Shown: one piece after another, positions 1 through 64,000 of the stretch
Numbering within the stretch: position 1 is the stretch's first letter
How the letters are laid out: the number at the start of each line of letters is the position of its first letter
Translations under genes and position numbers: made by a program
Assembly (NCBI GenBank): GCA_023381255.1
Contig: JAMCTX010000001.1
Coordinates: forward strand, 1-64,000
Origin: Nitrososphaerota archaeon
GTDB lineage: Archaea; Thermoproteota; Nitrososphaeria; Conexivisphaerales; UBA164
DNA: 64,000 bases
Reading direction: 5' to 3'
Notes under the pieces: model-generated
Database searches by the model: none
What the model was told of the DNA's origin: nothing
Seen by the model: the letters and a program-made list of their open reading frames with translations, nothing else

Positions 1-603
1 TCTGTTGCTTTCATCAAGTATTGCCAGGCCGTTTTCCTGCAGTGTAGTCCCGGTTTCCGTCACATCAACAACCAGGTCTGCCTCCTCAGGCGGTTTGGCT
101 TCAGTTGCTCCAAATGAAAGAAATATGCTCACCATGTCATTTTCCCCCACGTTCCACCATGGGGTGTATATTTTTGGCTGCTTTTCGCCGTAAATTTTCC
201 TGTATTCAGGCAGCGAAGAAATGTACCTGGAAGCAAGCTTCGGGTATTCGGTAGATATCCTGAGCCTTTTCCTGCCCTTCGCAAAATCTTCAACTATTGC
301 GCCAGGGGTTTTTCCCATCGAAGCGGGTCCGGCTATGACTATCTTTACGGAGCCGTACTTCAGGTCCAGCAGCTCTTTTACGTCTGCCCCTGTTTCGTTT
401 ATCCAATCCCTTCCTGATATGCCGAGGTCATAAAACCCCTGCTCCACAAGGGTTGGGATCTCCTGGGGCCTGAGTATTTTTATGTAAATTTCTGGGTCAC
501 TTATATATGGCCTGTAGCTTCTTTCGTTGAACTTTATGTCCATGGTGGTTGCAGAAAGCATCTCAATTGTTGCTCTTTCCAACGAGCCCTTAGGTATGGC
601 CAA
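1..603 (-). CDS. hisG: ATP phosphoribosyltransferase, 3' end outside window
   Basis: First enzyme of histidine biosynthesis, joining ATP and PRPP. About 201 N-terminal residues are present and the frame runs off the left edge of the window. The minus-strand translation begins MAIPKGSLERATIEM and contains the substrate-site stretch ISTEYPKLASRYI and the PRPP-loop region DVTETGTTLQENG, both typical of HisG. The start is taken as TTG at 603, because the family begins just before IPKGSL and no ATG is in frame nearby. It lies 54 nt downstream of the amidotransferase-like gene on the same strand and could be co-transcribed with it. Family call is firm; short versus long HisG form cannot be decided. 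Confidence 0.88.
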   Translation of the reverse strand, partial: MAIPKGSLERATIEMLSATTMDIKFNERSYRPYISDPEIYIKILRPQEIPTLVEQGFYDLGISGRDWINETGADVKELLDLKYGSVKIVIAGPASMGKTPGAIVEDFAKGRKRLRISTEYPKLASRYISSLPEYRKIYGEKQPKIYTPWWNVGENDMVSIFLSFGATEAKPPEEADLVVDVTETGTTLQENGLAILDESNR

Positions 604-657
604 TTTTACCTTTTTACTTATGAAGTGACATCACAGCCTTATACTCTTAAGTGCAAT

Positions 658-1197
658 TTAAAAATATTTCCCCATAAAATAAGCCCTGATTATTCCCAAA
701 CCAAAATCGTTGCTCATTTCGGGATGGAACATTAGGCCCAGCTGGCCCTTATCCGATATAAATGCCTCAATGCCGTTCCCTGAGGCTATCGGCTTTAGCC
801 CGGCCCCCAGCCTTGCTATTGACAGTGACCTTGATTCAAACACGGCATGCGTGCCAGGGGGTATGCCGACGCTGTTTTCCCCGAACGCCACATCGTAAAG
901 CCCGTAAAGATGGCTTCCAATCCTACGCAAGGAACCGCCCCTGCTCAGGTTCAGGAATTCGGCGGCATAGCATATAAATGCCGCGGGCCTGCCCCCTGAG
1001 CGCTTTATCAGCGTGTTCATCCACATATCCGTTTCCGGGTTCCTCCGTGCCCTGCCGGAGAACACAAGCCAGTCATACCGGTCAACGGAGCTGTCTGGAT
1101 ATGTGAGCACTTCAGGGCTAAGCCCCAGCGCACCATGCACAGCAATTTTAAGCTGATCAAGCAGGGCGCTGCCGTTGTCTATTATGGCAATTTTCAT
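658..1197 (-). CDS. class I glutamine amidotransferase-like protein
   Basis: 179 residues with a GATase class I layout: an opening MKIAIIDNGS strand, a candidate nucleophile Cys76 in FICYAAEFL, and His158/Glu160 in FHPEMS near the C-terminus, the usual Cys-His-Glu triad. The nucleophile elbow is atypical, since GxCxG is not conserved. It lies just upstream of hisG on the same strand, which suggests a nitrogen-transfer role in histidine or purine metabolism. Length and opening resemble the separate archaeal GMP synthase glutaminase subunit as much as HisH, so the partner synthase is left open. No synthase domain is fused. Confidence 0.6.
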   Translation of the reverse strand: MKIAIIDNGSALLDQLKIAVHGALGLSPEVLTYPDSSVDRYDWLVFSGRARRNPETDMWMNTLIKRSGGRPAAFICYAAEFLNLSRGGSLRRIGSHLYGLYDVAFGENSVGIPPGTHAVFESRSLSIARLGAGLKPIASGNGIEAFISDKGQLGLMFHPEMSNDFGLGIIRAYFMGKYF

Positions 1198-1306
1198 GCC
1201 TTACGATTAAGGCAAAATGTATTAAAACCTTCACGGTAATATTATTTGTAGCAAACCGATTTTATTTTCAGTTGTTATTACAATTATCATCATTAAAAAA
1301 AATTTG

Positions 1307-2656
1307 TTATTCTGATTTTATGTCAAACCCTGAAAGGCTCTTTCTCCCTGTTTCAAATCCCTTAAAGTACCATACGATCGACATTATTAATCCGGCAAGG
1401 AATATTGCCATCACTATTGCCGTGGAAATGTTGAACATGCTTGACGTCTGGGTTGCGGCGCCCGGATAGTAGTATACTGAAAGGAGCAGTGTAATTATTC
1501 CTGAAATTATCCATACAGCGGCCCTCGTAAATGAAACCCACCTCCCCCTTGTCTTAGTGGGGAAAAGCTCGGGGTTAAGCATCGCTCTTGCGCTCCAGGT
1601 CAACTCTGTTGGAATGAAAAGTATTGCTACAATGACAAGAAGAGGAAGCCCGGAATAGTTTCCTGTTGAAACAACATATATCCACAAAATCGCCCAGAGG
1701 ACAACCAGCAGCCCGTAAGCCAGCACTGCAAAGGTCTTCCTGGGGAGCCTGTGGACAAAGAATATTCCAGCCAGAATGCCTACAACCGCCATCATTATTC
1801 CTCCAATAACCGGTATTACTGCCGAATAATTGACAAAGTACAGGTACCCTATGTCATATGCAATCCATACAAACGCCACGTCCTGCACTATCCCTATCAG
1901 CGTTATGAAAAAGTACCTGCGACCCAATCCCACAGTTGGGTTAACTGCCTCAACTTCTTCCTTATCCACCGTTTTCCATGCCTGTTTTATGTCTTCAGAG
2001 GCTTTGCCCGTTACCGCCTCCCAGGGCCTCGATTCGCTTACGGCCCAGTACCCCACCACAAGCGCAATAATCGGCGCTATGAGCAATATGGCATAAGCCG
2101 TAAGGTCCTGAGCGAAGCTCAACCTGATGAGGGCTGGAATGAACACAATCGCAACCCCTATGTTGCCGAAGTTCTGCACTATGGTTTCAAGCCTTCCCCT
2201 GAACCGTGCTGGAATAAGCTCGGCAATCGCCGTTATTATGGGGGTTTCTGCGCCAATTGCGCCCATTCCAACGAGTATAAACGAGATGATCAGGGCTGCA
2301 GCATTTGTCGGCGCTACCAGAAATACAGCAGTGCCAACAATAACCATGCCCCCTATTATCAGGAACGCGGGCTTCCTTCCAAGCTTGTCCGTAAGGAACC
2401 CTGCAAGCAGGGCACCAAACCCGGCAGCTATAAATGAAAGGCTAAGGCTCAGGTAATAAAACTGGGAGGGTATGATGTTTGTTATGGCCGTAACGGGGCC
2501 GTAACTCTCCGCGACGCCATAAACAAGCATCCCCATGGCCAGAGCAAAAATGGCAAGCCAGGGCAGCTTTATTTCGCCTGAATTTTGCCTGCCTTTAGGA
2601 TTGACGTTTGAAGGACCTGACGATTCTTTACCAGGACGAGTATCTTTAACTGCCAT
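1307..2656 (-). CDS. MFS transporter (sugar-porter-like)
   Basis: 449-residue membrane carrier with about 12 hydrophobic segments after a polar N-terminal tail of about 30 residues. Motif A is seen as GFLTDKLGRKPAF after TM2, and a second signature ELFPTKTRGRW lies near the C-terminal half, both typical of sugar-porter-type MFS proteins. The substrate is unknown. It belongs to the same subfamily as the TPP-riboswitch-controlled carrier at 47071-48372: both end in a WYxxGFETG-like segment. No riboswitch is visible upstream of this copy. A TATA-like stretch on the minus strand near 2668-2690 suggests a short leader. Confidence 0.8.
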   Translation of the reverse strand: MAVKDTRPGKESSGPSNVNPKGRQNSGEIKLPWLAIFALAMGMLVYGVAESYGPVTAITNIIPSQFYYLSLSLSFIAAGFGALLAGFLTDKLGRKPAFLIIGGMVIVGTAVFLVAPTNAAALIISFILVGMGAIGAETPIITAIAELIPARFRGRLETIVQNFGNIGVAIVFIPALIRLSFAQDLTAYAILLIAPIIALVVGYWAVSESRPWEAVTGKASEDIKQAWKTVDKEEVEAVNPTVGLGRRYFFITLIGIVQDVAFVWIAYDIGYLYFVNYSAVIPVIGGIMMAVVGILAGIFFVHRLPRKTFAVLAYGLLVVLWAILWIYVVSTGNYSGLPLLVIVAILFIPTELTWSARAMLNPELFPTKTRGRWVSFTRAAVWIISGIITLLLSVYYYPGAATQTSSMFNISTAIVMAIFLAGLIMSIVWYFKGFETGRKSLSGFDIKSE

Positions 2657-3177
2657 CCCCGTACCAAACTTATAAAGCTATAAAAGGCTTGCTGGAATAC
2701 ACGCCCCAGGCATAATCCTGGTACTGATATTGTCAAAAATGCTGCGTAATTATAATAATCGCCGAGAATAGATAAAAGCTTTCCGGCTTCCGTATGCGAT
2801 TATTGTACATAACACCGAATTTTTTCTCTGCAGCATTTATTTTGCTTTTCTAATAATTGCAAAATATTTGGCGTTGATGTTTTACGCCCTGTTCAATGGT
2901 GTGTTAATCATGCTATTAGCACCGCGGGCTAGCTTATGGCCGGTTATTTCACCAAGAGCCAATAGGCAACCACACTCACGATGAACTGATGGCTGCCGGA
3001 TGAGGGTCAATTCACAGCATGCCAAGGTTCCTGGGCACTTGATCGTCAACAGCCATACATGTGTCCCTTATCCCTGAAATTTTCAGGCTATTGTTCATGC
3101 AAGCAATATGCAGCTTCTGAAGGGCAGGGGGCGATATATTTGTTGATGGATGCGTGGCGTTGTGACCCGGTTCGGAC
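2657..3177. other. 520-nt gap between two minus-strand genes
   Basis: The right-hand part abuts the 3' end of the antiporter gene; the left part is the upstream region of the MFS gene. A small inverted repeat CCAGG-6 nt-CCTGG lies at 2706-2721, about 50 nt before the MFS start. The rest (2740-2900) is AT-rich with no convincing frame. A 60-codon minus frame at 3012-3194 overlaps the antiporter end and shows no recognisable features. No tRNA or transposase remnant was seen. Confidence 0.5.
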
Positions 3178-4368
3178 TCACTGCGCATTTTCATTAGTGT
3201 ATTTCCTTCTTATGTTCCACTGCGCTATGGTTGCCTGCACAAGGAGGGATACCGCTGCGACGCCGATGGTCATGGTCTGTATTAGCTGGGTATAGCTTGC
3301 CGTGAGCAATACATAGCTGGTAAGATTTAGGGCCAGCACTATAGGAATCGCCCCCCTTATTCCCGAAAGCGATACCGTTGGTATGTCGTAGCTGAATTTC
3401 CTGAAAAGCCCAAGGGTCCTTGAAAGCAAAACCCTTACCGCAAACACGGCCGAAAAGGCAATAGCTATTATCAGTATGTATGAATATATCAGGAACGGGT
3501 TAAATATCAACCCCACGGCCATAAATATGAGCGAAGTCATTATATAATCTATCACGGACCAGAACCCCCTGAATTCTTCCTTATGGGCCCTTGCCTGGGT
3601 TGAGACAAGTATTCCGGTAATTATCTCGGCAAGTATGCCCGAACCGCCAATGGCCTGGGCAGCAGTAAACGATATGTACGAAGAAACCAGGAGGGTTGTG
3701 ATCCTGGATTCATAGCTTTGCAGGCGATTTATGAGCAGCACGGAAACTATGCCAAAGGCAAAGCCAATAAGTGGCGATGCAATGGCGGCAAGCGCAGCTT
3801 CTCCGGCTATCCCCGAAATTGATATTATGCCGCCCTTAAATGCCAAGAGAATTGAAAATATTGTTATTGCGGTTGCGTCATTTAGCAGCGCTTCGCCCTC
3901 AACAAGGGTAGCAGTGTCAGCAGGCGCGTGATACCTGCGCAGAAGAACTATTACACCTACAGGGTCGGTGGGGGAAATTATCGTTGCAAAGAGAAACGAG
4001 TAAAACCAGGGGAGTGACAGCAGGAAGTGCATGACCAGCGCCACGAGAATCGTGGAAAGCACAACCCCCACGGTTGCCATATAGGCAATTGGCCATATGT
4101 TCTTCCTGAACGCCTGGTAGTTTATGTCCAGCGACGCCTTAAATATGATCGGCGGCAGCACCAGGCCAAAGAAAACCTGCGCCGAAAGTATCGATGTTAT
4201 GGTGGAAACCTGCGGGAACACCTTCCACACGCTGTTAATCAGCGTAAGGGACATGCCCAGCACAAGCAGAAAGGATGTGTAAGAGACTTTGATCTTTTCA
4301 GATATAAGGCTGACTATAACTCCTACCAGGATGAAAACTAGGAAAATCTGGTATCCTAGCGGGCCCAT
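3178..4368 (-). CDS. Na+/H+ antiporter, CPA1/NhaP family
   Basis: 396-residue integral membrane exchanger with about 12 TM segments. Diagnostic residues are seen: SPTDPV at about 132-137 and EGEALLNDA at about 157-165 with the Asn163-Asp164 pair, which in CPA1 members usually goes with electroneutral Na+/H+ exchange. The C-terminus is short and lacks the large cytoplasmic regulatory domain of bacterial NhaP. It probably serves cytoplasmic pH and Na+ balance, in keeping with the H+-pumping P-type ATPase at 48418. Transcribed alone. Confidence 0.88.
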   Translation of the reverse strand: MGPLGYQIFLVFILVGVIVSLISEKIKVSYTSFLLVLGMSLTLINSVWKVFPQVSTITSILSAQVFFGLVLPPIIFKASLDINYQAFRKNIWPIAYMATVGVVLSTILVALVMHFLLSLPWFYSFLFATIISPTDPVGVIVLLRRYHAPADTATLVEGEALLNDATAITIFSILLAFKGGIISISGIAGEAALAAIASPLIGFAFGIVSVLLINRLQSYESRITTLLVSSYISFTAAQAIGGSGILAEIITGILVSTQARAHKEEFRGFWSVIDYIMTSLIFMAVGLIFNPFLIYSYILIIAIAFSAVFAVRVLLSRTLGLFRKFSYDIPTVSLSGIRGAIPIVLALNLTSYVLLTASYTQLIQTMTIGVAAVSLLVQATIAQWNIRRKYTNENAQ

Positions 4369-4428
4369 CTAACCTCCCTTTCTTTCATCGCATATTATTT
4401 GTTAAATTGGAATATAACCTGTGCGTTG

Positions 4429-5592
4429 TCACTTTGAATAAGCTGAGATTATGTCCTCCCTTTTCATCATCTTTATGCCCACCTTGGAAGAGGCCTTCAT
4501 ATAAAATGATGCCTTGCCGGAATCCGTTATAATGCTCCTGACGCCAAGGAGTTCAGGAATTCTGGACAGCGTGGGGCATACGTCAGGCAATATTTCTACC
4601 CCAGCCCTTTTCAGGTCGTCATAATACCCGCTTGCCTTCAATTCGTCAAAGGATGACCTGTAAGTGAAAAGGTAGGTTTTCTTGACCATGGTTCTTCCTT
4701 TTAAGGATCTTGCGAACTGGGATACCTCATCAGCCGAAAGGAATGGGCAACCCAGGACTATTGCTTCGCCGTCAGCGGAGTCGCTGATTTTTGCCAGCGA
4801 TTCCTCAAGCTCGGCTTTGCCAAACTCCACGCCGGTTCCGTTCTGCACCACGCCAAACATTCCCATTGGACCGTAGGTGCCCACGGATGCGGCAAGTGCC
4901 TTGAGCTCCGTGTGCGTCGCTCCGTTTATCCCGCTTATGCCAACAACGTCCCTGAACCTCCTTCCTAAAAAGTATCCGAGCGCCGCAAACTGGGGACCGC
5001 CATCCAGCTTGATTGTGACATTTACAAATTCTTTCGGCTTCCTGTTTTCTTCAATGTGCAGCCCGTAATAGGGCGTCTTGCCAACGACGGCTGCAGCTAG
5101 CGCACTCAGGCCACTTTCCCTGTTGGTCATGATGCCTGCTATCGAGTTGCCGTACACCACCGCATTGCTTTCGGCCCAGCTTACGTGTTCGCCGCGTTGC
5201 GGGGCATTTTCTCCTTCAAATGGAACGCAGTTGCAAGACCCCTGGGCCCCCATTTTACGGAACGCATTGACTATTCTCAGCTGCGAATCAACCAGATCCT
5301 TTGGGAACTCGATTCCGTAATCACCTTCAAGAGGCGCCCCGCAGGGATTTATAGTGGTTTTAACCGAGAACCTTGAAGTTCTGGACATGTCTTCTAGAAA
5401 ATCCAGGCCTGCGTCCCCGATGTTGTGGTAGTTCACCCCGGAAATATGGGCCGAAGTTATTCTGATCATCCTTTCAGCGCCCATTGCCTTCCCAACCGCA
5501 ACAAGTATCCTGTAGGCGCTTTGAATCCCCTCGCCGTACTCCCCGTTTAATCCCTTTTCTTCATCCTTTTCCAGAATCATTTCTTTATCCAC
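4429..5592 (-). CDS. aconitase X-type large subunit, probable phosphomevalonate dehydratase
   Basis: 387 residues matching the aconitase X catalytic subunit (DUF521), with cysteine-bearing segments INPCGAP, GSCNCVPFEGENAP and LGCPFLSADEV that would bind an Fe-S cluster. In archaea the stand-alone large subunit pairs with a small swivel subunit to dehydrate 5-phosphomevalonate to anhydromevalonate phosphate in the archaeal mevalonate route. The window also holds mevalonate kinase, isopentenyl phosphate kinase and IPP isomerase, which supports this role. The small subunit and the UbiD-type decarboxylase are not in the window. Cis-3-hydroxyproline dehydratase is the main alternative, less likely in this company. 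Overlaps the downstream hydrolase gene end by 16 nt. Confidence 0.75.
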   Translation of the reverse strand: MDKEMILEKDEEKGLNGEYGEGIQSAYRILVAVGKAMGAERMIRITSAHISGVNYHNIGDAGLDFLEDMSRTSRFSVKTTINPCGAPLEGDYGIEFPKDLVDSQLRIVNAFRKMGAQGSCNCVPFEGENAPQRGEHVSWAESNAVVYGNSIAGIMTNRESGLSALAAAVVGKTPYYGLHIEENRKPKEFVNVTIKLDGGPQFAALGYFLGRRFRDVVGISGINGATHTELKALAASVGTYGPMGMFGVVQNGTGVEFGKAELEESLAKISDSADGEAIVLGCPFLSADEVSQFARSLKGRTMVKKTYLFTYRSSFDELKASGYYDDLKRAGVEILPDVCPTLSRIPELLGVRSIITDSGKASFYMKASSKVGIKMMKREDIISAYSK

Positions 5593-6143
5593 TCTTCAAC
5601 TGCCCTGAATAATTCCTTTTCTAATGATTTTGGGGGGGTGTGTTTCATTTCAAGTTCAAGCAAATTGCACCTTCCCCCATTTTCCCTTATCCTTGAACAC
5701 ATGATCCTGCTCTGTGAGATTGGAACAATGTCGTCCCGCTTCCCGTGAACCAACAGCGCATCGGTTATTTTATCAGCAAAGTTAACTGGGGAAGTTGACC
5801 TGAGGTAACTTTCGCTGTAATTGTCCTGTTCCCTGCACAGCCTTTTCTGCACGGTGCCGTCTGGATACGAACACAGGTGCATCCTCTGCATCACCCTGTC
5901 GCTTGGGGCCGAAACCGCAATGACGGGAACGCCGCGCCTTGCCGCTGCCAGAAGCGCGACAGTCCCACCCCTGGAGTGCCCTGCTATAAGGTCAAAGCTG
6001 TACCTGCCAACCAATTCAAGCGCCTGGTTTACTTCCATATCAACTGGAGGCGCAGTAACCTGCCCGAACTTTGAAAGGGGTTCCGTGAGCCACTGAATTT
6101 TCTCGGGAGAAGACCCTTTGCCGTGCAGCGCCAGTATCATCAA
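5577..6143 (-). CDS. small alpha/beta hydrolase
   Basis: 188-residue cytoplasmic serine hydrolase. The nucleophile elbow GHSRGG puts Ser57 as nucleophile, the acid is Asp137 or Asp138 in GKRDDIVP, and the base is His168 in MKHTPP. It resembles the small dienelactone-hydrolase/KANL3-like or DUF1749-type minimal hydrolases. No signal peptide. It overlaps the aconitase X gene by 16 nt and abuts the CDP-alcohol transferase gene without a gap, so it is probably translated from the same message. Substrate unknown. Confidence 0.72.
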   Translation of the reverse strand: MMILALHGKGSSPEKIQWLTEPLSKFGQVTAPPVDMEVNQALELVGRYSFDLIAGHSRGGTVALLAAARRGVPVIAVSAPSDRVMQRMHLCSYPDGTVQKRLCREQDNYSESYLRSTSPVNFADKITDALLVHGKRDDIVPISQSRIMCSRIRENGGRCNLLELEMKHTPPKSLEKELFRAVEEWIKK

Positions 6144-6722
6144 TCATTTACTGCCTCCCTTGAGAAATCGCGAGTACACCAGCATCCTCTGGCCAAAGGT
6201 CACCAGCGCAAGGGCTGTAACCACAGCCAGGGCAATCAGCGGAAGCTCCAGCAACAGCAGCACGCACAGCACTATCAGCCTGATTCCCCTTTCTCCTATC
6301 TCCATGCCCTTTGGCCTGCTGCCCCCGGAAAGCCCTTCAAGCCTTGCTCTGGAGTAGCTTACCATTATTGAAAAGCCAAATGCCAGGAAAGCCGGAATGT
6401 AAAGGGAATAGCTGCTTATGCCTATGCCCAGGTAAATCAACATTTCAACTATCCGGTCAAAATTTGAGTCCAGGAACGCGCCGCTCACAGAAACCTTGCC
6501 GGTTGCCCTGGCAATGGCTCCATCCAGCACGTCCATGGCTCCGGAAAGCAGCAGCACAATTCCCCCGAGGGTGTAGAACCTGAGCGCCAGGACAAAGGCG
6601 GCTAAAATTCCAAACACCAGCCCGATAAATGAGAAAAGGTTCGGGTACGGGAGAACTCTGGCAATCGCGGCAGCAATCCTGTTAACAAATGGAGCTGTCC
6701 TGTGCCTGAGGCCCTCAGCCAT
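6144..6722 (-). CDS. CDP-alcohol phosphatidyltransferase, probable archaetidyl lipid head-group synthase
   Basis: 192 residues from ATG at 6722. The family signature D-x2-DG-x2-AR-x8-G-x3-D-x3-D is complete (Asp64, Asp67, Gly68, Ala71, Arg72, then Asp85 and Asp89), with several TM helices. In archaea such enzymes move CDP-archaeol onto inositol phosphate, glycerol phosphate or serine; the size suits archaetidylinositol phosphate synthase, but the acceptor is not determined. The 6722 start is preferred over an upstream one at 6800 because it gives an 8-nt overlap (ATGGCTGA) with the agmatinase stop, and the longer version would overlap by 86 nt. Confidence 0.82.
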   Translation of the reverse strand: MAEGLRHRTAPFVNRIAAAIARVLPYPNLFSFIGLVFGILAAFVLALRFYTLGGIVLLLSGAMDVLDGAIARATGKVSVSGAFLDSNFDRIVEMLIYLGIGISSYSLYIPAFLAFGFSIMVSYSRARLEGLSGGSRPKGMEIGERGIRLIVLCVLLLLELPLIALAVVTALALVTFGQRMLVYSRFLKGGSK

Positions 6723-7575
6723 TAATGCCCACCCATGAAAGTATAACCAGAATGGAAAACACCTTCGCGGCAGCAATTGAAGTGATGCCTGAAGGGTCAT
6801 ACGGAGGGCTTACTTCATTTACGTCAAACCCCACTATTTTTCTTCCTTTAAGCGACCTTAAAGCATCAAAGAGCTCGCTGTAAGCGAGCCCGCCAGGTTC
6901 CGGATTTCCAACCCCGGGGGCGCATGAAGGGTCAAGGACATCGGTATCTACAGATATATAAAGGGGACCGTCAGGCAGCGCGTCAAGCAGGGATCTTCTG
7001 TCATTTCTCAAGTTTTCCTGGGTGATCACCCTGACGCCCAAATTTCTTGCAGACTGCAGTTCATCATCAAGGTAGGCGTGGGCCCCCGCGTGCACCGCTT
7101 TGATTTGCTTTGATTCCAGGAGCCTCCTGAAAAATGTTGCATGGCTCACCTTCAGCCCATAGAGTTCATCCCTCAGGTCAAAATGGGCATCAAATACAAC
7201 AATCGAGGCGTCTTTTAAATTTGAAGCTATGGGAAGCGTTATCAGGTGTTCGCCCCCGATTGACCCAAGGACTTTACCCTGGGCAAAGGCTTCTCCTGAA
7301 ACCTTCCTGACCATATCAATCATGCCGTCAACTGAAGTTACAGGCGAAATGTTTCCCAGGTCAAATATGGGTATGTTTTCAGCATTTACGCCCAGCTCTC
7401 TGTCAACTATTTCTATGTTCCAGTATGCCTGCCTTACCGAATCAGGCCCAAATCTTGAACCCGGCCTGTAGGAGCTGGTAAAATCAAACGGAATCCCCAG
7501 AACATAGATCGGGGAATCCTTCCCTCCGGTGGATATCTTTGGGGAATCGTTTGTGTAAAGATCTGTGTAACTCAT
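6715..7575 (-). CDS. speB: agmatinase/arginase-family ureohydrolase
   Basis: 286 residues. Binuclear Mn ligands are visible: His110 in GGEHL, Asp129/His131/Asp133 in FDAHFDLRD, and Asp210/Asp212 in SVDTDVLDPS, followed by the family motif GNPEPGGL. It would hydrolyse agmatine to putrescine and urea in polyamine synthesis; arginase or guanidinobutyrase activity cannot be excluded. First gene of the minus-strand run ending at 4429; the divergent GDPD gene starts 81 nt away. Confidence 0.85.
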   Translation of the reverse strand: MSYTDLYTNDSPKISTGGKDSPIYVLGIPFDFTSSYRPGSRFGPDSVRQAYWNIEIVDRELGVNAENIPIFDLGNISPVTSVDGMIDMVRKVSGEAFAQGKVLGSIGGEHLITLPIASNLKDASIVVFDAHFDLRDELYGLKVSHATFFRRLLESKQIKAVHAGAHAYLDDELQSARNLGVRVITQENLRNDRRSLLDALPDGPLYISVDTDVLDPSCAPGVGNPEPGGLAYSELFDALRSLKGRKIVGFDVNEVSPPYDPSGITSIAAAKVFSILVILSWVGING

Positions 7576-7656
7576 GGCAAATGCTTGGGATTAACCAGTA
7601 TAAAGATTTTTTAAAAAGCAAAAAACGTATTAACAATTTTTTGCAAGCATACCATT

Positions 7657-8391
7657 ATGAAACCGTTGCTTTTTGGACACAGGGGGAGCAGGGGGCTTTC
7701 TCCCGAAAACACGCTGCCGTCTTTCAGGCTTGGAATAAGCTATGGGGTTGATGGAATTGAGCTTGACGTCCATCTTTCAAAGGACGGGAAACTGGTGGTG
7801 ATGCACGACGATGCGGTGGACAGGACAACCGATGGCCACGGGAAGATCTCCGACATGACCTTTGAGCAGATAAGCAGGCTCGATGCCGGAATAAAGTCGG
7901 GAACGCAGTGGAGGGGAACTGCAGTCCCCCTGCTCAGCGACGTGTTCGAGGAATTTGGAAGCAATATAAAGTACAAGGTGGAATTGAAGCACAGCTCAAA
8001 AGTTTATCCCGGAATTGAAAAGGAATTGCTGGAAGAAATAGAAAGGTATTCCGTCAAGGACAGGGTACAGGTAATATCTTTTGATTTTGATTCGCTCAAG
8101 AACGTGAGGGAAATGGACGGGGATATTGAACTTGGCATCATCATTTTTGGCAAACCCGGATGGTTTGTTGATATTGCCAGGAAGCTAAATGCGGGATGGA
8201 TACAGGCTTTCTACGGGCTAGTCTTCCCTGAAGACGTGAAAATAGCGCATGAAAACAACCTCAAGATTGGGGTGTGGACCCCTGATGACGAAGAAGAAAT
8301 AAAGAGGTATTATGAAATGGGCGTTGACGACATAACTTCTGACCTGCCGAATTTGCTAGCAAAAATTGCGAAAAGCCGGCAAAAGTTTTAA
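7657..8391 (+). CDS. glycerophosphodiester phosphodiesterase
   Basis: 244-residue GDPD-family TIM barrel. Catalytic and metal residues are in place: His8-Arg9 in FGHRGS, Glu17-Asn18 in SPENT, Glu35 and Asp37 in IELDVHL, and His50-Asp51 in VVMHDD. No signal peptide, so cytoplasmic, probably recycling glycerophosphodiesters from lipid turnover. Divergent from agmatinase; the flavin reductase gene follows 22 nt downstream on the same strand. Confidence 0.88.
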   Translation: MKPLLFGHRGSRGLSPENTLPSFRLGISYGVDGIELDVHLSKDGKLVVMHDDAVDRTTDGHGKISDMTFEQISRLDAGIKSGTQWRGTAVPLLSDVFEEFGSNIKYKVELKHSSKVYPGIEKELLEEIERYSVKDRVQVISFDFDSLKNVREMDGDIELGIIIFGKPGWFVDIARKLNAGWIQAFYGLVFPEDVKIAHENNLKIGVWTPDDEEEIKRYYEMGVDDITSDLPNLLAKIAKSRQKF

Positions 8392-8413
8392 ATTAACAAA
8401 ATCTATTTCTGCC

Positions 8414-8878
8414 ATGAACGTACAGGAATTCAAGGCCGCAATGGCCAGATGGGCCAGCGGCGTATCAATTGTGTCAACCATGATGAATGATAAACCTGTG
8501 GGGATAACTGTTACAGGCTTCATGTCACTGAGCGTAGACCCTCCCTCGGTTCTTGTTTCAATAGACAGGAAGTCGTATATGGTTGGGGCAATAAAAGGGG
8601 CTGGCAGGTTTTCTGTAACTTTTTTGAGCGAAGGCCAGGAGGAAATTTCCAGGCTGTTCGCATCAAATGACTTGAATAAGTTCAGGGAGGAATGGACAGG
8701 ATACAAAAACGGCCTGCCTTATGTTAAGGGCGGCACAACGGTATTTGCCGAGGTTCAGTCGGGGTCAGGTGCTTTTGATCATGTTTTATACATAGGCAAA
8801 GTCACTGACCTGATCCTCAATGAAGAAAAGCCGCTGGTGTACTGGAACAGGATGTACCTGAAATTGAACATGAGTTAA
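8414..8878 (+). CDS. flavin reductase-like FMN-binding protein
   Basis: 154 residues from ATG at 8414 (MNVQEFKAAMARWASG). It carries the flavin-reductase split-barrel pattern: RWASGVSIVST, GITVTGFMSLSVDPPSVLVS, and a final H-to-YW segment (FDHVLYIGKV...LVYWNRMY), as in HpaC/RutF-type NAD(P)H:flavin reductases. A longer in-frame start at 8366 would overlap the GDPD gene and adds residues unlike the family. Partner monooxygenase unknown. Confidence 0.82.
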   Translation: MNVQEFKAAMARWASGVSIVSTMMNDKPVGITVTGFMSLSVDPPSVLVSIDRKSYMVGAIKGAGRFSVTFLSEGQEEISRLFASNDLNKFREEWTGYKNGLPYVKGGTTVFAEVQSGSGAFDHVLYIGKVTDLILNEEKPLVYWNRMYLKLNMS

Positions 8879-9010
8879 AGCTCGCATAGAAATTGCGCCA
8901 GATATTTTGTGTTATTATACGGCATAATTATAACTGCAGTAAACGTTAACCCGGGTCTGCGGCACCTTCTTGCCAGATATACAATCTGTTCACAGCGCTA
9001 TTGCTAAACC

Positions 9011-9021
9011 TTTTATATATA
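9011..9021 (+). promoter_or_regulatory. TATA box of thymidine kinase gene
   Basis: TTTTATATATA centred about 24 nt before the ATG at 9039. An archaeal TATA box at this distance places the transcript start at or next to the ATG, implying a leaderless mRNA. It decides the start against the longer frame from 8970, which would put this box inside the gene. Confidence 0.6.
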
Positions 9022-9038
9022 GTAATGCCACCGGAGTT

Positions 9039-9578
9039 ATGGCTGGGTGGATAAAGGTTTATACTGGTCCAATGTTTTCAAGAAAGACTGAGGAACTAAT
9101 TGTGGAACTTCACAGGTACATGCTTGCAAAAAAACGCGTTGTGCTGTTTAAGCACAAGATTGATACCAGGTATGGGGAAGGTGTGATGAGCCACGATGGC
9201 AGAAAAATGAATTCAACCCCCGTAGATAGCTCGGAGGAGGTGTTTGCTGTTGGCAAAGGATATGACGTCATAGGGGTTGATGAGGCCCAGTTCTTTGACC
9301 ATGAAATAATAAATGTTTGTGAAAAGCTGGCCGACGCTGGGTTGAGGGTAGTGGTTGCAGGGCTGGACAAGAACTACCTCGGTGAGCCGTTTGGCCCAAT
9401 GCCGCAGCTGCTTGCGATTGCCGATGAAGTGGTCAAGCTGACGGCTGTATGCACGGTTTGCGGTAACCCTGCAACATTTACGGTGAGAAAGGTCAGCGAT
9501 GGTAAGGAAGTCCTCATAGGGGGAATGGAATCTTACGAACCCAGGTGCAGGATGCACCGGCTAAATATTTCCCCCTGA
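9039..9578 (+). CDS. tdk: thymidine kinase (TK1 type)
   Basis: 179 residues from ATG at 9039. Walker A is YTGPMFSRKTEE near the N-terminus, Walker B/DE is IGVDEAQFF, the lasso and Zn region has CTVCGN and a final RCRMH, as in type II thymidine kinases that phosphorylate thymidine with ATP. The frame continues upstream to 8970, but the family starts directly at the GPMFSGK-type loop and the TATA box sits at 9011-9021. Its 3' end overlaps the convergent threonine synthase gene by 18 nt. Confidence 0.93.
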   Translation: MAGWIKVYTGPMFSRKTEELIVELHRYMLAKKRVVLFKHKIDTRYGEGVMSHDGRKMNSTPVDSSEEVFAVGKGYDVIGVDEAQFFDHEIINVCEKLADAGLRVVVAGLDKNYLGEPFGPMPQLLAIADEVVKLTAVCTVCGNPATFTVRKVSDGKEVLIGGMESYEPRCRMHRLNISP

Positions 9579-10634
9579 AACCACCGCAACGGCGCTTTTC
9601 CCTTCCCTTATTCTGTGCTTTATCATTGCCGCGTATGCTGACGCACCTGCTAGTTCTGCGCATACTCCAGCCTTTCTGTATATCTCTCTCATCGCATCCC
9701 TCATTTCCTGGTCGGTGACCGTTACAGCCTCTCCGCCGGTTTCCTTAATTGCTTTTCTTGCCTGCTCCGCATAGGTGGGATATCCTACTGCTATGGCATC
9801 GGCATCCGTGTTTATGCTTGACTTTCTGAGCTTACCGGTTTTTACATAATTTACAAAGGGCTTTGCACCCTCTGCCTGCACTCCCACTATCTTTGGCACC
9901 CTGTCAATTAGCTTAAATTTGATGAATTCCTGAAACGCCTTATAAGATGCGGAAATTAACGTCGCGTTGCCTACTGGCACAAACAGGTAATCCGGCGGAT
10001 TGAACCCAAGCTGATCTATTATCTCAAAGAATACCCCCTTCTGTCCCTCCTTCCTGTAAAGGTAGTCGCCGATCAAAAATGCATTGCTCATTTTTGCAAA
10101 CTTTTCAGCCTCGCTCATTGCATCATTAAAATCACCATCCACCTGAACTATCTTGCCGCCCCTGTTCCTGATCATGTCAATCTTGTTCAGATTGGCGCCG
10201 GACCCAACGAACGTTATCGCCTCAATTCCGGCTATTTCTGAATATGCAGAGACAGAAAGTGCCATGTTGCCGGTTGAAGCCACCACTACACGGTCAAACC
10301 CAAGCTCAACGGCCTTCGTTATTTCAACCGTCGACCCCCTGTCCTTGAACGACTTGGTTGGATTATCTATCTCAATCTTCAGGTAAAGGCCCGGGCCGAC
10401 TTCCTTGAGCCTCGTCCCACCCTCACCGGCAGTTACCGGCTTTCTGCTGACTGGAAAAAAGGGCCTGTACTTCCATTGCTTTATGAACTGGGTTTTAAAG
10501 TTCCTGGGAAGTTCTATGCTGTTGTAATCGTATTCAACCTCCAGAAGGCCTCCGCACTTTTCGCATCTGGGCCATGGATAATCCTGAACATACACTGCCC
10601 CGCATCCGGTGCACTTTAAGCTATATGTTTTCAA
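9561..10634 (-). CDS. thrC: threonine synthase
   Basis: 357 residues. An N-terminal zinc ribbon (Cys8, Cys11, Cys24, Cys27) precedes a fold-type II PLP domain with Schiff-base Lys97 in NPTKSFKDRG and a phosphate-binding region near STGNMALS. It converts O-phosphohomoserine to threonine. The start is TTG at 10634; no ATG fits, and a TATA-like GTTAAATAAC at 10655-10664 would make it leaderless. Upstream, 213 nt separate it from the composite transposon at 10848. Confidence 0.9.
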   Translation of the reverse strand: MKTYSLKCTGCGAVYVQDYPWPRCEKCGGLLEVEYDYNSIELPRNFKTQFIKQWKYRPFFPVSRKPVTAGEGGTRLKEVGPGLYLKIEIDNPTKSFKDRGSTVEITKAVELGFDRVVVASTGNMALSVSAYSEIAGIEAITFVGSGANLNKIDMIRNRGGKIVQVDGDFNDAMSEAEKFAKMSNAFLIGDYLYRKEGQKGVFFEIIDQLGFNPPDYLFVPVGNATLISASYKAFQEFIKFKLIDRVPKIVGVQAEGAKPFVNYVKTGKLRKSSINTDADAIAVGYPTYAEQARKAIKETGGEAVTVTDQEMRDAMREIYRKAGVCAELAGASAYAAMIKHRIREGKSAVAVVSGGNI

Positions 10635-10839
10635 TGGTTTTTTAATGCATGCCCGGTTAAATAACTTTTATCCCGCAACAGCCGAGGGCTGCCTGTTTGC
10701 CTGAAACCTGGTTCACTTTTGTGCGAGCATAAAAGCGCTCAAGATTTTTCTGGAAAATCATAATTTTCCATGTGCCACGGTTGCATCGATTATTCATTGC
10801 GAAAAGCGCATGGACTGGCTGCATAACATCCCTTACAAT

Positions 10840-10847
10840 GCGCCGCC
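10840..10847. repeat. left 8-bp target-site duplication of composite transposon
   Basis: GCGCCGCC directly before the left terminal GGCTCTG. Identical to the 8 bases directly after the right terminus at 13603-13610. Confidence 0.85.
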
Positions 10848-10885
10848 GGCTCTGTTAACTTAAGAGCAATACGCTAATTTAGGAG

Positions 10886-10939
10886 GGGGCCCTTACCCCA
10901 ATTCATGAATGACCAACTCCAAATCAGGGCAAGGACCCC
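10886..10939 (-). ncRNA. candidate antisense RNA hairpin over IS6-like copy 1 start codon
   Basis: Two 18-nt arms (10886-10903 and 10922-10939) enclose an 18-nt loop that contains the transposase ATG (10905-10907). Read as plus-strand RNA the stem has four mismatches, all C/A or A/C. Read as minus-strand RNA every one becomes a G-U pair, giving an uninterrupted 18-bp stem whose loop is complementary to the transposase start. IS6-like copy 2 shows the same property (12879-12930). The layout resembles the IS10 RNA-OUT antisense repressor. No promoter for it has been identified. Confidence 0.4.
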
Positions 10940-11512
10940 ATGGTCCTTATACTCTATGCAATATATCTGTATTACCGTTCCCTCAGCCTCAGGAAGGCCT
11001 CAAGGCCTGCCAGGAAGGACGTGAAGACGTTCTTCGTTGATGAGACGTTTGTGCAGCTTGGAAGTGCCAAGGTTGCGGTATGGATAGCCTATGATCCGTC
11101 GATAAAGGCCGTGCTTGGATTTCACGTGAGCAGGGAGCCAAACTCTGTTGATGCCTACCTCTTCCTTCTAAGGCTTGTCATAACCTACGGCAAAAGGCCG
11201 GTCTACACGGATGGGGCCATGTGGTACAACGACGCACGCAGGTGGCTTGGCCTTTACCATGTGGTGTACGGCTTTGACAGCGACAAGGCCATAATTGAGA
11301 GGATAATGAAGCACATAAAGGACAGAACCGAGGCGTTTGACGGCCTGTTCCCCCTCAGGTCTGAGTTCAGAAACGGCCTTGAGCACATAAAGAGCTGGCT
11401 TGGGGCCTTTGTATTCATGCTAAACGCGTTTGACCTCGGAGGCGTTTACGTTGAGCTGACGCTGGCCGCATATGTCATGGAGGACGCGCTCATGGAGGTG
11501 AGCTTAAGTTAA
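10905..11512 (+). pseudogene. IS6-like transposase, copy 1 (frameshift and internal deletion)
   Basis: Encodes most of a DDE transposase: Asp in FFVDETFV, Asp in YTDGAMWY, and Glu in the IIERIMKHIKDRTEAFD helix, followed by RSEF, the IS6/IS240-type core. Compared with copy 2, one A is missing after the run CCCC near 10940, so the natural start MNDQLQ at 10905 is out of frame and reading resumes at ATG 10940. About 29 residues corresponding to the helix-turn-helix (VKRSYVAIWKWIQKY in copy 2) are deleted between LRKAS and the first catalytic strand. DNA binding is therefore probably lost. Confidence 0.75.
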
Positions 11513-11544
11513 CAGAGCCAATTAAACTAGTTTTAGGGCCAGCT

Positions 11545-12795
11545 TCAGCGATGGCGGGCGCGCGGCAGAACTATGGCCAAGATCACCACTGCGGCCACAA
11601 GGGCTAATGCACCGAGCTCGTATTTCATGTACTCAATGTACCAGGGCACAGGGGGCTTAAAGGGAACGGTGACTGTTGTAATATTAAGATTAATTTCTTT
11701 ACCAATTGCTGGCTGAAGGGATGGCGCTGAGCCAAGCCGTGCAGCTGGAATAGGTTTTACGTACGGCTGTATGTATGTAAGTTCAGTTAAATCAGTACCC
11801 GCTTTTTGGGTATAGACCAGCCCTGCCGAGCTTATACTCTGAGGCGTTCTGGACGCCTCAGAGTATTCAGTGCCTGTATAACTTTCATAGGTGCCACCGC
11901 CTCCTGCCACAGTATTTGGTGGAGGGTTAAGGCCCGCTTCAAATCCTTCTTGGGAACTTGAGCTTGAGCTGTTAGCATAATAGACATTGGCTACATAACT
12001 GTTCCCAGCAAAAAACGAGCCAAAAACTAAAAACCCAGGGTTGTATTCTGTAAAATCACCGTATGCGCCTTCATTTATCTCCAGCCCTGTTGATGGTGAT
12101 ATAAATGCTCCATTAAATTTAAGCACCGTTCCGGCATTGCCTAACGTTGCATTTGAAGAACCCGTAAGAAAGATCGTGTTATATTGATTAGGCGGTGATG
12201 CTAAATAAATAATATCAATCTCACCATTAACAGTAGTAGAAATCCCGGTCAAATAAGTAATTGAGGACGGCTCTGTACTAGTCCCAGAGCCAAGTATGTA
12301 CCACCAGCCAGTAACTCCATCAAAAGTAGTGTAGTTTAACATTATAAAGTATATTGAACCGTTAGGATATATTGATATGAAGGGGAAACTCTCTACAATA
12401 GGATGAGGAATTAGAATCCCACTGTTATTTTTGAGGAAAAACCAGTAGTTGACTACAGGAAAATAATTCCCAGTGTTAGTTATCGCTATAGCATCCTGCA
12501 TCCATATGCCAACTAGATTGTAATTTATATTATTGCTGGATAAAGTTCCGCTTGCAGTAAGTGGTAGGTTAAGCATTATGCCTCCATCATAAATATTTGA
12601 AGCATTAAGTTGGCTTGGTGTCCATTGAAACTGATAAGAGCTATAGCCCGTGACGTTGTCATAACCGCCTATCGCGTAGTCTATCGACTGGGACTGGGCA
12701 TGGGTACTAATAGGCTGCATACCAAAGCCGGCTAGCCCAGCAAGCGCAAAGGTGGCTACAAGCAAAACGGTGGCCTCAAGCGTCACATATTTCAT
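11545..12795 (-). CDS. secreted or cell-surface protein, transposon cargo
   Basis: 416 residues. The N-terminus has a hydrophobic signal segment ending near a THAQSQ cleavage-like site; a large Ser/Thr/Asn/Gly/Tyr-rich ectodomain of about 350 residues follows; the C-terminus has one TM helix (about 390-410) and a basic end RARHR. It would be anchored outside the membrane. Many N-x-S/T sequons suggest N-glycosylation. The pattern of NxxVGIWMQDAI-like aromatic strands faintly recalls thermopsin-family acid proteases and related surface proteins, but no catalytic motif is identified, so function is unknown. The gene reads as more AT-rich than its neighbours. A TATA-like run near 12815-12828 suggests its own promoter. 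Confidence 0.6.
   Translation of the reverse strand: MKYVTLEATVLLVATFALAGLAGFGMQPISTHAQSQSIDYAIGGYDNVTGYSSYQFQWTPSQLNASNIYDGGIMLNLPLTASGTLSSNNINYNLVGIWMQDAIAITNTGNYFPVVNYWFFLKNNSGILIPHPIVESFPFISIYPNGSIYFIMLNYTTFDGVTGWWYILGSGTSTEPSSITYLTGISTTVNGEIDIIYLASPPNQYNTIFLTGSSNATLGNAGTVLKFNGAFISPSTGLEINEGAYGDFTEYNPGFLVFGSFFAGNSYVANVYYANSSSSSSQEGFEAGLNPPPNTVAGGGGTYESYTGTEYSEASRTPQSISSAGLVYTQKAGTDLTELTYIQPYVKPIPAARLGSAPSLQPAIGKEINLNITTVTVPFKPPVPWYIEYMKYELGALALVAAVVILAIVLPRARHR
11834..11866. repeat. perfect 14-bp inverted repeat inside surface-protein gene
   Basis: Arms ATACTCTGAGGCGT (11834-11847) and ACGCCTCAGAGTAT (11853-11866) are exact reverse complements separated by TCTGG. The coding strand reads EYSEASRTPQSIS through it, so the frame is kept. 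A 28-nt perfect stem with a 5-nt loop would fold strongly in the mRNA; its role is unknown. Confidence 0.8.
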
Positions 12796-12878
12796 AATAT
12801 GACTTTAAGAACTCCTTTATATTTACATTTATCGACAAACATAGAACTTTGCCGTTAACTTAACAAATTTTATACTGC

Positions 12879-12930
12879 GGGACCCTCATTCTAATCTTAT
12901 GAATCAAATACAAATTAGAATAAGGACCCC
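12879..12930 (-). ncRNA. candidate antisense RNA hairpin over IS6-like copy 2 start codon
   Basis: Arms at 12879-12895 and 12914-12930 enclose the transposase ATG (12899-12901). As plus-strand RNA three pairs fail (A/C, C/A, C/A). As minus-strand RNA all three become G-U pairs, giving an unbroken 17-bp stem, extendable by two pairs toward the loop (one of them G-U). Relative to copy 1, stem pairs 11 and 12 change from C-G to U-A on both sides, and pairs 4, 10, 14 and 15 switch between G-U and Watson-Crick pairs, so pairing is kept while sequence diverges. Confidence 0.4.
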
Positions 12931-13595
12931 AATGCCCATTATTCTGTACGCCCTATATTTGTATTTCTCTTCGCTAAGCCTTAGAAAGGGGGCAAGCTGT
13001 TAAGCTTGACGGTGAAGAGGAGCTATGTTGCAATATGGAAGTGGATACAGAAATATGGCGTTATGCTTGACGGAGCCTTTGAACCAGATAAGAAGAATGT
13101 TAATGTGATCTTTGTAGATGAAACAGAAATAAACGTTGGTGGAACGGAGGCGCTGATCTGGATTGCATTTGACCCAACCGTAAAGGCAATTCTCGGGTTT
13201 CATCTTAGCAGTTCAGGAAATTCAGTTGATGCATACAGGTTCATAATGAAGCTCGTAAAGAAGTACGGAAGAAAGCCCATCTACACTGACGGCGCAATGT
13301 GGTACACTGGAGCGTGCAAGTGGGCAGGCGTTGAGCACATTGTGTTTGACTTCAATGAAAAGGGGCTAATAGAAAGAATAAACGAATACGTAAAGGACAG
13401 GACCGAAGCCTTTGACGACCTCTTTCCATGCAGGTCTAGCTTTAGCAATTGCCTTGACCATGTAGGAAATTGGATGGCAATATACTCATTCTCTATAATT
13501 ACGCATTTTCAACAAACAACGCTTCAGTAACCCCTCTTGAAGCTGTAATGCGCATGTACAAAGCCATTCTGTTCAAGGAGGTGAGCTTAAGTTAA
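12899..13595 (+). pseudogene. IS6-like transposase, copy 2 (two frameshifts)
   Basis: Starts at ATG 12899 (MNQIQIRIRTPM). The frame breaks at a run of five G near 12988-12992; one added G restores the continuation KLLSLTVKRSYVAIWKW, the helix-turn-helix. The catalytic part is intact: Asp in IFVDETEI, Asp in YTDGAMWY, Glu in LIERINEYVKDRTEAFD. A second shift lies near 13480-13500, after which the true C-terminus runs to FKEVSLS and stop at 13593-13595, the same ending as copy 1. Either shift could be an assembly error at a homopolymer, but two make decay more likely. Confidence 0.75.
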
Positions 13596-13602
13596 CAGAG
13601 CC

Positions 13603-13610
13603 GCGCCGCC
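13603..13610. repeat. right 8-bp target-site duplication of composite transposon
   Basis: GCGCCGCC directly after the right terminal CAGAGCC; matches 10840-10847 exactly. Removal of the element and one copy rejoins the thrC upstream region to the DUF354 gene leader. Confidence 0.85.
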
Positions 13611-13651
13611 CGGCAAAAAAGTTATTAATCCATAAGAGTTGAAATTGATAG

Positions 13652-14647
13652 TTGAAAATATGGTTCGATGTATTGACCCCAAAGCACTACCTGATGTTCG
13701 CTTCCCTTGAAAGGTTACTTGGCAAAGGGAACGATATTTTTCTTACAACAAGAGAATATGAAGAGCTTGAAAGGGTTAAGGCAAGAATCAAGGTCAAGGC
13801 AACTGATAACGTTGTTGGCAGGCATGGCGGAGGCCGGAAAGAGGAAAAGCTAATCGAAAGCACAAAGAGGGCTTATGAGCTTTCCAGGCTGATCCCGGGC
13901 CAGAGGCCGCAGCTTACTGTATCATTTGGCAGCCCCGAGGCGGCAAGGGTGTCATTTGGCCTAGGGATACCCCATGCCCTTGTCTGCGATTCGCCACACA
14001 GCTTCTTTGTAGGCCGGCTGACAGTTCCGCTTTCTGATGCCGTCATCTACCCCTGGGTGATCCCATCAAAATCCTGGAAGCAATACGGACCCGGCAAACT
14101 GGTCAAATACCATTCCCTGGACCCCACCGCCTGGATAATGCACAGGGAAATGTGGCCGCAGAAGAACAGCATCGAGAAGGCCGCAGAGGGTGCGGTGGTG
14201 ATAAGGGAAGAGGAGTACATGTCCTCCTATGTCCATAGCAACGGCGCCCTTGACTTTGCCGTTGAGCTCAGCAGGATGCTGCCAGACCGCAGGGTAATAC
14301 TGCTCAGGAGGTACTTCAAAGGAAGCGAGGTTCATGGAAACCTTACAGTTTATGGTGGGGAGTTTTTCGGGCCCAATGTACTTGAAAAGGCGGTTGCCTT
14401 TGTGGGCAGGGGCGGCACAATGAATGCGGAGGCTGCCTTGCTCGGGGTAAAGAGCTTCACCATGTATCCGGGTGAGCTAACGTACATTGACAGGTATCTG
14501 ATAAAAATTGGGGCATTAAGCAAGCCTTCAGGGATAAATGAGCTTGCGAGCGGGATACTGCATGACAAAAAAACCGCAAAGCTCAGGTTACATGATGCAT
14601 CCGAAGCTGTTTCAGCTGTACTCAGAAAAATTTATTCCGTGAACTGA
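13652..14647 (+). CDS. DUF354-family protein
   Basis: 331 residues matching the archaeal DUF354 family: N-terminal KIWFDVLTPKHYLMF, a middle SFGSPEAARVSFGLGIPHAL, and a C-terminal GRGGTMNAEAALLGVKSF. The fold resembles GT-B glycosyltransferases, and members are often found with surface polysaccharide genes, but activity is unproven. The start is TTG at 13652, 42 nt past the right target duplication of the composite transposon, so that insertion displaced whatever promoter lay further upstream. Confidence 0.75.
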   Translation: MKIWFDVLTPKHYLMFASLERLLGKGNDIFLTTREYEELERVKARIKVKATDNVVGRHGGGRKEEKLIESTKRAYELSRLIPGQRPQLTVSFGSPEAARVSFGLGIPHALVCDSPHSFFVGRLTVPLSDAVIYPWVIPSKSWKQYGPGKLVKYHSLDPTAWIMHREMWPQKNSIEKAAEGAVVIREEEYMSSYVHSNGALDFAVELSRMLPDRRVILLRRYFKGSEVHGNLTVYGGEFFGPNVLEKAVAFVGRGGTMNAEAALLGVKSFTMYPGELTYIDRYLIKIGALSKPSGINELASGILHDKKTAKLRLHDASEAVSAVLRKIYSVN

Positions 14648-14648
14648 T

Positions 14649-15482
14649 TCACGCAACTTTTTCAATGAACTTCATGGCATATTCTGGTGCCTGCGCGTGG
14701 CTTACCTTTGATAGCCCCAGGACAAAACCGACTTCCTTTGTTTCGTTAACCCACTTTACCATTTCTTTGATCACCGCCTTTCTGTGCTGGTTCAATGCCT
14801 GCCTGAATGTTTTGCCATAGGATACAATTGCATCTGAACCGTTCTCAGTCTTCCTTATCCATACTGCTATATACTTGCTCTCCGGGTCAAGGCCGGCGTT
14901 CAATATTATCTTCTTCCTGCCGTCAAGCTGCAGCGCGATTTTTCCGTCTCCAATTATAGCGACCTTTTCCGCAGGCCTGATAAAACTTATCCCCTGAACC
15001 ATAAAAGACTCATAAATGTAGGCTGAAAAGTTTATAAGTGATTTTGGGAGCCTCACTTTTCCCATTTCAAATTTCACCGTGCCATTGCTGTCCATTTCCC
15101 TGAACCTGCCGTGATTGCACTTCAACTTTTCCCTTTCTGAATAAAAATCCTTGACTTCAAATGGAATCTGTATCTGGCCGCCTATAATGCTCTGGTATAT
15201 TTTGTCAATTGACCTGAGCTTTTTGCCCCACTGCCTCGTTTCTGAAACGTCGTGCCCGTCAGTGGCCACCCTGACGCTGTTGAGAAATGCGTTGTTTTCC
15301 ACAATCAATTTTTCTATCTTGTTTTTTTCAATTATTTTCCTTAAAATTTTAAGGGCACCCTCTTCGTTAACCCTGGACAGCACAAAGCCGTCCCTCATAA
15401 CTTCTTTATCATAAGCTATCAGATAATTAAAGAGAACGTCCTCGTTAAGCCCCCACCTTATTATCAGCGTCTTTTCCTGCAC
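14649..15482 (-). CDS. uncharacterised conserved-looking protein next to RNase Z
   Basis: 277 residues, soluble, rich in Lys/Glu/Ile with no TM segment. The N-terminal half has a Rossmann-like strand order (TLIIRWGLNEDVL, then a KNKIEKLIVENNAF strand); the middle has a Cys/His pair in KLKCNHGRF; the C-terminal half repeats short beta strands (AVWIRKT, AIVSYGKTF). I do not recognise the family. It overlaps the end of the RNase Z gene by 38 nt in a different frame, so it is probably translationally coupled to it. Convergent with the DUF354 gene, ends 1 nt apart. Confidence 0.6.
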   Translation of the reverse strand: MQEKTLIIRWGLNEDVLFNYLIAYDKEVMRDGFVLSRVNEEGALKILRKIIEKNKIEKLIVENNAFLNSVRVATDGHDVSETRQWGKKLRSIDKIYQSIIGGQIQIPFEVKDFYSEREKLKCNHGRFREMDSNGTVKFEMGKVRLPKSLINFSAYIYESFMVQGISFIRPAEKVAIIGDGKIALQLDGRKKIILNAGLDPESKYIAVWIRKTENGSDAIVSYGKTFRQALNQHRKAVIKEMVKWVNETKEVGFVLGLSKVSHAQAPEYAMKFIEKVA

Positions 15483-16416
15483 ACCTTAATTGTAACTGTT
15501 CCACTTTTATGCTATTCTCTAAAATTTCAACTTTCATAAAGTCCCTGGCAGCCGTTGTCTTTTCAAACACAGCCCTGGCTTCACTTTCAAGTAACTTGAC
15601 ATCCCTGTACCTTTCACTGAAATGGTAAATTACAAGATAACCGGCACCCGATTTAAGGGCAACGCGCGCGGCGTCGGTACTTGTCGAGTGCAGCATTTCC
15701 CTGGCCCTGTCCTGAAGCTCGGACGAAAACGTGGATTCATAAATCAACAAATTTACTCCAGTGAAGAACCTGACAAGGCTGTCATCATATGCAGTGTCGC
15801 CAGAAATGCCAATCGAAACGGGCTTTGCAGGAGGCTCGCAAACTTCGTCCGGCCTGATGGTTCTGCCGTTGAACTCTACCGTTTCCCCCACCTGCAGCCT
15901 TCCCCAAAGGGGGCCCTGAGGTATTCCAAGCTCCCTTGCTTTTTCCAAATGGAACTTCCTCTTTTTTTTCGTCTGCACAACCTTGTATGAGTAGCTCTCC
16001 GTGCTGTGCACAGCCCTTTCAGCTTCAACCCTGACCTCCCCCATTTCATACACGGTGCCCGGCTCAGCGCTCCTGAAAATCAGCTCGTATTTATGGTTCA
16101 TGTAAAGTTCACGTTCGAAAAAATCTATCATTTTTCCAAGCCCCCTGGGGCCTACCACGGTAAGAGGTTCCGTTCTGTTCAGCAACCCCATTGTCATCAT
16201 CAGGCCTACAAGCCCCATTACGTGGTCGAAGTGCATGTGAGTTATAAATACGGCTTTAAGCTTCATTGGATTTAGCCCGGCGTATAGCATCTGCCTCTGG
16301 CTGCCTTCGCCGCAGTCGAACATGAGCTGGCCCTCGCTTGTGCTTACAATTATAGAAACCGTGTTCCTTTCTGCAGTTGGCACGGCCGATGACGTGCCCA
16401 GAAATATTGCCTGCAT
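15445..16416 (-). CDS. rnz: ribonuclease Z (tRNA 3' processing endonuclease)
   Basis: 323-residue short-form RNase Z of the metallo-beta-lactamase fold. The zinc motif is THMHFDHVMG (His60, His62, Asp64, His65); later ligands are SGDTAYDDS and the final YHFSERY. It removes the 3' trailer of tRNA precursors. The start MQAIFLGTSSAVPT matches the family. Lies in a tight minus-strand run with an 85-residue unknown upstream and a 277-residue unknown overlapping downstream. Confidence 0.92.
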   Translation of the reverse strand: MQAIFLGTSSAVPTAERNTVSIIVSTSEGQLMFDCGEGSQRQMLYAGLNPMKLKAVFITHMHFDHVMGLVGLMMTMGLLNRTEPLTVVGPRGLGKMIDFFERELYMNHKYELIFRSAEPGTVYEMGEVRVEAERAVHSTESYSYKVVQTKKKRKFHLEKARELGIPQGPLWGRLQVGETVEFNGRTIRPDEVCEPPAKPVSIGISGDTAYDDSLVRFFTGVNLLIYESTFSSELQDRAREMLHSTSTDAARVALKSGAGYLVIYHFSERYRDVKLLESEARAVFEKTTAARDFMKVEILENSIKVEQLQLRCAGKDADNKVGA

Positions 16417-16417
16417 G

Positions 16418-16675
16418 CTACTGCAACCCCAGCCAGTCAGCTATAAGGTCATACCCGGCTTCTTTAACTGAATTGCCAGAAACAATGAAGACGCCCGTGA
16501 TTTCCGCCTCATTTCCTGCCAGGTTCATTGTAATTTCAAGCTCGTGGTGGTCCCCGAACCTGCTTTCAGCCATTGGAAGCTGTATTATTATCTTTATGGA
16601 GTTACCGTCCCTTAGCTCCCTGTGATCAAACCCCGAGAGGCGTTCCTCAAGTTCTGAATATTTAACTGTATTCAT
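16418..16675 (-). CDS. small uncharacterised protein
   Basis: 85 residues, acidic and soluble, with alternating strands (KIIIQLPMA, HELEITMNLAG, AEITGVFIVSG) and a terminal helix YDLIADWLGLQ. No motif or family recognised. Its start overlaps the end of the 2-oxoacid oxidoreductase beta gene by 14 nt and its stop lies 1 nt before the RNase Z start, so it belongs to the same transcript. The overlap and composition argue that it is real. Confidence 0.55.
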   Translation of the reverse strand: MNTVKYSELEERLSGFDHRELRDGNSIKIIIQLPMAESRFGDHHELEITMNLAGNEAEITGVFIVSGNSVKEAGYDLIADWLGLQ

Positions 16676-17522
16676 ATTTTAGCTGTTCAATCTTGTCCTT
16701 GTCCAGCGTCTTTACGCCCTTTGACGGCGGGTTTTTACCTATCTGCTGCTGAAGCATTTCCTGGAAGCTTGGCACGTCTTCCCTCCTGTAAAATATGCCT
16801 ATGGGCAATCCCTTGTCTGTTTGAGCCATCTGCAGCGCCTTCTCCATGTCGGACGGGTTATGACCAGCGTCCTCGAGCTTGAACACCTGCTTCTTCACTT
16901 CATCATATATGTCAAACCATGTTACGCAGGGGCTTATCACATCCACTAGCGCGAATCCCCTGTGCTTTATTGCCTCCTGAATTATCCATGAAAGGTGCTT
17001 TGGCTGCCCGGAGAAGCCGCGCGATACGAAGGTGCCGCCCACGCCCATTATTGCGCTCAGCGGATTCAGCGGCCTGTACACGCTCCCGTCTGGAGTGGTC
17101 TTTGTGACCTGCCCCTCCCTTGAGGTTGGCGAAAGCTGGCCCGTTGTGAGGCCGTATATCAGGTTATCCATCACTATTACAGTTATGTTGTCATTCCTCC
17201 TTGCGGCGTGCACTACATGGTTGAAGCCGATTCCGTATTCGTCCCCGTCCCCTGCAGTCACTATCACGGTAAGCTCGGGATTTGAATTCTTTACTCCCAG
17301 CGCAACTGGCACTGGCCTGCCATGCAATCCGTGGAATCCGTAAGTCCTGATATACCCCGGAAGGTTACTGGAACACCCTATGCCGCTAACCACCACTGTA
17401 TTGTAGGGCGGAATCTTCAGGGACACCAGAGCGTCTTTCAGCGCTGCCAGAACTCCGAAATCCCCGCAACCCGGGCACCAGTCCGGCCTTACGTCGCTTT
17501 CAAATTCTTTCAAATTTATCAT
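16662..17522 (-). CDS. korB: 2-oxoacid:ferredoxin oxidoreductase, beta subunit
   Basis: 286 residues. It binds thiamine diphosphate and a [4Fe-4S] cluster: Cys16 and Cys19 in DWCPGCGDFG, further Cys in GIGCSSNLP, and the ThDP/Mg motif GDGDEYGIG...NDNITVIVMDN. With the fused gamma-alpha subunit directly upstream it would decarboxylate 2-oxoacids to acyl-CoA and reduce ferredoxin. 2-Oxoglutarate is a likely substrate for this two-subunit type, but pyruvate or broad specificity cannot be excluded. Confidence 0.88.
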   Translation of the reverse strand: MINLKEFESDVRPDWCPGCGDFGVLAALKDALVSLKIPPYNTVVVSGIGCSSNLPGYIRTYGFHGLHGRPVPVALGVKNSNPELTVIVTAGDGDEYGIGFNHVVHAARRNDNITVIVMDNLIYGLTTGQLSPTSREGQVTKTTPDGSVYRPLNPLSAIMGVGGTFVSRGFSGQPKHLSWIIQEAIKHRGFALVDVISPCVTWFDIYDEVKKQVFKLEDAGHNPSDMEKALQMAQTDKGLPIGIFYRREDVPSFQEMLQQQIGKNPPSKGVKTLDKDKIEQLKYEYS

Positions 17523-17526
17523 TTTA

Positions 17527-19290
17527 TCATCGCACCTCCTTCCCCAAAACTTTCATAACGAAGTTTTCGACCTCCGCCGGGTATATTGGCTCACCGTTGT
17601 ACTTGAGCATCCTGTCCTTTATCATTACGCCGGTCTCTCTCCTCAGGTAATTTGCAAATTGCCCCGTATAGTTCCCCTCTAAATCCGCCAGCCTGCCAGC
17701 CTGCTTCAGCATGCCTTCAACCTCCTGATTTAACGGGAATATGTCGGTAAACTCGTAAGAGTTGACAGATATGCCTTTCCCCCTGAGCCTTTCGATGGCT
17801 TCCCTTGCGGGATTGGCCGAGCTGCCCCACGTTATGAGCGTAAGGTCTACCCTTGACGGGCCAAATACTGCTGGAGGCCTCATCTCCTTCCTTATATAGT
17901 CAAGTTTTTTCATTCTCTTCTCGTACATCTGTTCCCTGGTTTTTAAGGCTGATTTAAGCCCTGCAAGCACGTCGCTCACGTCATGGCCAAACTCGTCATG
18001 CTCATCAGTTTTAGCAACATACATGAGTCCTGGGGTGCCCGGTATTGACCTGGGTGACACGCCATCCTCCGTCAGCTGATATCTCCTGAACCATGTGCCG
18101 TTAAGCATATCCCCTGATGCCTGCAATGCCAGCTTTCCGCGGTTTATCTCGGCAGGGCTGAAGTCTTCGGTTATGGTTATGTATGCCCCATCGCCTATTG
18201 CAAAATCCATTAGCACTATTACCGGAACCTGGTACCTGTCGGATATGTCAAATGACCTTATCGCCATCGAATAGGCATCATTAGCGTTTACCGGAGCAAC
18301 TATTACCCGGGGAAAATCGTCCTGGGAAAGCCCGAGCATCATGTTCAGGTCTCCCTGCCCGGTCTTGGTTGGTAGGCCCGTGCTTGGCCCTGCTCTCATT
18401 ACGTCCACAACCACAATTGGAGTTTCAGTCATTGCCGCTTCGCCCAATGCTTCCTGCATCAGGGCAAAGCCTCCTCCGCTTGTTCCCGCCATTGCCCTGG
18501 CTCCCGCATATGAAGCGCCTATTATTGCATTTATTGCAGATATTTCATCCTCTGCAAGGAAAACGGTTATGCCGAGCTCCTCTGCATGGTTTGCGAGCCA
18601 GTGCACTATTGGGCTTGCGGGCGTCATGGGATACGCGGCGTAAAACCTGCACCCTGCCGCAACCGCCCCCAAGGAAAAGGAATAGTTTGAATGAAGAAAC
18701 GGTAGCCTCCTGCTGTAATCGTAGGTGAGTTCCTTGCCCCTTTCCTGCTTTGAGCCGATCTGGTATCCCTCTGTCGCCGCCTGGATGTTCCTGAGCGCTA
18801 CATCTTCTTTCTTTTTACCGAACTGCGTGTGTATTGTCTCCTCTACGATCTTGAAATCAATCCCCATCAGCGCCGCAAGTATGCCCAGCGAAACGGTGTT
18901 CTTCATGATCGGGTATTTATCGTATTTTAGCGCTATGTTGGCAAGCTCCGCAGGCACTGCTTTAATGCCTTCAGGGATATTTGCAGGCTTAACGCTTGAT
19001 GAATCGTAAATTATGGCCCCGCCTTTGTTAACTTCACTGGCGTGCTCGTCCATTGACTGTTGGGTAAATGCCACCAGGTAGTCAATTCCGTATCCCATGC
19101 TGTAAACCGGCTTGTTTCCGGCGTGGATGTGAAACCATACATGCCCTCCCCTTACAACTGATTGATTGCCGTTGTAAGTGTAAATATATATCCCGCTTCT
19201 TGACAAAATCCTTGCAAGAATTTCACCCGCGCTCTGTATCCCGTCACCGGCAGCAGCTCCAAGCCTCACCGTCAAATCTTCAACTTTTGT
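17527..19290 (-). CDS. korA: 2-oxoacid:ferredoxin oxidoreductase, fused gamma-alpha subunit
   Basis: 587 residues from ATG at 19290 (MTKVEDLTVRLGAAAGDGIQ); the longer frame from 19302 adds only four residues. Residues 1-190 form the gamma domain (GDGIQSAGEIL, NQSVVRGGHVWF). The alpha domain follows (AYPMTPASPIVHWL, GTSGGGFALMQEALG, a TGLPTKTGQGDL segment), and the C-terminal region has the WGSSANPAREAI strand. This gamma-alpha fusion is typical of archaeal KorAB/Por2. Four nucleotides separate it from korB. Confidence 0.9.
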   Translation of the reverse strand, partial: TKVEDLTVRLGAAAGDGIQSAGEILARILSRSGIYIYTYNGNQSVVRGGHVWFHIHAGNKPVYSMGYGIDYLVAFTQQSMDEHASEVNKGGAIIYDSSSVKPANIPEGIKAVPAELANIALKYDKYPIMKNTVSLGILAALMGIDFKIVEETIHTQFGKKKEDVALRNIQAATEGYQIGSKQERGKELTYDYSRRLPFLHSNYSFSLGAVAAGCRFYAAYPMTPASPIVHWLANHAEELGITVFLAEDEISAINAIIGASYAGARAMAGTSGGGFALMQEALGEAAMTETPIVVVDVMRAGPSTGLPTKTGQGDLNMMLGLSQDDFPRVIVAPVNANDAYSMAIRSFDISDRYQVPVIVLMDFAIGDGAYITITEDFSPAEINRGKLALQASGDMLNGTWFRRYQLTEDGVSPRSIPGTPGLMYVAKTDEHDEFGHDVSDVLAGLKSALKTREQMYEKRMKKLDYIRKEMRPPAVFGPSRVDLTLITWGSSANPAREAIERLRGKGISVNSYEFTDIFPLNQEVEGMLKQAGRLADLEGNYTGQFANYLRRETGVMIKDRMLKYNGEPIYPAEVENFVMKVLGKEVR

Positions 19291-19371
19291 CATACAAAAC
19301 ACTTTCCCAATATTGTATATTAATGTATTCCCATAATTTAATTTGATTAATATTCAGAAAAATGAATTTTT

Positions 19372-20610
19372 TTATTCGATGTACCAGTTCTTGGATTTTT
19401 CGCTGCGCCTTTCATGCCATCCGTGACCCCTTTTGCCTTCGTGCCTGCGGTCTTCCCTTACAGCCTGCGGCCTTCTGAGCCTTTCTTCGTCTTCAGGCTC
19501 AAGGGGCTTGATGGTGGCCTCTGTCATCCCCATTACCTGAACAAGCATGCTCACATCGTACTTGTTTACCAGTGAAATTGACTTTCCGCCGTTCCCGGCC
19601 CTTGCTGTCCTGCCGACCCTGTGGAAGTACATCAATGGCTCATCAGGAAAATCGTAGTTTATGACAAGCTTGATCCCCGGCACATCTATTCCCCTTGCAG
19701 CTACGTCAGTTGCAACAAGTATATTGGCCCTTCCCTTTCTAAAGGCATTAAGCGCCCTTTCCCTCTGAGGCTGTGAAAGGTCACCGTGTATTGCAGCCAC
19801 ATTCTTGAAGTAATCTCCAAGTTCCCTTGCGACCCTTCCCGTCCTCCTTTTTGTTCTGCAAAAAACCAGGCAGCTTTCGGGCCTTTCCCTCTTAATTATC
19901 TGCTTTAACCTGTCAAGCTTTTCATCTTCGCTGACTACGGTATAGTACTGGTCAAGCTCGTCTACCGACAGTTCGTCAGCGCTTAAAATTATCTTTTCCG
20001 GGTTCTTCATGTATTTTGAAGCAAGCCTGACGATTTCGTCCGGCATTGTGGCAGAGAAAAGCGCCATTTGCTTCATATCGGTCAGCCAATCAAGTATCTG
20101 CTCAACGTCGTCTATAAATCCCATGTCAAGCATCCTGTCGGCTTCATCAAGAACCACGTAGCTCACCGACGAAAGGTCAAGGTATCCCCTGTTGACAAGG
20201 TCGATTATTCTTCCAGGAGTTCCTACAACTATTTGGGAGCCCCTGTCAATCTGTTCTCTCTGAATGTTTATTGACTGGCCGCCGTAAACGGTAACCAGCT
20301 TGACGCCGGTGTACTTCCCCATCTTTCTTATTTCATTTGTGATCTGAACAGCAAGTTCCCTTGTGGGCGACAGCACAAGCGCCTGTATTACCTTTTTCCT
20401 GGGATCAACCAGCTGCAGCAATGGCAGTCCAAATGCTGCTGTTTTGCCAGAGCCGGTCTTAGCCTGCCCTATTATGTCCTTCCCTCCAAGCATTGGAATA
20501 ATTGCCCTCTGCTGTATTGGGAAAGGCTCGGAAAAACTCATTTCACTTAGAGCTCTTACCAAATTTTCACTTAGCCCAAGCTCTTCAAATCCATTCTTAT
20601 ATTCGTTCAT
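19372..20610 (-). CDS. DEAD-box RNA helicase
   Basis: 412 residues. Q motif near FPIQQRAI; motif I AKTGSGKT (50-57); motif II DEAD (155-158); motif III SAT in ALFSATMP; motif VI HRVGRTARAG. A short basic tail rich in Arg, Glu and His follows, likely for RNA binding. The core resembles DeaD/RhlE-type helicases used in RNA unwinding and ribosome assembly. Stands alone between korA and sufB on the same strand. Confidence 0.93.
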   Translation of the reverse strand: MNEYKNGFEELGLSENLVRALSEMSFSEPFPIQQRAIIPMLGGKDIIGQAKTGSGKTAAFGLPLLQLVDPRKKVIQALVLSPTRELAVQITNEIRKMGKYTGVKLVTVYGGQSINIQREQIDRGSQIVVGTPGRIIDLVNRGYLDLSSVSYVVLDEADRMLDMGFIDDVEQILDWLTDMKQMALFSATMPDEIVRLASKYMKNPEKIILSADELSVDELDQYYTVVSEDEKLDRLKQIIKRERPESCLVFCRTKRRTGRVARELGDYFKNVAAIHGDLSQPQRERALNAFRKGRANILVATDVAARGIDVPGIKLVINYDFPDEPLMYFHRVGRTARAGNGGKSISLVNKYDVSMLVQVMGMTEATIKPLEPEDEERLRRPQAVREDRRHEGKRGHGWHERRSEKSKNWYIE

Positions 20611-20720
20611 TGTAATTTATTCACTTCTCAGCAAAAACGCCCGGAGCGACACGCCCTGAGACATCGTTTGCGTTATGTTGCGTTCTGCGAGGCACTATTT
20701 AACCTTTTTTAAGAAAACAG

Positions 20721-22097
20721 CTAGCCCACCGATTCAGACAGCTCCATTTCTATAAGCCTGTTGAGTTCCACCGCAAAATCTGCTGGGATGGCCCTTTCGA
20801 AATCCTCCAGATATCCCGAAATAATAAGCGCCCTGGCTTCAGCTTCCTTTAGCCCCCTGCTCTGCAGGTAAAACAGCATTTCCTCGCTTATTTTTCCCGC
20901 CACTGCTTCATGAACAACTGTAGAATCGCTTTCATTTACTATTTCATACGGATACGTATATGACGAGGATGAACTGTCAGCAATCAGCGAGTCGCACTTC
21001 ACATATGCCTTGGAGTCTACTGCGCCCCGTGAAATATAGACCCGGCCCCTGTATGTGGACCTGCCTCCATTCATGGATACGCCTTTTGATTGGATTGTCG
21101 ATGAGGTTTCAGGCGCAACATGATATGCCTTGCCCCCGGAATCAATTTCCTGCCTTCCTGATGCCATGCTCAATGAAAGAATGTCCGTGCTGGCGCCTTT
21201 GCCCACAAGGTACGATGCGGGGTATGCCATAGTGACGGCGCTTCCGACGTTCCCGCCAATCCATTCCATCCTTCCTCCGTCGTAAACCCTGGCCCTTTCC
21301 GTTACAAGGTTGTACACGTTTTTTGACCAGTTCTGGATTGAAGTGTACCTTACCCGGGCCCCCTTTTTTACTATGACTTCAACAACGCCTGAATGCAGGG
21401 AAGCCTGGGAATACCTGGGTGCAGTGCAGTTTTCTATATAGTGTATATAGCTGCCCTCGTCAGCAACTATGAGGGTCCTGTCAAACGTGCCTTCGTTTGA
21501 GCTGTTCATCCTGAAATACGCATAGAGCGGCTTCTCCAGCCTTACCCCCTTTGGCACATATACAAAGCTGCCGCCTCCCCAGACAGCGTAGGTCAGCGCG
21601 GAAAACTTGTTGTCACCTACTGGAATCACTTTTCCGAAGTTTTCCCTCACCAGGTCAGGATATTCCTTAACTGCTTCATCCATCGATACAAATATTATCC
21701 CCTGGGACTCCAGCTCCTTTTTAATGTTGTGATAGACCATCTCGGACTCAAACTGCGCCCCGACGCCGGCCAGAAATTTCCTTTCAGATTCAGGAACCCC
21801 GAGGCGCTCAAAGGTCTCCCTTATGGAAGGCGGCAATTCATCCCAGGTTTCGGCCCTTTTGGTGACAGGCCTGATATAGTATACCAGGTCGTTCAGGTTG
21901 AGCCCTCCAAGCTCCGGCCCCCACCTTGGCATGGGAGAATCCAGGAACTCCTTCAGCGCCCTTTTCCTGATGTCCTCTATCCATGGCGGGTCGTTTTTTA
22001 GCCTGGAAATATCATCAATTAGGTTTTCGTCAACCCCCGGGGGCGAGACGTAGCTGTAATCAGCTTTAACTGAAAAGTCATGCCCATCTCTGCTCAT
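20721..22097 (-). CDS. sufB: Fe-S cluster assembly scaffold SufB
   Basis: 458 residues with the SufB beta-helix core: GGSFVYVPKGVRLEKPL, a NCTAPRYS segment with the conserved Cys region, SKNVYNLVTERA, and the C-terminal HEAVAGKISEEMLFYLQSRGL. It would act with SufC ATPase, not in the window, to build [4Fe-4S] clusters. The demand is high here given the many cluster enzymes encoded nearby. The start MSRDGHDFSVKADY fits family length. Confidence 0.9.
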   Translation of the reverse strand: MSRDGHDFSVKADYSYVSPPGVDENLIDDISRLKNDPPWIEDIRKRALKEFLDSPMPRWGPELGGLNLNDLVYYIRPVTKRAETWDELPPSIRETFERLGVPESERKFLAGVGAQFESEMVYHNIKKELESQGIIFVSMDEAVKEYPDLVRENFGKVIPVGDNKFSALTYAVWGGGSFVYVPKGVRLEKPLYAYFRMNSSNEGTFDRTLIVADEGSYIHYIENCTAPRYSQASLHSGVVEVIVKKGARVRYTSIQNWSKNVYNLVTERARVYDGGRMEWIGGNVGSAVTMAYPASYLVGKGASTDILSLSMASGRQEIDSGGKAYHVAPETSSTIQSKGVSMNGGRSTYRGRVYISRGAVDSKAYVKCDSLIADSSSSSYTYPYEIVNESDSTVVHEAVAGKISEEMLFYLQSRGLKEAEARALIISGYLEDFERAIPADFAVELNRLIEMELSESVG

Positions 22098-22144
22098 AAA
22101 ATGTTTTGCTCATGGCACTATTTCTGCATTTATCAACTTCCAGA

Positions 22145-23845
22145 TCAACGTGAAGTGTAAACCGCATAAACGCTATCGGGCCTGATCACTTCAATTTTAG
22201 CGAAGAATTCCCTTTCAAACTGCACGTGGGAACCCTGCGCCTCGTATGTTATGCCGCTCTCGGTTTTCCCCCTCAGTTCAGTTGCATCGTCCATAAGCAC
22301 CGATATGTCTATGCTTTGATTTTCACTGACCCAGTGTATGTGGGGCAGGCCCTTTGCATAGTTTAGGTCGTTGTTGACAAACCGTGCACCCCCGTCCAGC
22401 AGCTTGAAGTTTCCGAGCCCTATCAGCCTGACCTCCTTGCCGAGGTTTCCGGAATAATCCCGGTCTTCTATGACCACCCCTCCTGAATTTACGTTTATGA
22501 TGCGCTTTGGCCTGCTTGGATCACTGGGGTGCCTTGGAAGCGAAACAGTCAATTGGCCAGGAATCCCCTCAAGATTTAACCTGTGCAGCTCCCCGAACAC
22601 GCCAAAGTACCTGTTAGAAACCCCGTCAATGATCTTGCGGTTCAGGGCATAAAGTATGTCAAGGCTGACCGTTGCCGTGTTGGTGTTTATGCCCATTTCG
22701 TGTATCATTTTCCTTATCGCTTCGGGTTCAATTCCTCTTCTCCTGAGCGCAATCAGCGTTGCAAGCCTTGGGTCATCATACCCTGAAAATTTTCCCTCCT
22801 TTATGCCCCTTTCAATATCAGATTTGCTCAGGGAGCCTCCCTCTATCATCAGCTTCCCGTAGTGTACCGCCTGGGGGTAAGCCCAGCCGAATGCTTCATA
22901 GACGTAACCCTGCCTTATCATGTTGACAAAGTGCTCCTGCCCCCTGATTATGTGGGTTATACCCATCAGATGGTCATCTACGGCGGATGCCCAGTTGTAA
23001 AGGGGCCAGACACGGTATTTTTTACCAGCAATCGGATGGGAATACCTCTCGGGATCAATAATCCTGAGAGCCGGCCAGTCCCTGACAGCCGGGTTTGGGT
23101 GCTCCAGGTCGGTCTTTATCCTTACAACCGCCTGCCCCTCCCTGTATCCTCCGCTGAGCATTTTGTTCCACCTTTCCAGTTGCTCTTCAGGCAGTAGATC
23201 CCTGTCCGGGCACGGCATCGACTTCAGAACAAGGCTCCTGAACCTCTGGCTGTCACACTCCGTAACATAAGCCAGCCCTTTTTTTATTGCGTCTTCAGCA
23301 AACCTGTAATATATTTCCATCCTTTCACTCTGCATGTATATTTCATCCCACTCGCAGCCAAGCCACTTGAGGTCTTCCTTTACCATGCTGTAGAATTTCA
23401 TGTCTGACCTTTTCAATCTTGGATCCGTATCTTCAAACCTTACAATGAACCTTCCGCCGTATTTTTTAGCGTAATCGTGTGAGAGTATAGCGGCCCTTGA
23501 AGAACCCAGGTGCAGCGCGCTGTTCGGATTTGGCGCAAAGCGCGTAACCACCTCCCCACGCACCGCTTTTGGAAGGTCAGGGAGGTCAAGTTCTTCCTGC
23601 CGCTTTTTGCCCTCGTCGACGTAAATTTCGCTTAATTTTTCAAGCGGAATTGACGATATTTCCCTGCATACTTCATTTATGACAGGCATGATTTCCCTTA
23701 TCGATGACCTTAATTCCGGCCTGAGTGAAAGCAGCTTCCCCATGACCGATGAAGGGTCTGCCCTGCCGTCGTGTTTAATTGCGTTTTGCGCAGCTATTTT
23801 CCTGACGGTTTCCCTCAGCTCGTCACTTTTTTCTCCTGATTGCAA
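22145..23845 (-). CDS. gltX: glutamyl-tRNA synthetase (archaeal, class I)
   Basis: 566 residues. An archaeal N-terminal helical extension of about 95 residues precedes the catalytic core with a HIGH-like motif SALHLGSSRA (about 109-118) and a KMSKS-like GGSLSKSDIE. The C-terminal half is the beta-barrel anticodon domain of the archaeal/eukaryotic GluRS/GlnRS type rather than the bacterial helical one. It charges tRNA-Glu and, in archaea, tRNA-Gln is made from Glu by GatDE. Overlaps the GGPP synthase gene by 23 nt, last gene of the isoprenoid/translation run. Confidence 0.93.
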   Translation of the reverse strand: MQSGEKSDELRETVRKIAAQNAIKHDGRADPSSVMGKLLSLRPELRSSIREIMPVINEVCREISSIPLEKLSEIYVDEGKKRQEELDLPDLPKAVRGEVVTRFAPNPNSALHLGSSRAAILSHDYAKKYGGRFIVRFEDTDPRLKRSDMKFYSMVKEDLKWLGCEWDEIYMQSERMEIYYRFAEDAIKKGLAYVTECDSQRFRSLVLKSMPCPDRDLLPEEQLERWNKMLSGGYREGQAVVRIKTDLEHPNPAVRDWPALRIIDPERYSHPIAGKKYRVWPLYNWASAVDDHLMGITHIIRGQEHFVNMIRQGYVYEAFGWAYPQAVHYGKLMIEGGSLSKSDIERGIKEGKFSGYDDPRLATLIALRRRGIEPEAIRKMIHEMGINTNTATVSLDILYALNRKIIDGVSNRYFGVFGELHRLNLEGIPGQLTVSLPRHPSDPSRPKRIINVNSGGVVIEDRDYSGNLGKEVRLIGLGNFKLLDGGARFVNNDLNYAKGLPHIHWVSENQSIDISVLMDDATELRGKTESGITYEAQGSHVQFEREFFAKIEVIRPDSVYAVYTSR

Positions 23846-24788
23846 GTTCCACTAGTTCCTCCAGACTCCTTTTTGAATCTGATTCTGGAATTTTCTCGAT
23901 GGCGTCTATTGCCGACTGGGCATACCCTCGAGCCACATTCAGAACATGCTCTTCGAGGTCCATTGACTTTATCCTTTCCACAATTTCCTCCATCACTTTG
24001 TCGCTGGACGGTTTGCCGTAAACCCCAAGTATCATCTCCCTCAATTCCTTATCTGCCATGTTGATGGCGATGCTGATTGGAAGCGTCCTTTTCCCCTCCC
24101 TTATATCCGAACCTACGGGCTTTCCTGTTTCCTTCGTATCTCCCACTATTCCCAGCAGGTCATCCACTATCTGGAATGCAATGCCAAGGCCATCGCCGTA
24201 TTTTCTGGCAGCGTTTTCGTACTCATTTTTGCCTGACGCATAAACGCCTATAAGTGCAGATGCGATAAAAAGGGCTGAGGTTTTCCTCCTTATCAACCCA
24301 TAATAAAAGTCCTCGTTAAATTCTTTCGGGGGCGTTATGTCCATGTCCTGTCCCTCGCAAATAAGAACCACGTTTTCAGTCAGCACCCTGCTGGACCTTA
24401 AAAACCTGTCAGGATGGGAGCTCAGAACCTGGGACATTGAAAGCGCCCTGTAACCCTCGGCAAATAGCAGGTCTCCTGCAAGTATGGCCTTGGCTGTGCC
24501 GTAAACTTTGTGAACTGTAGGAACGCCTCTCCTGTAATCGTCATTATCCATTATGTCATCGTGAACAAGCGTGAAGCTGTGGATCAGTTCTGCCGCTGCG
24601 GCCGCTTCTATTATGTCCTCAGCCCTTCCTCCAAGGGATTCGTAGAAGCGCACAGCCAAAAGCGGCCTCAGCCTTTTGCCGCCAGCAGAAATCAAATGGG
24701 CCGAAGCCCTGTAAACATCCATTTTTTCGTTTAACAAACCGTTAATAAAGGAATCGACCCTGTTTATAATTTCGGCGTGCTGCATCAT
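23823..24788 (-). CDS. polyprenyl (geranylgeranyl) diphosphate synthase
   Basis: About 321 residues from the ATG at 24788. The first Asp-rich motif is DDIMDND followed by RRGVPTVH; the second is QIVDDLLGIVG; KRLRPLL is the substrate-binding N-terminal signature. It condenses IPP with allylic diphosphates to make C20 (or C15) precursors of archaeal ether lipids. The start overlaps the stop of the IPP isomerase gene (ATGATG over TGA). Chain length depends on residues before the first motif and is not decided here. Confidence 0.9.
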   Translation of the reverse strand: MMQHAEIINRVDSFINGLLNEKMDVYRASAHLISAGGKRLRPLLAVRFYESLGGRAEDIIEAAAAAELIHSFTLVHDDIMDNDDYRRGVPTVHKVYGTAKAILAGDLLFAEGYRALSMSQVLSSHPDRFLRSSRVLTENVVLICEGQDMDITPPKEFNEDFYYGLIRRKTSALFIASALIGVYASGKNEYENAARKYGDGLGIAFQIVDDLLGIVGDTKETGKPVGSDIREGKRTLPISIAINMADKELREMILGVYGKPSSDKVMEEIVERIKSMDLEEHVLNVARGYAQSAIDAIEKIPESDSKRSLEELVELAIRRKK

Positions 24789-25855
24789 TGGATGCCAACG
24801 CTCCTGGCCCATTCTCCCAATGGGCCCAGAAGTATCCTTCTCTTCCTCTTTAATTCCGATGTTGTTCTGGAACCTGTGAGGAAAAGAGCGCTCCTGTATT
24901 CAAGTATTGATTTTGACAGCAGCTTCTTTGCGCCTTCGCTGCCGCCCTTGAGCACCGCCTTCATGACGGGCAGCGCCATGGCAGATATGTCGGCTCCGAG
25001 TGATATCGCCCTGGCAATGTCAAGCCCGCTCCTGATGCCGCCTGATGCAATCAGCGGAATCTTGCTTACGCTCCTCACTTCCAGAATCGATGCGGCCGTC
25101 GGTATGCCCCACTCGGCAAACGTTTCAGACAGCTCAAATTTTTCCCTGTTGCCAGCTTTTTTGGCCCTTAGGCCTTCAACAACAGCCCAGCTTGTTCCTC
25201 CCACTCCAGAAACGTTAATTGCTCCAACCCCCGACATATGGAGTTCTATCGCCATTTCGCGGGATATTCCTGCTCCAACCTCCTTTACTATTACAGGCAC
25301 CTGAACCGCCTTCACTATTTCATTTATCTTTGGCACTATGCCCCTGAAATTTGTGTCGCCCTCGGGCTGTATGAGTTCCTGAAGCGGATTGAGGTGCACC
25401 GCTAGCGCGTTTGCCTTTACCATATCCACCACTTTCTTTATGTCATCCACCGACATGCCTGCCGCAATCTGGGCTCCCCCGACGTTGGCCATTACAAACA
25501 TGTCCGGTGCTGTTTCCCTGACAACCGAAAATGTATCTGCAAGTTCTGGATTCTTCAACGCTGACCTCTGCGAGCCGACGCCCATGCCTATCCCCAGCGA
25601 GGATGCCGCCTCTGCAAGCTTCCTGTTGATTTCCTTGGCCTCTTCAGCCCCGCCAGTCATAGAATCTATCATCAATGGCGCTGAAAAACGGCTTCCCAAG
25701 AACGTCACCGAGGTGTCGACCTCGTCAAAGCTTATATCGGGCGAAGCCTTGTGGATCAGCCTGACATATTCCAACCACGTAGTCTGCATTTTTGCCTCTA
25801 CCTTTTCCTTTGATACTATTGAAAGGTGATCAATTTTACGTTCGCTTATGGACAA
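24785..25855 (-). CDS. fni: type 2 isopentenyl-diphosphate isomerase
   Basis: 356 residues of the FMN-dependent IDI-2 family: N-terminal RKIDHLSIVSKEKVE, FMN-binding SMTGGAEEAKEINRKLAEAA, GVGSQRSAL, HLNPLQELIQPEGDTNF, and phosphate-binding GVGGTSWAVVE plus ASGGIRSGLDIA. It interconverts IPP and DMAPP. It directly follows the isopentenyl phosphate kinase gene (no gap), in keeping with co-translation. Confidence 0.93.
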   Translation of the reverse strand: MSISERKIDHLSIVSKEKVEAKMQTTWLEYVRLIHKASPDISFDEVDTSVTFLGSRFSAPLMIDSMTGGAEEAKEINRKLAEAASSLGIGMGVGSQRSALKNPELADTFSVVRETAPDMFVMANVGGAQIAAGMSVDDIKKVVDMVKANALAVHLNPLQELIQPEGDTNFRGIVPKINEIVKAVQVPVIVKEVGAGISREMAIELHMSGVGAINVSGVGGTSWAVVEGLRAKKAGNREKFELSETFAEWGIPTAASILEVRSVSKIPLIASGGIRSGLDIARAISLGADISAMALPVMKAVLKGGSEGAKKLLSKSILEYRSALFLTGSRTTSELKRKRRILLGPLGEWARSVGIQ

Positions 25856-26638
25856 TCAACCCATCACTGTTGTACCTTGAAACTTCATGCCATTTAAAGC
25901 TTTAACCAGGTTGTCCCTGCTGCCTGATGATAGAAATAAAACCTCTACTCCCTTTGACGCCAGCCTTTCCGCTACCAGGAGCTTGTATGTTATTCCCCCG
26001 GTGGCGTCTGGTGACAGGGTTTGCATTTCATCCTTTGCCTGTTTGAAAGTGTAAGTTGTGCCGCCATTCATTATTGGGACATTGTCAATCTGGATTCCGC
26101 CGCCGGTTTTTAGTGAAATTGTGTCTATGATATTTCCGGTTGCATCCATGATTCCGGCGGTTCTCATTATGAATATGACGCGCTTTATTCTCTGCAGGGC
26201 TGCCAGCCTGCTTATTATTTCATCACCGCCTATTACCCTGTACCCCCTGCCGGTTTCATAAATCACGTCCCCGTAGGTGAGCGGTACCGCGCGGGTCTGA
26301 TAAAGCCCCTCCAGGTCCATTGACTCCAGATGCTGCGGTGGAAAGAAAAAGACGCCAATTCCATGGTCTATCAATGAGCGTTGCACCTTTTTGCTGAGCT
26401 CGAGCATCGCAAGCCTGGTCAGAGATGCGCCCCTGGCATTTTTGCTGTAGGAAAAGCTGTTTAAACCATATGCTGCTGCCACTGGATGGCCCCATGAGCC
26501 CCCTCCGTGAACTATGAACAGCCTGCCACCAAAATCACTCAGCGCGCTAGATATATTATCAATTGCGGCTTCGTCAAAGCTGAAAGAGCGTTCCTTAAAG
26601 GTTATGCTTGACCCGCCAAGCTTAACCACGGTTAGCAT
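25856..26638 (-). CDS. ipk: isopentenyl phosphate kinase
   Basis: 260 residues from ATG at 26638 (MLTVVKLGGSSITFKER), an amino-acid-kinase-fold enzyme. The glycine-rich KLGGS and HGGGSWGHPVAAAYG stretches carry the IPK-specific catalytic His (GHP), with GGDEIISRL and DATGGITYK toward the C-terminus. It makes IPP from isopentenyl phosphate, the signature step of the archaeal mevalonate route. Starts at 26653 or 26716 are also open; 26638 matches the usual family N-terminus. A TATA-like run (GTATAAATCTATAA read on the minus strand) lies about 30-45 nt upstream. Confidence 0.9.
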   Translation of the reverse strand: MLTVVKLGGSSITFKERSFSFDEAAIDNISSALSDFGGRLFIVHGGGSWGHPVAAAYGLNSFSYSKNARGASLTRLAMLELSKKVQRSLIDHGIGVFFFPPQHLESMDLEGLYQTRAVPLTYGDVIYETGRGYRVIGGDEIISRLAALQRIKRVIFIMRTAGIMDATGNIIDTISLKTGGGIQIDNVPIMNGGTTYTFKQAKDEMQTLSPDATGGITYKLLVAERLASKGVEVLFLSSGSRDNLVKALNGMKFQGTTVMG

Positions 26639-26815
26639 ATCATCAGCTACCATGACCACCTTATTTAGCCCCCGGCTTATAGATTTATACCGCCAAAAGG
26701 ATGTTGCCTTTTGCAAGTCGCCCGGGAATCTGCCAGAAGTTTGCGCCTGCGTAGATCAACGCAAATGCCCTTGCATCAAGAAACAAATTCACTGCACAGA
26801 CTGGGCTTGACCATG

Positions 26816-27706
26816 TTACAGGTTCAGGTGTCCGCTTATTGGATTGCCATAATTTAACTGGTAAGCCCCGGCGACTCCGGCATTTACGGTATAACCTGTT
26901 TTGGGCACGATTCCAGGCATCGGTATTGCTATTATGCAACCCCCTCCTCCAGCACCAGTTATTTTTGCGCCCAAAACTTTTCCTTTTAAACCTCTGATTA
27001 TCGCCTCTATCTTTGGAGTCGACACGCCTATTAACTCAAGAAACGACTGGGAAACATTCATAAATGAGGCCAGCTGTTCCAGATTTCCCTCTGAAATTGC
27101 CGCCGCACCCTCTTTGGCCATCAAATCAGCTGAAACAACAAGAGAGTTAAAGAGTTCCGGCTCCTGGTCCATAAATTTCTTCACCCTGTTTACAAGGTTG
27201 CCGGTTTTTCTTCTCTGCTTGGAGTCAACCACGAGCAACCTGATTGGCGGTGCATTAACCCTCACCAGTTCGCCTCTTTTAAACAGCACAAACCCTCCAT
27301 AGAGCGAAGCCGCTACGTCCACGCCCGAGGGGTTACCGTGAACGTGCTTTTCAGCTTCCATTGACACTTCAAACAGCAGTGAAGGGTCTGGCGCGATGTT
27401 GAAAAGTTTGCTTACCGCTATTGCTGACGCAAGGCTGAGAGCTGCCGATGACCCCAGCCCTGCGCCGTTTGGTATCTGGCTCCTCACGACAAGCTTAACG
27501 TGCCTTCCACGTACCATCCGGTCAATTGAATTAAAAATGTGTTCCGCCCTTACCAGCCTTCCATAGGCGAAAAGCTCGTCTCTGGCGCTGAGGGAAGCTG
27601 TCACCGTTATGTATCTGTCAATTGACGCCGCAAGCGCGCGTGCTCCATGAACGACAAAGTGCTCCCCAAGTACTATGACCTTAGCCGGTGCGCTTGCGCT
27701 TATCAT
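26816..27706 (-). CDS. mvk: mevalonate kinase (GHMP family)
   Basis: 296 residues. GHMP motif 1 SAPAKVIVLGEHFVVHG at the N-terminus, motif 2 PNGAGLGSSAALSLASA, motif 3 KITGAGGGGCIIAI. It phosphorylates mevalonate at C5. After motif 3 the protein has only about 35 residues and lacks the usual closing helix/strand, so the C-terminus is short for the family; a drifted end is possible. The start overlaps the MEMO gene stop by 4 nt (ATGA). 177 nt separate its stop from the IPK ATG. Confidence 0.85.
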   Translation of the reverse strand: MISASAPAKVIVLGEHFVVHGARALAASIDRYITVTASLSARDELFAYGRLVRAEHIFNSIDRMVRGRHVKLVVRSQIPNGAGLGSSAALSLASAIAVSKLFNIAPDPSLLFEVSMEAEKHVHGNPSGVDVAASLYGGFVLFKRGELVRVNAPPIRLLVVDSKQRRKTGNLVNRVKKFMDQEPELFNSLVVSADLMAKEGAAAISEGNLEQLASFMNVSQSFLELIGVSTPKIEAIIRGLKGKVLGAKITGAGGGGCIIAIPMPGIVPKTGYTVNAGVAGAYQLNYGNPISGHLNL

Positions 27707-28545
27707 TTTTTATAAAATCCTATGGAGGCATAACCAACTACGGATGCTGTATCTCCAGTCATCTCGCCGCTGTCGGAATGCTTTAGAAGATTGACCCACG
27801 AATACCCCATTAGCCCGCTCAGATGCATTAAAACCGCAGCAGGACCATAACCGCACATGGTTATGTTGCTGTGCGAAATGGCCCTGTAAAGCCCTGAAAC
27901 ATCAAGTGAAGTTATTGCGTTTATCGCTTCGTTGTCCTTTTCCCTGACGCTGGACTGCGATTCATAGTGCGTCATATCAGACGATGCAATGATCATTATT
28001 TTTTTGCCCTTAATGGCCCTGGATATGGTTTCCGCAACATCAACAGCGGCTCCCATCTCCATGTACGACATGGAAATTGGGAGTATTTTAAATTCTTTCA
28101 TAACATACTGCAGGAACGGCACCTGGACTTCAATGCTGTGCTCCCTCCAGTGTGCGCTGTCATCGACATCAATTATGTTTGACTCCTTTATTATATCACG
28201 CTTCAATATTTCATCCACTTCAACCGTGCCAATGGGCGTTTCCCATTCATCGCTCTGGGGCACGGCAATCGGGCTTCCTATTCCGTAGTGGTTTGGGCCA
28301 AGAATTATAAATGTCAAATTGTCGTTTATTGCTGAAATTTCATAATATGCGTGTGCTGCTACAGGCCCGGAATATTCGTAGCCGGCATGCGGCACAATGT
28401 ACCCAAGGGCATCGGCCTTATGCTCCGATGGCGGCAGCTTCCCCGGACCAACCCGGCTCAGAAAAGAGCTTTTTATGGATTCCTTAAGTTCATCTGGATT
28501 TGACGGGTAAAAGTAACCTGCGACCGCGGCACGCCTAGTCCTCAA
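27703..28545 (-). CDS. MEMO1-family protein
   Basis: 280 residues of the MEMO/dioxygenase-like family conserved in this archaeal operon position: RAAVAGYFYPSNPDEL, GYIVPHAGYEYSGPVAAHAY, FIILGPNHYGIG, and SSDMTHYES. The histidines of HAGY, NHYG and THYES correspond to the metal-ligand-like site of extradiol dioxygenase relatives. Cellular role unknown. Overlaps rps2 by 11 nt and mvk by 4 nt. Confidence 0.88.
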   Translation of the reverse strand: MRTRRAAVAGYFYPSNPDELKESIKSSFLSRVGPGKLPPSEHKADALGYIVPHAGYEYSGPVAAHAYYEISAINDNLTFIILGPNHYGIGSPIAVPQSDEWETPIGTVEVDEILKRDIIKESNIIDVDDSAHWREHSIEVQVPFLQYVMKEFKILPISMSYMEMGAAVDVAETISRAIKGKKIMIIASSDMTHYESQSSVREKDNEAINAITSLDVSGLYRAISHSNITMCGYGPAAVLMHLSGLMGYSWVNLLKHSDSGEMTGDTASVVGYASIGFYKK

Positions 28546-29203
28546 GGGACGCGCCCTCTTCCAGTTTAGTCTCGAAGTCCTCAGGCGTGTACTTCATAGG
28601 CTCTTCTGGCGAGAGCGTGCCGGCGCTTATCAGGTAGCTCCTGGCCAGGAGCCAGAAAATCATTGCAAGCGACTTTCTACCCCTGTTGTTTGCCGGTATT
28701 ATCAGGTCAACATATGTTGTGACGTTGTTGGAATCGCACACTGCCACTACAGGTATATTTATCCTTATGGCCTCTTCTATAGCCTGTTTGTCAACAGCTG
28801 GGTCAACCAGCATTACTACGTCCACGTTTTTATATTCTGGCAGGTACGGATTTGTAAGTGTGCCTGGAAGCAACCTTCCTGTTACCAGGTTGACCCCGGT
28901 AAGTTCGGCGAATTTTGACACCGGTGTGAAAGCTGCTTCGCGTGATGTATAAATCATTACCTTCTTCGGATCAAACCTGGAAAGGAACTTTCCCGCAACT
29001 TCAATTCTTGAAAGGGTTTTGCCAAGGTCCAGTATGTTAAGGCCGTCTTCACGGGTCCTGCTGATAAATGGCTTCATGTGCTTTGTTGCCACATTTGTGC
29101 CTATCCTGATTCCTGAAGCTATCAGCGCGCCCTCCGTCAGTTGGGATGATATCTTCCTTTCAGATGCTCCTTCGTCTGCGTTGTCCTGCGGCTCTTTGCT
29201 CAT
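28535..29203 (-). CDS. rps2: 30S ribosomal protein S2 (uS2)
   Basis: 222 residues from ATG at 29203 (MSKEPQDNADEGASE), overlapping the enolase stop as TAATG. Core motifs include GIRIGTNVATKHMKPFI, NPYLPEYKNVDVVMLVDPAVDKQAI and CDSNNVTTYVDLIIPANNRGRKSLAMIFWLLAR, all typical of archaeal uS2. An acidic N-terminal and a C-terminal EEPMKYTPEDFE tail flank it. The longer frame from 29221 is less likely. Confidence 0.95.
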   Translation of the reverse strand: MSKEPQDNADEGASERKISSQLTEGALIASGIRIGTNVATKHMKPFISRTREDGLNILDLGKTLSRIEVAGKFLSRFDPKKVMIYTSREAAFTPVSKFAELTGVNLVTGRLLPGTLTNPYLPEYKNVDVVMLVDPAVDKQAIEEAIRINIPVVAVCDSNNVTTYVDLIIPANNRGRKSLAMIFWLLARSYLISAGTLSPEEPMKYTPEDFETKLEEGASLED

Positions 29204-30420
29204 TAAACTATCGGCCTCCATAGTGGAATCTGGGGGTTATTATCATTTACCTTTGATAGCTCCATCAGCTTTGAAATCCTTTCACCGCCAACCACGCCGC
29301 TCTTCATCAACCCGGCGCCCACTCCCACCGCTATGTGCGCAAGATATGGATCGCAGGTATCTCCGCTCCTGTGGGATGCTATGACCGTAAAGCCTGACCT
29401 TTCAGCCTCTTCTGCAAACAGCTCTGCATCATACAGCGTGCCAACCTGGTTGACCTTTAGTATAACGCCATTGCCGGCCTTCATTGATATCCCCTTCTTC
29501 AGTCTCTTTACGTCAGTCACAAATATGTCGTCCCCTACAATCATGATGTTTGTTGATTTTGCCAGCCTTGAAAACATTTCAAAGTCCTCCTCATCAAACG
29601 GATCCTCGACGTATTTCAGATCATATTTCTTTATTATTCCTTCAACATAGGCCAGCTGCTCTTCGCCTGTGAGCTTCTTGCCCTTTCTGGAATAGTTGTA
29701 AATGCCCTTTTGGAAGAAAGTCGAGGAAGCGAGGTCCAACCCCATAATTATCCTTATGCCAAGCTGTTTTGAAACCGCGTCAATGGAATTTCTTACCAGC
29801 TCAAGAGCATCATCGTCCTTAATGTTTGCGGCCCAGGCTCCTTCATCTCCCTTGCCCCCCGCAAAAGTGGGGTCCCTTTTCTCTATCTGTTTGAGAACCT
29901 CGCGGTGGACCGCTATGTTCGCGCTAACAGCATCAAACACAGATTTGGCTCCAACGGGACTTGAAAGGAACTCCTGTATGTCAGGCGAGCCGGGACCGGC
30001 ATGCTTGCCTCCACCAAGCACATTTCCTATTGGGAAAGGCATCTGGTGCTTAAGATGGAATGTCTCAAAAAGCTGAACGCTTGACGCCCTAGCTCCCGCA
30101 ACCGCAGAAGCCACTGAAACCGCAAAAGCCGTTGACCCCCCGATTTTCGAGAAATTGCTCGTGCCGTCCATTTTTTTTAATGTGTCAGATACATCCTTGA
30201 AACTTAACGGGTCTATGCCTATCAGCATCTCCTTCCTGAATGATTTCATGACGCTTCCGGACCCCCCCTGCGGGAGGTGCAGGGCTTCATGCTCTCCGGT
30301 GCTTGCGCCTGCAGGCGCAGTAACAGTTGCCACTGTGGAGCCAACCTTAACCGTTGCTTCAATCGTGGCGTCGCCCCTGCTGGTAAAGCTCCCACGGAGA
30401 CTGACATCTGTAATTTGCAT
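29203..30420 (-). CDS. eno: enolase
   Basis: 405 residues from ATG at 30420 (MQITDVSLRGSFTSRGDATIE), 1 nt after the rpoN stop. Mg ligands and catalytic residues lie in GLDLASS, KYVEDPFDEED, VGDDIFVTD, and the Lys/His sites in KVNQVGTLYD and SHRSGDTCDPYLAH. Converts 2-phosphoglycerate to PEP. The upstream in-frame extension to 30501 overlaps rpoN and is not family-like. Confidence 0.95.
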   Translation of the reverse strand: MQITDVSLRGSFTSRGDATIEATVKVGSTVATVTAPAGASTGEHEALHLPQGGSGSVMKSFRKEMLIGIDPLSFKDVSDTLKKMDGTSNFSKIGGSTAFAVSVASAVAGARASSVQLFETFHLKHQMPFPIGNVLGGGKHAGPGSPDIQEFLSSPVGAKSVFDAVSANIAVHREVLKQIEKRDPTFAGGKGDEGAWAANIKDDDALELVRNSIDAVSKQLGIRIIMGLDLASSTFFQKGIYNYSRKGKKLTGEEQLAYVEGIIKKYDLKYVEDPFDEEDFEMFSRLAKSTNIMIVGDDIFVTDVKRLKKGISMKAGNGVILKVNQVGTLYDAELFAEEAERSGFTVIASHRSGDTCDPYLAHIAVGVGAGLMKSGVVGGERISKLMELSKVNDNNPQIPLWRPIV

Positions 30421-30421
30421 C

Positions 30422-30649
30422 TTAAGACCCCTCCTTTTCGCCCAGTGCCTCAACGGCTTCGGCATAAGGCAATAGCTTGTCGACAACCTCAAAGTTGCCA
30501 AGTATCATCCTCCTGCAGCAGTACCTCCTGACGCCTAGCTTATCAAGCGCCTTGTCTGGTTCCATGCCCTTTGAAACCAGCATCGTGAATTTTTCATATT
30601 TATCCCCAATAACTGCACCGCAGCTAAAACATCTTACTGGTGTTAACAT
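30422..30649 (-). CDS. rpoN: DNA-directed RNA polymerase subunit N (Rpb10)
   Basis: 75 residues. The zinc-bundle motif CFSCG (Cys7, Cys10) and the tandem RRYCCRRM (Cys44-Cys45) are diagnostic for Rpb10/RpoN. First gene of the long minus-strand run through eno, rps2, MEMO and the isoprenoid genes. Confidence 0.95.
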   Translation of the reverse strand: MLTPVRCFSCGAVIGDKYEKFTMLVSKGMEPDKALDKLGVRRYCCRRMILGNFEVVDKLLPYAEAVEALGEKEGS

Positions 30650-30672
30650 TTGTTAAAGGCTAATGTAAAATT

Positions 30673-30682
30673 GTTTATAAGC
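30673..30682 (-). promoter_or_regulatory. TATA box for rpoN operon
   Basis: GCTTATAAAC on the minus strand, about 24-33 nt before the rpoN ATG, the spacing of a leaderless archaeal transcript. Confidence 0.5.
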
Positions 30683-30771
30683 TTTTACTGAATAGTGATT
30701 TTCAAGCGCAAATCTGCTAATTTTTTCATGGAACACGTTTTTAAAATGGCAACAAGCAGCGCCTAACAGGA

Positions 30772-30793
30772 ATAATTCAAAATTTTGAATTAT
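30772..30793. promoter_or_regulatory. perfect 22-bp palindrome, candidate operator
   Basis: ATAATTCAAAA (30772-30782) is followed directly by its exact reverse complement TTTTGAATTAT (30783-30793). It lies between the divergent rpoN operon (about 120 nt away) and the acetate-transporter-like gene (126 nt to its ATG). Dimeric regulators bind such sites; none is identified. Confidence 0.5.
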
Positions 30794-30885
30794 GTTTTTA
30801 TGCCTAAAGCTAATTTTTAATTTTTTACTTTAATTTTGTATAAATTACTATAATTTTATATATTTCTGCTTTTCATGGAATAAAA

Positions 30886-30893
30886 TTTATAAT
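30886..30893 (+). promoter_or_regulatory. TATA box for GPR1/FUN34/YaaH gene
   Basis: TTTATAAT centred about 30 nt before the ATG at 30920, implying a very short leader. Confidence 0.45.
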
Positions 30894-30919
30894 ATTTGCT
30901 ACTTTCTTAATTTTGAAAA

Positions 30920-31561
30920 ATGAGCAATACCATTAAGAAAAAAGGAGACCCAACCGCAGTGGGTATCTTTGCTTATGGATTCAGCCTATTTTTCCTTTCC
31001 ATGTACGCAATGGGAATTTATCCCTGGTCAGAAAGCATAGTGATGATTGCCCCGGCCCTGCTGTTTGGCGGGCTTTTCCTGCTGGTAGCCGCAAACTGGG
31101 AATATAACAACGGAAACACGTTTGGCGCTACAGCATTTGCAACATATTCAGCCTTCTTCCTGACGTTTGCCATAGCGCATATCGGGCTTTTCGTATTCAA
31201 ATACAACTCTATTGAAGTGGGACATCTTGTGGGGCTTATGGCAGTGGCGTTTACAATCATGACGGTGATATACTGGATAGGGAGCTTCAGGATGAACCTT
31301 GCGCTGAACCTTACCCTGTTCTTCCTGTTGCTTACCTTCATCCTCTATGCTGTGCCCCTGACAACACTTACATCATCCATGACAACGGCCATGGGAACGT
31401 TTCCGGGTAGCCTGAAACCTGCCGGCTATGTGGGCTTTATTGACGTCCTCTTTACAATATGGGTTGGAGCAGCGGCGGTGATAAATGACAGGTGGGAAAT
31501 AACCGGCAAAAAGGGCCCAGTTCCAGTGTTTCCTCTGGTAAAGGAAAAAAAGCAGGAATGA
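30920..31561 (+). CDS. GPR1/FUN34/YaaH (AceTr) family acetate/succinate transporter
   Basis: 213 residues with six TM helices. The N-terminal signature is GDPTAVGIFAYGFSLFFLS (family form NPAPLGLxxF), followed by GGLFLLVAANWEYNNGNTFGATAFATYSAFFLT, the AceTr core. Bacterial and archaeal homologues move acetate or succinate as channel-like proteins. It borders the sulfur island, so acetate uptake or release linked to sulfur respiration is possible but only inferred. Confidence 0.85.
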   Translation: MSNTIKKKGDPTAVGIFAYGFSLFFLSMYAMGIYPWSESIVMIAPALLFGGLFLLVAANWEYNNGNTFGATAFATYSAFFLTFAIAHIGLFVFKYNSIEVGHLVGLMAVAFTIMTVIYWIGSFRMNLALNLTLFFLLLTFILYAVPLTTLTSSMTTAMGTFPGSLKPAGYVGFIDVLFTIWVGAAAVINDRWEITGKKGPVPVFPLVKEKKQE

Positions 31562-31563
31562 AA

Positions 31564-31582
31564 GTTTTTTATTTTTTATTCA
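31564..31582 (+). terminator. T-rich terminator after AceTr gene
   Basis: Runs of T (GTTTTTTATTTTTTATT) begin 4 nt after the stop codon, typical of archaeal oligo-T termination. Confidence 0.4.
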
Positions 31583-31692
31583 ATTTTATACATTAAATTT
31601 ACAGGCTTTATTTATTTAATTTTCCAGTTCCAAAATAATGCATATATTTGCGCACTGGCAATGGGCCGGAAATGGCATTAAAGCTCCAGCAA

Positions 31693-33075
31693 TCAGGTTT
31701 GCGCTGAAGGGGTTGCTCCTTTATATAATGAAACCTTTTTGGCTAATGAGCTCACGTAATCATATGTTTCAGGATGAATGTGCATAAAATGAGCATAGGA
31801 GTTGTTGACTGCAAATCCATCAAGGCCATTTATGCCCGTGCCCCTTTCATATTTTATCGCAAAATCGTATCTTGACCTTAAGACCAGTTTTGAATAGTGG
31901 AATTCATGGCCAGCCAGGGTTGTTCCCCCGGGTGCAAATGGCGTGTCCCTTAGGGTTACAGCCCTGACATAACCGTGGCCCACAGGCCTTTCCAGCATTA
32001 CGCTTACCGCATCGATCGCGCCAACCATTTTGTATTCGTTGCCTTTATAAACGATCGAATCTGACAGGTACATCAGCCCGCCGCATTCTGCATACAGGTG
32101 CCCTCCGTTTTCTATGAATGTTTTTATGTATGACCTGAACGGCTTATTTCTTTCAAGTTCTTCGGCATAAACTTCTGGAAAACCCCCGCCAATCAGAATC
32201 AGGTCAACGTTTGCGCCCTGGTCCTTTTCCGGGTCAATGAACTCAACCCTCCCGACTTTTGATGCGGTTTCAATTGTCTCAGGATAATAGAATGTAAATG
32301 CCCTTCCTGACACTATCCCTATCGTGGTTTCAGATTTTTCATAAGCGGGTTCCACTGCCGGGCTTGCGCTCAGTGGCATGGCGTTTTCCCTTGCCACCTT
32401 CATGATCTTCTCAGCATCTATGTTGCCTGACATGCCGTCAAATGCCCCAGAAATCGTTCCTGACTCCTTTTCCCTTGCATGAACAAGCCCAAGGTGCCTG
32501 TAGCTCATTGTCTTTTCTATCGCGCTGCTTTGGCTTATGAAACCCATCAGTTCAATCCCTTCATTGCTTATTATTTTTGACATTTTGTCAACCTGCTGAG
32601 GCACTACGTTTGTAAGAATCGCGCCGGCCAGCCTGACATCTTTGTCAAATGCACTTAACCCACGCAGAATTGCCCCGGCTGTCCTGTTAATCCTTTCGCC
32701 GTTAATCACAATTATGACCGGCGATTTTAGGATCTTTGCAATCTGCGCCGTGCTGCCCTCCTCTGTTATGCCATCCGGGCTGTCAAAGAGTCCTGCCACA
32801 CCTTCGATTATGGCTATCCCCTTTCCCCTTGAAAATTTGTTAAATCTTTCAACCACCCTGTCTTTCATGAGCACGTGATCAAGGTTCCTGCTCGGCGTCC
32901 CTGTCAATGCCTCATGGTAGCTTGGATCTATAAAATCCGGGCCCACCTTGAACATGGAAACACTTATCCCCCTTTTGATCAGCGCGGAAGCTATTGCCAG
33001 GGTGGCCACGGTTTTACCGTTCTTTCCCTTGTATGATGATATTATAAGCCTTGGAACGCTGTTTGGTTCCTGCAA
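31693..33075 (-). CDS. dsrN: CbiA/CobB-type amidase, DsrN
   Basis: 460 residues. The N-terminal ATPase domain (SSYKGKNGKTVATLAIASAL) and C-terminal glutaminase-type domain (LYAECGGLMYLSD, with the nucleophile Cys, and HEFHYSKL) define cobyrinate a,c-diamide synthase. Downstream of dsrC in dsr clusters this protein, DsrN, is thought to amidate siroheme to the form used by dissimilatory sulfite reductase. The location 10 nt from dsrC supports that over a cobalamin role. Also contains FKVGPDFIDPSYH, the substrate-binding motif. Confidence 0.85.
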   Translation of the reverse strand: MQEPNSVPRLIISSYKGKNGKTVATLAIASALIKRGISVSMFKVGPDFIDPSYHEALTGTPSRNLDHVLMKDRVVERFNKFSRGKGIAIIEGVAGLFDSPDGITEEGSTAQIAKILKSPVIIVINGERINRTAGAILRGLSAFDKDVRLAGAILTNVVPQQVDKMSKIISNEGIELMGFISQSSAIEKTMSYRHLGLVHAREKESGTISGAFDGMSGNIDAEKIMKVARENAMPLSASPAVEPAYEKSETTIGIVSGRAFTFYYPETIETASKVGRVEFIDPEKDQGANVDLILIGGGFPEVYAEELERNKPFRSYIKTFIENGGHLYAECGGLMYLSDSIVYKGNEYKMVGAIDAVSVMLERPVGHGYVRAVTLRDTPFAPGGTTLAGHEFHYSKLVLRSRYDFAIKYERGTGINGLDGFAVNNSYAHFMHIHPETYDYVSSLAKKVSLYKGATPSAQT

Positions 33076-33085
33076 TTCTTAACAA

Positions 33086-33421
33086 TCAGACGCATCCTGT
33101 GGGCTTTGGAGCTCCTGCTACTTTGCAGGCCCCGTGTGCTGGCCCGTCCTGAAACAGCTCATATATGCTTTCAAGCGTTTCACCGCTTTCCTTAATCATC
33201 ATCTTTATGGGCGGGCAAACCCCGTAGGTCTCCCAGTACTGCCTCAGATATTTGACCAGTTTCCAGTGCCTTTCCGTCATTTGCTTTACACCCTCAATGT
33301 TTACGGCCATCCATTCGGCTACCTTGTCGTCCCAGACCTCAGGGTTCTGAAGAAAGCCATCTTCGTCCAGAATTACCTTTTTTCCTTCAACATCATATTC
33401 CCCAGGATATGATATAGTCAT
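33086..33421 (-). CDS. dsrC: DsrC sulfur-carrier protein
   Basis: 111 residues of the DsrC/TusE family (DEDGFLQNPEVWDDKVAEW, YWETYGVCPPIKMM). Both functional cysteines are present: Cys99 and Cys110, separated by ten residues, with Cys110 next to last. That C-x10-C-x arm separates true DsrC, which carries the DsrAB-derived trisulfide, from TusE or RspA-like proteins. Sits 70 nt downstream of dsrB and may have its own promoter in the AT-rich spacer. Confidence 0.95.
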   Translation of the reverse strand: MTISYPGEYDVEGKKVILDEDGFLQNPEVWDDKVAEWMAVNIEGVKQMTERHWKLVKYLRQYWETYGVCPPIKMMIKESGETLESIYELFQDGPAHGACKVAGAPKPTGCV

Positions 33422-33491
33422 TTTATTTCACTGATTTTTACTCTAAAATTGATTTAATTAAGGATTATTACCCAAAATCGTAAAATAAGGA

Positions 33492-34619
33492 TTAGATGTA
33501 CTTGATGAACTGCCTAACCCCGAAGTTCCAGTTTATTTCGGTGCAGGAATTGTGCCTCCCCTTGGGAACCCCCACCTGGTTCATAAAGTCGTCAAGGCCG
33601 ATCCTGTCCAGCATGTCTCCTATCCTTTCACCCGGTTTTGCGTTCTTTCTCCAAACATCAACTATTTTCCTCACCGCGGCAACTATTTCCCTGTATTCGG
33701 GCGGGTTGACTGGAATCCATGGTATTATCCTGTAGCCCAGCCTGGGCCCCGAGCCGGTATTGCTTGTCTTGCCCCCCACGAATATGGCGACCCCGATCTT
33801 GGCCGGGTCCCAGTCGAAATAATCGCAGACGTTCTTGCACCTCCCGCAGGCAATGCATCTCTTTTCGTCAACCTCTATTCCCACGGAACCGTCGGGCTTT
33901 CCGTAAAGCTTTATTGCGTTGACCGGACATACAGCCTGAACGTCAGGCACGACTTTCTTCAGCGCCTCCGCCGATGTCGGCAGGCAGAACTTTATCCTTT
34001 CAGGGTCAGGCCTTGGAACCTGTCCCCAGTGCCCCACCACGACTATGTCACCGGCAAGGGTGCCTGCACAGACGTTTGTGCATCCTGAAACAAATATCAT
34101 TAGCTTGGAAGGCAGCTTTTCCTTCCCGGTAAAGTACGGCATGAAGTTATCGTCCAGTTCCTTTGTTATGGAAGGCGCGTCAACTGCAAACGTCGAACAC
34201 GTCAGATAGGCTGTGCATGACGTTATGTGCCATAAGGAGTTTCCCCATCCGCCCGCAGGAAAACCGTATTTCCCCATTTCCTCAACTATCTTCTGCGCGC
34301 TTTCAAGTGAACCTGCGATGAACTCCACGTTCATCCCTCTTGTGGCCCTCACCACCTTTAAGCCGTATGAGTCTGCGACTTCAATTATCTTCCTTATGCT
34401 TTCTGTGCTTAGCCTTGAATTTGGGGGCAGCCCTATCTTTATGGTGAAAACCTTTTCCCCCGATTCGGCCGTGTGCTCTATGATCCCGTTGTCATAAAAC
34501 TTCCTGTCCACCCATTTGCCATAATTCCTCTTGATTATATCGGGCAGCTGGCTTGCGTAGGGCATCGGAAGCCTCTTGTTAACCCTGTCTATCGGGTCAG
34601 GGTTGAAGCTCAGTGACAT
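33492..34619 (-). CDS. dsrB: dissimilatory sulfite reductase, beta subunit
   Basis: 375 residues. Siroheme/[4Fe-4S] ligands are seen as SCTAYLTCST (C-x5-C) and VSGCTNVCAG (C-x3-C). A ferredoxin domain is inserted with VCPVNAI and RCIACGRCKNVC, a complete four-Cys set. GPRLGYRIIPWIP is the conserved C-terminal stretch. With DsrA it reduces sulfite, passing sulfur to DsrC. Follows dsrA with a 2-nt gap, a single transcription unit. Confidence 0.95.
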   Translation of the reverse strand: MSLSFNPDPIDRVNKRLPMPYASQLPDIIKRNYGKWVDRKFYDNGIIEHTAESGEKVFTIKIGLPPNSRLSTESIRKIIEVADSYGLKVVRATRGMNVEFIAGSLESAQKIVEEMGKYGFPAGGWGNSLWHITSCTAYLTCSTFAVDAPSITKELDDNFMPYFTGKEKLPSKLMIFVSGCTNVCAGTLAGDIVVVGHWGQVPRPDPERIKFCLPTSAEALKKVVPDVQAVCPVNAIKLYGKPDGSVGIEVDEKRCIACGRCKNVCDYFDWDPAKIGVAIFVGGKTSNTGSGPRLGYRIIPWIPVNPPEYREIVAAVRKIVDVWRKNAKPGERIGDMLDRIGLDDFMNQVGVPKGRHNSCTEINWNFGVRQFIKYI

Positions 34620-34621
34620 GG

Positions 34622-35863
34622 TTATATCCCACCCCCGTCATGGTAGTACTCCCCAGCCAGTTCTTTTGACCACTCTGTATATTCCTGCCTTTCGTCTTCG
34701 GAAAGCACTACGCCCGTGGTGAACCTCAGATGAGATGACGGGGTTGCCTTGGGCTTGTCTGGCAGGGTTTCCTGCGCTATATCGCTTATTATCCTGTACC
34801 CCTTTCTCAGGATGAGGTCGGCTAGCCTGTGCCTCCTGGGGGCGTTTTCTACATATGTATCGATTGTTTTAAGCACAAACGGCACGGCCTCCTGATAATT
34901 GTCAAGGAGTGCAACCCCCCAGCTCAGCCTGGGGCCATAATGCGCCTGGGCATGAGAACCGACAAGAAGCGCTATCTTCCTGTCCTTTCCCGGCTTTATG
35001 GCTGGAAACGCCTTCTTGATGCAGTTCATGGCCTTCAGGCACTTGCCGCCATCGATCTTGACCTCCCTCTTTTCATTGTCCCAGCTTATCGCCCCTGACG
35101 GGCACGAATTGACCAGCTCGTTTGCATTTACCTTTCCACTCTCTATCATGACCCTGAGCACCGCCTGGTCAACGTCTGGCGCTCCAACCCACGTGCCTAT
35201 AAACGTGAAATCAGACCTGGCGTTTGCAGTGGCGCAGTCCAGCGGGCATCCGCTGAACTTGAACTTTAACTTATAGGGGAACATCTGGGTGTTCAGGTAC
35301 TTGTATATTTGAGGATGGCTCCTGAAAAAGTCCATTGCCTGCATTGTATCATAAAGGGCGTATTCGCACAGCGCCTGCCCTGGACAGGCGTACAGCTCCC
35401 TGAAAGTGTCCCCCGACCCGCCCACGTCAGAACCCATTATTGCCCTTATGGCGTCAATTGCGCTGTCTGCCTTTTCGCTCTGTATGTTTATCACGATGGA
35501 ACCGGTATTTCCAGCGAATTCAACAAGGCCTATGCCATAATTGTCGGCAACCTCCACGAGCTTCTTCAGGTATGAAGTTGAAAGGAACCTTCCTGCTGGG
35601 GCATAGGTTCGGAAATGCGTTTCGGAAACCTTGCCATCACGGGACCTCCTCGCGAGAATTCCGCTGAAAACGTACTTTACCCTAAATGACCCGCTGTACC
35701 ACGGGGAATACTTGTGCGACACCCCCCATGCATAGTACTCTACCGGATATTTTGTCTTCTTGAGCTCAGTTACATGGCTTGGCCACGGACCCTTCTCAAG
35801 GCTGCCAAGCATCTTCATGTCTTCGTCAGTTACATTTTGCTCCATCTTTTCTGCAGAACTCAT
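34622..35863 (-). CDS. dsrA: dissimilatory sulfite reductase, alpha subunit
   Basis: 413 residues from ATG at 35863 (MSSAEKMEQNV), chosen because a TATA-like TTTTTATATC on the minus strand (about 35884-35893) falls inside the longer 424-residue version. Cofactor Cys sets are ACPGQALCEY (C-x5-C) and SGCPLDCATA (C-x3-C). The ferredoxin insert has NSCPSGAI, then C-L-K-A-M-N-C instead of the usual C-x2-C-x2-C: the central Cys is Ala, encoded GCC at 35030-35032. Four ligands are normal, so cluster binding in this domain may be altered. Everything else looks functional. Confidence 0.94.
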   Translation of the reverse strand: MSSAEKMEQNVTDEDMKMLGSLEKGPWPSHVTELKKTKYPVEYYAWGVSHKYSPWYSGSFRVKYVFSGILARRSRDGKVSETHFRTYAPAGRFLSTSYLKKLVEVADNYGIGLVEFAGNTGSIVINIQSEKADSAIDAIRAIMGSDVGGSGDTFRELYACPGQALCEYALYDTMQAMDFFRSHPQIYKYLNTQMFPYKLKFKFSGCPLDCATANARSDFTFIGTWVGAPDVDQAVLRVMIESGKVNANELVNSCPSGAISWDNEKREVKIDGGKCLKAMNCIKKAFPAIKPGKDRKIALLVGSHAQAHYGPRLSWGVALLDNYQEAVPFVLKTIDTYVENAPRRHRLADLILRKGYRIISDIAQETLPDKPKATPSSHLRFTTGVVLSEDERQEYTEWSKELAGEYYHDGGGI

Positions 35864-36030
35864 ATTTAAAAAACCGATATTTGATATAAAAAACATTATT
35901 CCACAGAAATGGTGAATTAATTGATGGTGTTTTTAACCCCAATCTGCATCAGGCAAACAGCATATACAGCTGCCTTTAAATTCAGGGATTATTGCATGGA
36001 AAGTGAAGAACAATACTTTAAAGGGTTTTT
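35864..36030. promoter_or_regulatory. divergent dsrAB / dsrMK promoter region
   Basis: AT-rich region between divergent dsrA and dsrM. It holds the dsrA TATA-like site near 35884-35893 and a loose inverted repeat AGGCA-15 nt-TGCCT at about 35951-35975. Joint control of the reductase and its membrane partner is likely from layout; no regulator binding site is proven. Confidence 0.4.
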
Positions 36031-36987
36031 ATGCCAAAAAAAGGCATGATACCAATACAGAATACGCTTGCCTACTTCTCTTATTTCTCATTTGCATTCT
36101 TCATAATTATGCTTGTATTTAACATGAAAAAATATGCATGGACCCCAGTGCATCTCAGGTGGGAGCTTTACCCCGTTCCCGGGGAAGAGGAGCATGAACA
36201 TGGGGGTTCATTTCTGGAAAGGGTTGACTGGTGGAAGGGTAGCATAAAGATGAACATGATGTCGGAATTAAATGAGCTTTTCCAGGAAATGCTGTTTATA
36301 AAGAGGCTTTACAAAAGCAAGAGGAGGTTCTGGGTGCTGAGCTTTCTCTTTCATGGCGGAATATACCTGATACTTGGCTGGTTTGTGTTTGTTTTTATAG
36401 GCGGGTTGGAGTTGCTCCTGCGCGTTCCCGCAACAAGCCTGCTATACATTGCCGTGTTTTATATAACAGTGACCTTCGGTTATCTGGGGATATCCGCGGC
36501 AACAATTGGCGGAATTGGGCTCGCGGTAAAAAGGTACTACGACGGCAAACTCAGGGACCTTTCTTCACCCGTTGACTACTTTAACCTGATATTTGCGCTG
36601 GCCGTGATGGTGAGTGGCATTTTTGCCCTGGCGTATGACCCACTTTTTGACACGGCAAGGGCTTTTATGGCATATCTGCTAAGCGGAGCCGGTTTCATAT
36701 TTCCATTTGGCTATTCCATTGCAATTTACCCTGCCACAGCGCTGCAGCTGGTTTTGCTGTGCTGCTTTTTAATTTACGTCCCATTTTCAAGGCTGACACA
36801 CTTTCTCGGAAAGTACTTTACATACCATAAGGTACTGTGGAACTCGCAGCCTTCAATGCAGCTTGGGAAGTTTAACGACAACTATGACCTGGAAGAAAAC
36901 ATGAACCTGACGATTCCCTGGTCGGCACCGCACATACCCACCGGGAAAAAATGGAAGGATGTAAAAGAAAATGAAAGATCAAATTAA
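36031..36987 (+). CDS. dsrM: DsrM-like membrane cytochrome b subunit
   Basis: 318 residues with one N-terminal TM helix, a polar loop of about 60 residues, and a nitrate-reductase-gamma-type five-helix core with His ligands for heme b (FHGGIYLILGW, then YHKVLW). Such subunits oxidise menaquinol and pass electrons to the DsrK Fe-S protein for DsrC-trisulfide reduction. It overlaps the start of dsrK by 17 nt. DsrJ, DsrO and DsrP genes are not beside it, as in the simpler DsrMK type. Confidence 0.82.
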   Translation: MPKKGMIPIQNTLAYFSYFSFAFFIIMLVFNMKKYAWTPVHLRWELYPVPGEEEHEHGGSFLERVDWWKGSIKMNMMSELNELFQEMLFIKRLYKSKRRFWVLSFLFHGGIYLILGWFVFVFIGGLELLLRVPATSLLYIAVFYITVTFGYLGISAATIGGIGLAVKRYYDGKLRDLSSPVDYFNLIFALAVMVSGIFALAYDPLFDTARAFMAYLLSGAGFIFPFGYSIAIYPATALQLVLLCCFLIYVPFSRLTHFLGKYFTYHKVLWNSQPSMQLGKFNDNYDLEENMNLTIPWSAPHIPTGKKWKDVKENERSN

Positions 36988-37319
36988 GATAAAGGATTTT
37001 TCAAAAGAATCAATGGCGCCCCTGGTAAAATTGGACCTGAAGGACCTTATGAAACTGGAACTGCTTGATGACGAGCCGGCCCTTAAGGAACCGCCACAGT
37101 TCTGGACTGAAAAGTACAATTTCTCGCTTGACGGGCACGCTGCTGTGGGGATACCTGTGCCTGCCAGCGACCAGGAAAAGGAGGAGCTTGTTAAAAGGTT
37201 CCTGAAGGGGCTTGAAAAGGAACTCACAAAGGAGGGAAACTGGACATTCCTCCAGCAGGTTTTGCTCAGCCTTGATTACTGTGCAAAGTGTGGGGCGTGC
37301 GAGGAAGCCTGCCCGATAT

Positions 37320-37334
37320 ACCTGGCAAGCGGGA
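37320..37334. repeat. left 15-bp target duplication of IS481-type element
   Basis: ACCTGGCAAGCGGGA, identical to 38353-38367. The coding frame of dsrK passes through it (LASG). Confidence 0.93.
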
Positions 37335-38352
37335 TGTGGTATCCTGTAATTATTAACGCTTTGTTTCATGTTTTGATCTGTCATTATTTGTCACCAGATC
37401 GTTTTAGCATTGGCAAGTCCTTCCTCCTCCTGTCGAGCCTGCTGTAGAATGCCTCCGCAGGCTTCTCAACATGCTCAAAGTCAAGCGAAAGGTGTGGCTT
37501 GTCATAGTTGTACCAGTGCATCAATTCATCAATGCTATCGAACAGGCGTATCTTCTGCTGGAACGTGCCGTAGAACCTTTCAACCTTGCCGTTTGTCTGC
37601 GGATGATGAACCCTGCCGACTATGTGCCTGATCCCCAGTTCCTCAAGGTGCACCTGAAAGGCGCTCTTACCCTCAGATTTTCTGTCACCGAAGTTTGAAT
37701 AGAACTGTGAGCCATGATCAGTGAGAAGCTCCCTTGGCTTGCCGTACTTTGATATGCATTCATCTAGCAGCTTTATCGCGTTTTCTGCTGTTGCATTGTC
37801 ATAAACGCCATAGCCAACCACAAACCTTGATGAATCGTCAAGGTAAACAATCAAATACTTTCCCCTCCACCTAGGATCGGCTATTTCGTACCAGTCCGTG
37901 TGCCACAGTGACATGCTGTGCCTCCTTTCATACTTGACGTACTTCCTCTTGGACCTCTTGTTTGGCTCTGCTGTAGACAGCCTGTTCTTCATTAACACTT
38001 TATGTATGGCATTGTGGGAAAAATTAAACCCTTCGCTCTTCAGCACCCTTTCCAGGTAAACTGCACCACACTTATGTTTCATATACGCATTGATTATTAC
38101 CTGCTCATCCTCGCTTGACAGCTGTTTCCTTGGCGGCCTGCCGGCTTTGCCTAATGTAGGAATGACGCCTGTATGGATGTACTGGCTCCACAACTGCCTT
38201 ATTCTTGATGTGGAAACATGTTGAATAGTTGCAATGTCTTTCGTGCTCAATTTGTTATCTTTTTTCATGTTAATTATCCACTTGATCTTGTCGTCTGTTA
38301 ATGTCAACCTGTTATGTGAGTCATTAAGTGTTAATAATTGTGGGATACGACA
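37335..38352. mobile_element. IS481-family insertion sequence, 1018 bp
   Basis: The ends form an imperfect inverted repeat of about 27 nt. The left end starts TGTGGTATCC and the inverted right end TGTCGTATCC, both followed by AATTATTAAC after three variable bases. Termini beginning TGT, a length near 1 kb and a 15-bp direct target repeat all fit IS481. One transposase gene lies on the minus strand. The perfect target duplication and intact transposase indicate a recent insertion. Confidence 0.93.
37384..38307 (-). CDS. IS481-family transposase
   Basis: About 307 residues from TTG at 38307 (LTLTDDKIKWIINM). The N-terminal third holds helix-turn-helix segments (STKDIATIQHVSTSRIRQLW and a second basic region). 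The rve-type catalytic core has Asp in LWHTDWYEI, Asp in LLTDHGSQF, and Glu in HPQTNGKVERFYGTF, the DDE triad. The open frame continues to 38361 beyond the IS end, in the target DNA, so that longer start is not native. It looks intact, so the element may still move. Confidence 0.9.
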   Translation of the reverse strand: MTLTDDKIKWIINMKKDNKLSTKDIATIQHVSTSRIRQLWSQYIHTGVIPTLGKAGRPPRKQLSSEDEQVIINAYMKHKCGAVYLERVLKSEGFNFSHNAIHKVLMKNRLSTAEPNKRSKRKYVKYERRHSMSLWHTDWYEIADPRWRGKYLIVYLDDSSRFVVGYGVYDNATAENAIKLLDECISKYGKPRELLTDHGSQFYSNFGDRKSEGKSAFQVHLEELGIRHIVGRVHHPQTNGKVERFYGTFQQKIRLFDSIDELMHWYNYDKPHLSLDFEHVEKPAEAFYSRLDRRRKDLPMLKRSGDK

Positions 38353-38367
38353 ACCTGGCAAGCGGGA
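38353..38367. repeat. right 15-bp target duplication of IS481-type element
   Basis: ACCTGGCAAGCGGGA, matching 37320-37334; dsrK resumes in frame directly after it at 38368. Confidence 0.93.
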
Positions 38368-39599
38368 AGAAAAACATATACAGTCCTCTATTCAGGTCAG
38401 AGCTTCTAAGGAGGCTTTACAGAAAGCATTTTACCACGGCGGGAAAACATTTCGGGAGGGTCGTTTACGGTGATATAGACGAGACATGGCAGCTTATAAC
38501 AAGGCTCATAGAGCTTTCTTACAGGTGCAATATATGCAGAAGGTGCGCGCAGGCGTGCCCCATAGGCATTGACAACGGCCTTATAGCGCATGAAATAAGG
38601 AAAATAGCAAGCCAGGAGCTGGGGATAGCAGCGAAGGAGCTTCATGAGAAGGGGACGGTGCTCCAGCTGAATGTGGGGTCATCAACGGGCCTGAACCCCG
38701 AGGGTTTCAAGAGAGTGGTTAAGATGATGGAGGAGGACATACAGGAAAAGGCCGGGCTCAAAATCAAAATACCGGTTGACGTAAAGGGGGCTGACATCCT
38801 GCTGATACACAATGCCGGTGAATACATTTCCTGGATTGAGAACCCGGAGGCTTACGCGATAATATTCGAAAAGGCCGGGCTCAGCTGGACGCTTAGCAGC
38901 GAGCCCGTTGGCTACGACTCAGTTAACTATGGCGTGTGGTATGATGACGTGCAGCTTGCGAGGATTGCCCTGAGGCATGTTGAAATAGCTCACAGGCTCG
39001 GCGTAAAAAAGATAGTCGTGGGAGAGTGCGGTCACGCTACAAAGGCCCTGGTTGTCACAGCCGAAAGGCTTCTTACAAAGGACAACTACATCCCGAGAGA
39101 GAGCGTGCTGCCCCTGCTTTCTGAAGTCGTTGAAAAATTCGATCTTGACCCGGAAAGGAACAGGTTCCCGGTAACGCTGCACGATCCGTGCAACACCGTC
39201 AGGCTTGCAGGCATAGTGGAACCGCAGCGCAGGGTTCTGAAGAAGGTGGCGCCCCTTTTCAGGGAAATGGAGCCCCACGGCGTATGCAACTACTGCTGCG
39301 GAGGCGGATCGGGGTTCGCCATAATGCATTCATACAATTTTGACCAGTGGAAAAACAAGGTCGCGGCCAGGATGAAGGTAAACCAGATACTTGAAGCTTT
39401 CAGGAATGAAATCAACCCTCAGGCCTACAAATACGTGTGCGCTCCGTGCAGCAACTGCAAGGGTGAAATAAGGGATTTCATAACGCATTACAAGCTCTGG
39501 GAAAAGTTCAGGATAAACTATGGCGGGCTTGCTGAACTGGTGGTCAACGCAATGCCTGAAATAAATGGCTACATAAACACGAATGAATTCCACTGAATA

Positions 39600-39950
39600 T
39601 TATATTGACAAAGTCAGTTTCGAGTTTGAAGCGAAATCAAAAAACGACGCCACGCCCCAGACTTCCACCCCATCGTTTATGAATTCTTTCACTCCAAACC
39701 CCTGAACAGCTGAAGAGCAGGCAACAAATTTCACGCCCAATTCAACCGCCCTTTTAAATTTCTGCTTGATGCTGTCGTCAAGCTTTTCAAATACCTGCTT
39801 TTTAACGAGCAGCACGCTGTCAAGCGCAAGGAACACCAGGACATCATAGTCCATGGCGCAGGCTGCCGAAACATAATCAAGAAGCATGCCCATGCGCGCC
39901 GTATCCGCCGGCGGAACAGTCGCCAATACCGCCAGCCTGTTGGCTGCCAT
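39600..39950 (-). CDS. DsrE-family protein
   Basis: 116 residues of the DsrE/DsrF-like fold: RLAVLATVPPADTA, a DYDVLVFLALDSVLLVKK strand-helix, and VKFVACSSAVQGFGV with a Cys in the place of the sulfur-carrying residue. It is a single protein, not a DsrEFH hexamer set. Probable sulfur-relay partner of DsrC or a stand-alone persulfide carrier. Convergent with dsrK, stops 3 nt apart. Confidence 0.75.
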   Translation of the reverse strand: MAANRLAVLATVPPADTARMGMLLDYVSAACAMDYDVLVFLALDSVLLVKKQVFEKLDDSIKQKFKRAVELGVKFVACSSAVQGFGVKEFINDGVEVWGVASFFDFASNSKLTLSI

Positions 39951-40085
39951 GGCGCATTATCGCCCATCTCACTATTTAATTTTTTTTAATTGCGGTCGGT
40001 TGCAAAATGCTTCACCCGGATGATTTTGCTTGACGCAAACGATTAATAATGCTTATAATATCCATTTTTGATTATTTCATTATAA

Positions 40086-40811
40086 ATGAGCAGAAAGGTT
40101 TCCAAAGTTTACATTGTGGGAGCAGGGCCCGGGGACAGGTCCCTCCTTACGCTGAAGGCATTCAGGCTTATAAAAAAAGCTGAAGTGATGATATATGACT
40201 ATCTTATTTCACCTGATATCATCAGGCTGGCCAAAAAAGGGTGCATACTAGTGTCTCATGAACGAGGCTCAACATCCCTGGAGAGGGTTGAAACCTTTAA
40301 AAAAACAGTCCTTGAGTATTATGATAAAAAAAGCACAATCGTAAGATTGCACACGGGGGATCCCATGCTGTTCGGAATGGGGAACGAGGAAGTTAGTTTT
40401 CTCAGAGAACATGGCATCACATATGAGGTCGTGCCCGGGATAACCAGCGCGCTCGGGGTGCCTGCAAGCGTGGGCTTGCCCATTACCTCAAGGGGGATTT
40501 CATCGTCGGCGGTTATTTTTAATGGGCATCCGATAAATCAAAACGAAATCAACTGGGATTCCCTTGCAAAAATGGATGGCACGCTGATAGCGCTGATGGG
40601 AGTTTCAGGCGCGGACCAGATTTCAAAAAATCTTATCGGTGCGGGGCTTGACCGGTTGACCCCCGTATGCATAATATCAAACGGCACTTTAAAAACCCAA
40701 AAGGTTTCATTTGGCGTACTGTATGAACTGAAGGCATTAATAGACAGGGATTGCATCAGGGCCCCCGCGGTCATTGTAATTGGAAAGGTCGCCAGATCGC
40801 TTAATGCCTAA
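40086..40811 (+). CDS. cobA: uroporphyrinogen-III C-methyltransferase
   Basis: 241 residues of the SUMT family: YIVGAGPGDRSLLTLKAF, YDYLISPDIIR, VRLHTGDPMLFGMGNEE, YEVVPGITSALGVPASVGLPITSRG, then LMGV. It methylates uroporphyrinogen III at C2 and C7 to precorrin-2, the siroheme/cobalamin branch point. TATA-like GCTTATAATA at about 40050. Followed by the precorrin-2 dehydrogenase; together they would make the siroheme precursor for DsrAB. Confidence 0.92.
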   Translation: MSRKVSKVYIVGAGPGDRSLLTLKAFRLIKKAEVMIYDYLISPDIIRLAKKGCILVSHERGSTSLERVETFKKTVLEYYDKKSTIVRLHTGDPMLFGMGNEEVSFLREHGITYEVVPGITSALGVPASVGLPITSRGISSSAVIFNGHPINQNEINWDSLAKMDGTLIALMGVSGADQISKNLIGAGLDRLTPVCIISNGTLKTQKVSFGVLYELKALIDRDCIRAPAVIVIGKVARSLNA

Positions 40812-40844
40812 GCTTTTTATTGGGGCCAATCGGTCTGATGATTA

Positions 40845-41483
40845 ATGGCCAGCTTGATACCTCTTATGGTTGATGTAGAGAATAAAAAAATATTGATCGT
40901 CGGGGGCGGGCACATAGCATATAGAAAGGCGGCACTGTTCCTCAAAAACGGAGCTGATGTAACCGTTATAGCGAAAGAGTTTCACCCAAAATTCAGGCTT
41001 GCTCCAGCGCATCTAATACAAAATGATATACTGACAATGAAAAACATTGATTCTCTGGTGTCGCAGAGCCTTTTGGTCATAGCAGCAACAGGAAACAGGG
41101 AAATCAACGATTATGTGGAAAAAGTTTGCATCTCAGGCGGCAAGCTCTGCAACGTGGTTGATAAGCAGGGCACCCACGTGATGTTCCCAGCCTTTTTCAG
41201 GAGGGGTGATGTCATTGTGTCAGTTTCAACATCCGGCAACGTTCCGTACTTTGCGGCATTCCTGAGGGATACAGCCAGAAAGGAGCTTTCGCCGTATCTA
41301 AACGGATACAGCACAATTAAAGGCATAAGAAAAAAAATAATGAATGTAAATGCAAGAACAAGAATGGCAATTTTGAAAGAAGTGGCCCACAATGACAGAT
41401 TCTGGAAGATGATTGGTGATAAAAATAAGAAGGGCGCCATCGATATAGCAAACCAGGTTGCTGAAAGGCATATTGATAAGTGA
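40845..41483 (+). CDS. precorrin-2 dehydrogenase / siroheme synthase N-terminal-type
   Basis: 212 residues, Met8/SirC type: Rossmann motif IVGGGHIAYRKAALFLKNGADVTVIA, the ATGNREIN segment, CNVVDKQGTHVMFPAFFRRGDVIVSVSTSGNVPYFAAFLRD. It oxidises precorrin-2 to sirohydrochlorin and may also chelate iron. It is 33 nt downstream of the methyltransferase on the same strand, supporting a siroheme pair for sulfite reductase. Confidence 0.9.
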   Translation: MASLIPLMVDVENKKILIVGGGHIAYRKAALFLKNGADVTVIAKEFHPKFRLAPAHLIQNDILTMKNIDSLVSQSLLVIAATGNREINDYVEKVCISGGKLCNVVDKQGTHVMFPAFFRRGDVIVSVSTSGNVPYFAAFLRDTARKELSPYLNGYSTIKGIRKKIMNVNARTRMAILKEVAHNDRFWKMIGDKNKKGAIDIANQVAERHIDK

Positions 41484-41518
41484 TTATAACGGCGCATAAT
41501 CGCTCATTGATCTTTCCC

Positions 41519-42946
41519 CTAAACGCTTCGGAGTTTAAGGGCCCTGTACACCAGGTCCATTAATCCGGAGTATTCCATTTCACTGTTGTACATTTTGTTA
41601 AGATATGGCATAACATGAGATAACTGCGCCTTGCATATGGAACACGGCCGTATCACCCATTTTGCATCATATCTTAGGGCTTCCTCATACCACAACCTTG
41701 AATACTGCGTTGCCAGAGGAACTACTTCGTCTGCAAGGTTTCCACCCTGGCCCCCGCAGCACCATGTGTAGCCCTTGCTGTGCTCCGGGTCAACCCAATT
41801 TTTAACTACATGCTCCATTATGAACCTGGGTTCCTCCGTGAGCCCGCCGCCGCGCGCATACTGGCAGGGGTCCTGGTATGTGTACTTTATGTCCCCGTTG
41901 GCCTGCGGGTCAAGTTCCACTTTTTTGTCCTTTATTGCCCTGGTAACAAGGTGATGTATGTGAACCAGTTCTATCCCATATTCCCTGAGCCTGGGCAGGG
42001 TGTAGCTCTTGTGCACCCTCCATCCGTGACCGCACTCGCCGGCCACGACCAGCTTTGCCCCCGTTTCCCTGGCTACCCGCACGTAATTCTCCGCCAGCCC
42101 TTTCATGTGATCGGGGTGAAGGAAGAGGCCGAAGTTTGCAGTCTCAACGGCCTGCGTGTTAAATGTAAAGTCCATGCCTATCAGGTTGAGAAAAAGCACG
42201 TATCCCTTGAGCGTTTCAATGTTCATGTAAAGGTCTGCTGAAGATGGCAGCATCAGCGTGCTGCTCTTTTCGTTTATCTTTATTTTTACGTCTATCCCCT
42301 TCTCAGACTTGATTTCGTCCTTTACAAATTTCATTATGGATTCCACAGCTGCCGGCTTCAGATTCATGTTATTGCCGGTTTTCCAGTGAGCATCGATTGT
42401 CATTGAAGTAAACCTAGATGCCATTCCGATTTCATAGAGCAGGGACCTGACGGTCCTTGTAACATCAGTTTGGTCAACACCCAGTGGGCAGACGTAAGCG
42501 CACCTCCTGCATATCAGGCAGAGCCAGTAATACGTGTAAATTTTCTTTATGTATTCCATGTCAATTTTTTTAACAGCACCGACGGCGCCGCCAAACAGCT
42601 TTCCGCTTGCCCTTTCGCCCTTGATTACGGACCTTATCAACTCGGCCCTTCCAAGCGGGGAATTGTTGATATCGCCGGATGTTATATACGTGGGGCAGGC
42701 GTAAAGGCATGCGCCGCAGTGAACGCATACGTCTATTGCCATTTTTACGTTCCTGTTTTTATTGTATTCCTCTTTAAGGCGCTCTGTAAAGTGCTTTACC
42801 TTGTCCTCGGGCTCCTTTAACTTTATGTAACTGTACAGGGGCGTTAAAAGCTTCTCGTCAGCCATGTTATGCGTGAAGTTCGAAACGTCCCCGTACTTAA
42901 ACGGCCTTTCCTTAAAAACGCGGTCAAAAGCCATATGATCATTCAC
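41519..42946 (-). CDS. HdrD/DsrK-type Fe-S oxidoreductase (second copy)
   Basis: 475 residues, intact. Two 4Fe-4S motifs (CVHCGACLYACPTY and CLICRRCAYVCPLG) are followed by two CCG-type domains (QDPCQYARGGG...YTWCCGGQGGN and RPCSICKAQL), the same architecture as the broken dsrK. It overlaps the following cytochrome b subunit gene by 8 nt, forming a DsrMK-like pair. It could replace the disrupted DsrK or serve another disulfide or sulfur intermediate. Sequence is clearly divergent from dsrK, so it is not a recent duplicate. Confidence 0.85.
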   Translation of the reverse strand: MNDHMAFDRVFKERPFKYGDVSNFTHNMADEKLLTPLYSYIKLKEPEDKVKHFTERLKEEYNKNRNVKMAIDVCVHCGACLYACPTYITSGDINNSPLGRAELIRSVIKGERASGKLFGGAVGAVKKIDMEYIKKIYTYYWLCLICRRCAYVCPLGVDQTDVTRTVRSLLYEIGMASRFTSMTIDAHWKTGNNMNLKPAAVESIMKFVKDEIKSEKGIDVKIKINEKSSTLMLPSSADLYMNIETLKGYVLFLNLIGMDFTFNTQAVETANFGLFLHPDHMKGLAENYVRVARETGAKLVVAGECGHGWRVHKSYTLPRLREYGIELVHIHHLVTRAIKDKKVELDPQANGDIKYTYQDPCQYARGGGLTEEPRFIMEHVVKNWVDPEHSKGYTWCCGGQGGNLADEVVPLATQYSRLWYEEALRYDAKWVIRPCSICKAQLSHVMPYLNKMYNSEMEYSGLMDLVYRALKLRSV

Positions 42947-43745
42947 CCTCCACAGGCACCGAAGGCCTGGAAATTGACGGCATGAACAGGTACGAAAACG
43001 GGTGCATCATCTTGCTCCACGGAAAGTAAACCAGAAAAATCATCACCAGTATGAAATGAGCCTGGAACAGCGTGTAACCCGCTATGAAAGAAACATTGGG
43101 ATGAAGCATCAATACTGACCAGACCCAGCCGGAAATCGAGCCTATATAGGCGGTATTGTGCGACGTTATTCCCAGGGTCTGCGCAAGTCCGGTCACTATT
43201 ATCAAAATAAGGAGCGAATCCGCAAAGTAATCATCCAGGAAGCTGAATTTCCTTATATTGAGGTTTATTATGTATTCGTTAACCAGCCTGAGCTTTACCT
43301 TTATGGTCCCCATCCTTCTCGTTATAAGTATGATCATGCCAGCCAGGGCCATAAGGCCACCCGTGCCGCCCACATAAAGGGCCAGCAGGTGGTGATAATA
43401 CGGGGTTATCCCAAACCATGCCTGAAGGTAAGTTTCGGGTATAAAAACGCCAAGATGCCCGAACAACGCTATCCATATCCCCCAGTGAAATAAGAAAGAG
43501 CCGTAAAAAAGTTCAGGGTCCTTATCCTTTCCCTGTATGGTGTAAAACAGGAATATTCTTTTCAGCACGTCCTTAGCTGTGCTGGACCAGGCATCTTCAT
43601 TGACCCCTGCATTTACGCTGTACATCCCCGTCAGTGCAGCAGCGCTGTTCCACAAATACAGGCGGTAAGCAATGCCCAGAACAAAAAGCCCTACCGCCGC
43701 ATAGGGGACGTATCCAAAAAGCAGGGTTAAAATCAGGGAATACAC
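42939..43745 (-). CDS. DsrM/NarI-like membrane cytochrome b (second copy)
   Basis: 268 residues with five to six TM helices and a nitrate reductase gamma fold. Candidate heme ligands include FHWGIWIALFGH and HHLLALYVGG, plus QAHFILVMIF in the last helix. It lacks the long N-terminal loop of dsrM at 36031. It would anchor the HdrD-like protein downstream and link it to the quinone pool. No own promoter evidence beyond AT-rich sequence upstream. Confidence 0.8.
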   Translation of the reverse strand: MYSLILTLLFGYVPYAAVGLFVLGIAYRLYLWNSAAALTGMYSVNAGVNEDAWSSTAKDVLKRIFLFYTIQGKDKDPELFYGSFLFHWGIWIALFGHLGVFIPETYLQAWFGITPYYHHLLALYVGGTGGLMALAGMIILITRRMGTIKVKLRLVNEYIINLNIRKFSFLDDYFADSLLILIIVTGLAQTLGITSHNTAYIGSISGWVWSVLMLHPNVSFIAGYTLFQAHFILVMIFLVYFPWSKMMHPFSYLFMPSISRPSVPVEGE

Positions 43746-43875
43746 GCTTTTTTGAAACTTAAAATTGTATTTAAGCGATATTCCACAAAAATGAGAAATC
43801 GAACACGCGCAAAATCATCAGCCCGGGCGCAATGAATGTCGGGCTCGCTATTGGTGCCTGGGCAGGCTTTTTTGA

Positions 43876-44070
43876 TTATTGTTCTCCGCTTCCCCCGTAC
43901 AGGATCAGGGCCATCCCTACAAACAGAAGGACCATTGCCGTCCAACTATCAATCTGGTGCGTCCCTATCTGGGGGCCAAGCACCGGCAGAGGTATCAGCA
44001 TCAGGAATACTATAGCGGATATGATATCGATGATAACGCCGGTAATTACCAGGTAGCTGTTCTTGTTCAT
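43876..44070 (-). CDS. small two-helix membrane protein
   Basis: 64 residues with two predicted TM helices (YLVITGVIIDIISAIVFLML and WTAMVLLFVGMALILYGG) and almost no soluble part. Not recognised. It overlaps the upstream small gene by 4 nt and ends the Rieske/cytochrome b operon. Possibly an accessory subunit of that complex. Confidence 0.55.
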   Translation of the reverse strand: MNKNSYLVITGVIIDIISAIVFLMLIPLPVLGPQIGTHQIDSWTAMVLLFVGMALILYGGSGEQ

Positions 44071-44405
44071 GGGGCTGTCACCAGCAAAGCTGCGAACGCG
44101 AAAACATATAGCAGGCCCGTCAATAAGAGAGTTGTCTTTGACAGGCTCTTTTTGGAATTCCTGGTTAAAATCAGCACCATTATGAAAAGCACCAGAGAAA
44201 TGCCGGTAAGGGAAAGGGCTACATAAAAAAGCGAAGAGAGAAAAACGGCGTAGTTACCAAAAACCGGCGACACCATTATATTTATTTGTTCATTATACAT
44301 CTCAGATATAGGCTTTATTATAAGGGAATATGCGATGACAAAGAGTCCCCCCAGTATGTAAATTATTATCGACAAGTAATACAGGGAAAGGGTTCTGACC
44401 TTCAT
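44067..44405 (-). CDS. small membrane protein of cytochrome b operon
   Basis: 112 residues from ATG at 44405 (MKVRTLSLYYLSIIIY), with three TM helices. No motif recognised. Starts 4 nt inside the preceding gene and overlaps the next by 4 nt, so it is translated as part of the chain. A start at 44489 is possible but adds a polar region inside the upstream gene. Confidence 0.55.
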   Translation of the reverse strand: MKVRTLSLYYLSIIIYILGGLFVIAYSLIIKPISEMYNEQINIMVSPVFGNYAVFLSSLFYVALSLTGISLVLFIMVLILTRNSKKSLSKTTLLLTGLLYVFAFAALLVTAP

Positions 44406-44587
44406 TTCTCGCTCACCAGAAAGCCCCTCATCAATATATATACTATTGCCGAAAAAACAATGACGTTTGCCGCAAGAAGCAGCAGCCATATCCTTTCATT
44501 GTTGAAGTTAACGCCGAAGGAGAAGAACCACATGGCTATGCTGAGCAGGAACTGCAAGCCAATTAGAGATAGAATTCTTTTATTCAT
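44402..44587 (-). CDS. small two-helix membrane protein
   Basis: 61 residues from ATG at 44587 (MNKRILSLIGLQF), with two TM helices, the second ending FLVSEK. It overlaps the cytochrome b stop by 8 nt. Not recognised; composition and tight coupling to the bc-type complex are the only clues. Confidence 0.55.
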   Translation of the reverse strand: MNKRILSLIGLQFLLSIAMWFFSFGVNFNNERIWLLLLAANVIVFSAIVYILMRGFLVSEK

Positions 44588-45755
44588 GTAAATCCCTCCT
44601 GGCATATTTCATAGCGTACACGCTTACGGTCGACACGAAAACCATTCCGCCAAACATCATTAGCGTCAGCGGCCTTGTCTGTGAAAGTCCTGGCTGCGCA
44701 TATCCCCACAGCGTCATTGACGCAAGGAATAAAATCACAAATATGCCCATTGCTGTGAAGAGCGGCCTGTCCAGCGGGAGGCTGCCCTTATACCTGTCCA
44801 GGAAAGGAACCAGGAAGGCTATAATGACCAGAATCCCAAGGAATGGCACGCCGCCGGTGCTAAGCCCCAGTCCAGCTACATCCATCATCTTGTAAACCGG
44901 CATCAGGTACCAGTCGGGGAACGGAAGAAGGCCGTATGCCGGGACACCATATCCCTGCAGCAGGCCTTGGGGAAAGAGGGCTGAAACTATTAGCACCACT
45001 GCTATAAATGCAGATGCCAAAAATATGGAATTGAGCATGCTCACGGGCATTACGGGAACCGGCTTTTCATTTTGGACAGTTTTTTCCTCCTCGTGAATGC
45101 CCGATTTTTCAAACAGAAAGAAATGCACCACAATGAGCACAAACGCAAGGCCTGTTAGCAGTATTGCGTGCATCGCCAGGAAGTGCTGCCAGGCCTGCAG
45201 GGTGGTTGCATTGCCAACCAGCGCTGAAACCAGAAATGCTGCCAGCGCAGGGAAAACCCTCCCTATCACGCTTCGTTCTATCAGCGTCATGGTAATGTGA
45301 ACCGCATCAACGCCAATATAGTACTCCGGAAGTATGTACCCTATCACAGCTATTGAGTACACAACCAAAAAAAGCAGCAGGCCAATCATCCACTGGGCCC
45401 ACCTCCATGCCCCCCTGTATGCACCCACAAAGTAATTCCTGAACATGTGAACAAAAAGCAGAAGTATTACAGCATACGCCATATAAAGGTGGGCAGCGAG
45501 TATTATTCCTCCCAGAGGAACTGTCTGGACTATGGACACGGTAGACCCGTAAGGGTTGCCCGCCTGGTAATAATAAAGCAACAGAGGGCCGGTGATCGCC
45601 TCGAACATTATACCCGCCAGCACGAACAGCCCTGTCCAGTAATCAAAGCGGAGCTGTTTTCTCCTCACAGGCTTCATGGTTATGCTGAATGAGCCCTCGG
45701 TTTGCTCGCCGCTCTCAAGCAGGTCATCCAAATCGTGCTTTTTTTCCTGGCTCAA
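44580..45755 (-). CDS. cytochrome b of a Rieske/cytochrome b complex
   Basis: 391 residues. The heme-bearing four-helix N-terminal half has His pairs AAHLYMAYAVILLLFVH and HFLAMHAILLTGLAFVLIVVH, each spaced as in cytochrome b. The C-terminal half has three to four TM segments with a PFPDWYLMPVYK stretch resembling the PEWY quinol-site loop (PDWY here). It overlaps the next small gene by 8 nt. It would oxidise quinol together with the Rieske protein; no cytochrome c1 or terminal oxidase gene is in the window. Confidence 0.85.
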   Translation of the reverse strand: MSQEKKHDLDDLLESGEQTEGSFSITMKPVRRKQLRFDYWTGLFVLAGIMFEAITGPLLLYYYQAGNPYGSTVSIVQTVPLGGIILAAHLYMAYAVILLLFVHMFRNYFVGAYRGAWRWAQWMIGLLLFLVVYSIAVIGYILPEYYIGVDAVHITMTLIERSVIGRVFPALAAFLVSALVGNATTLQAWQHFLAMHAILLTGLAFVLIVVHFFLFEKSGIHEEEKTVQNEKPVPVMPVSMLNSIFLASAFIAVVLIVSALFPQGLLQGYGVPAYGLLPFPDWYLMPVYKMMDVAGLGLSTGGVPFLGILVIIAFLVPFLDRYKGSLPLDRPLFTAMGIFVILFLASMTLWGYAQPGLSQTRPLTLMMFGGMVFVSTVSVYAMKYARRDLHE

Positions 45756-45765
45756 TTGATACCAC

Positions 45766-46614
45766 CTAGAATGTGCCTGGCCATGGTCCGTTTGAACTGG
45801 TTACGACTATAGTCTCGTAGATATTGCCGCTTATCTTGCTTGCCATTGACAATGGTGTGCTGCCGTTATATAGAGGAAGGACGGTGCCCCCGGAAAGGTT
45901 CTCCTTCACTACTTCGGGGCCATGCACTTCCCCGTTAGGCTCCCACAGGTGCGTCCTTATCACAGCGCTTTCCGAGTTCATTCCCATGGCGTACATGTGA
46001 TCATCGTCAGGGTCAACATAAAGGGAAACCATGGGCAGCGAGTGGTTTGCGGGGCTTGGCGCTGGCCCGCTGTTATACAGGTTATGAAGCCCTTCAAGGG
46101 GGTCATACTGGCTTCCGTGGCACTTGCAATAAAGAAGGCCGTACTCAGGCCAGTTATTTTCATTATAACCAATCAACTGAGCTTCAAACGGTATATGTCC
46201 ATGGGGAAAATACATTAAAAGAGGCACCGTGCAGCCGAGGTGCTGGCATATTCCGCTCAGTGCAATTATATTTCCTTCCGGCCCGACGCCGCCCGGGATT
46301 GATGTCCCCTTTAGCTTCAACAATATGTTGGGCTCATCCTGCAACGGATAATTAAAAACTATTATTGGGTAAACCGTTGAATCGGGTGAAGCTTCGGGTA
46401 TCTGGCTTGAGGTTATTGGGTTTCCTTCGGGGTCAACAAGAACTGCAACCGGATAATTGCTCATGACGGGCAAATCCTTCGTGGTTGGAAGGAGGTAATT
46501 AAATGCCGAGACCCCGCCCAGGGCAAGGGCACCCATGGAAAGGCCTATGGATTTCATCAAGTCCCTTCTTTTTTGGTCAACTTGGTCATCTTTTTCTCCG
46601 TTTTGCTCTGCCAA
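45766..46614 (-). CDS. Rieske iron-sulfur protein
   Basis: 282 residues. Tat-type N-terminus KRRDLMKSIG (Arg16-Arg17) leads into a TM helix. Rieske box 1 is CQHLGC (Cys123, His125, Cys128) and box 2 CKCHGSQYD (Cys163, Cys165, His166). A C-terminal domain of about 80 residues rich in Ser/Gly/Asn follows, longer than in mitochondrial forms and similar to other acidophile versions. First gene of the operon with cytochrome b, 10 nt upstream. It acts on the outer face of the membrane. Confidence 0.92.
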   Translation of the reverse strand: MAEQNGEKDDQVDQKRRDLMKSIGLSMGALALGGVSAFNYLLPTTKDLPVMSNYPVAVLVDPEGNPITSSQIPEASPDSTVYPIIVFNYPLQDEPNILLKLKGTSIPGGVGPEGNIIALSGICQHLGCTVPLLMYFPHGHIPFEAQLIGYNENNWPEYGLLYCKCHGSQYDPLEGLHNLYNSGPAPSPANHSLPMVSLYVDPDDDHMYAMGMNSESAVIRTHLWEPNGEVHGPEVVKENLSGGTVLPLYNGSTPLSMASKISGNIYETIVVTSSNGPWPGTF

Positions 46615-46957
46615 GCTTTACCTCGCCCCGACGAAAACCAGAATCATGCTTTTAATCAGGCCTGCTACAGTGCCGGAGAAAAAAGCATCCACGCGTGATG
46701 CAAAAGAGTTAAACCTAAATGATCCTAAAAAATTAATTGCGCTATATTTACGCATGCAGCATTACGCTCAATTACCTAATTTATATTTTGCGTTTACCAT
46801 TTTAGAGTAAATCCGGTTTTTATTATATTTTTTTGCTTAAAGATGTTATAAAATCATCATTATTTTCAGAAATATCGCGCAAAAATAGATGGTTGTTTGA
46901 CAATTGGCAAGCAGTTATTTAGCCAAAAATTTTTAAAATCAAACCAATTTCTGCGCA
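46615..46957. other. long AT-rich divergent spacer before TPP riboswitch
   Basis: About 340 nt between the Rieske gene and the riboswitch. Contains the Rieske upstream region (46620-46720) and AT-rich sequence with several TATA-like runs. No convincing coding frame or RNA gene was found. Confidence 0.5.
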
Positions 46958-46960
46958 ATA

Positions 46961-46968
46961 TTTATAAT
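46961..46968 (+). promoter_or_regulatory. TATA box for riboswitch-controlled transporter
   Basis: TTTATAAT about 27 nt before 46992, so transcription would start right at the first helix of the riboswitch, leaving almost no extra leader. Confidence 0.5.
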
Positions 46969-46991
46969 CAGACAATGGCTAGAAACAAACA

Positions 46992-47075
46992 GCCAGGGGG
47001 AGCTCGAAAGGGCTGAGAAGTCCGCTGGACTAACCCCAGGAACCTGACCCAGATAATACTGGCGGAGGGAATGGC
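46992..47075 (+). ncRNA. TPP (THI-element) riboswitch
   Basis: All core TPP-riboswitch parts are present in order: GGGGAGC, the GGCTGAGA core (47011-47018), AACCTGACCCAGATAATAC, and the closing GGCGGAGGGAATGG. P1 is formed by GCCA (46992-46995) with TGGC (47072-47075). The ATG of the downstream gene (47071-47073) lies inside that 3' P1 strand, so ligand binding would close P1 over the start codon and block translation. Regulation at initiation by occlusion is inferred from the overlap. Confidence 0.93.
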
Positions 47076-48372
47076 AGTTGAACAAAGAAAAAAAAGCCGT
47101 AAAAAAGTGGTTTTTGAGGAAAAGGGCTATTTTCAGGAGGGAAAAATCTTGACCACCACCTATCAAAGGTCGATCATTTTATCTGCTTCCTCAAGCTTTT
47201 TCCTCTGGGGGATAATATCAGCAATAGGACCATTGGCCGCTTCTGGCAGCCTTGTAGGTGCGCTTGCAGGCAATTTAAAAACCATATTCCTGCTGATTGG
47301 CCCAATTTTTATCCTTATAGGGAATACTACCATGGGTTATATGTCCGATCACATAGGCAGAAAAAGGACCTTTGTAATAACGATGGCTGCATATGCCATT
47401 GGCCTTTTGCTGATTGTGGTTTTTACGCTGACAGGGGGAATAACTGGGGTAGCGTCCGGGCTGGCACTTTCCCAGTTTGGAATAGGCGGCGAAGAGCCGC
47501 CCTCCCTTTCACTGCTTACGGAAGATTTCTCGCTTGATGCAAGGACCCAGCTTCTGGCTCTTGTGCCCAATTTTGGCAATATCGGCACGGCGTTCATAAC
47601 CGGGCTTATGCTTCTATCAAACATAAATCCAGCTTATCTTATTATGTTTTCAACAGTTGCGCTTTTGGGCATTCTTGTATATTCAAGGATAACACTTCCC
47701 GAGTCGTTCAGATGGCTTTCATCCAAAGGATACAAAGACAGGGCTTTGGAAGAAAGGAAAAAGCTGAAAATAGACAGGGAGGGCACAAGAATAAAGCATC
47801 CAGGTTTTGCTGCAGCAATAATAACGCTTGCGCTAATAGGCATTTCGCAGTACCTGACCTTTGGGCTCATGGCTTATGTTATTGGCCCATACGAATTTCC
47901 GTCGTCAACCTTTGACGAGGAAATAATATTCATTGCAACCCTTGGCGCATCCATCGGGGGATTCATTGCGGCCAGGCTTGTCAGGAACAGCAGGAAAAAC
48001 TTCACTCTGTATTCTTACCTGGGCGGCTTCATCAGCATGATATTTATCCTCCTGCTTGTGGGTTATATGAAAAGCCTTTTTGTATTTTTGCCGCTGCTCT
48101 TTTTCAACATGATAATGAGCGAATTTGGCTGGGTATCCAGGACAACGCTTGAGCCAGAGACTTTCCCGACAAAACTCAGAAGCACTGCAATCGGGCTGAT
48201 CAGGGTATTTCCTATGACTGCATATATTGCTTCAATTTACCTGACAAGCAGCCTTAATGCATACCAGTTCATCCTGTTTAACCTCATTTTATGGGCAATC
48301 GGGCTGTGCGGTGCATTTGTATGGTATTATTTTGGATTTGAAACAGGAAACATCAGCCCTGATTATATTTGA
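47071..48372 (+). CDS. MFS transporter under TPP-riboswitch control, candidate thiamine (precursor) carrier
   Basis: 433 residues with about 12 TM helices after a basic N-terminal tail (MAVEQRKKSRKK). MFS motif A reads MGYMSDHIGRKRTF; a sugar-porter-like signature ETFPTKLRSTAIG lies in the C-terminal half. It shares overall pattern with the MFS protein at 1307. Control by a TPP riboswitch points to uptake of thiamine or a precursor such as HMP. The family is not ThiT/ThiBPQ, so the substrate rests on the riboswitch alone. The start fixed at 47071 overlaps the riboswitch P1. Confidence 0.82.
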   Translation: MAVEQRKKSRKKVVFEEKGYFQEGKILTTTYQRSIILSASSSFFLWGIISAIGPLAASGSLVGALAGNLKTIFLLIGPIFILIGNTTMGYMSDHIGRKRTFVITMAAYAIGLLLIVVFTLTGGITGVASGLALSQFGIGGEEPPSLSLLTEDFSLDARTQLLALVPNFGNIGTAFITGLMLLSNINPAYLIMFSTVALLGILVYSRITLPESFRWLSSKGYKDRALEERKKLKIDREGTRIKHPGFAAAIITLALIGISQYLTFGLMAYVIGPYEFPSSTFDEEIIFIATLGASIGGFIAARLVRNSRKNFTLYSYLGGFISMIFILLLVGYMKSLFVFLPLLFFNMIMSEFGWVSRTTLEPETFPTKLRSTAIGLIRVFPMTAYIASIYLTSSLNAYQFILFNLILWAIGLCGAFVWYYFGFETGNISPDYI

Positions 48373-48417
48373 AGCCTGCCGTAAAGGTTATGCGGCCGGT
48401 TTTTTGTAACCCTCTTT

Positions 48418-50805
48418 TCATCTTGACAATCCAAGCCTGCCAAGCAGCACTTTTACGTTGTCATTTACCAATAATATGAAAGCCACAGCATAGCCAATTA
48501 AAAACAGGATGGCCCTCAATGGTATGGGTGATATTAGCCCAAATCCGAAAAGTGATAGCAATGACACAACAGCTATATCGATCAAAATTGCCATTAACAG
48601 GGTGTTCCCGGGCCTGGATTTCCAGAAATTCCCCTTTTCCCTGAGGGAAATAGGAAACATCAGCCCGAAAAACATTATCGCCGTGAAGAAGAACGTATTC
48701 ATCACGCCTATGTTGGAGCTTATGGCAAAATAATGAATGCCTATGTACAGCAGCAGGAACAGTTCCGAGACTGTCAATGCACCAAGTATGATGCTCAGCT
48801 TAACAAAGCTTGATATCTTCCACTTTTCAGGCTCTTCGGAGCCCCTCTGTTTATCTGTCGAAAGAGAAATTGTTACAAAGTCAATTAAAAACAGGAAAAG
48901 CACCACGTCAAGGGCAGATATTGTATAATATCCAGTGATCAGAAAGGCAAGGGTTACAAAAACCGCTATTTCAAACGTCTTGACTATTTTGTTCAGCACC
49001 CATGTAACCACCCTCTGGTAAACGCTTCTGCCGACTGAGACAAGGTTCACGATGCCAGTCAACCCTTCCTGGGTTAGGACCACGCTAGCGGCTGCTTTTG
49101 CTACGTCGGTGGCGTTGCTTACTGCTATGCCAACTTCGGCCTGCCTCAATGCCGGGGCATCATTGACGCCGTCCCCTGTCATTCCGACTATGTGCTTCCT
49201 GGCCTGAAGGCTTTTCACAACAACGTATTTGTCCTCGGGGTAAATTTCAGCGAAGCCCTCCACTTTTTCAGCTATTTCTGCAGCCTTATCCATGTCGTTT
49301 TGCATTTCCGACTTTACTGCTGCCACGGACACTACTTCCCCCAATCCCACCTTCTTGGCAATTTCTCTGGCTATAGGCTCTGCGTCACCGGTTAGCATCT
49401 TCACGGAAATGCCCTTTTTCTTTATGCTATTGATCAGCTCAGGCGTATCTTCCCTTGGTTCATCATACAGGAAAGCAATGCCGCAGAACCCGGGATTGCC
49501 TCCGTCTGAAACCGCAACGGCGATAGACCTGTATCCCTTTTGAGCGTGGTCGTTTAGCGTTTTAAGCATATTATCCTCAAGCCCGACTTTGCACATGGAG
49601 GTTATGGTGTTTACAGCCCCCTTTATCACCCTGAACTTGCTTGCGTCTTTAATTATTTCAGCTTCTGTGCGCCTTGTGGCGGGGTCAAAGGGCACAAACT
49701 GGACCACTTTGTACGAACCCAGATCAACATTGATTTTCCTGGCATAATTCAGGAATGCCATGTCTATGGGGTCCTGGTTAGCCTCCTGAGACGCCAGAGC
49801 CCCGAACCTGACAACGTCGTTTTCTGAAAACCCTGCCGCTGAAATTATGTCGGTTATGAAAAGTCGGTTTTGGGTAAGAGTTCCGGTTTTATCTGCGCAC
49901 ATCACGTCCATTGAAGCTGCATCCTCTATGGCGTTAAGCCTGGTAAGAAGCGCCCCCTCTTTTGCAATTTCCAGCGACCCAAGGGCCATGGTCACGGTGA
50001 ACATTGCTGGCAGGGCCACGGGCACGGCAAATACAATGAGCATTAGGGCAAGTGGAATAACCGGGATTATGCTGAGGCCCCTCATGTAGGTCAGGACAAA
50101 CATGAGGCCTATCAGCACCACGACTATGACCAGGAGGTATTCAACTATTTTTGATATGATTGATTCGATATGGAGCTTTGGCCTCGCAAACTGAACCAAT
50201 TCGGTTGTTTTTCCAAAATATGTATTTTTGCCTGTCTTTACAACCACGCATGTGGATTCGCCCCTCCTTACAGTGGAACCCGAATACATGTCATCAAGGG
50301 CCTTTTTGGACACCGGCATTGACTCGCCTGTCAGAGCCGACTGGTCAACTTCAGCCTCGCCGTTGATAATTTTCAGGTCGGCCGGGACAAAGTCGCCGGC
50401 CCTCACCCTCACTATATCTCCAGGAACAAGTTCCCTTGACGGTATTTGCTTCCATAATGAATTTCTCAGAACCCTTGCGCTCACCTGCAGCCTTTTCTTC
50501 AACAATTCCACTGCCCTGGAAGCCCTTTCTTCCTGCGTATATCCTATTATTGCGTTGAGCACAAGCAGAGCCCCAATGACATATCCGTCGATATATTTCC
50601 CTATTAAAAACGAGAAAACCATGGTTATTTCAAGCATCCATGGTGTAAGCCCCCAGAACTTTTTCCCCAGGCTCTTAAGCGGGTTCCTTTTCTCTTCTTC
50701 TATTTCATTGAACCCATATTTAGATAGCCTTGACTTGACGTCTTCCTCTGTCAGGCCCTTCTCAGGGTCAACATCAAGATCTTTTAAAAACTCGGTCAAT
50801 GGCAC
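48418..50805 (-). CDS. plasma-membrane H+-exporting P-type ATPase (P3A)
   Basis: 795 residues of P3A type, like fungal/plant PMA1 and archaeal relatives. Ordered motifs: actuator TGES in DQSALTGESMPVS, phosphorylation site DKTGTLTQN, nucleotide region KGA in VIKGAVNT, TGD in KMLTGDAEP, and GDGVNDAPALRQ. About ten TM helices; the long regulatory tail of plant enzymes is missing. It would pump protons out at ATP cost, a fit for an acidophile. The gene stands alone on the minus strand; 27 nt separate it from the sat-linked gene. Confidence 0.9.
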   Translation of the reverse strand: MPLTEFLKDLDVDPEKGLTEEDVKSRLSKYGFNEIEEEKRNPLKSLGKKFWGLTPWMLEITMVFSFLIGKYIDGYVIGALLVLNAIIGYTQEERASRAVELLKKRLQVSARVLRNSLWKQIPSRELVPGDIVRVRAGDFVPADLKIINGEAEVDQSALTGESMPVSKKALDDMYSGSTVRRGESTCVVVKTGKNTYFGKTTELVQFARPKLHIESIISKIVEYLLVIVVVLIGLMFVLTYMRGLSIIPVIPLALMLIVFAVPVALPAMFTVTMALGSLEIAKEGALLTRLNAIEDAASMDVMCADKTGTLTQNRLFITDIISAAGFSENDVVRFGALASQEANQDPIDMAFLNYARKINVDLGSYKVVQFVPFDPATRRTEAEIIKDASKFRVIKGAVNTITSMCKVGLEDNMLKTLNDHAQKGYRSIAVAVSDGGNPGFCGIAFLYDEPREDTPELINSIKKKGISVKMLTGDAEPIAREIAKKVGLGEVVSVAAVKSEMQNDMDKAAEIAEKVEGFAEIYPEDKYVVVKSLQARKHIVGMTGDGVNDAPALRQAEVGIAVSNATDVAKAAASVVLTQEGLTGIVNLVSVGRSVYQRVVTWVLNKIVKTFEIAVFVTLAFLITGYYTISALDVVLFLFLIDFVTISLSTDKQRGSEEPEKWKISSFVKLSIILGALTVSELFLLLYIGIHYFAISSNIGVMNTFFFTAIMFFGLMFPISLREKGNFWKSRPGNTLLMAILIDIAVVSLLSLFGFGLISPIPLRAILFLIGYAVAFILLVNDNVKVLLGRLGLSR

Positions 50806-50832
50806 TCCGCTTGCCTGCCATGGCTAAATAAT

Positions 50833-51174
50833 TTACGGTGGGTTAAGGTGGTCATCCTCTTCAAGTGATAGCGATTTCAGCCTGCCCAGTGCTTTTTCAT
50901 TCAAGATCTCGTCCAGTGCATCATCGCCTTTAACAGCCAGCAAATCAAACAGCTCCCTCCTGAATGATACCGGCGTTTCCTCTATGTGCTTCCTTGCATC
51001 TATCCTGGATTTTGGGAACGCCTCCAGTATTTTCTTGGCCTGTTCTTCGGTTACTGGGAGGTCAATTACTTTCAGCGCCCCGCCGAAAAGCCCCTTAACT
51101 TTTCCTTCCAGCGCGGTTCCCCTGATCTTGTTGAACCTGTTTTCATCAAGCACAATGCTGATTATGTACTCCAT
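50833..51174 (-). CDS. uncharacterised protein downstream of sat
   Basis: 113 residues, soluble, mixed charge, no TM. Two-part pattern: a YIISIVLDENRFNKIRG strand-helix start and a helical, acidic C-terminal half (FRRELFDLLAVKGDDALDEILNEKALGRL). Not recognised. It begins 2 nt after the sat stop and is the last gene of the apr-sat run, so it is probably co-made with the sulfate-activation enzymes. Could be a small regulator or assembly partner. Confidence 0.55.
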   Translation of the reverse strand: MEYIISIVLDENRFNKIRGTALEGKVKGLFGGALKVIDLPVTEEQAKKILEAFPKSRIDARKHIEETPVSFRRELFDLLAVKGDDALDEILNEKALGRLKSLSLEEDDHLNPP

Positions 51175-51176
51175 TT

Positions 51177-52535
51177 TTATTGCGCCCCCGTCTCCGCCAG
51201 GTCCACTTCCAGCTCTCTTTCCTTCATGTCAAGGTACCTCTTGTTTACAAACGGATACCTGAATTCTTTCCACCACTTGATTATCACCTCGTAAACTTCC
51301 GGCCTGAATATGACGGGCGGTGGCCTTATTCCCTCGGCTATAAGCCCCCTCATAAAGCTGCCGCTGAACCTCTCCGCTTTATCCCTGTGGGCGCAGGTCT
51401 GGCTGTATGCTATTTCGCCGCAAACCGGGCAGTACCAGAATTCCTGCATGTTTACGGGCCTTATTTTCAGTCCCCTGTCCATGTCAAAAGGCGAGGCATT
51501 TAAGCCAAAGCTTGGGAGGCCGCTTTCCCAGAGGGCCTGGGTAGAGTACGGGTCATAATAATCCCCGGTTGCCGCGTGGTCCCTGCCGAACATGTGATGC
51601 GTGCAGCCCATGTTTTGCCTGATTATCCCATGCAGGAGCGACTCAAGGGGGCCGCCGTACCTCATATCCCACAGGGTCATGGAGACCAGGTGCCTGGCCG
51701 GGCTTATGTAACCGAATTTATCTACAGCTTCATGGCCCTCAAGTATGGCTTCATCAACAAAATCACCAAGCCGCTTTGAACCCACTATGGCATTTACAAG
51801 TATGCCGTTGCACGGTTCAGTGTCACCCATAAATGCGGCCTGTTTCATCAGGTGTTCGTGGCCCATGTGAGGCACGTTCCGTGTCTGATGAGCTATGACA
51901 GTCCTCCAGCCCCTTTTTGCGAATTCGGCCCTCGACTTTTCAGGCGGATACCAGAACCTTTCGTAAACCGCCTTAAATTTCGGTTCATTGATGATGTAGA
52001 CCCTGCCACCCAGCGCGGTTCCCGACATCTGGGCATACATGCTCCATCCTGGATGCTTGTGGTCAAAAGGCCTTTTTACGGCATCCGGGTTCATGTCAGG
52101 GGTTCCAAATGTCCTGTCTGCAATTTCCTTCGGGTCGAACTTCCAAACCTCGTCTATATCAATCACCGCAAATGGCTTTCCCTTTAATTTCAGCAGGACA
52201 CTGTCCCCTTCCCTGATTGCGAGTTCCCTGACCTTTTCCGGATTTACGTCAAATATTATCGGGAATGGGAAAACCCAGCCGTCAAGCAGCCTCCTTTCCT
52301 TTAATACTCTTTCCGTCTCATTTCTGGTCATAAATCTGTCCAGCGGGCTGAAAAATCCATATGCTATTGACATAATTTCCCTGTATGCATTCCTGATCAC
52401 GGTTCCCGTGCTCCTGTCGATCTCGGGTTCTATTTCCAGAGCCTGCCGCCCCGTTTCAATAATTGCGTTAGGCCTTATCCCGTTAACAAGCTTGCCTCCG
52501 TGTGGTTCCGGGGTATTTATTTTCAGGCTGTTCAT
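51177..52535 (-). CDS. sat: ATP sulfurylase (sulfate adenylyltransferase)
   Basis: 452 residues, stand-alone ATP sulfurylase of the archaeal/sulfate-reducer type. The nucleotide-binding motif is QTRNVPHMGHEHLM with the HxGH signature; GRDHAATGDYYDPY is the second conserved stretch; a zinc-site region CPVCGEIAYSQTCAHRDK lies toward the C-terminus. It makes APS and PPi from sulfate and ATP. No APS-kinase domain. It overlaps aprA by 4 nt. Confidence 0.95.
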   Translation of the reverse strand: MNSLKINTPEPHGGKLVNGIRPNAIIETGRQALEIEPEIDRSTGTVIRNAYREIMSIAYGFFSPLDRFMTRNETERVLKERRLLDGWVFPFPIIFDVNPEKVRELAIREGDSVLLKLKGKPFAVIDIDEVWKFDPKEIADRTFGTPDMNPDAVKRPFDHKHPGWSMYAQMSGTALGGRVYIINEPKFKAVYERFWYPPEKSRAEFAKRGWRTVIAHQTRNVPHMGHEHLMKQAAFMGDTEPCNGILVNAIVGSKRLGDFVDEAILEGHEAVDKFGYISPARHLVSMTLWDMRYGGPLESLLHGIIRQNMGCTHHMFGRDHAATGDYYDPYSTQALWESGLPSFGLNASPFDMDRGLKIRPVNMQEFWYCPVCGEIAYSQTCAHRDKAERFSGSFMRGLIAEGIRPPPVIFRPEVYEVIIKWWKEFRYPFVNKRYLDMKERELEVDLAETGAQ

Positions 52536-54388
52536 TTGCGCACCACCAGATCTATGACCGGCACGGAAAATACTTCCCAGCTTTGGGCCTTGCTGTCATA
52601 GCGCGAGTTGACAAATACCCTCCATCCATCATCGTCAAGAGCAGGGAAGTCGGACCTTGAATAATAACCGGGCCACCTGGTTTCCTTCCTGTACAGCATA
52701 TGCACCACTATTGCCTCAGCCGTCAGTATCCTGTGCCACAGCTCCCATGTCCTGAGCAGCTGGTGATAGTTTTCGGCAGCGGCATAATTAACGAAGTCTT
52801 CCTTTAGCATTTTTATCAGCTTTAGCGCATTGTTGAGCATCACGTCGCTGGTTGTATACCATGACCCCCATCCCGCAGCGTATTCATCCATCAACTTCTG
52901 CAGGCGCGCAAGCCCCTGGTCGTACCACATCATGTCTGGCGACACTTTCCCAGCAGTTATCTCATACTTGTTTTTGTTATAACGCTCTATTGGCTCATAT
53001 AAATTGAGCTTCATCCGCTCAATCGTGCTGTTGTCGATTTGAAGATGCTCGTCGCTGTGGTCCATAAGATATTTAACGGCAGATTTCGCAGCTATTCTCC
53101 CTTCAGTAAATGACCCGGAAGAGAATTTATGGGGCGATGCACCGCACGCGTCTCCAGCCACGAAAAGCCCGTCAACTGTTGACATCCTGTTGTAACCCCA
53201 GAAATAACTTTTGCTCCTGTCCCCGTTGCTCAAGCTGGAGCTTATGTCTTCGGGGCCGCTGGCCCACGCTCCGTTTTCAGTTGCGTGCGAGCCCATTGCA
53301 TAAGGCTCTGACGGCAATATTTCAGAAGGCTCCTTCATGGGATCCACATTCTGACCCGCCCAGACCAGCGCCTGGCTGATTGTCATGTCAAGGAAGTCTT
53401 CCCAGCCGAGCTCCTCATTTTCCCTGGTGAGAACCTTTTCCGTGTGCATGTAAATCGGTCCCCTGCCGGCCTTTAGCTCCATTAAGCTTGAAAGCACCCT
53501 GAGATTTGTGGGGGTTGGCACGACATCGGCATAACCCATCTTCCCGTTGAATAATTTCCTGATCTCTTCCTTGTGTAGCTCAAAGCTGTCTTGCCCAAGC
53601 GCGTTTGTCTGCTTTGCCTTTAGCAGCAACTGCCATGCGCCCACAGGACCGTACCCATCCTTGTACCTGGGAACGCTGAACCTTGCTTCCATCATTGTCA
53701 TGGTTGCCCCTGCCTCTATCAGCAGCCCATATGCGGACCCGCTTGCCCAGTGCGGATACCATGTCCTTCCTGCTCCTTCGCGGGAAGACCTGGGCCTGTA
53801 TATCTGGGAAGCGCCGCCGGCAGAAACTATCACCACTTTTGATTTAAATACGTAAAATGTTCCGTCCCTTACGTCAAACCCAACTGCACCAGCCATTTTA
53901 TTATTGGCATCCTTTATCAGGCGGGTGATCATAACCCTATTATAGATTTCAGACGCTGCCTTTTTTGCGGCCTCAGCAACAATTGCCTTATAGGATTCCC
54001 CGTGTATCATTATCTGCCATTTCCCTTCCCTCAGGTAATGGCCATTTTTATCCCTCATTATCGGCAGTCCCCATTCATCGAAAAGATGAACCGTTGAATC
54101 CACATGCCTTGCAACGTCGTAAACCAGGTCGTCTCTTATTATCCCCATCAGGTCATTCTTCACGTAGTTTACGAAGCCTTCGGGAGTATTTTCATCCCAT
54201 CGCATACCCATGTATGTGTTTATCGCCGACAGACCCATTGCAACCGCACCGCTTCTATCCACATTTGCCTTCTCTACAAGCACTATCCTGGAATTTCTTG
54301 ACCAGTACCTTGCCTCCCATGCCGCACCGCACCCAGCCATTCCTCCACCGACTATCAGGATATCGCAGTCAACTGTTTTGCTCTTCAA
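52532..54388 (-). CDS. aprA: adenylylsulfate reductase, alpha subunit
   Basis: 618 residues. FAD-binding GGGMAGCGAAWEARYW at the N-terminus, SAGGASQIYRPRSSREGAGRTWYPHW (long conserved AprA stretch, substrate region), GDACGASPHKFSSGSFTEGR near the flavin end, and a C-terminal helical domain with RWPGYYSRSDFP. Reduces APS to sulfite and AMP, or the reverse. Overlaps aprB by 4 nt and sat by 4 nt. Confidence 0.95.
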   Translation of the reverse strand: MKSKTVDCDILIVGGGMAGCGAAWEARYWSRNSRIVLVEKANVDRSGAVAMGLSAINTYMGMRWDENTPEGFVNYVKNDLMGIIRDDLVYDVARHVDSTVHLFDEWGLPIMRDKNGHYLREGKWQIMIHGESYKAIVAEAAKKAASEIYNRVMITRLIKDANNKMAGAVGFDVRDGTFYVFKSKVVIVSAGGASQIYRPRSSREGAGRTWYPHWASGSAYGLLIEAGATMTMMEARFSVPRYKDGYGPVGAWQLLLKAKQTNALGQDSFELHKEEIRKLFNGKMGYADVVPTPTNLRVLSSLMELKAGRGPIYMHTEKVLTRENEELGWEDFLDMTISQALVWAGQNVDPMKEPSEILPSEPYAMGSHATENGAWASGPEDISSSLSNGDRSKSYFWGYNRMSTVDGLFVAGDACGASPHKFSSGSFTEGRIAAKSAVKYLMDHSDEHLQIDNSTIERMKLNLYEPIERYNKNKYEITAGKVSPDMMWYDQGLARLQKLMDEYAAGWGSWYTTSDVMLNNALKLIKMLKEDFVNYAAAENYHQLLRTWELWHRILTAEAIVVHMLYRKETRWPGYYSRSDFPALDDDGWRVFVNSRYDSKAQSWEVFSVPVIDLVVRK

Positions 54389-54825
54389 TTTTTCTCACCT
54401 TTAATGCTGGGAACCGAATTGATGTACAGCTTTTCGGGCTCAAGCGAAAGTTCTTCCGTCTTGCCCATTTCTGCCTGCGGATACTCCGAGGGGGGCTTGA
54501 TTGACCCCCATTCTGTAGTCCTGATGGGGAACGAGAATTTTTTGCGCGTCCCATTCCTGTATGAAATGTTCCATTCTATGGTATTTTTTCTGTCATCCCT
54601 TACCACAGTTATCGATGCACCCATAGGCACAAAATCGGCATACCCCCTTACATCCACAGCCTGCCTTCCGCACACCTTAACGCAGTTTAAACACTCCCAG
54701 CATGCGTCAGGCTCAATGTTATAGGCTTTCCTGCTCTTCCTGTCAAAATGTATTATGTCGCTTGGGCAGATATCTACGCAGTCGCCGCACCCTGAGCATT
54801 TTGATGCATAAACAAATGTTGGCAT
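54385..54825 (-). CDS. aprB: adenylylsulfate reductase, beta subunit
   Basis: 146 residues with two [4Fe-4S] motifs: CSGCGDCVDICP (Cys10, 13, 16, 20) and CWECLNCVKVCGRQA. The remaining C-terminal part wraps around the alpha subunit in known structures. Electrons pass through the two clusters to FAD in AprA. The upstream membrane gene ends 1 nt before its start. Confidence 0.95.
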   Translation of the reverse strand: MPTFVYASKCSGCGDCVDICPSDIIHFDRKSRKAYNIEPDACWECLNCVKVCGRQAVDVRGYADFVPMGASITVVRDDRKNTIEWNISYRNGTRKKFSFPIRTTEWGSIKPPSEYPQAEMGKTEELSLEPEKLYINSVPSIKGEKN

Positions 54826-55560
54826 TTAGCCCTCAACCTCCTTATTTAAGGCAACTTTCTTGTCAAACCTGTCGTATGTGTTCCAGATTATCTGGTAGAG
54901 CGCATGCGAGAACTTCGTAAACGGCATCGTGGCAAACAGGGCAAATATAAAAGCCATGTGCACCCAGAAAGCGGCATCAACATACAAGGAGTACGCTTCC
55001 GCAAGCTCCAGCAGGAAGCCGGTTATAACGGTAAATGCCAGAAGGAGCAGGAACAGGTCTGCTGATGTAACAGCCTTCCAATCTTCTCCCCTGTACCTTG
55101 AAGGCCAGTATATTACCACGCCTGCCAGAATGATTATTCCGCCAATTAACCCAAGCCCGGTCTCGATTGCGCTTCCCGCAGGCCCAAGGTAGAAAGCCTT
55201 TGAAAACGTGTACGGGGTAATCCACCTGTCAAAGATAAACCCTATCAGCGTGGATATGAGCAGCAGCACAAATCCGTAAAATATGAGAAGGTGGGAAAGC
55301 CTCTTTACATGGGTCCTGTTTTCATAAAAGGCTTCAGTATGGCAGGCTGCCATAGGTTCCGAGGCAAACATGTCAAGGAAGATTGTCTCTATAAATGCCC
55401 TGGCCAGCAGGCTGCCGTTCCCCCCCTGGGCATTTGAATATCTTGTGAACCTTTTTGCTGCGCCCCGCTTTAATTCAAATATAAACCCGGCTGCGAGCAC
55501 TACAACCAGTATTATAGATCCATAGATAATTTCATAATGCGTTGCTGGCAACGAAATCAA
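54826..55560 (-). CDS. membrane cytochrome-b-like partner of AprBA (AprM/QmoC-like)
   Basis: 244 residues with about six TM helices and His residues in helices (VKRLSHLLIFYGFV, WVHMAFIFALFA, KFSHALYQ). The overall pattern matches the QmoC C-terminal/HdrE-NarI-like membrane domain. It lies directly before aprB-aprA-sat, in the place where sulfur oxidisers have AprM and sulfate reducers QmoABC. QmoA and QmoB are not in the window. It probably links AprBA to the quinone pool. Confidence 0.78.
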   Translation of the reverse strand: MISLPATHYEIIYGSIILVVVLAAGFIFELKRGAAKRFTRYSNAQGGNGSLLARAFIETIFLDMFASEPMAACHTEAFYENRTHVKRLSHLLIFYGFVLLLISTLIGFIFDRWITPYTFSKAFYLGPAGSAIETGLGLIGGIIILAGVVIYWPSRYRGEDWKAVTSADLFLLLLAFTVITGFLLELAEAYSLYVDAAFWVHMAFIFALFATMPFTKFSHALYQIIWNTYDRFDKKVALNKEVEG

Positions 55561-55576
55561 TAACTGTCACATATAG

Positions 55577-55612
55577 TTAATGCAATTTTTACTATAAATA
55601 GCTGTGCATTAA
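55577..55612. promoter_or_regulatory. inverted repeat around the apr operon TATA box
   Basis: TTAATGCA (55577-55584) and TGCATTAA (55605-55612) are exact reverse complements, 20 nt apart. Between them, on the minus strand, is TATTTATAGT, a TATA box about 35 nt before the apr operon ATG at 55560. A dimeric regulator bound here would control TBP access. Its partner could be the neighbouring ribbon-helix-helix-like gene. Confidence 0.45.
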
Positions 55613-55645
55613 TGTGTTAACGAATGTTTGCAACTGTTCACAGGA

Positions 55646-56269
55646 TTATGCGCTGCGCTTTATCAGCTTCTCCATTTCAGCATCGCTTATCTCAAACCCT
55701 ATTTCAAGCACCCCCGTATTGACCTGGCAGTTGCAAATCAACACTTCCCTGTACACTGAAAATAACCCTCTTAAGACTTCATTAACAAATTCCGCTGTTT
55801 CCTTTGACCTCCCAACGCCGGCAGTTTTAAACACGAATATGGTTGCTTCACCGGATTTTTTCATTGACTCCAGGTCAAACCTCTTTATTGGAAATATCTG
55901 CGTCAGGACGTCCTTGCTGTTGGCTATCAAATCAAAAATGGATGGATAAAAGGTCGAAAGGTAGAGGCCAAGCTCTTCCCCCTGCTTGCGGCCGATTTTC
56001 ATAAGCCATTCCCTGTCATAAGTGTAAAGCCTGTTAATGACTTCCTCCAGCAGATTCCCGGGCACGGGCACGGCATCGACATCCTTCATAATTTTAATAA
56101 TTTCCCAGAACTTGGGCATACTGCTTACATTCCCACCCTTGCTTATCAGATCCAGACAGGAGTTCAGCATTTCATTTGCCATGGCATATGCTGTTTTATT
56201 CTCCCTTTCAGATTCATCCGCAAGCCTTAATGCAAGCTGCTTATCAACGGCTATGTTTGTCCTTGGCAT
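55646..56269 (-). CDS. ribbon-helix-helix-like N-terminal protein, candidate regulator
   Basis: 207 residues. The first 45 (MPRTNIAVDKQLALRLADES...) look like a ribbon-helix-helix DNA-binding domain; the remaining about 150 residues form a mixed alpha/beta domain with a Cys pair in VLICNCQVN and strand segments ATIFVFKTAGVG. Not assigned to a known family. It lies directly upstream of the apr-sat operon on the same strand, and a short inverted repeat around the apr promoter is a natural target. Regulation by sulfur compounds through the Cys pair is speculation. Confidence 0.55.
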   Translation of the reverse strand: MPRTNIAVDKQLALRLADESERENKTAYAMANEMLNSCLDLISKGGNVSSMPKFWEIIKIMKDVDAVPVPGNLLEEVINRLYTYDREWLMKIGRKQGEELGLYLSTFYPSIFDLIANSKDVLTQIFPIKRFDLESMKKSGEATIFVFKTAGVGRSKETAEFVNEVLRGLFSVYREVLICNCQVNTGVLEIGFEISDAEMEKLIKRSA

Positions 56270-56359
56270 AATGCTTTTTCTATTAAGATTCTTATATAAT
56301 TATCGATTATTAAATTTTAAAAAAAGAAACGGTGAAATTTTGCAAAAAAATGCAAAGAT

Positions 56360-56869
56360 CTATTCTATTTGTATCCTTTTGCCCTTTCCGCTAAATGGCG
56401 ATTTTGGCTCAAAGTTTATCTGCAATATGCCGTTTACGAATGACGCCTTTGCGCTTTCCGGGTTTATATCAACATCAAGCCGTATATCAGCATCATATTT
56501 TCTGTTCATTCCTTCTGCTTCCACATGGACGCTCCTCTCTGCTGCTTCTACGTTAATTTTGTCTTTTTCCGCGCCGGGAACTTCGACTATTACAGATATT
56601 TTATTGCCCTTGGGGTCGCTTATGACGTCATAGTATGGCTTGATTGCGTTGCTTCTCTTGATCCCACGCGCGCTGGGCGAGATGTTTCCAAATTCCCTCA
56701 CCACTGGCTTGCCCTCCTCATCAGTTGTCCATGAAAAGCCGTAGAAAAATGGCCCTTCCTCGCCCTCCTCCTCAATTGATTTGAATATTCTATCAAACAT
56801 CTCGTCTATTTCCTTGAAGTATCTCCATACATCGTCTTCCCTTTTTCTCCTAAATGGATCAATGCTCAT
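56360..56869 (-). CDS. small heat-shock protein (Hsp20/alpha-crystallin)
   Basis: 169 residues. Alpha-crystallin domain strands: PYYDVISDPKGNKISVIVEVPGAEKDKINVEAAERSVHVEAEG and the C-terminal ASFVNGILQINFEPKSPF. A C-terminal RIQIE provides an I-x-I-like anchor. ATP-independent holdase. Own promoter likely, with a TATATATT-type run near 56889-56897. Confidence 0.9.
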   Translation of the reverse strand: MSIDPFRRKREDDVWRYFKEIDEMFDRIFKSIEEEGEEGPFFYGFSWTTDEEGKPVVREFGNISPSARGIKRSNAIKPYYDVISDPKGNKISVIVEVPGAEKDKINVEAAERSVHVEAEGMNRKYDADIRLDVDINPESAKASFVNGILQINFEPKSPFSGKGKRIQIE

Positions 56870-56946
56870 GTGTAAATTTCTATCTTTCGATATATATTAG
56901 TTTTTACGCAAAATTGACTTTTCGGCCAGCGGCTATTTTTCAATGA

Positions 56947-58182
56947 TCATGTTATGCGCGTGAACTTCATTGAGAGTTTTTTCATTTCACCATCTATTTT
57001 GACATGATATGCAGGCGTGGAAGGCCTTATTCCCCTGAGAAATACGTCATTGTCATATACATATGTAACGTATATAATGCTGGCATACTTTTTCTGCACA
57101 TCAAGCGTTTTAAGCCAGTTATAGCCGAAACCTATCACCGTCGCTTTTTGCCTGGACTGGGCAGACGTGAACACCCTGACCACATCTTCATACTGCACGG
57201 GGTCCCTCATGTACAGTGCTTCATTTGAGAGAGCATCATATATGTGCAGCGTCTTTTTATTTGAAAGTATTGATTCATATTGCTCTATGGCTTTGCGGTT
57301 TTCCGCCTCCTCAGAGGTTTTAAAAACAAATATTTCGGGATTTTCAAGACCGGTTAGCTTTTTTATATCTTTCATGACAGACATATTATCTTCGTCTGGC
57401 CTCAGGTATAGCAGTACCTGAAACCCCCTGTTGATAAAGTGGGAAACAATTAACATCCTCATATAGTAGCTGAATATGGCTGGAGTACGGTGGTCCAGGA
57501 TAAACAGTATTCTGCCAAGATATTCGTTGTTATCCCCTATTTTTATTTCGTCTGGAAACCGGACTGGCTCATAACCGGCAATATCGTTTATTGCACCGAT
57601 AGAACCGTCAAAAATGCTGGCCCCCTGTTCAAACGTAAAATTGTACCGCTGCTTGGCAATCATCCTGTCTCTGTCCTTTTCGATTTCAGCATACCTGATT
57701 ATCTTTTCCTCCTTTATTTCCAGTTCCACATTTATTATTATATCGCTTATGTAGCTCAGCCTTTCGCTTAACGCCATCGAGCCCTCCGTTATGAGGATCA
57801 GGGAGGCATTATGCTGCTTTGCGGAACTGTAAATTACCTGCAGGAGCGTCCTCATGCCAAAATCGCTCTTTACCCCTTCAAGCATGGCATCAATGGAATC
57901 TATGACAACCGCTGCCCCTTTCTGCATCTGGCTTATTATCTCGGAAGTCTGCTTGTTGAGGGCGCCTCCCGTGCCGCTTAGCCCCCTAACTAATTCTATA
58001 TGCCCATTATTTTTTATGCCCAGCCTTTCCATTTTCTGTAAAAGGGAATCTATGGTTTCGTTGTATGATACAAAATAAGATTTTTCAACATCAATTAACG
58101 ATTTGAGAACAAGCGTGGTTTTCCCCGCACCAGGAGCCCCCTTTACAAGGGTTATGGTGGAGGGCCTAGCTATTTCTAACAT
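56947..58182 (-). CDS. RAD55/KaiC-like ATPase, GvpD-like
   Basis: 411 residues. The N-terminal RecA-fold domain has Walker A GAPGAGKTTL (15-24) and a Walker B strand GAAVVIDSIDAML near residue 90, in the pattern of KaiC/RAD55-type archaeal ATPases and the halophile regulator GvpD. The C-terminal about 200 residues carry alternating strands and helices with no clear motif. Single ATPase domain, so not a true KaiC. Role may be signalling or regulatory. Confidence 0.7.
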   Translation of the reverse strand: MLEIARPSTITLVKGAPGAGKTTLVLKSLIDVEKSYFVSYNETIDSLLQKMERLGIKNNGHIELVRGLSGTGGALNKQTSEIISQMQKGAAVVIDSIDAMLEGVKSDFGMRTLLQVIYSSAKQHNASLILITEGSMALSERLSYISDIIINVELEIKEEKIIRYAEIEKDRDRMIAKQRYNFTFEQGASIFDGSIGAINDIAGYEPVRFPDEIKIGDNNEYLGRILFILDHRTPAIFSYYMRMLIVSHFINRGFQVLLYLRPDEDNMSVMKDIKKLTGLENPEIFVFKTSEEAENRKAIEQYESILSNKKTLHIYDALSNEALYMRDPVQYEDVVRVFTSAQSRQKATVIGFGYNWLKTLDVQKKYASIIYVTYVYDNDVFLRGIRPSTPAYHVKIDGEMKKLSMKFTRIT

Positions 58183-58404
58183 ATCAAATCACAAACTATA
58201 ATTTAAGTATAAACTGGTATTTATCTCTTTATGGCACGACACGACTTACTAGCAGCTTTCCCGCTAAAACATCTGAGAATTACAGCTTCACCCAAGCCTC
58301 TAACATCATTTTAACATCTACTTTGGATTAAAGCTTGACGCTAAGGCAGGACTGTGCTGATCAAGAACTAAGGTTATGACGGCATCGTTGCATGACAAGT
58401 TGAC

Positions 58405-58737
58405 ATGAGCAAGCCTAGAGAGCCAATTGTTAGGGACAAAGCGTACAGCTTTGTTTAAACTAAGAGAATAGCGGTTATCATGATAAGAGCATCTAGGAAT
58501 AATCCCCTTACTGAAGAGGACAAAGAGGTTAGCAGGATCCTTTCAGGCATAAGGGCTCACGTAGAGGACCCATATGCGATGATGAAGATGATATTCAATT
58601 TTACCGTAATGCATGCCACTACAATACCGCGTGAGAATGTAAAGGCTATGTTCATGTATGCCTGCTTTAACCTGATGAGGGCAGCGTTCCTGACCAACCA
58701 GTTAACTAATGTGAGCCTGGGACAATTTTTATGGTAA
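58405..58737 (+). pseudogene. IS5-family transposase remnant
   Basis: Separate fragments in different frames match the C-terminal part of IS5/IS1182-like transposases: SKPREPIVRDKAYSFV (58408-58455; family form VYRDKGYFG), then after a stop the frame at 58480-58737 with NNPLTEEDKEVSRILSGIRAHVEDPYAMMKMIF (family form RxxVExPFxxIK) and MFMYACFNLMRAAFL. The N-terminal two-thirds, terminal repeats and target duplication were not found. The stretch 58183-58404 before it has no coding content. Confidence 0.6.
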
Positions 58738-58854
58738 AAAACGATGAAATAAAAATCACTGATGGCGGGAGAGGAGAAATTGAAAGGAAGAGATCTGCGG
58801 TATTACACCATTACCTGACCCTATATAATTAAAGCGCTTTTTTGCTAGCAGGAC

Positions 58855-59736
58855 TCAATTTTTGTGCCCGATTTTCAGGCTTGCGGTTATTTCCTTGATC
58901 CTTTTGTCAGATATTAATGGCTCGTGGAAACCTGCATTCAGGAGCATTAGCCTGAATGAATACACGCCTGCCATGGAAAACGCAAACCCAACCAGCAGGG
59001 CAAATGGCTTTGCTGGAATATTCAATATAAAAAGCAGGTCCATTGCAAATTGCACGACAACGCCCGAGAATGACAACTTTAGCAGATTTTGTCTATCCCC
59101 TTCCAGCATTTGCCGCAGTGAATATTCTATGGATTTGTATTGCTCGCGCCTCAATGCGCTTATGTACGCAAAAAGCAGGACCAGAGCCAGAAGGCTGATG
59201 CCTAATGAAATATAAGCAAGGGTCAACACATCGGGCTGGTAAAGGGAAATTATAAAGGCGTCAAGCGATGCGCCGCCAGATATAGCGTAAACAGCCGTCA
59301 TGACAGATGACCAGCCGTTTTTCCAGAGCTTTATGTCCTTTACATCCTGCAGGAGCATTACTGGGTAGATGAGGACGAGGATGGACAGGGCAAATTCTAT
59401 TGCATACAGCGGGAAGGCATACAGGTTTAATATGTATGCAAGGATCATCGCCAGCCAAACCAAAATATACAGTATGTTAAATATGGCCCCGCGCGCCATC
59501 CAGGATGTCTTGTAGTTGTAAATTGAACGCCAGAAGTTGGAAGGCTTTCCCAGTTCTGACAGCAGCACTGCAAGTCCTGCCAGTATGAATACTGGACCAA
59601 GCATGTATACAAGCCGGTTGCTGCCAGCTGATAGAAAATAGATTATGAACATTGATGAACCGGTGCCGCTCAGCAGGAAATCAAGCGCGACCCGCCATCC
59701 GAACTCGTGTTGTCTGAATGGTTCCATGTCAATCAC
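58855..59736 (-). CDS. NrfD/PsrC-type membrane subunit
   Basis: 293 residues with about eight TM helices; pattern LGKPSNFWRSIYNYKTSWMARG is typical of PsrC/NrfD quinone-interacting subunits. It takes electrons to or from the quinone pool for the Mo protein and ferredoxin subunit encoded directly upstream, overlapping the latter by 4 nt. Confidence 0.85.
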   Translation of the reverse strand: MIDMEPFRQHEFGWRVALDFLLSGTGSSMFIIYFLSAGSNRLVYMLGPVFILAGLAVLLSELGKPSNFWRSIYNYKTSWMARGAIFNILYILVWLAMILAYILNLYAFPLYAIEFALSILVLIYPVMLLQDVKDIKLWKNGWSSVMTAVYAISGGASLDAFIISLYQPDVLTLAYISLGISLLALVLLFAYISALRREQYKSIEYSLRQMLEGDRQNLLKLSFSGVVVQFAMDLLFILNIPAKPFALLVGFAFSMAGVYSFRLMLLNAGFHEPLISDKRIKEITASLKIGHKN

Positions 59737-60311
59737 CAGATGTAGTACACCGACACATTAAATCCTTCCTCCTCCTTTAGTGACTTAGCCCTTGACATGA
59801 GGCTGTGAACCCTGCTGCTGGGGTCGTCAATGTCGCCGAAAGTCCTGGCCTCATATGGACATGCCTGAACGCATGCCGGATTTTCCCCTTCCCTGACCCT
59901 GTCTATGCAGAAATCGCACTTTTCAGCTGTTCCATGCCTTTCATCCTCGAGGTCCATTCTTGGGACATCAAGTGGCCTTCCTGAATCATCATAAAAGTAC
60001 CTAGCCATATAGGGGCATGCGGCTGCGCAGTACCTGCAGCCCATGCACTTGTTCTTGTCGATAAGCACAATTCCATCATCTGTTTTGAATGTTGCCCCGG
60101 TGGGACACACCTTCAGGCATTCAGGGTTTTCGCACTGCATGCACAGTATTGGCAGGTAGAACTTGGTTACATCTGGAAAGCTTCCTGATTCAAGCTCCAG
60201 CACCTGCCCGTACTTTACACCAAACCCGGTTGAGTTATCTATTTTGCATGCGGCTGTGCAGGAATTGCAGCCAACGCACTTTGTCAGGTCTATCACCATG
60301 GCATATTTCAT
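59733..60311 (-). CDS. four-cluster ferredoxin subunit of molybdopterin oxidoreductase
   Basis: 192 residues from ATG at 60311 (MKYAMVIDLTKCVGCNSC), overlapping the Mo-protein stop by 4 nt. Cys groups CVGCNSCTAAC, CMQCENPECLKVC, CMGCRYCAAAC, and CDFCIDR...CVQAC make four [4Fe-4S] sites, as in PsrB/DmsB/SreB. Passes electrons between catalytic and membrane subunits. The longer frame from 60377 overlaps the Mo gene by 70 nt and is not family-like. Confidence 0.9.
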   Translation of the reverse strand: MKYAMVIDLTKCVGCNSCTAACKIDNSTGFGVKYGQVLELESGSFPDVTKFYLPILCMQCENPECLKVCPTGATFKTDDGIVLIDKNKCMGCRYCAAACPYMARYFYDDSGRPLDVPRMDLEDERHGTAEKCDFCIDRVREGENPACVQACPYEARTFGDIDDPSSRVHSLMSRAKSLKEEEGFNVSVYYIW

Positions 60312-62401
60312 TGTTTTTCCCTCCTTATGTTGCACAGGAGCCCCCTTAGCGTAGTGCTGCCTATGCCCACCGCACATGCCGTATTGTCTGTAAGCCTGTT
60401 ATCATTGGCGATGTCGGGCCAGCCGTGCTGCACGCCGACAACCCTTGGGTGTATGCCCTGTGTCAGCTTTGCCTTCATGATCACAAACCCCCTCCTTGTT
60501 TCAACCCTCACCTTATCGCCGTCAGATATCCCGAGCTTTTTTGCGGTATCGTTGTTTATCTCGACAATTGGGTCTGGGTATATGTCCCTGAGCGCAGGAA
60601 CGTTCCTCTGGGCTGTATGAAAGTAGGCGGAGACTCTCCTGCCTGTCGTGAGCACAAGCGGATACTGCTTAGCAACCTCCGGGGTGCTGTACGGGCTTTC
60701 AAACGGCTCATTGTAGAACGGCAGGGGATCGTATCCCCATCCCTTTAACCTTTCAGAGTAAAGCTCTATCTTTTTAGAAGGGGTATTGAAGCCGTTCCTG
60801 AGCTTAGACCCTATGTCAGGCTCATGATATATAATTCCGCCTTTACCCTTTAACTGCTCGAAGGTCATGCCGGTTGGGCTGAGTATATAATCCAGGTATT
60901 CCCTCTCGGAATTCCAGAACCCTTTAAGGTTCATCCTCTTTGCAAGCTCTATCATTATCCATGTGTCAGACTGCGCCTCTCCAACTGTTGCTACCTTCTG
61001 CCTGATCCTGAGGTGGCCATATGTTGCCTGCGCAGAGTCAGCAAGCCCGTCATATTCAAGCCAGCTTGCCACTGGAAGAACTATGTCAGCCATTTCGGCA
61101 GTTTTTGACAGGAAAAGGTCAGCAACTGCAAGAAAATCCACCTTGTTCAACGCCTCGGCAGCCCTGTCAGAGTTTGCTATTGACAGCTTCGGGTTCCCTC
61201 CCATGATGAACATTGCCCTTATCTGGTACGGTTCGCCAGTTATTATGGCATCAAGTATTGTCGGGTAGTGGGCCATTGGAAAGTTGATTTTAAGGTACCT
61301 GCTCAAAAGTGGATAGCGCTGCGCCCCGAGCCTCTTCTTGTCAAGGTCCTCAGGGAGGCTTTCTATCATGATAAAATCGTTGGTGTCAACATATATCTGG
61401 CCGGCTGTTTCAGGAAATATGTTGCCCCCCCTGACATCGACATTACCGGTTATTGCAGAAATTATCGACACGGCCCTGCCAAGCTGTATCGGGTCAACTA
61501 TCTCATCAAATGTTGCAGATATGGCAATGGATGACGGCCTGTTTGTGGCAAATAGCCTCGCCGCCTCAATTATTCTGTCTGAAGGCACCCATGTTATTTC
61601 AGACACCTTGTCTGGCGTGTAAGGAGCAACCCTCTCCTTCAGGCTTTCAAACCCGACAGTGTACTTTTCAACGTATTCCTGGTCATAGAGTTTTTCGCTG
61701 ATGATCACGTTTATCATTCCCATTGCGAGCGCAACGTCAGAGCCCGGCCTTACAGGAAGCCATACGTCAGCCTTGGATGCCATGTTGCTCATCACGGGAT
61801 CCACTACGATCACCTTGGACCCGCCGGACTTGGAGTTAACTATCTTTCGCGACTTGGGAGCCCATGAAGCCGGGGGGTCTGCCCCCCAAACCATTATTGT
61901 TTTTGAGCTTTCTGCATCGGGCCATTCAAGCGCTATTCCCCCAAATGTGAGCTGCTGGGCTATGCTTCTGGGCGTAAAGCACTGGGCCCCGCCTGATTCA
62001 GTCCAGTTGGGAGTGCCAAACGAGTTGGCAAACCTGTTGAACAGCCTTATCCAGGACCCCCTGTTTGTCCCCCTTGCCATCACCACAGCTTCAGGACCGT
62101 ATTCGCTCTTGACCTGAAGAAGTTTTTCAGATATTTCACCGAGTGCTTCATCCCAGCTAACCCTTTTCCATTTTCCTGAACCCCTCGGGCCAGCCCTCTT
62201 CATTGGATATTTTAGCCTGTTGGGGTGATAAAGGAGCTGCACTGACGCAATCGACTTGGGGCAGATTGAGCCCTTGCTCATGGGATCTTCCCTGTTTGGC
62301 ATTATCTGGACAACCTTATCGTCAACCAGCTTTACAATAACGCCACACTGATTGTGACCGCATATCGAACACGTGGTGTTTATATATTTAGCTTCCTGCA
62401 T
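60308..62401 (-). CDS. molybdopterin oxidoreductase catalytic subunit (PsrA/PhsA/SreA/SoeA-like)
   Basis: 697 residues, DMSO-reductase superfamily. An N-terminal [4Fe-4S] set is CSICGHNQCG (Cys11, 14, 19) with Cys47 in GSICPKS; a candidate Mo-ligand Cys lies in GGAQCFTPRS; MWGADPPAS-type and PRPGSDVALAMG-like pterin sites follow, with TTGRRVSAYFHTAQRN toward the end. There is no Tat signal, so the active site should face the cytoplasm, unlike PsrA. Substrate may be sulfur, polysulfide, thiosulfate or, as in SoeABC, sulfite. The three genes overlap stepwise in one operon. Confidence 0.82.
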   Translation of the reverse strand: MQEAKYINTTCSICGHNQCGVIVKLVDDKVVQIMPNREDPMSKGSICPKSIASVQLLYHPNRLKYPMKRAGPRGSGKWKRVSWDEALGEISEKLLQVKSEYGPEAVVMARGTNRGSWIRLFNRFANSFGTPNWTESGGAQCFTPRSIAQQLTFGGIALEWPDAESSKTIMVWGADPPASWAPKSRKIVNSKSGGSKVIVVDPVMSNMASKADVWLPVRPGSDVALAMGMINVIISEKLYDQEYVEKYTVGFESLKERVAPYTPDKVSEITWVPSDRIIEAARLFATNRPSSIAISATFDEIVDPIQLGRAVSIISAITGNVDVRGGNIFPETAGQIYVDTNDFIMIESLPEDLDKKRLGAQRYPLLSRYLKINFPMAHYPTILDAIITGEPYQIRAMFIMGGNPKLSIANSDRAAEALNKVDFLAVADLFLSKTAEMADIVLPVASWLEYDGLADSAQATYGHLRIRQKVATVGEAQSDTWIMIELAKRMNLKGFWNSEREYLDYILSPTGMTFEQLKGKGGIIYHEPDIGSKLRNGFNTPSKKIELYSERLKGWGYDPLPFYNEPFESPYSTPEVAKQYPLVLTTGRRVSAYFHTAQRNVPALRDIYPDPIVEINNDTAKKLGISDGDKVRVETRRGFVIMKAKLTQGIHPRVVGVQHGWPDIANDNRLTDNTACAVGIGSTTLRGLLCNIRREKQ

Positions 62402-62483
62402 TCAGTAACTATCCTATTCCGATTTAAAAACATTATTGCAATTGGTTTAAAACGCTTTTTAACCCGAAACCGCAAGCAAGAAC

Positions 62484-63035
62484 ATGAAGGTGAATAACGA
62501 CCCGGTTCTTATGGAAAGGATCAGGAAGCACATGCTGGAAAGGAACAGCGCAGGGGAAGAACTGAAGGGCACTATAAGGGTTAACATCGAGCACGTTGGG
62601 CACCTGCACTTCAGGGGTACGGCAACCGAGGGGAGGGGGCTCTCCATCGACATTGACGAATCGCCTGAAAGGGGAGGGGAGGGAAACGGAGTCACGCCCC
62701 TGGAAACTTTCCTGATAGGCGCGGGCTCATGCCTCCTGACGCAGTTTGCCGCACTGATAATAACAGGGGGCCTTAAGGTGGACACGATGAAAGCAACCGT
62801 GAGCGGGAACATAGACAGGAGGGTGTACGGCCTGTTCACTGGAATCGAGATAGAAGTGTGGTTAACAGGAAGCGAGGACAGGAAGGCTATTGCCGATGCC
62901 GCTGGCACTTCAGGCGGGCTCTGCAAAAACGCCCAGGGGCTCTGTTACGTTCACAACACCCTGATGCGGGCCGTCAGCATAGCAACCAGGGTGTACATGA
63001 ACGGCGAACTGGTTTATGCAGACAAAACAAAATAA
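62484..63035 (+). CDS. OsmC-like protein
   Basis: 183 residues. The OsmC/Ohr fold is seen through GNGVTPLETFLIGAGSCLLTQFAALI (first reactive Cys in GSCL) and a later GLCKNAQGLCYVHNTL region (second Cys set). Such proteins reduce organic peroxides with a reactive Cys pair. The start at 62484 fits (MKVNNDPVLME). Divergent from the Mo operon; convergent with the permease, stops 8 nt apart. Confidence 0.8.
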   Translation: MKVNNDPVLMERIRKHMLERNSAGEELKGTIRVNIEHVGHLHFRGTATEGRGLSIDIDESPERGGEGNGVTPLETFLIGAGSCLLTQFAALIITGGLKVDTMKATVSGNIDRRVYGLFTGIEIEVWLTGSEDRKAIADAAGTSGGLCKNAQGLCYVHNTLMRAVSIATRVYMNGELVYADKTK

Positions 63036-63043
63036 AAAAATAT

Positions 63044-64000
63044 TTATTCCTTCCTTTTTGCCCATTTTGGAATAAGATTCACTATCAAATTGAGGAATAT
63101 TGCTACAAGCGTGGCCAGCACTATCGGGCTGATTATTGCCGCTTTAAGGTACAGTGGCATTCCGGTAAAGGCCGCTGCTGAAACAGAGGAGATTCCAAGA
63201 CCTACTGCAAGGGAAATTGCCACTATCAACATGTTCTTGTTGTTCCACTCCATGCCAGATATTATCCTAAGCCCGGTAATCAGCAGCATTGCATATATTA
63301 CAAGAAATGCAGAGCCAAGGACCGCATCAGGGATTGAAACTATGAATGCGCCTATCTTTGGTATCAGGCCAAGCACGACCAGCAGGATGCCGGTTGCTGT
63401 GAAAACACGCCTCGCCCCAACCCTGGTGATTTGTACGGCGCCCACGTTCTGGGCAAAGGTTGTAGTGCTCATGCCACCTATGAGTAATGCGATAAGAGAA
63501 CCTATTATTTCCCCTGTGAGCCCTTTCCTGACCCTTGAGTCGCCAACCTTTACGTGGTCAAGGTCGCCAACGGTGTAGTAAACTCCCACAGCTTCAGTTG
63601 CAAGCATCAGCGTGGCTATAAATACAGCCAGCATTGCAGTTTCAATACCCACGGATGATATCTGCGCCCCGTACCTGACTAAGAACGGTTCAGGGAAAGC
63701 GAAAATAGGATAAGAGATTACCTTTGACATGTTCATTATGCCCGCGGCATATGAGTATACCGCGCCTATCAGCAGGCCTATTATGATTGAACCGAACCTC
63801 AGGATGCCCTTTTTGAAAACAAATATTAGAGCGAGTATCGCAGCTATGGTAATAATTGCCCCTATGTCCGGAAGCAGCTTGTAACCGCTGTCATTGATTA
63901 ACCCTATTGCATTTCCTATCAGGACAACGCCTATGATTGTTATAAGCACCCCATAGACCTGCGGATCCCTGACAAGCACTAGCAAGTATTCAATGATGCT
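63044..64000 (-). CDS. NCS2 uracil/xanthine permease, 5' end outside window
   Basis: The frame is open to the right edge of the window, so about 319 C-terminal residues are visible of a family usually about 430-470. Signature stretch ATEAVGVYYTVGDLD, GEIIGSLIALLIGGMSTTTFAQNVGAVQITRVGAR, PKIGAFIVSIPDAVLGSA. The candidate TTG start at 63985 is not real because the frame continues with SIIEYLLV upstream. Nucleobase uptake with H+ symport. Confidence 0.88.
   Translation of the reverse strand, partial: SIIEYLLVLVRDPQVYGVLITIIGVVLIGNAIGLINDSGYKLLPDIGAIITIAAILALIFVFKKGILRFGSIIIGLLIGAVYSYAAGIMNMSKVISYPIFAFPEPFLVRYGAQISSVGIETAMLAVFIATLMLATEAVGVYYTVGDLDHVKVGDSRVRKGLTGEIIGSLIALLIGGMSTTTFAQNVGAVQITRVGARRVFTATGILLVVLGLIPKIGAFIVSIPDAVLGSAFLVIYAMLLITGLRIISGMEWNNKNMLIVAISLAVGLGISSVSAAAFTGMPLYLKAAIISPIVLATLVAIFLNLIVNLIPKWAKRKE

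Follow-up and report, generated by a model that had tools for sequence, protein, structure and literature searches.

An IS481-type insertion sequence (IS) interrupts K1, one of two dsrK-like genes that an archaeon of Conexivisphaerales type (Nitrososphaeria) carries in its sulfur-respiration island, and the gene content and phylogeny of the island suggest that the insertion probably hits a dispensable second DsrMK module (M1-K1) while sulfite reduction via the intact M2-K2 pair stays in place. The window, i.e., the whole stretch of DNA that was analysed, comprises 64,000 nucleotides (positions 1 to 64,000 of contig JAMCTX010000001.1), and coordinates refer to it unless another contig or locus is named. 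The presence of DsrAB in Nitrososphaeria (families UBA164 and UBA183) has already been reported (PMC10833072).

An IS481-type element splits K1 between its ferredoxin motifs

The element, its target site and the genes around it are as follows:

36031-36987, plus strand: M1, dsrM-like membrane partner of K1 (Nitrate_red_gam, 2.3e-07), with a 17-bp overlap with the K1 start
36971-37447, plus strand: K1 N-terminal part, a 158-aa open reading frame (ORF) ending in the IS, with K1's own coding up to 37334; first CxxCxxCxxxCP motif
37320-37334, plus strand: left copy of the 15-bp target duplication, ACCTGGCAAGCGGGA, same as 38353-38367
37335-38352, minus strand: 1018-bp insertion sequence of IS481 type; its ends start with TGT, its terminal repeats match at 23/30 positions and its transposase is on the minus strand
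37384-38307, minus strand: transposase, 307 aa from the first start within the element (TTG); Pfam rve 2e-18, NCBIfam IS481
38328-39596, plus strand: K1 C-terminal part, a 422-aa ORF from a GTG (38328) inside the IS; second 4Fe-4S motif and CCG domain
38353-38367, plus strand: right copy of the 15-bp target duplication, same as 37320-37334

The first-pass annotation had described a perfect 15-bp target duplication, matching terminal repeats and an intact transposase, and all three were reproduced. Specifically, the direct repeats flanking the element agree at 15 of 15 positions, with the match stopping at 15 bp in both directions (by chance, a given element would be abutted by an exact 15-bp repeat with a probability of about 1e-9), the terminal 30 bp form imperfect inverted repeats that start with TGT and match at 23 of 30 positions, and the transposase frame is intact, with an rve domain and the residues D156, D215 and E261 (numbered in a 325-aa ORF). 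The called start of that ORF (TTG at 38361) lies outside the element, the first start within it being the TTG at 38307. The best-matching family was NCBIfam IS481 (NF033577; 7.4e-57, 193 bits), and because this score is below the NCBIfam cut-off of 224 bits we call the element "IS481-type". While it differs from the IS481 family in that score, it shares with it a length of about 1 kb, TGT ends, a single DDE transposase with rve and a duplication within the family's range of 2-15 bp (mostly 6 bp, with a number near 15; ISFinder as cited in PMC10045372). A PDB sequence search with the transposase gave no match.

Most of the further IS481-like copies in this genome and its relatives share 65-84% identity with the element, and a scan for exact repeats at those loci found no duplication of this element's type. 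The IS itself is present in the bin in two or more copies, because contig C25 opens with the last 127 bp of it (C25:1-127, 100% identical) and thereafter consists of unrelated, AT-rich DNA; the length of 127 bp is likely to reflect the assembly k-mer overlap at a graph branch. The duplication partner of this second copy, GCAAAATTATTTATC, occurs in the bin solely at C25:128-142, so the left flank of the second copy is absent from the bin.

When the K1 flanks are joined with a single repeat, they give 1593 nt, i.e., 530 codons and a stop, with two CxxCxxCxxxCP motifs (4Fe-4S) and one CCG domain by Pfam and regular expression. Excision of the IS and one repeat had been claimed to restore a 530-codon frame with both cluster motifs, which it does; the "CCG domains" (plural) of the same claim came down to one. 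The N-terminal part aligns with codons 1-121 of the unbroken K1 in four relatives; codon 121 is the last one before the cut, which separates the two ferredoxin motifs from each other. In 2[4Fe-4S] folds each cluster draws ligands from both motifs, so neither fragment should bind the normal cluster pair, which points to a loss of function. The interrupted allele is the only K1 allele present in the genome (25 contigs, 85% complete), with no further copy.

K1 is unbroken in relatives and bears no sign of decay

Among 20 relatives examined, the carriers of DsrB were exactly G001, G003, G006 and G010, and all four have K1 unbroken in one frame (94% amino-acid identity in G001, 80% in G010); a continuous frame in 4/4 DsrB-positive relatives contradicts the idea that related genomes as a whole lack one. 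K1 evolves under strong purifying selection (dN/dS of 0.027 against G001), and since it is also kept in all DsrB-positive members of the family, it appears to have a real job in these relatives. The dS to G001 is 1.30 before the insertion site and 1.29 after it. Polarised by three outgroups, the amino-acid changes since the split from G001 number 10 on this K1 branch and 9 on the sister's. With changes this even, K1 seems free of decay, which argues that the insertion is recent; the intact element, the perfect duplication and the unbroken sister genes are in keeping with the recent date first proposed. As a separate observation, TnpB-like remnants follow K1 in G001 (locus L043, 2730-3807), in place of the usual dsrE and K2.

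K2 rather than K1 groups with canonical DsrK

M1-K1 directly adjoins dsrA, in an island that also contains a second dsrMK pair:

31693-33075, minus strand: dsrN-like cobyrinate amidotransferase (GATase_3 and CbiA domains)
33086-33421, minus strand: dsrC (PF04358, 2.8e-31), both C-terminal cysteines present in the sequence (ACKVAGAPKPTGCV)
33492-34619, minus strand: dsrB (TIGR02066, 7.9e-102)
34622-35896, minus strand: dsrA (TIGR02064, 8e-99)
39600-39950, minus strand: DsrE-like protein (PF02635, 2e-14)
41519-42946, minus strand: K2, intact dsrK, 475 aa (NF045796, 299 bits; IQ-TREE 100/99; in 33/33 DsrB-positive genomes)
42939-43745, minus strand: M2, membrane partner of K2, 268 aa (Nitrate_red_gam, 1.9e-28)
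51177-52535, minus strand: sat, ATP sulfurylase (PF01747, 1.9e-70)
52532-54388, minus strand: aprA-like flavoprotein (FAD_binding_2), next to aprB and sat, an arrangement shared with Vulcanisaeta
54385-54825, minus strand: aprB (PF12139, 6e-26)

The gene set of the sulfite/sulfate pathway is complete apart from K1, because dsrAB, dsrC, dsrN, sat, aprBA and M2-K2 are all full length. Two further loci were seen. A weak NarI-like membrane protein is encoded beside aprB (54826-55560), is kept in Vulcanisaeta islands and may stand in for Qmo as the electron donor to AprAB. Another aprA-like and sat pair lies elsewhere in the genome (contig C15, 24563-27500; aprA 63% identical).

Against the NCBIfam DsrK model NF045796, K1 scored 321 bits and K2 299 bits, both below the cut-off of 400; representatives of the canonical DsrK references used here scored 416-746 bits. 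In an IQ-TREE phylogeny (LG+C20, 56 sequences), a branch with support of 100/99 places K2 together with DsrK of the DsrMKJOP type on one side and K1, with TmcB/HmcF-like proteins, on the other, the order within the K2 side being poorly supported (62/12). K2 again groups with canonical DsrK in a FastTree phylogeny of 175 sequences. K1 has two 4Fe-4S motifs and CCG in the order also seen in the DsrK of DsrMKJOP but is set apart from it by its score and by the 100/99 branch, and it is K2, not K1, that appears to be the ortholog of canonical DsrK. Sequence searches of the PDB returned for K1 and K2 only one distant match each, a 1042-aa Fe-S reductase.

The K1 family is widespread, its genes lying next to dsrABNC in numerous bacterial and archaeal genomes; it co-occurs with canonical DsrK in many bacteria and in Archaeoglobaceae. 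Neukirchen et al. 2023 (PMC10504309) described a basal "dsrMK-only" DsrK clade that occurs in archaea and in Deltaproteobacteria with DsrMKJOP in addition. Given that K1, too, is found in archaea and bacteria having canonical DsrK, we infer that it is a member of this clade, matched by the clade's description alone.

M1-K1 is variably present in archaeal dsr islands

Across 398 genomes of the phylum, 33 were DsrB-positive, and a K2-type match (at least 38% identity) was found in every one of them. K1 at 55% identity or more occurred in 12 of the 33, a count that includes the broken K1 described here, and four had no more than a 39-41% relative; scoring in these searches was limited to the three or four best candidates of each genome, among which a K1 of at least 55% should rank. 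The remaining pattern, K2 without any K1, was seen in 17 of the 33; seven of these genomes comprise a single contig and have an AprA match. Presence of K1 was not associated with aprA among the DsrB-positive genomes (8/12 vs 15/21, Fisher P = 1). K2 was not found in the assembly of the nearest sister, G001 (85% complete), an absence that is uncertain because the assembly is in 210 contigs; as far as the assembly shows, G001 would rely on K1.

Two Vulcanisaeta-type islands, one with M1-K1 (G403) and one without it (G166), are collinear from end to end (77-81%) bar one stretch, in which the segment holding M1-K1 (L207, 7874-10488) is replaced by 269 bp (L205, 8903-9171). In islands of this type, M1-K1 is a clean presence/absence cassette of 2.6 kb, and collinear islands that lack it still have dsrAB, dsrC, apr and sat. 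Some genes are split into several frames, probably through errors of the draft sequences: aprA and sat in G403 (Vulcanisaeta JCM 14467; L207, 16174-18086), and in JCM 16159 (L056, 13425-14843) the same two genes as well as K2.

Discussion

The course of events that we favour begins with an IS481-type copy that would recently have transposed into one of this archaeon's two DsrK paralogs, K1, duplicating 15 bp of its target and splitting K1 between the ferredoxin motifs. The damage is likely to be confined to K1, because the insertion leaves the upstream M1 unaffected and the gene that follows K1 lies on the opposite strand. Electrons from the quinone pool would most likely continue to flow to the DsrC trisulfide via M2-K2, a canonical-type DsrMK whose service to DsrC is suggested by orthology and co-occurrence, and the potential for sulfite/sulfate reduction would be retained.

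The first-pass annotation had implied that the break in dsrK removes the electron input to DsrC, a view not borne out by the intact M2-K2 in the same island, the grouping of K2 with canonical DsrK and the occurrence of K2 in all 33 DsrB-positive genomes. A fuller version, in which the insertion abolishes the sole effective electron route to DsrC and the cell line has lost sulfite respiration, could draw on the wide distribution of the K1 family beside dsrABNC, on the retention of K1 by all DsrB-positive family members and on the position of M1-K1 next to dsrA. We consider it unlikely, given also the 17 DsrB-positive genomes in which K2 occurs without K1 (seven of which consist of one contig and have AprA) and the full-length dsrABC, dsrN, sat and apr. 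That K1 still works as two polypeptides, with the C-terminal part started from an in-frame GTG supplied by the IS, is harder still to credit: the 422-aa ORF is indeed open from 38328, and HdrB and HdrC, which are separate chains in methanogens, offer a precedent, but the cut lies between the ferredoxin motifs and not at the HdrC/HdrB border, both clusters are split, and there is no convincing ribosome site upstream of the GTG.

Two other readings concern the assembly and the population that it represents. An assembly chimera across the repeated IS would fit the occurrence of two or more IS copies in the bin and the stretch of exactly 127 bp from the element at the start of C25, a likely k-mer overlap; the perfect duplication, the exact restoration of the K1 frame and the equal dS to G001 on both sides make it extremely improbable. 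The insertion might instead vary within the population, K1 being intact in other cells, as the lack of decay on either side of the site and the young look of an element with another copy in the bin would allow. We regard this as possible but doubtful, since only the interrupted allele was assembled and assemblers usually keep the majority path; it is in any case compatible with the loss of a dispensable M1-K1.

As an IS insertion, the event is ordinary. Because the intact K2 is nearer to canonical DsrK and related archaea do without K1, what it points to is the ordinary loss of a spare module, not a crippled respiration; the broken gene should not be taken for "the" dsrK, nor the organism be called unable to respire sulfite. 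More tentatively, M1-K1 could be a dispensable cassette with a job of its own (another disulfide partner or an electron exit) that archaeal dsr islands gain and lose, with this genome catching a loss in progress while M2-K2 carries sulfite reduction. The interrupted gene amounts to a natural knock-out, and a comparison of genomes that have K2 only, both genes or a freshly broken K1 could reveal the role of the second pair.
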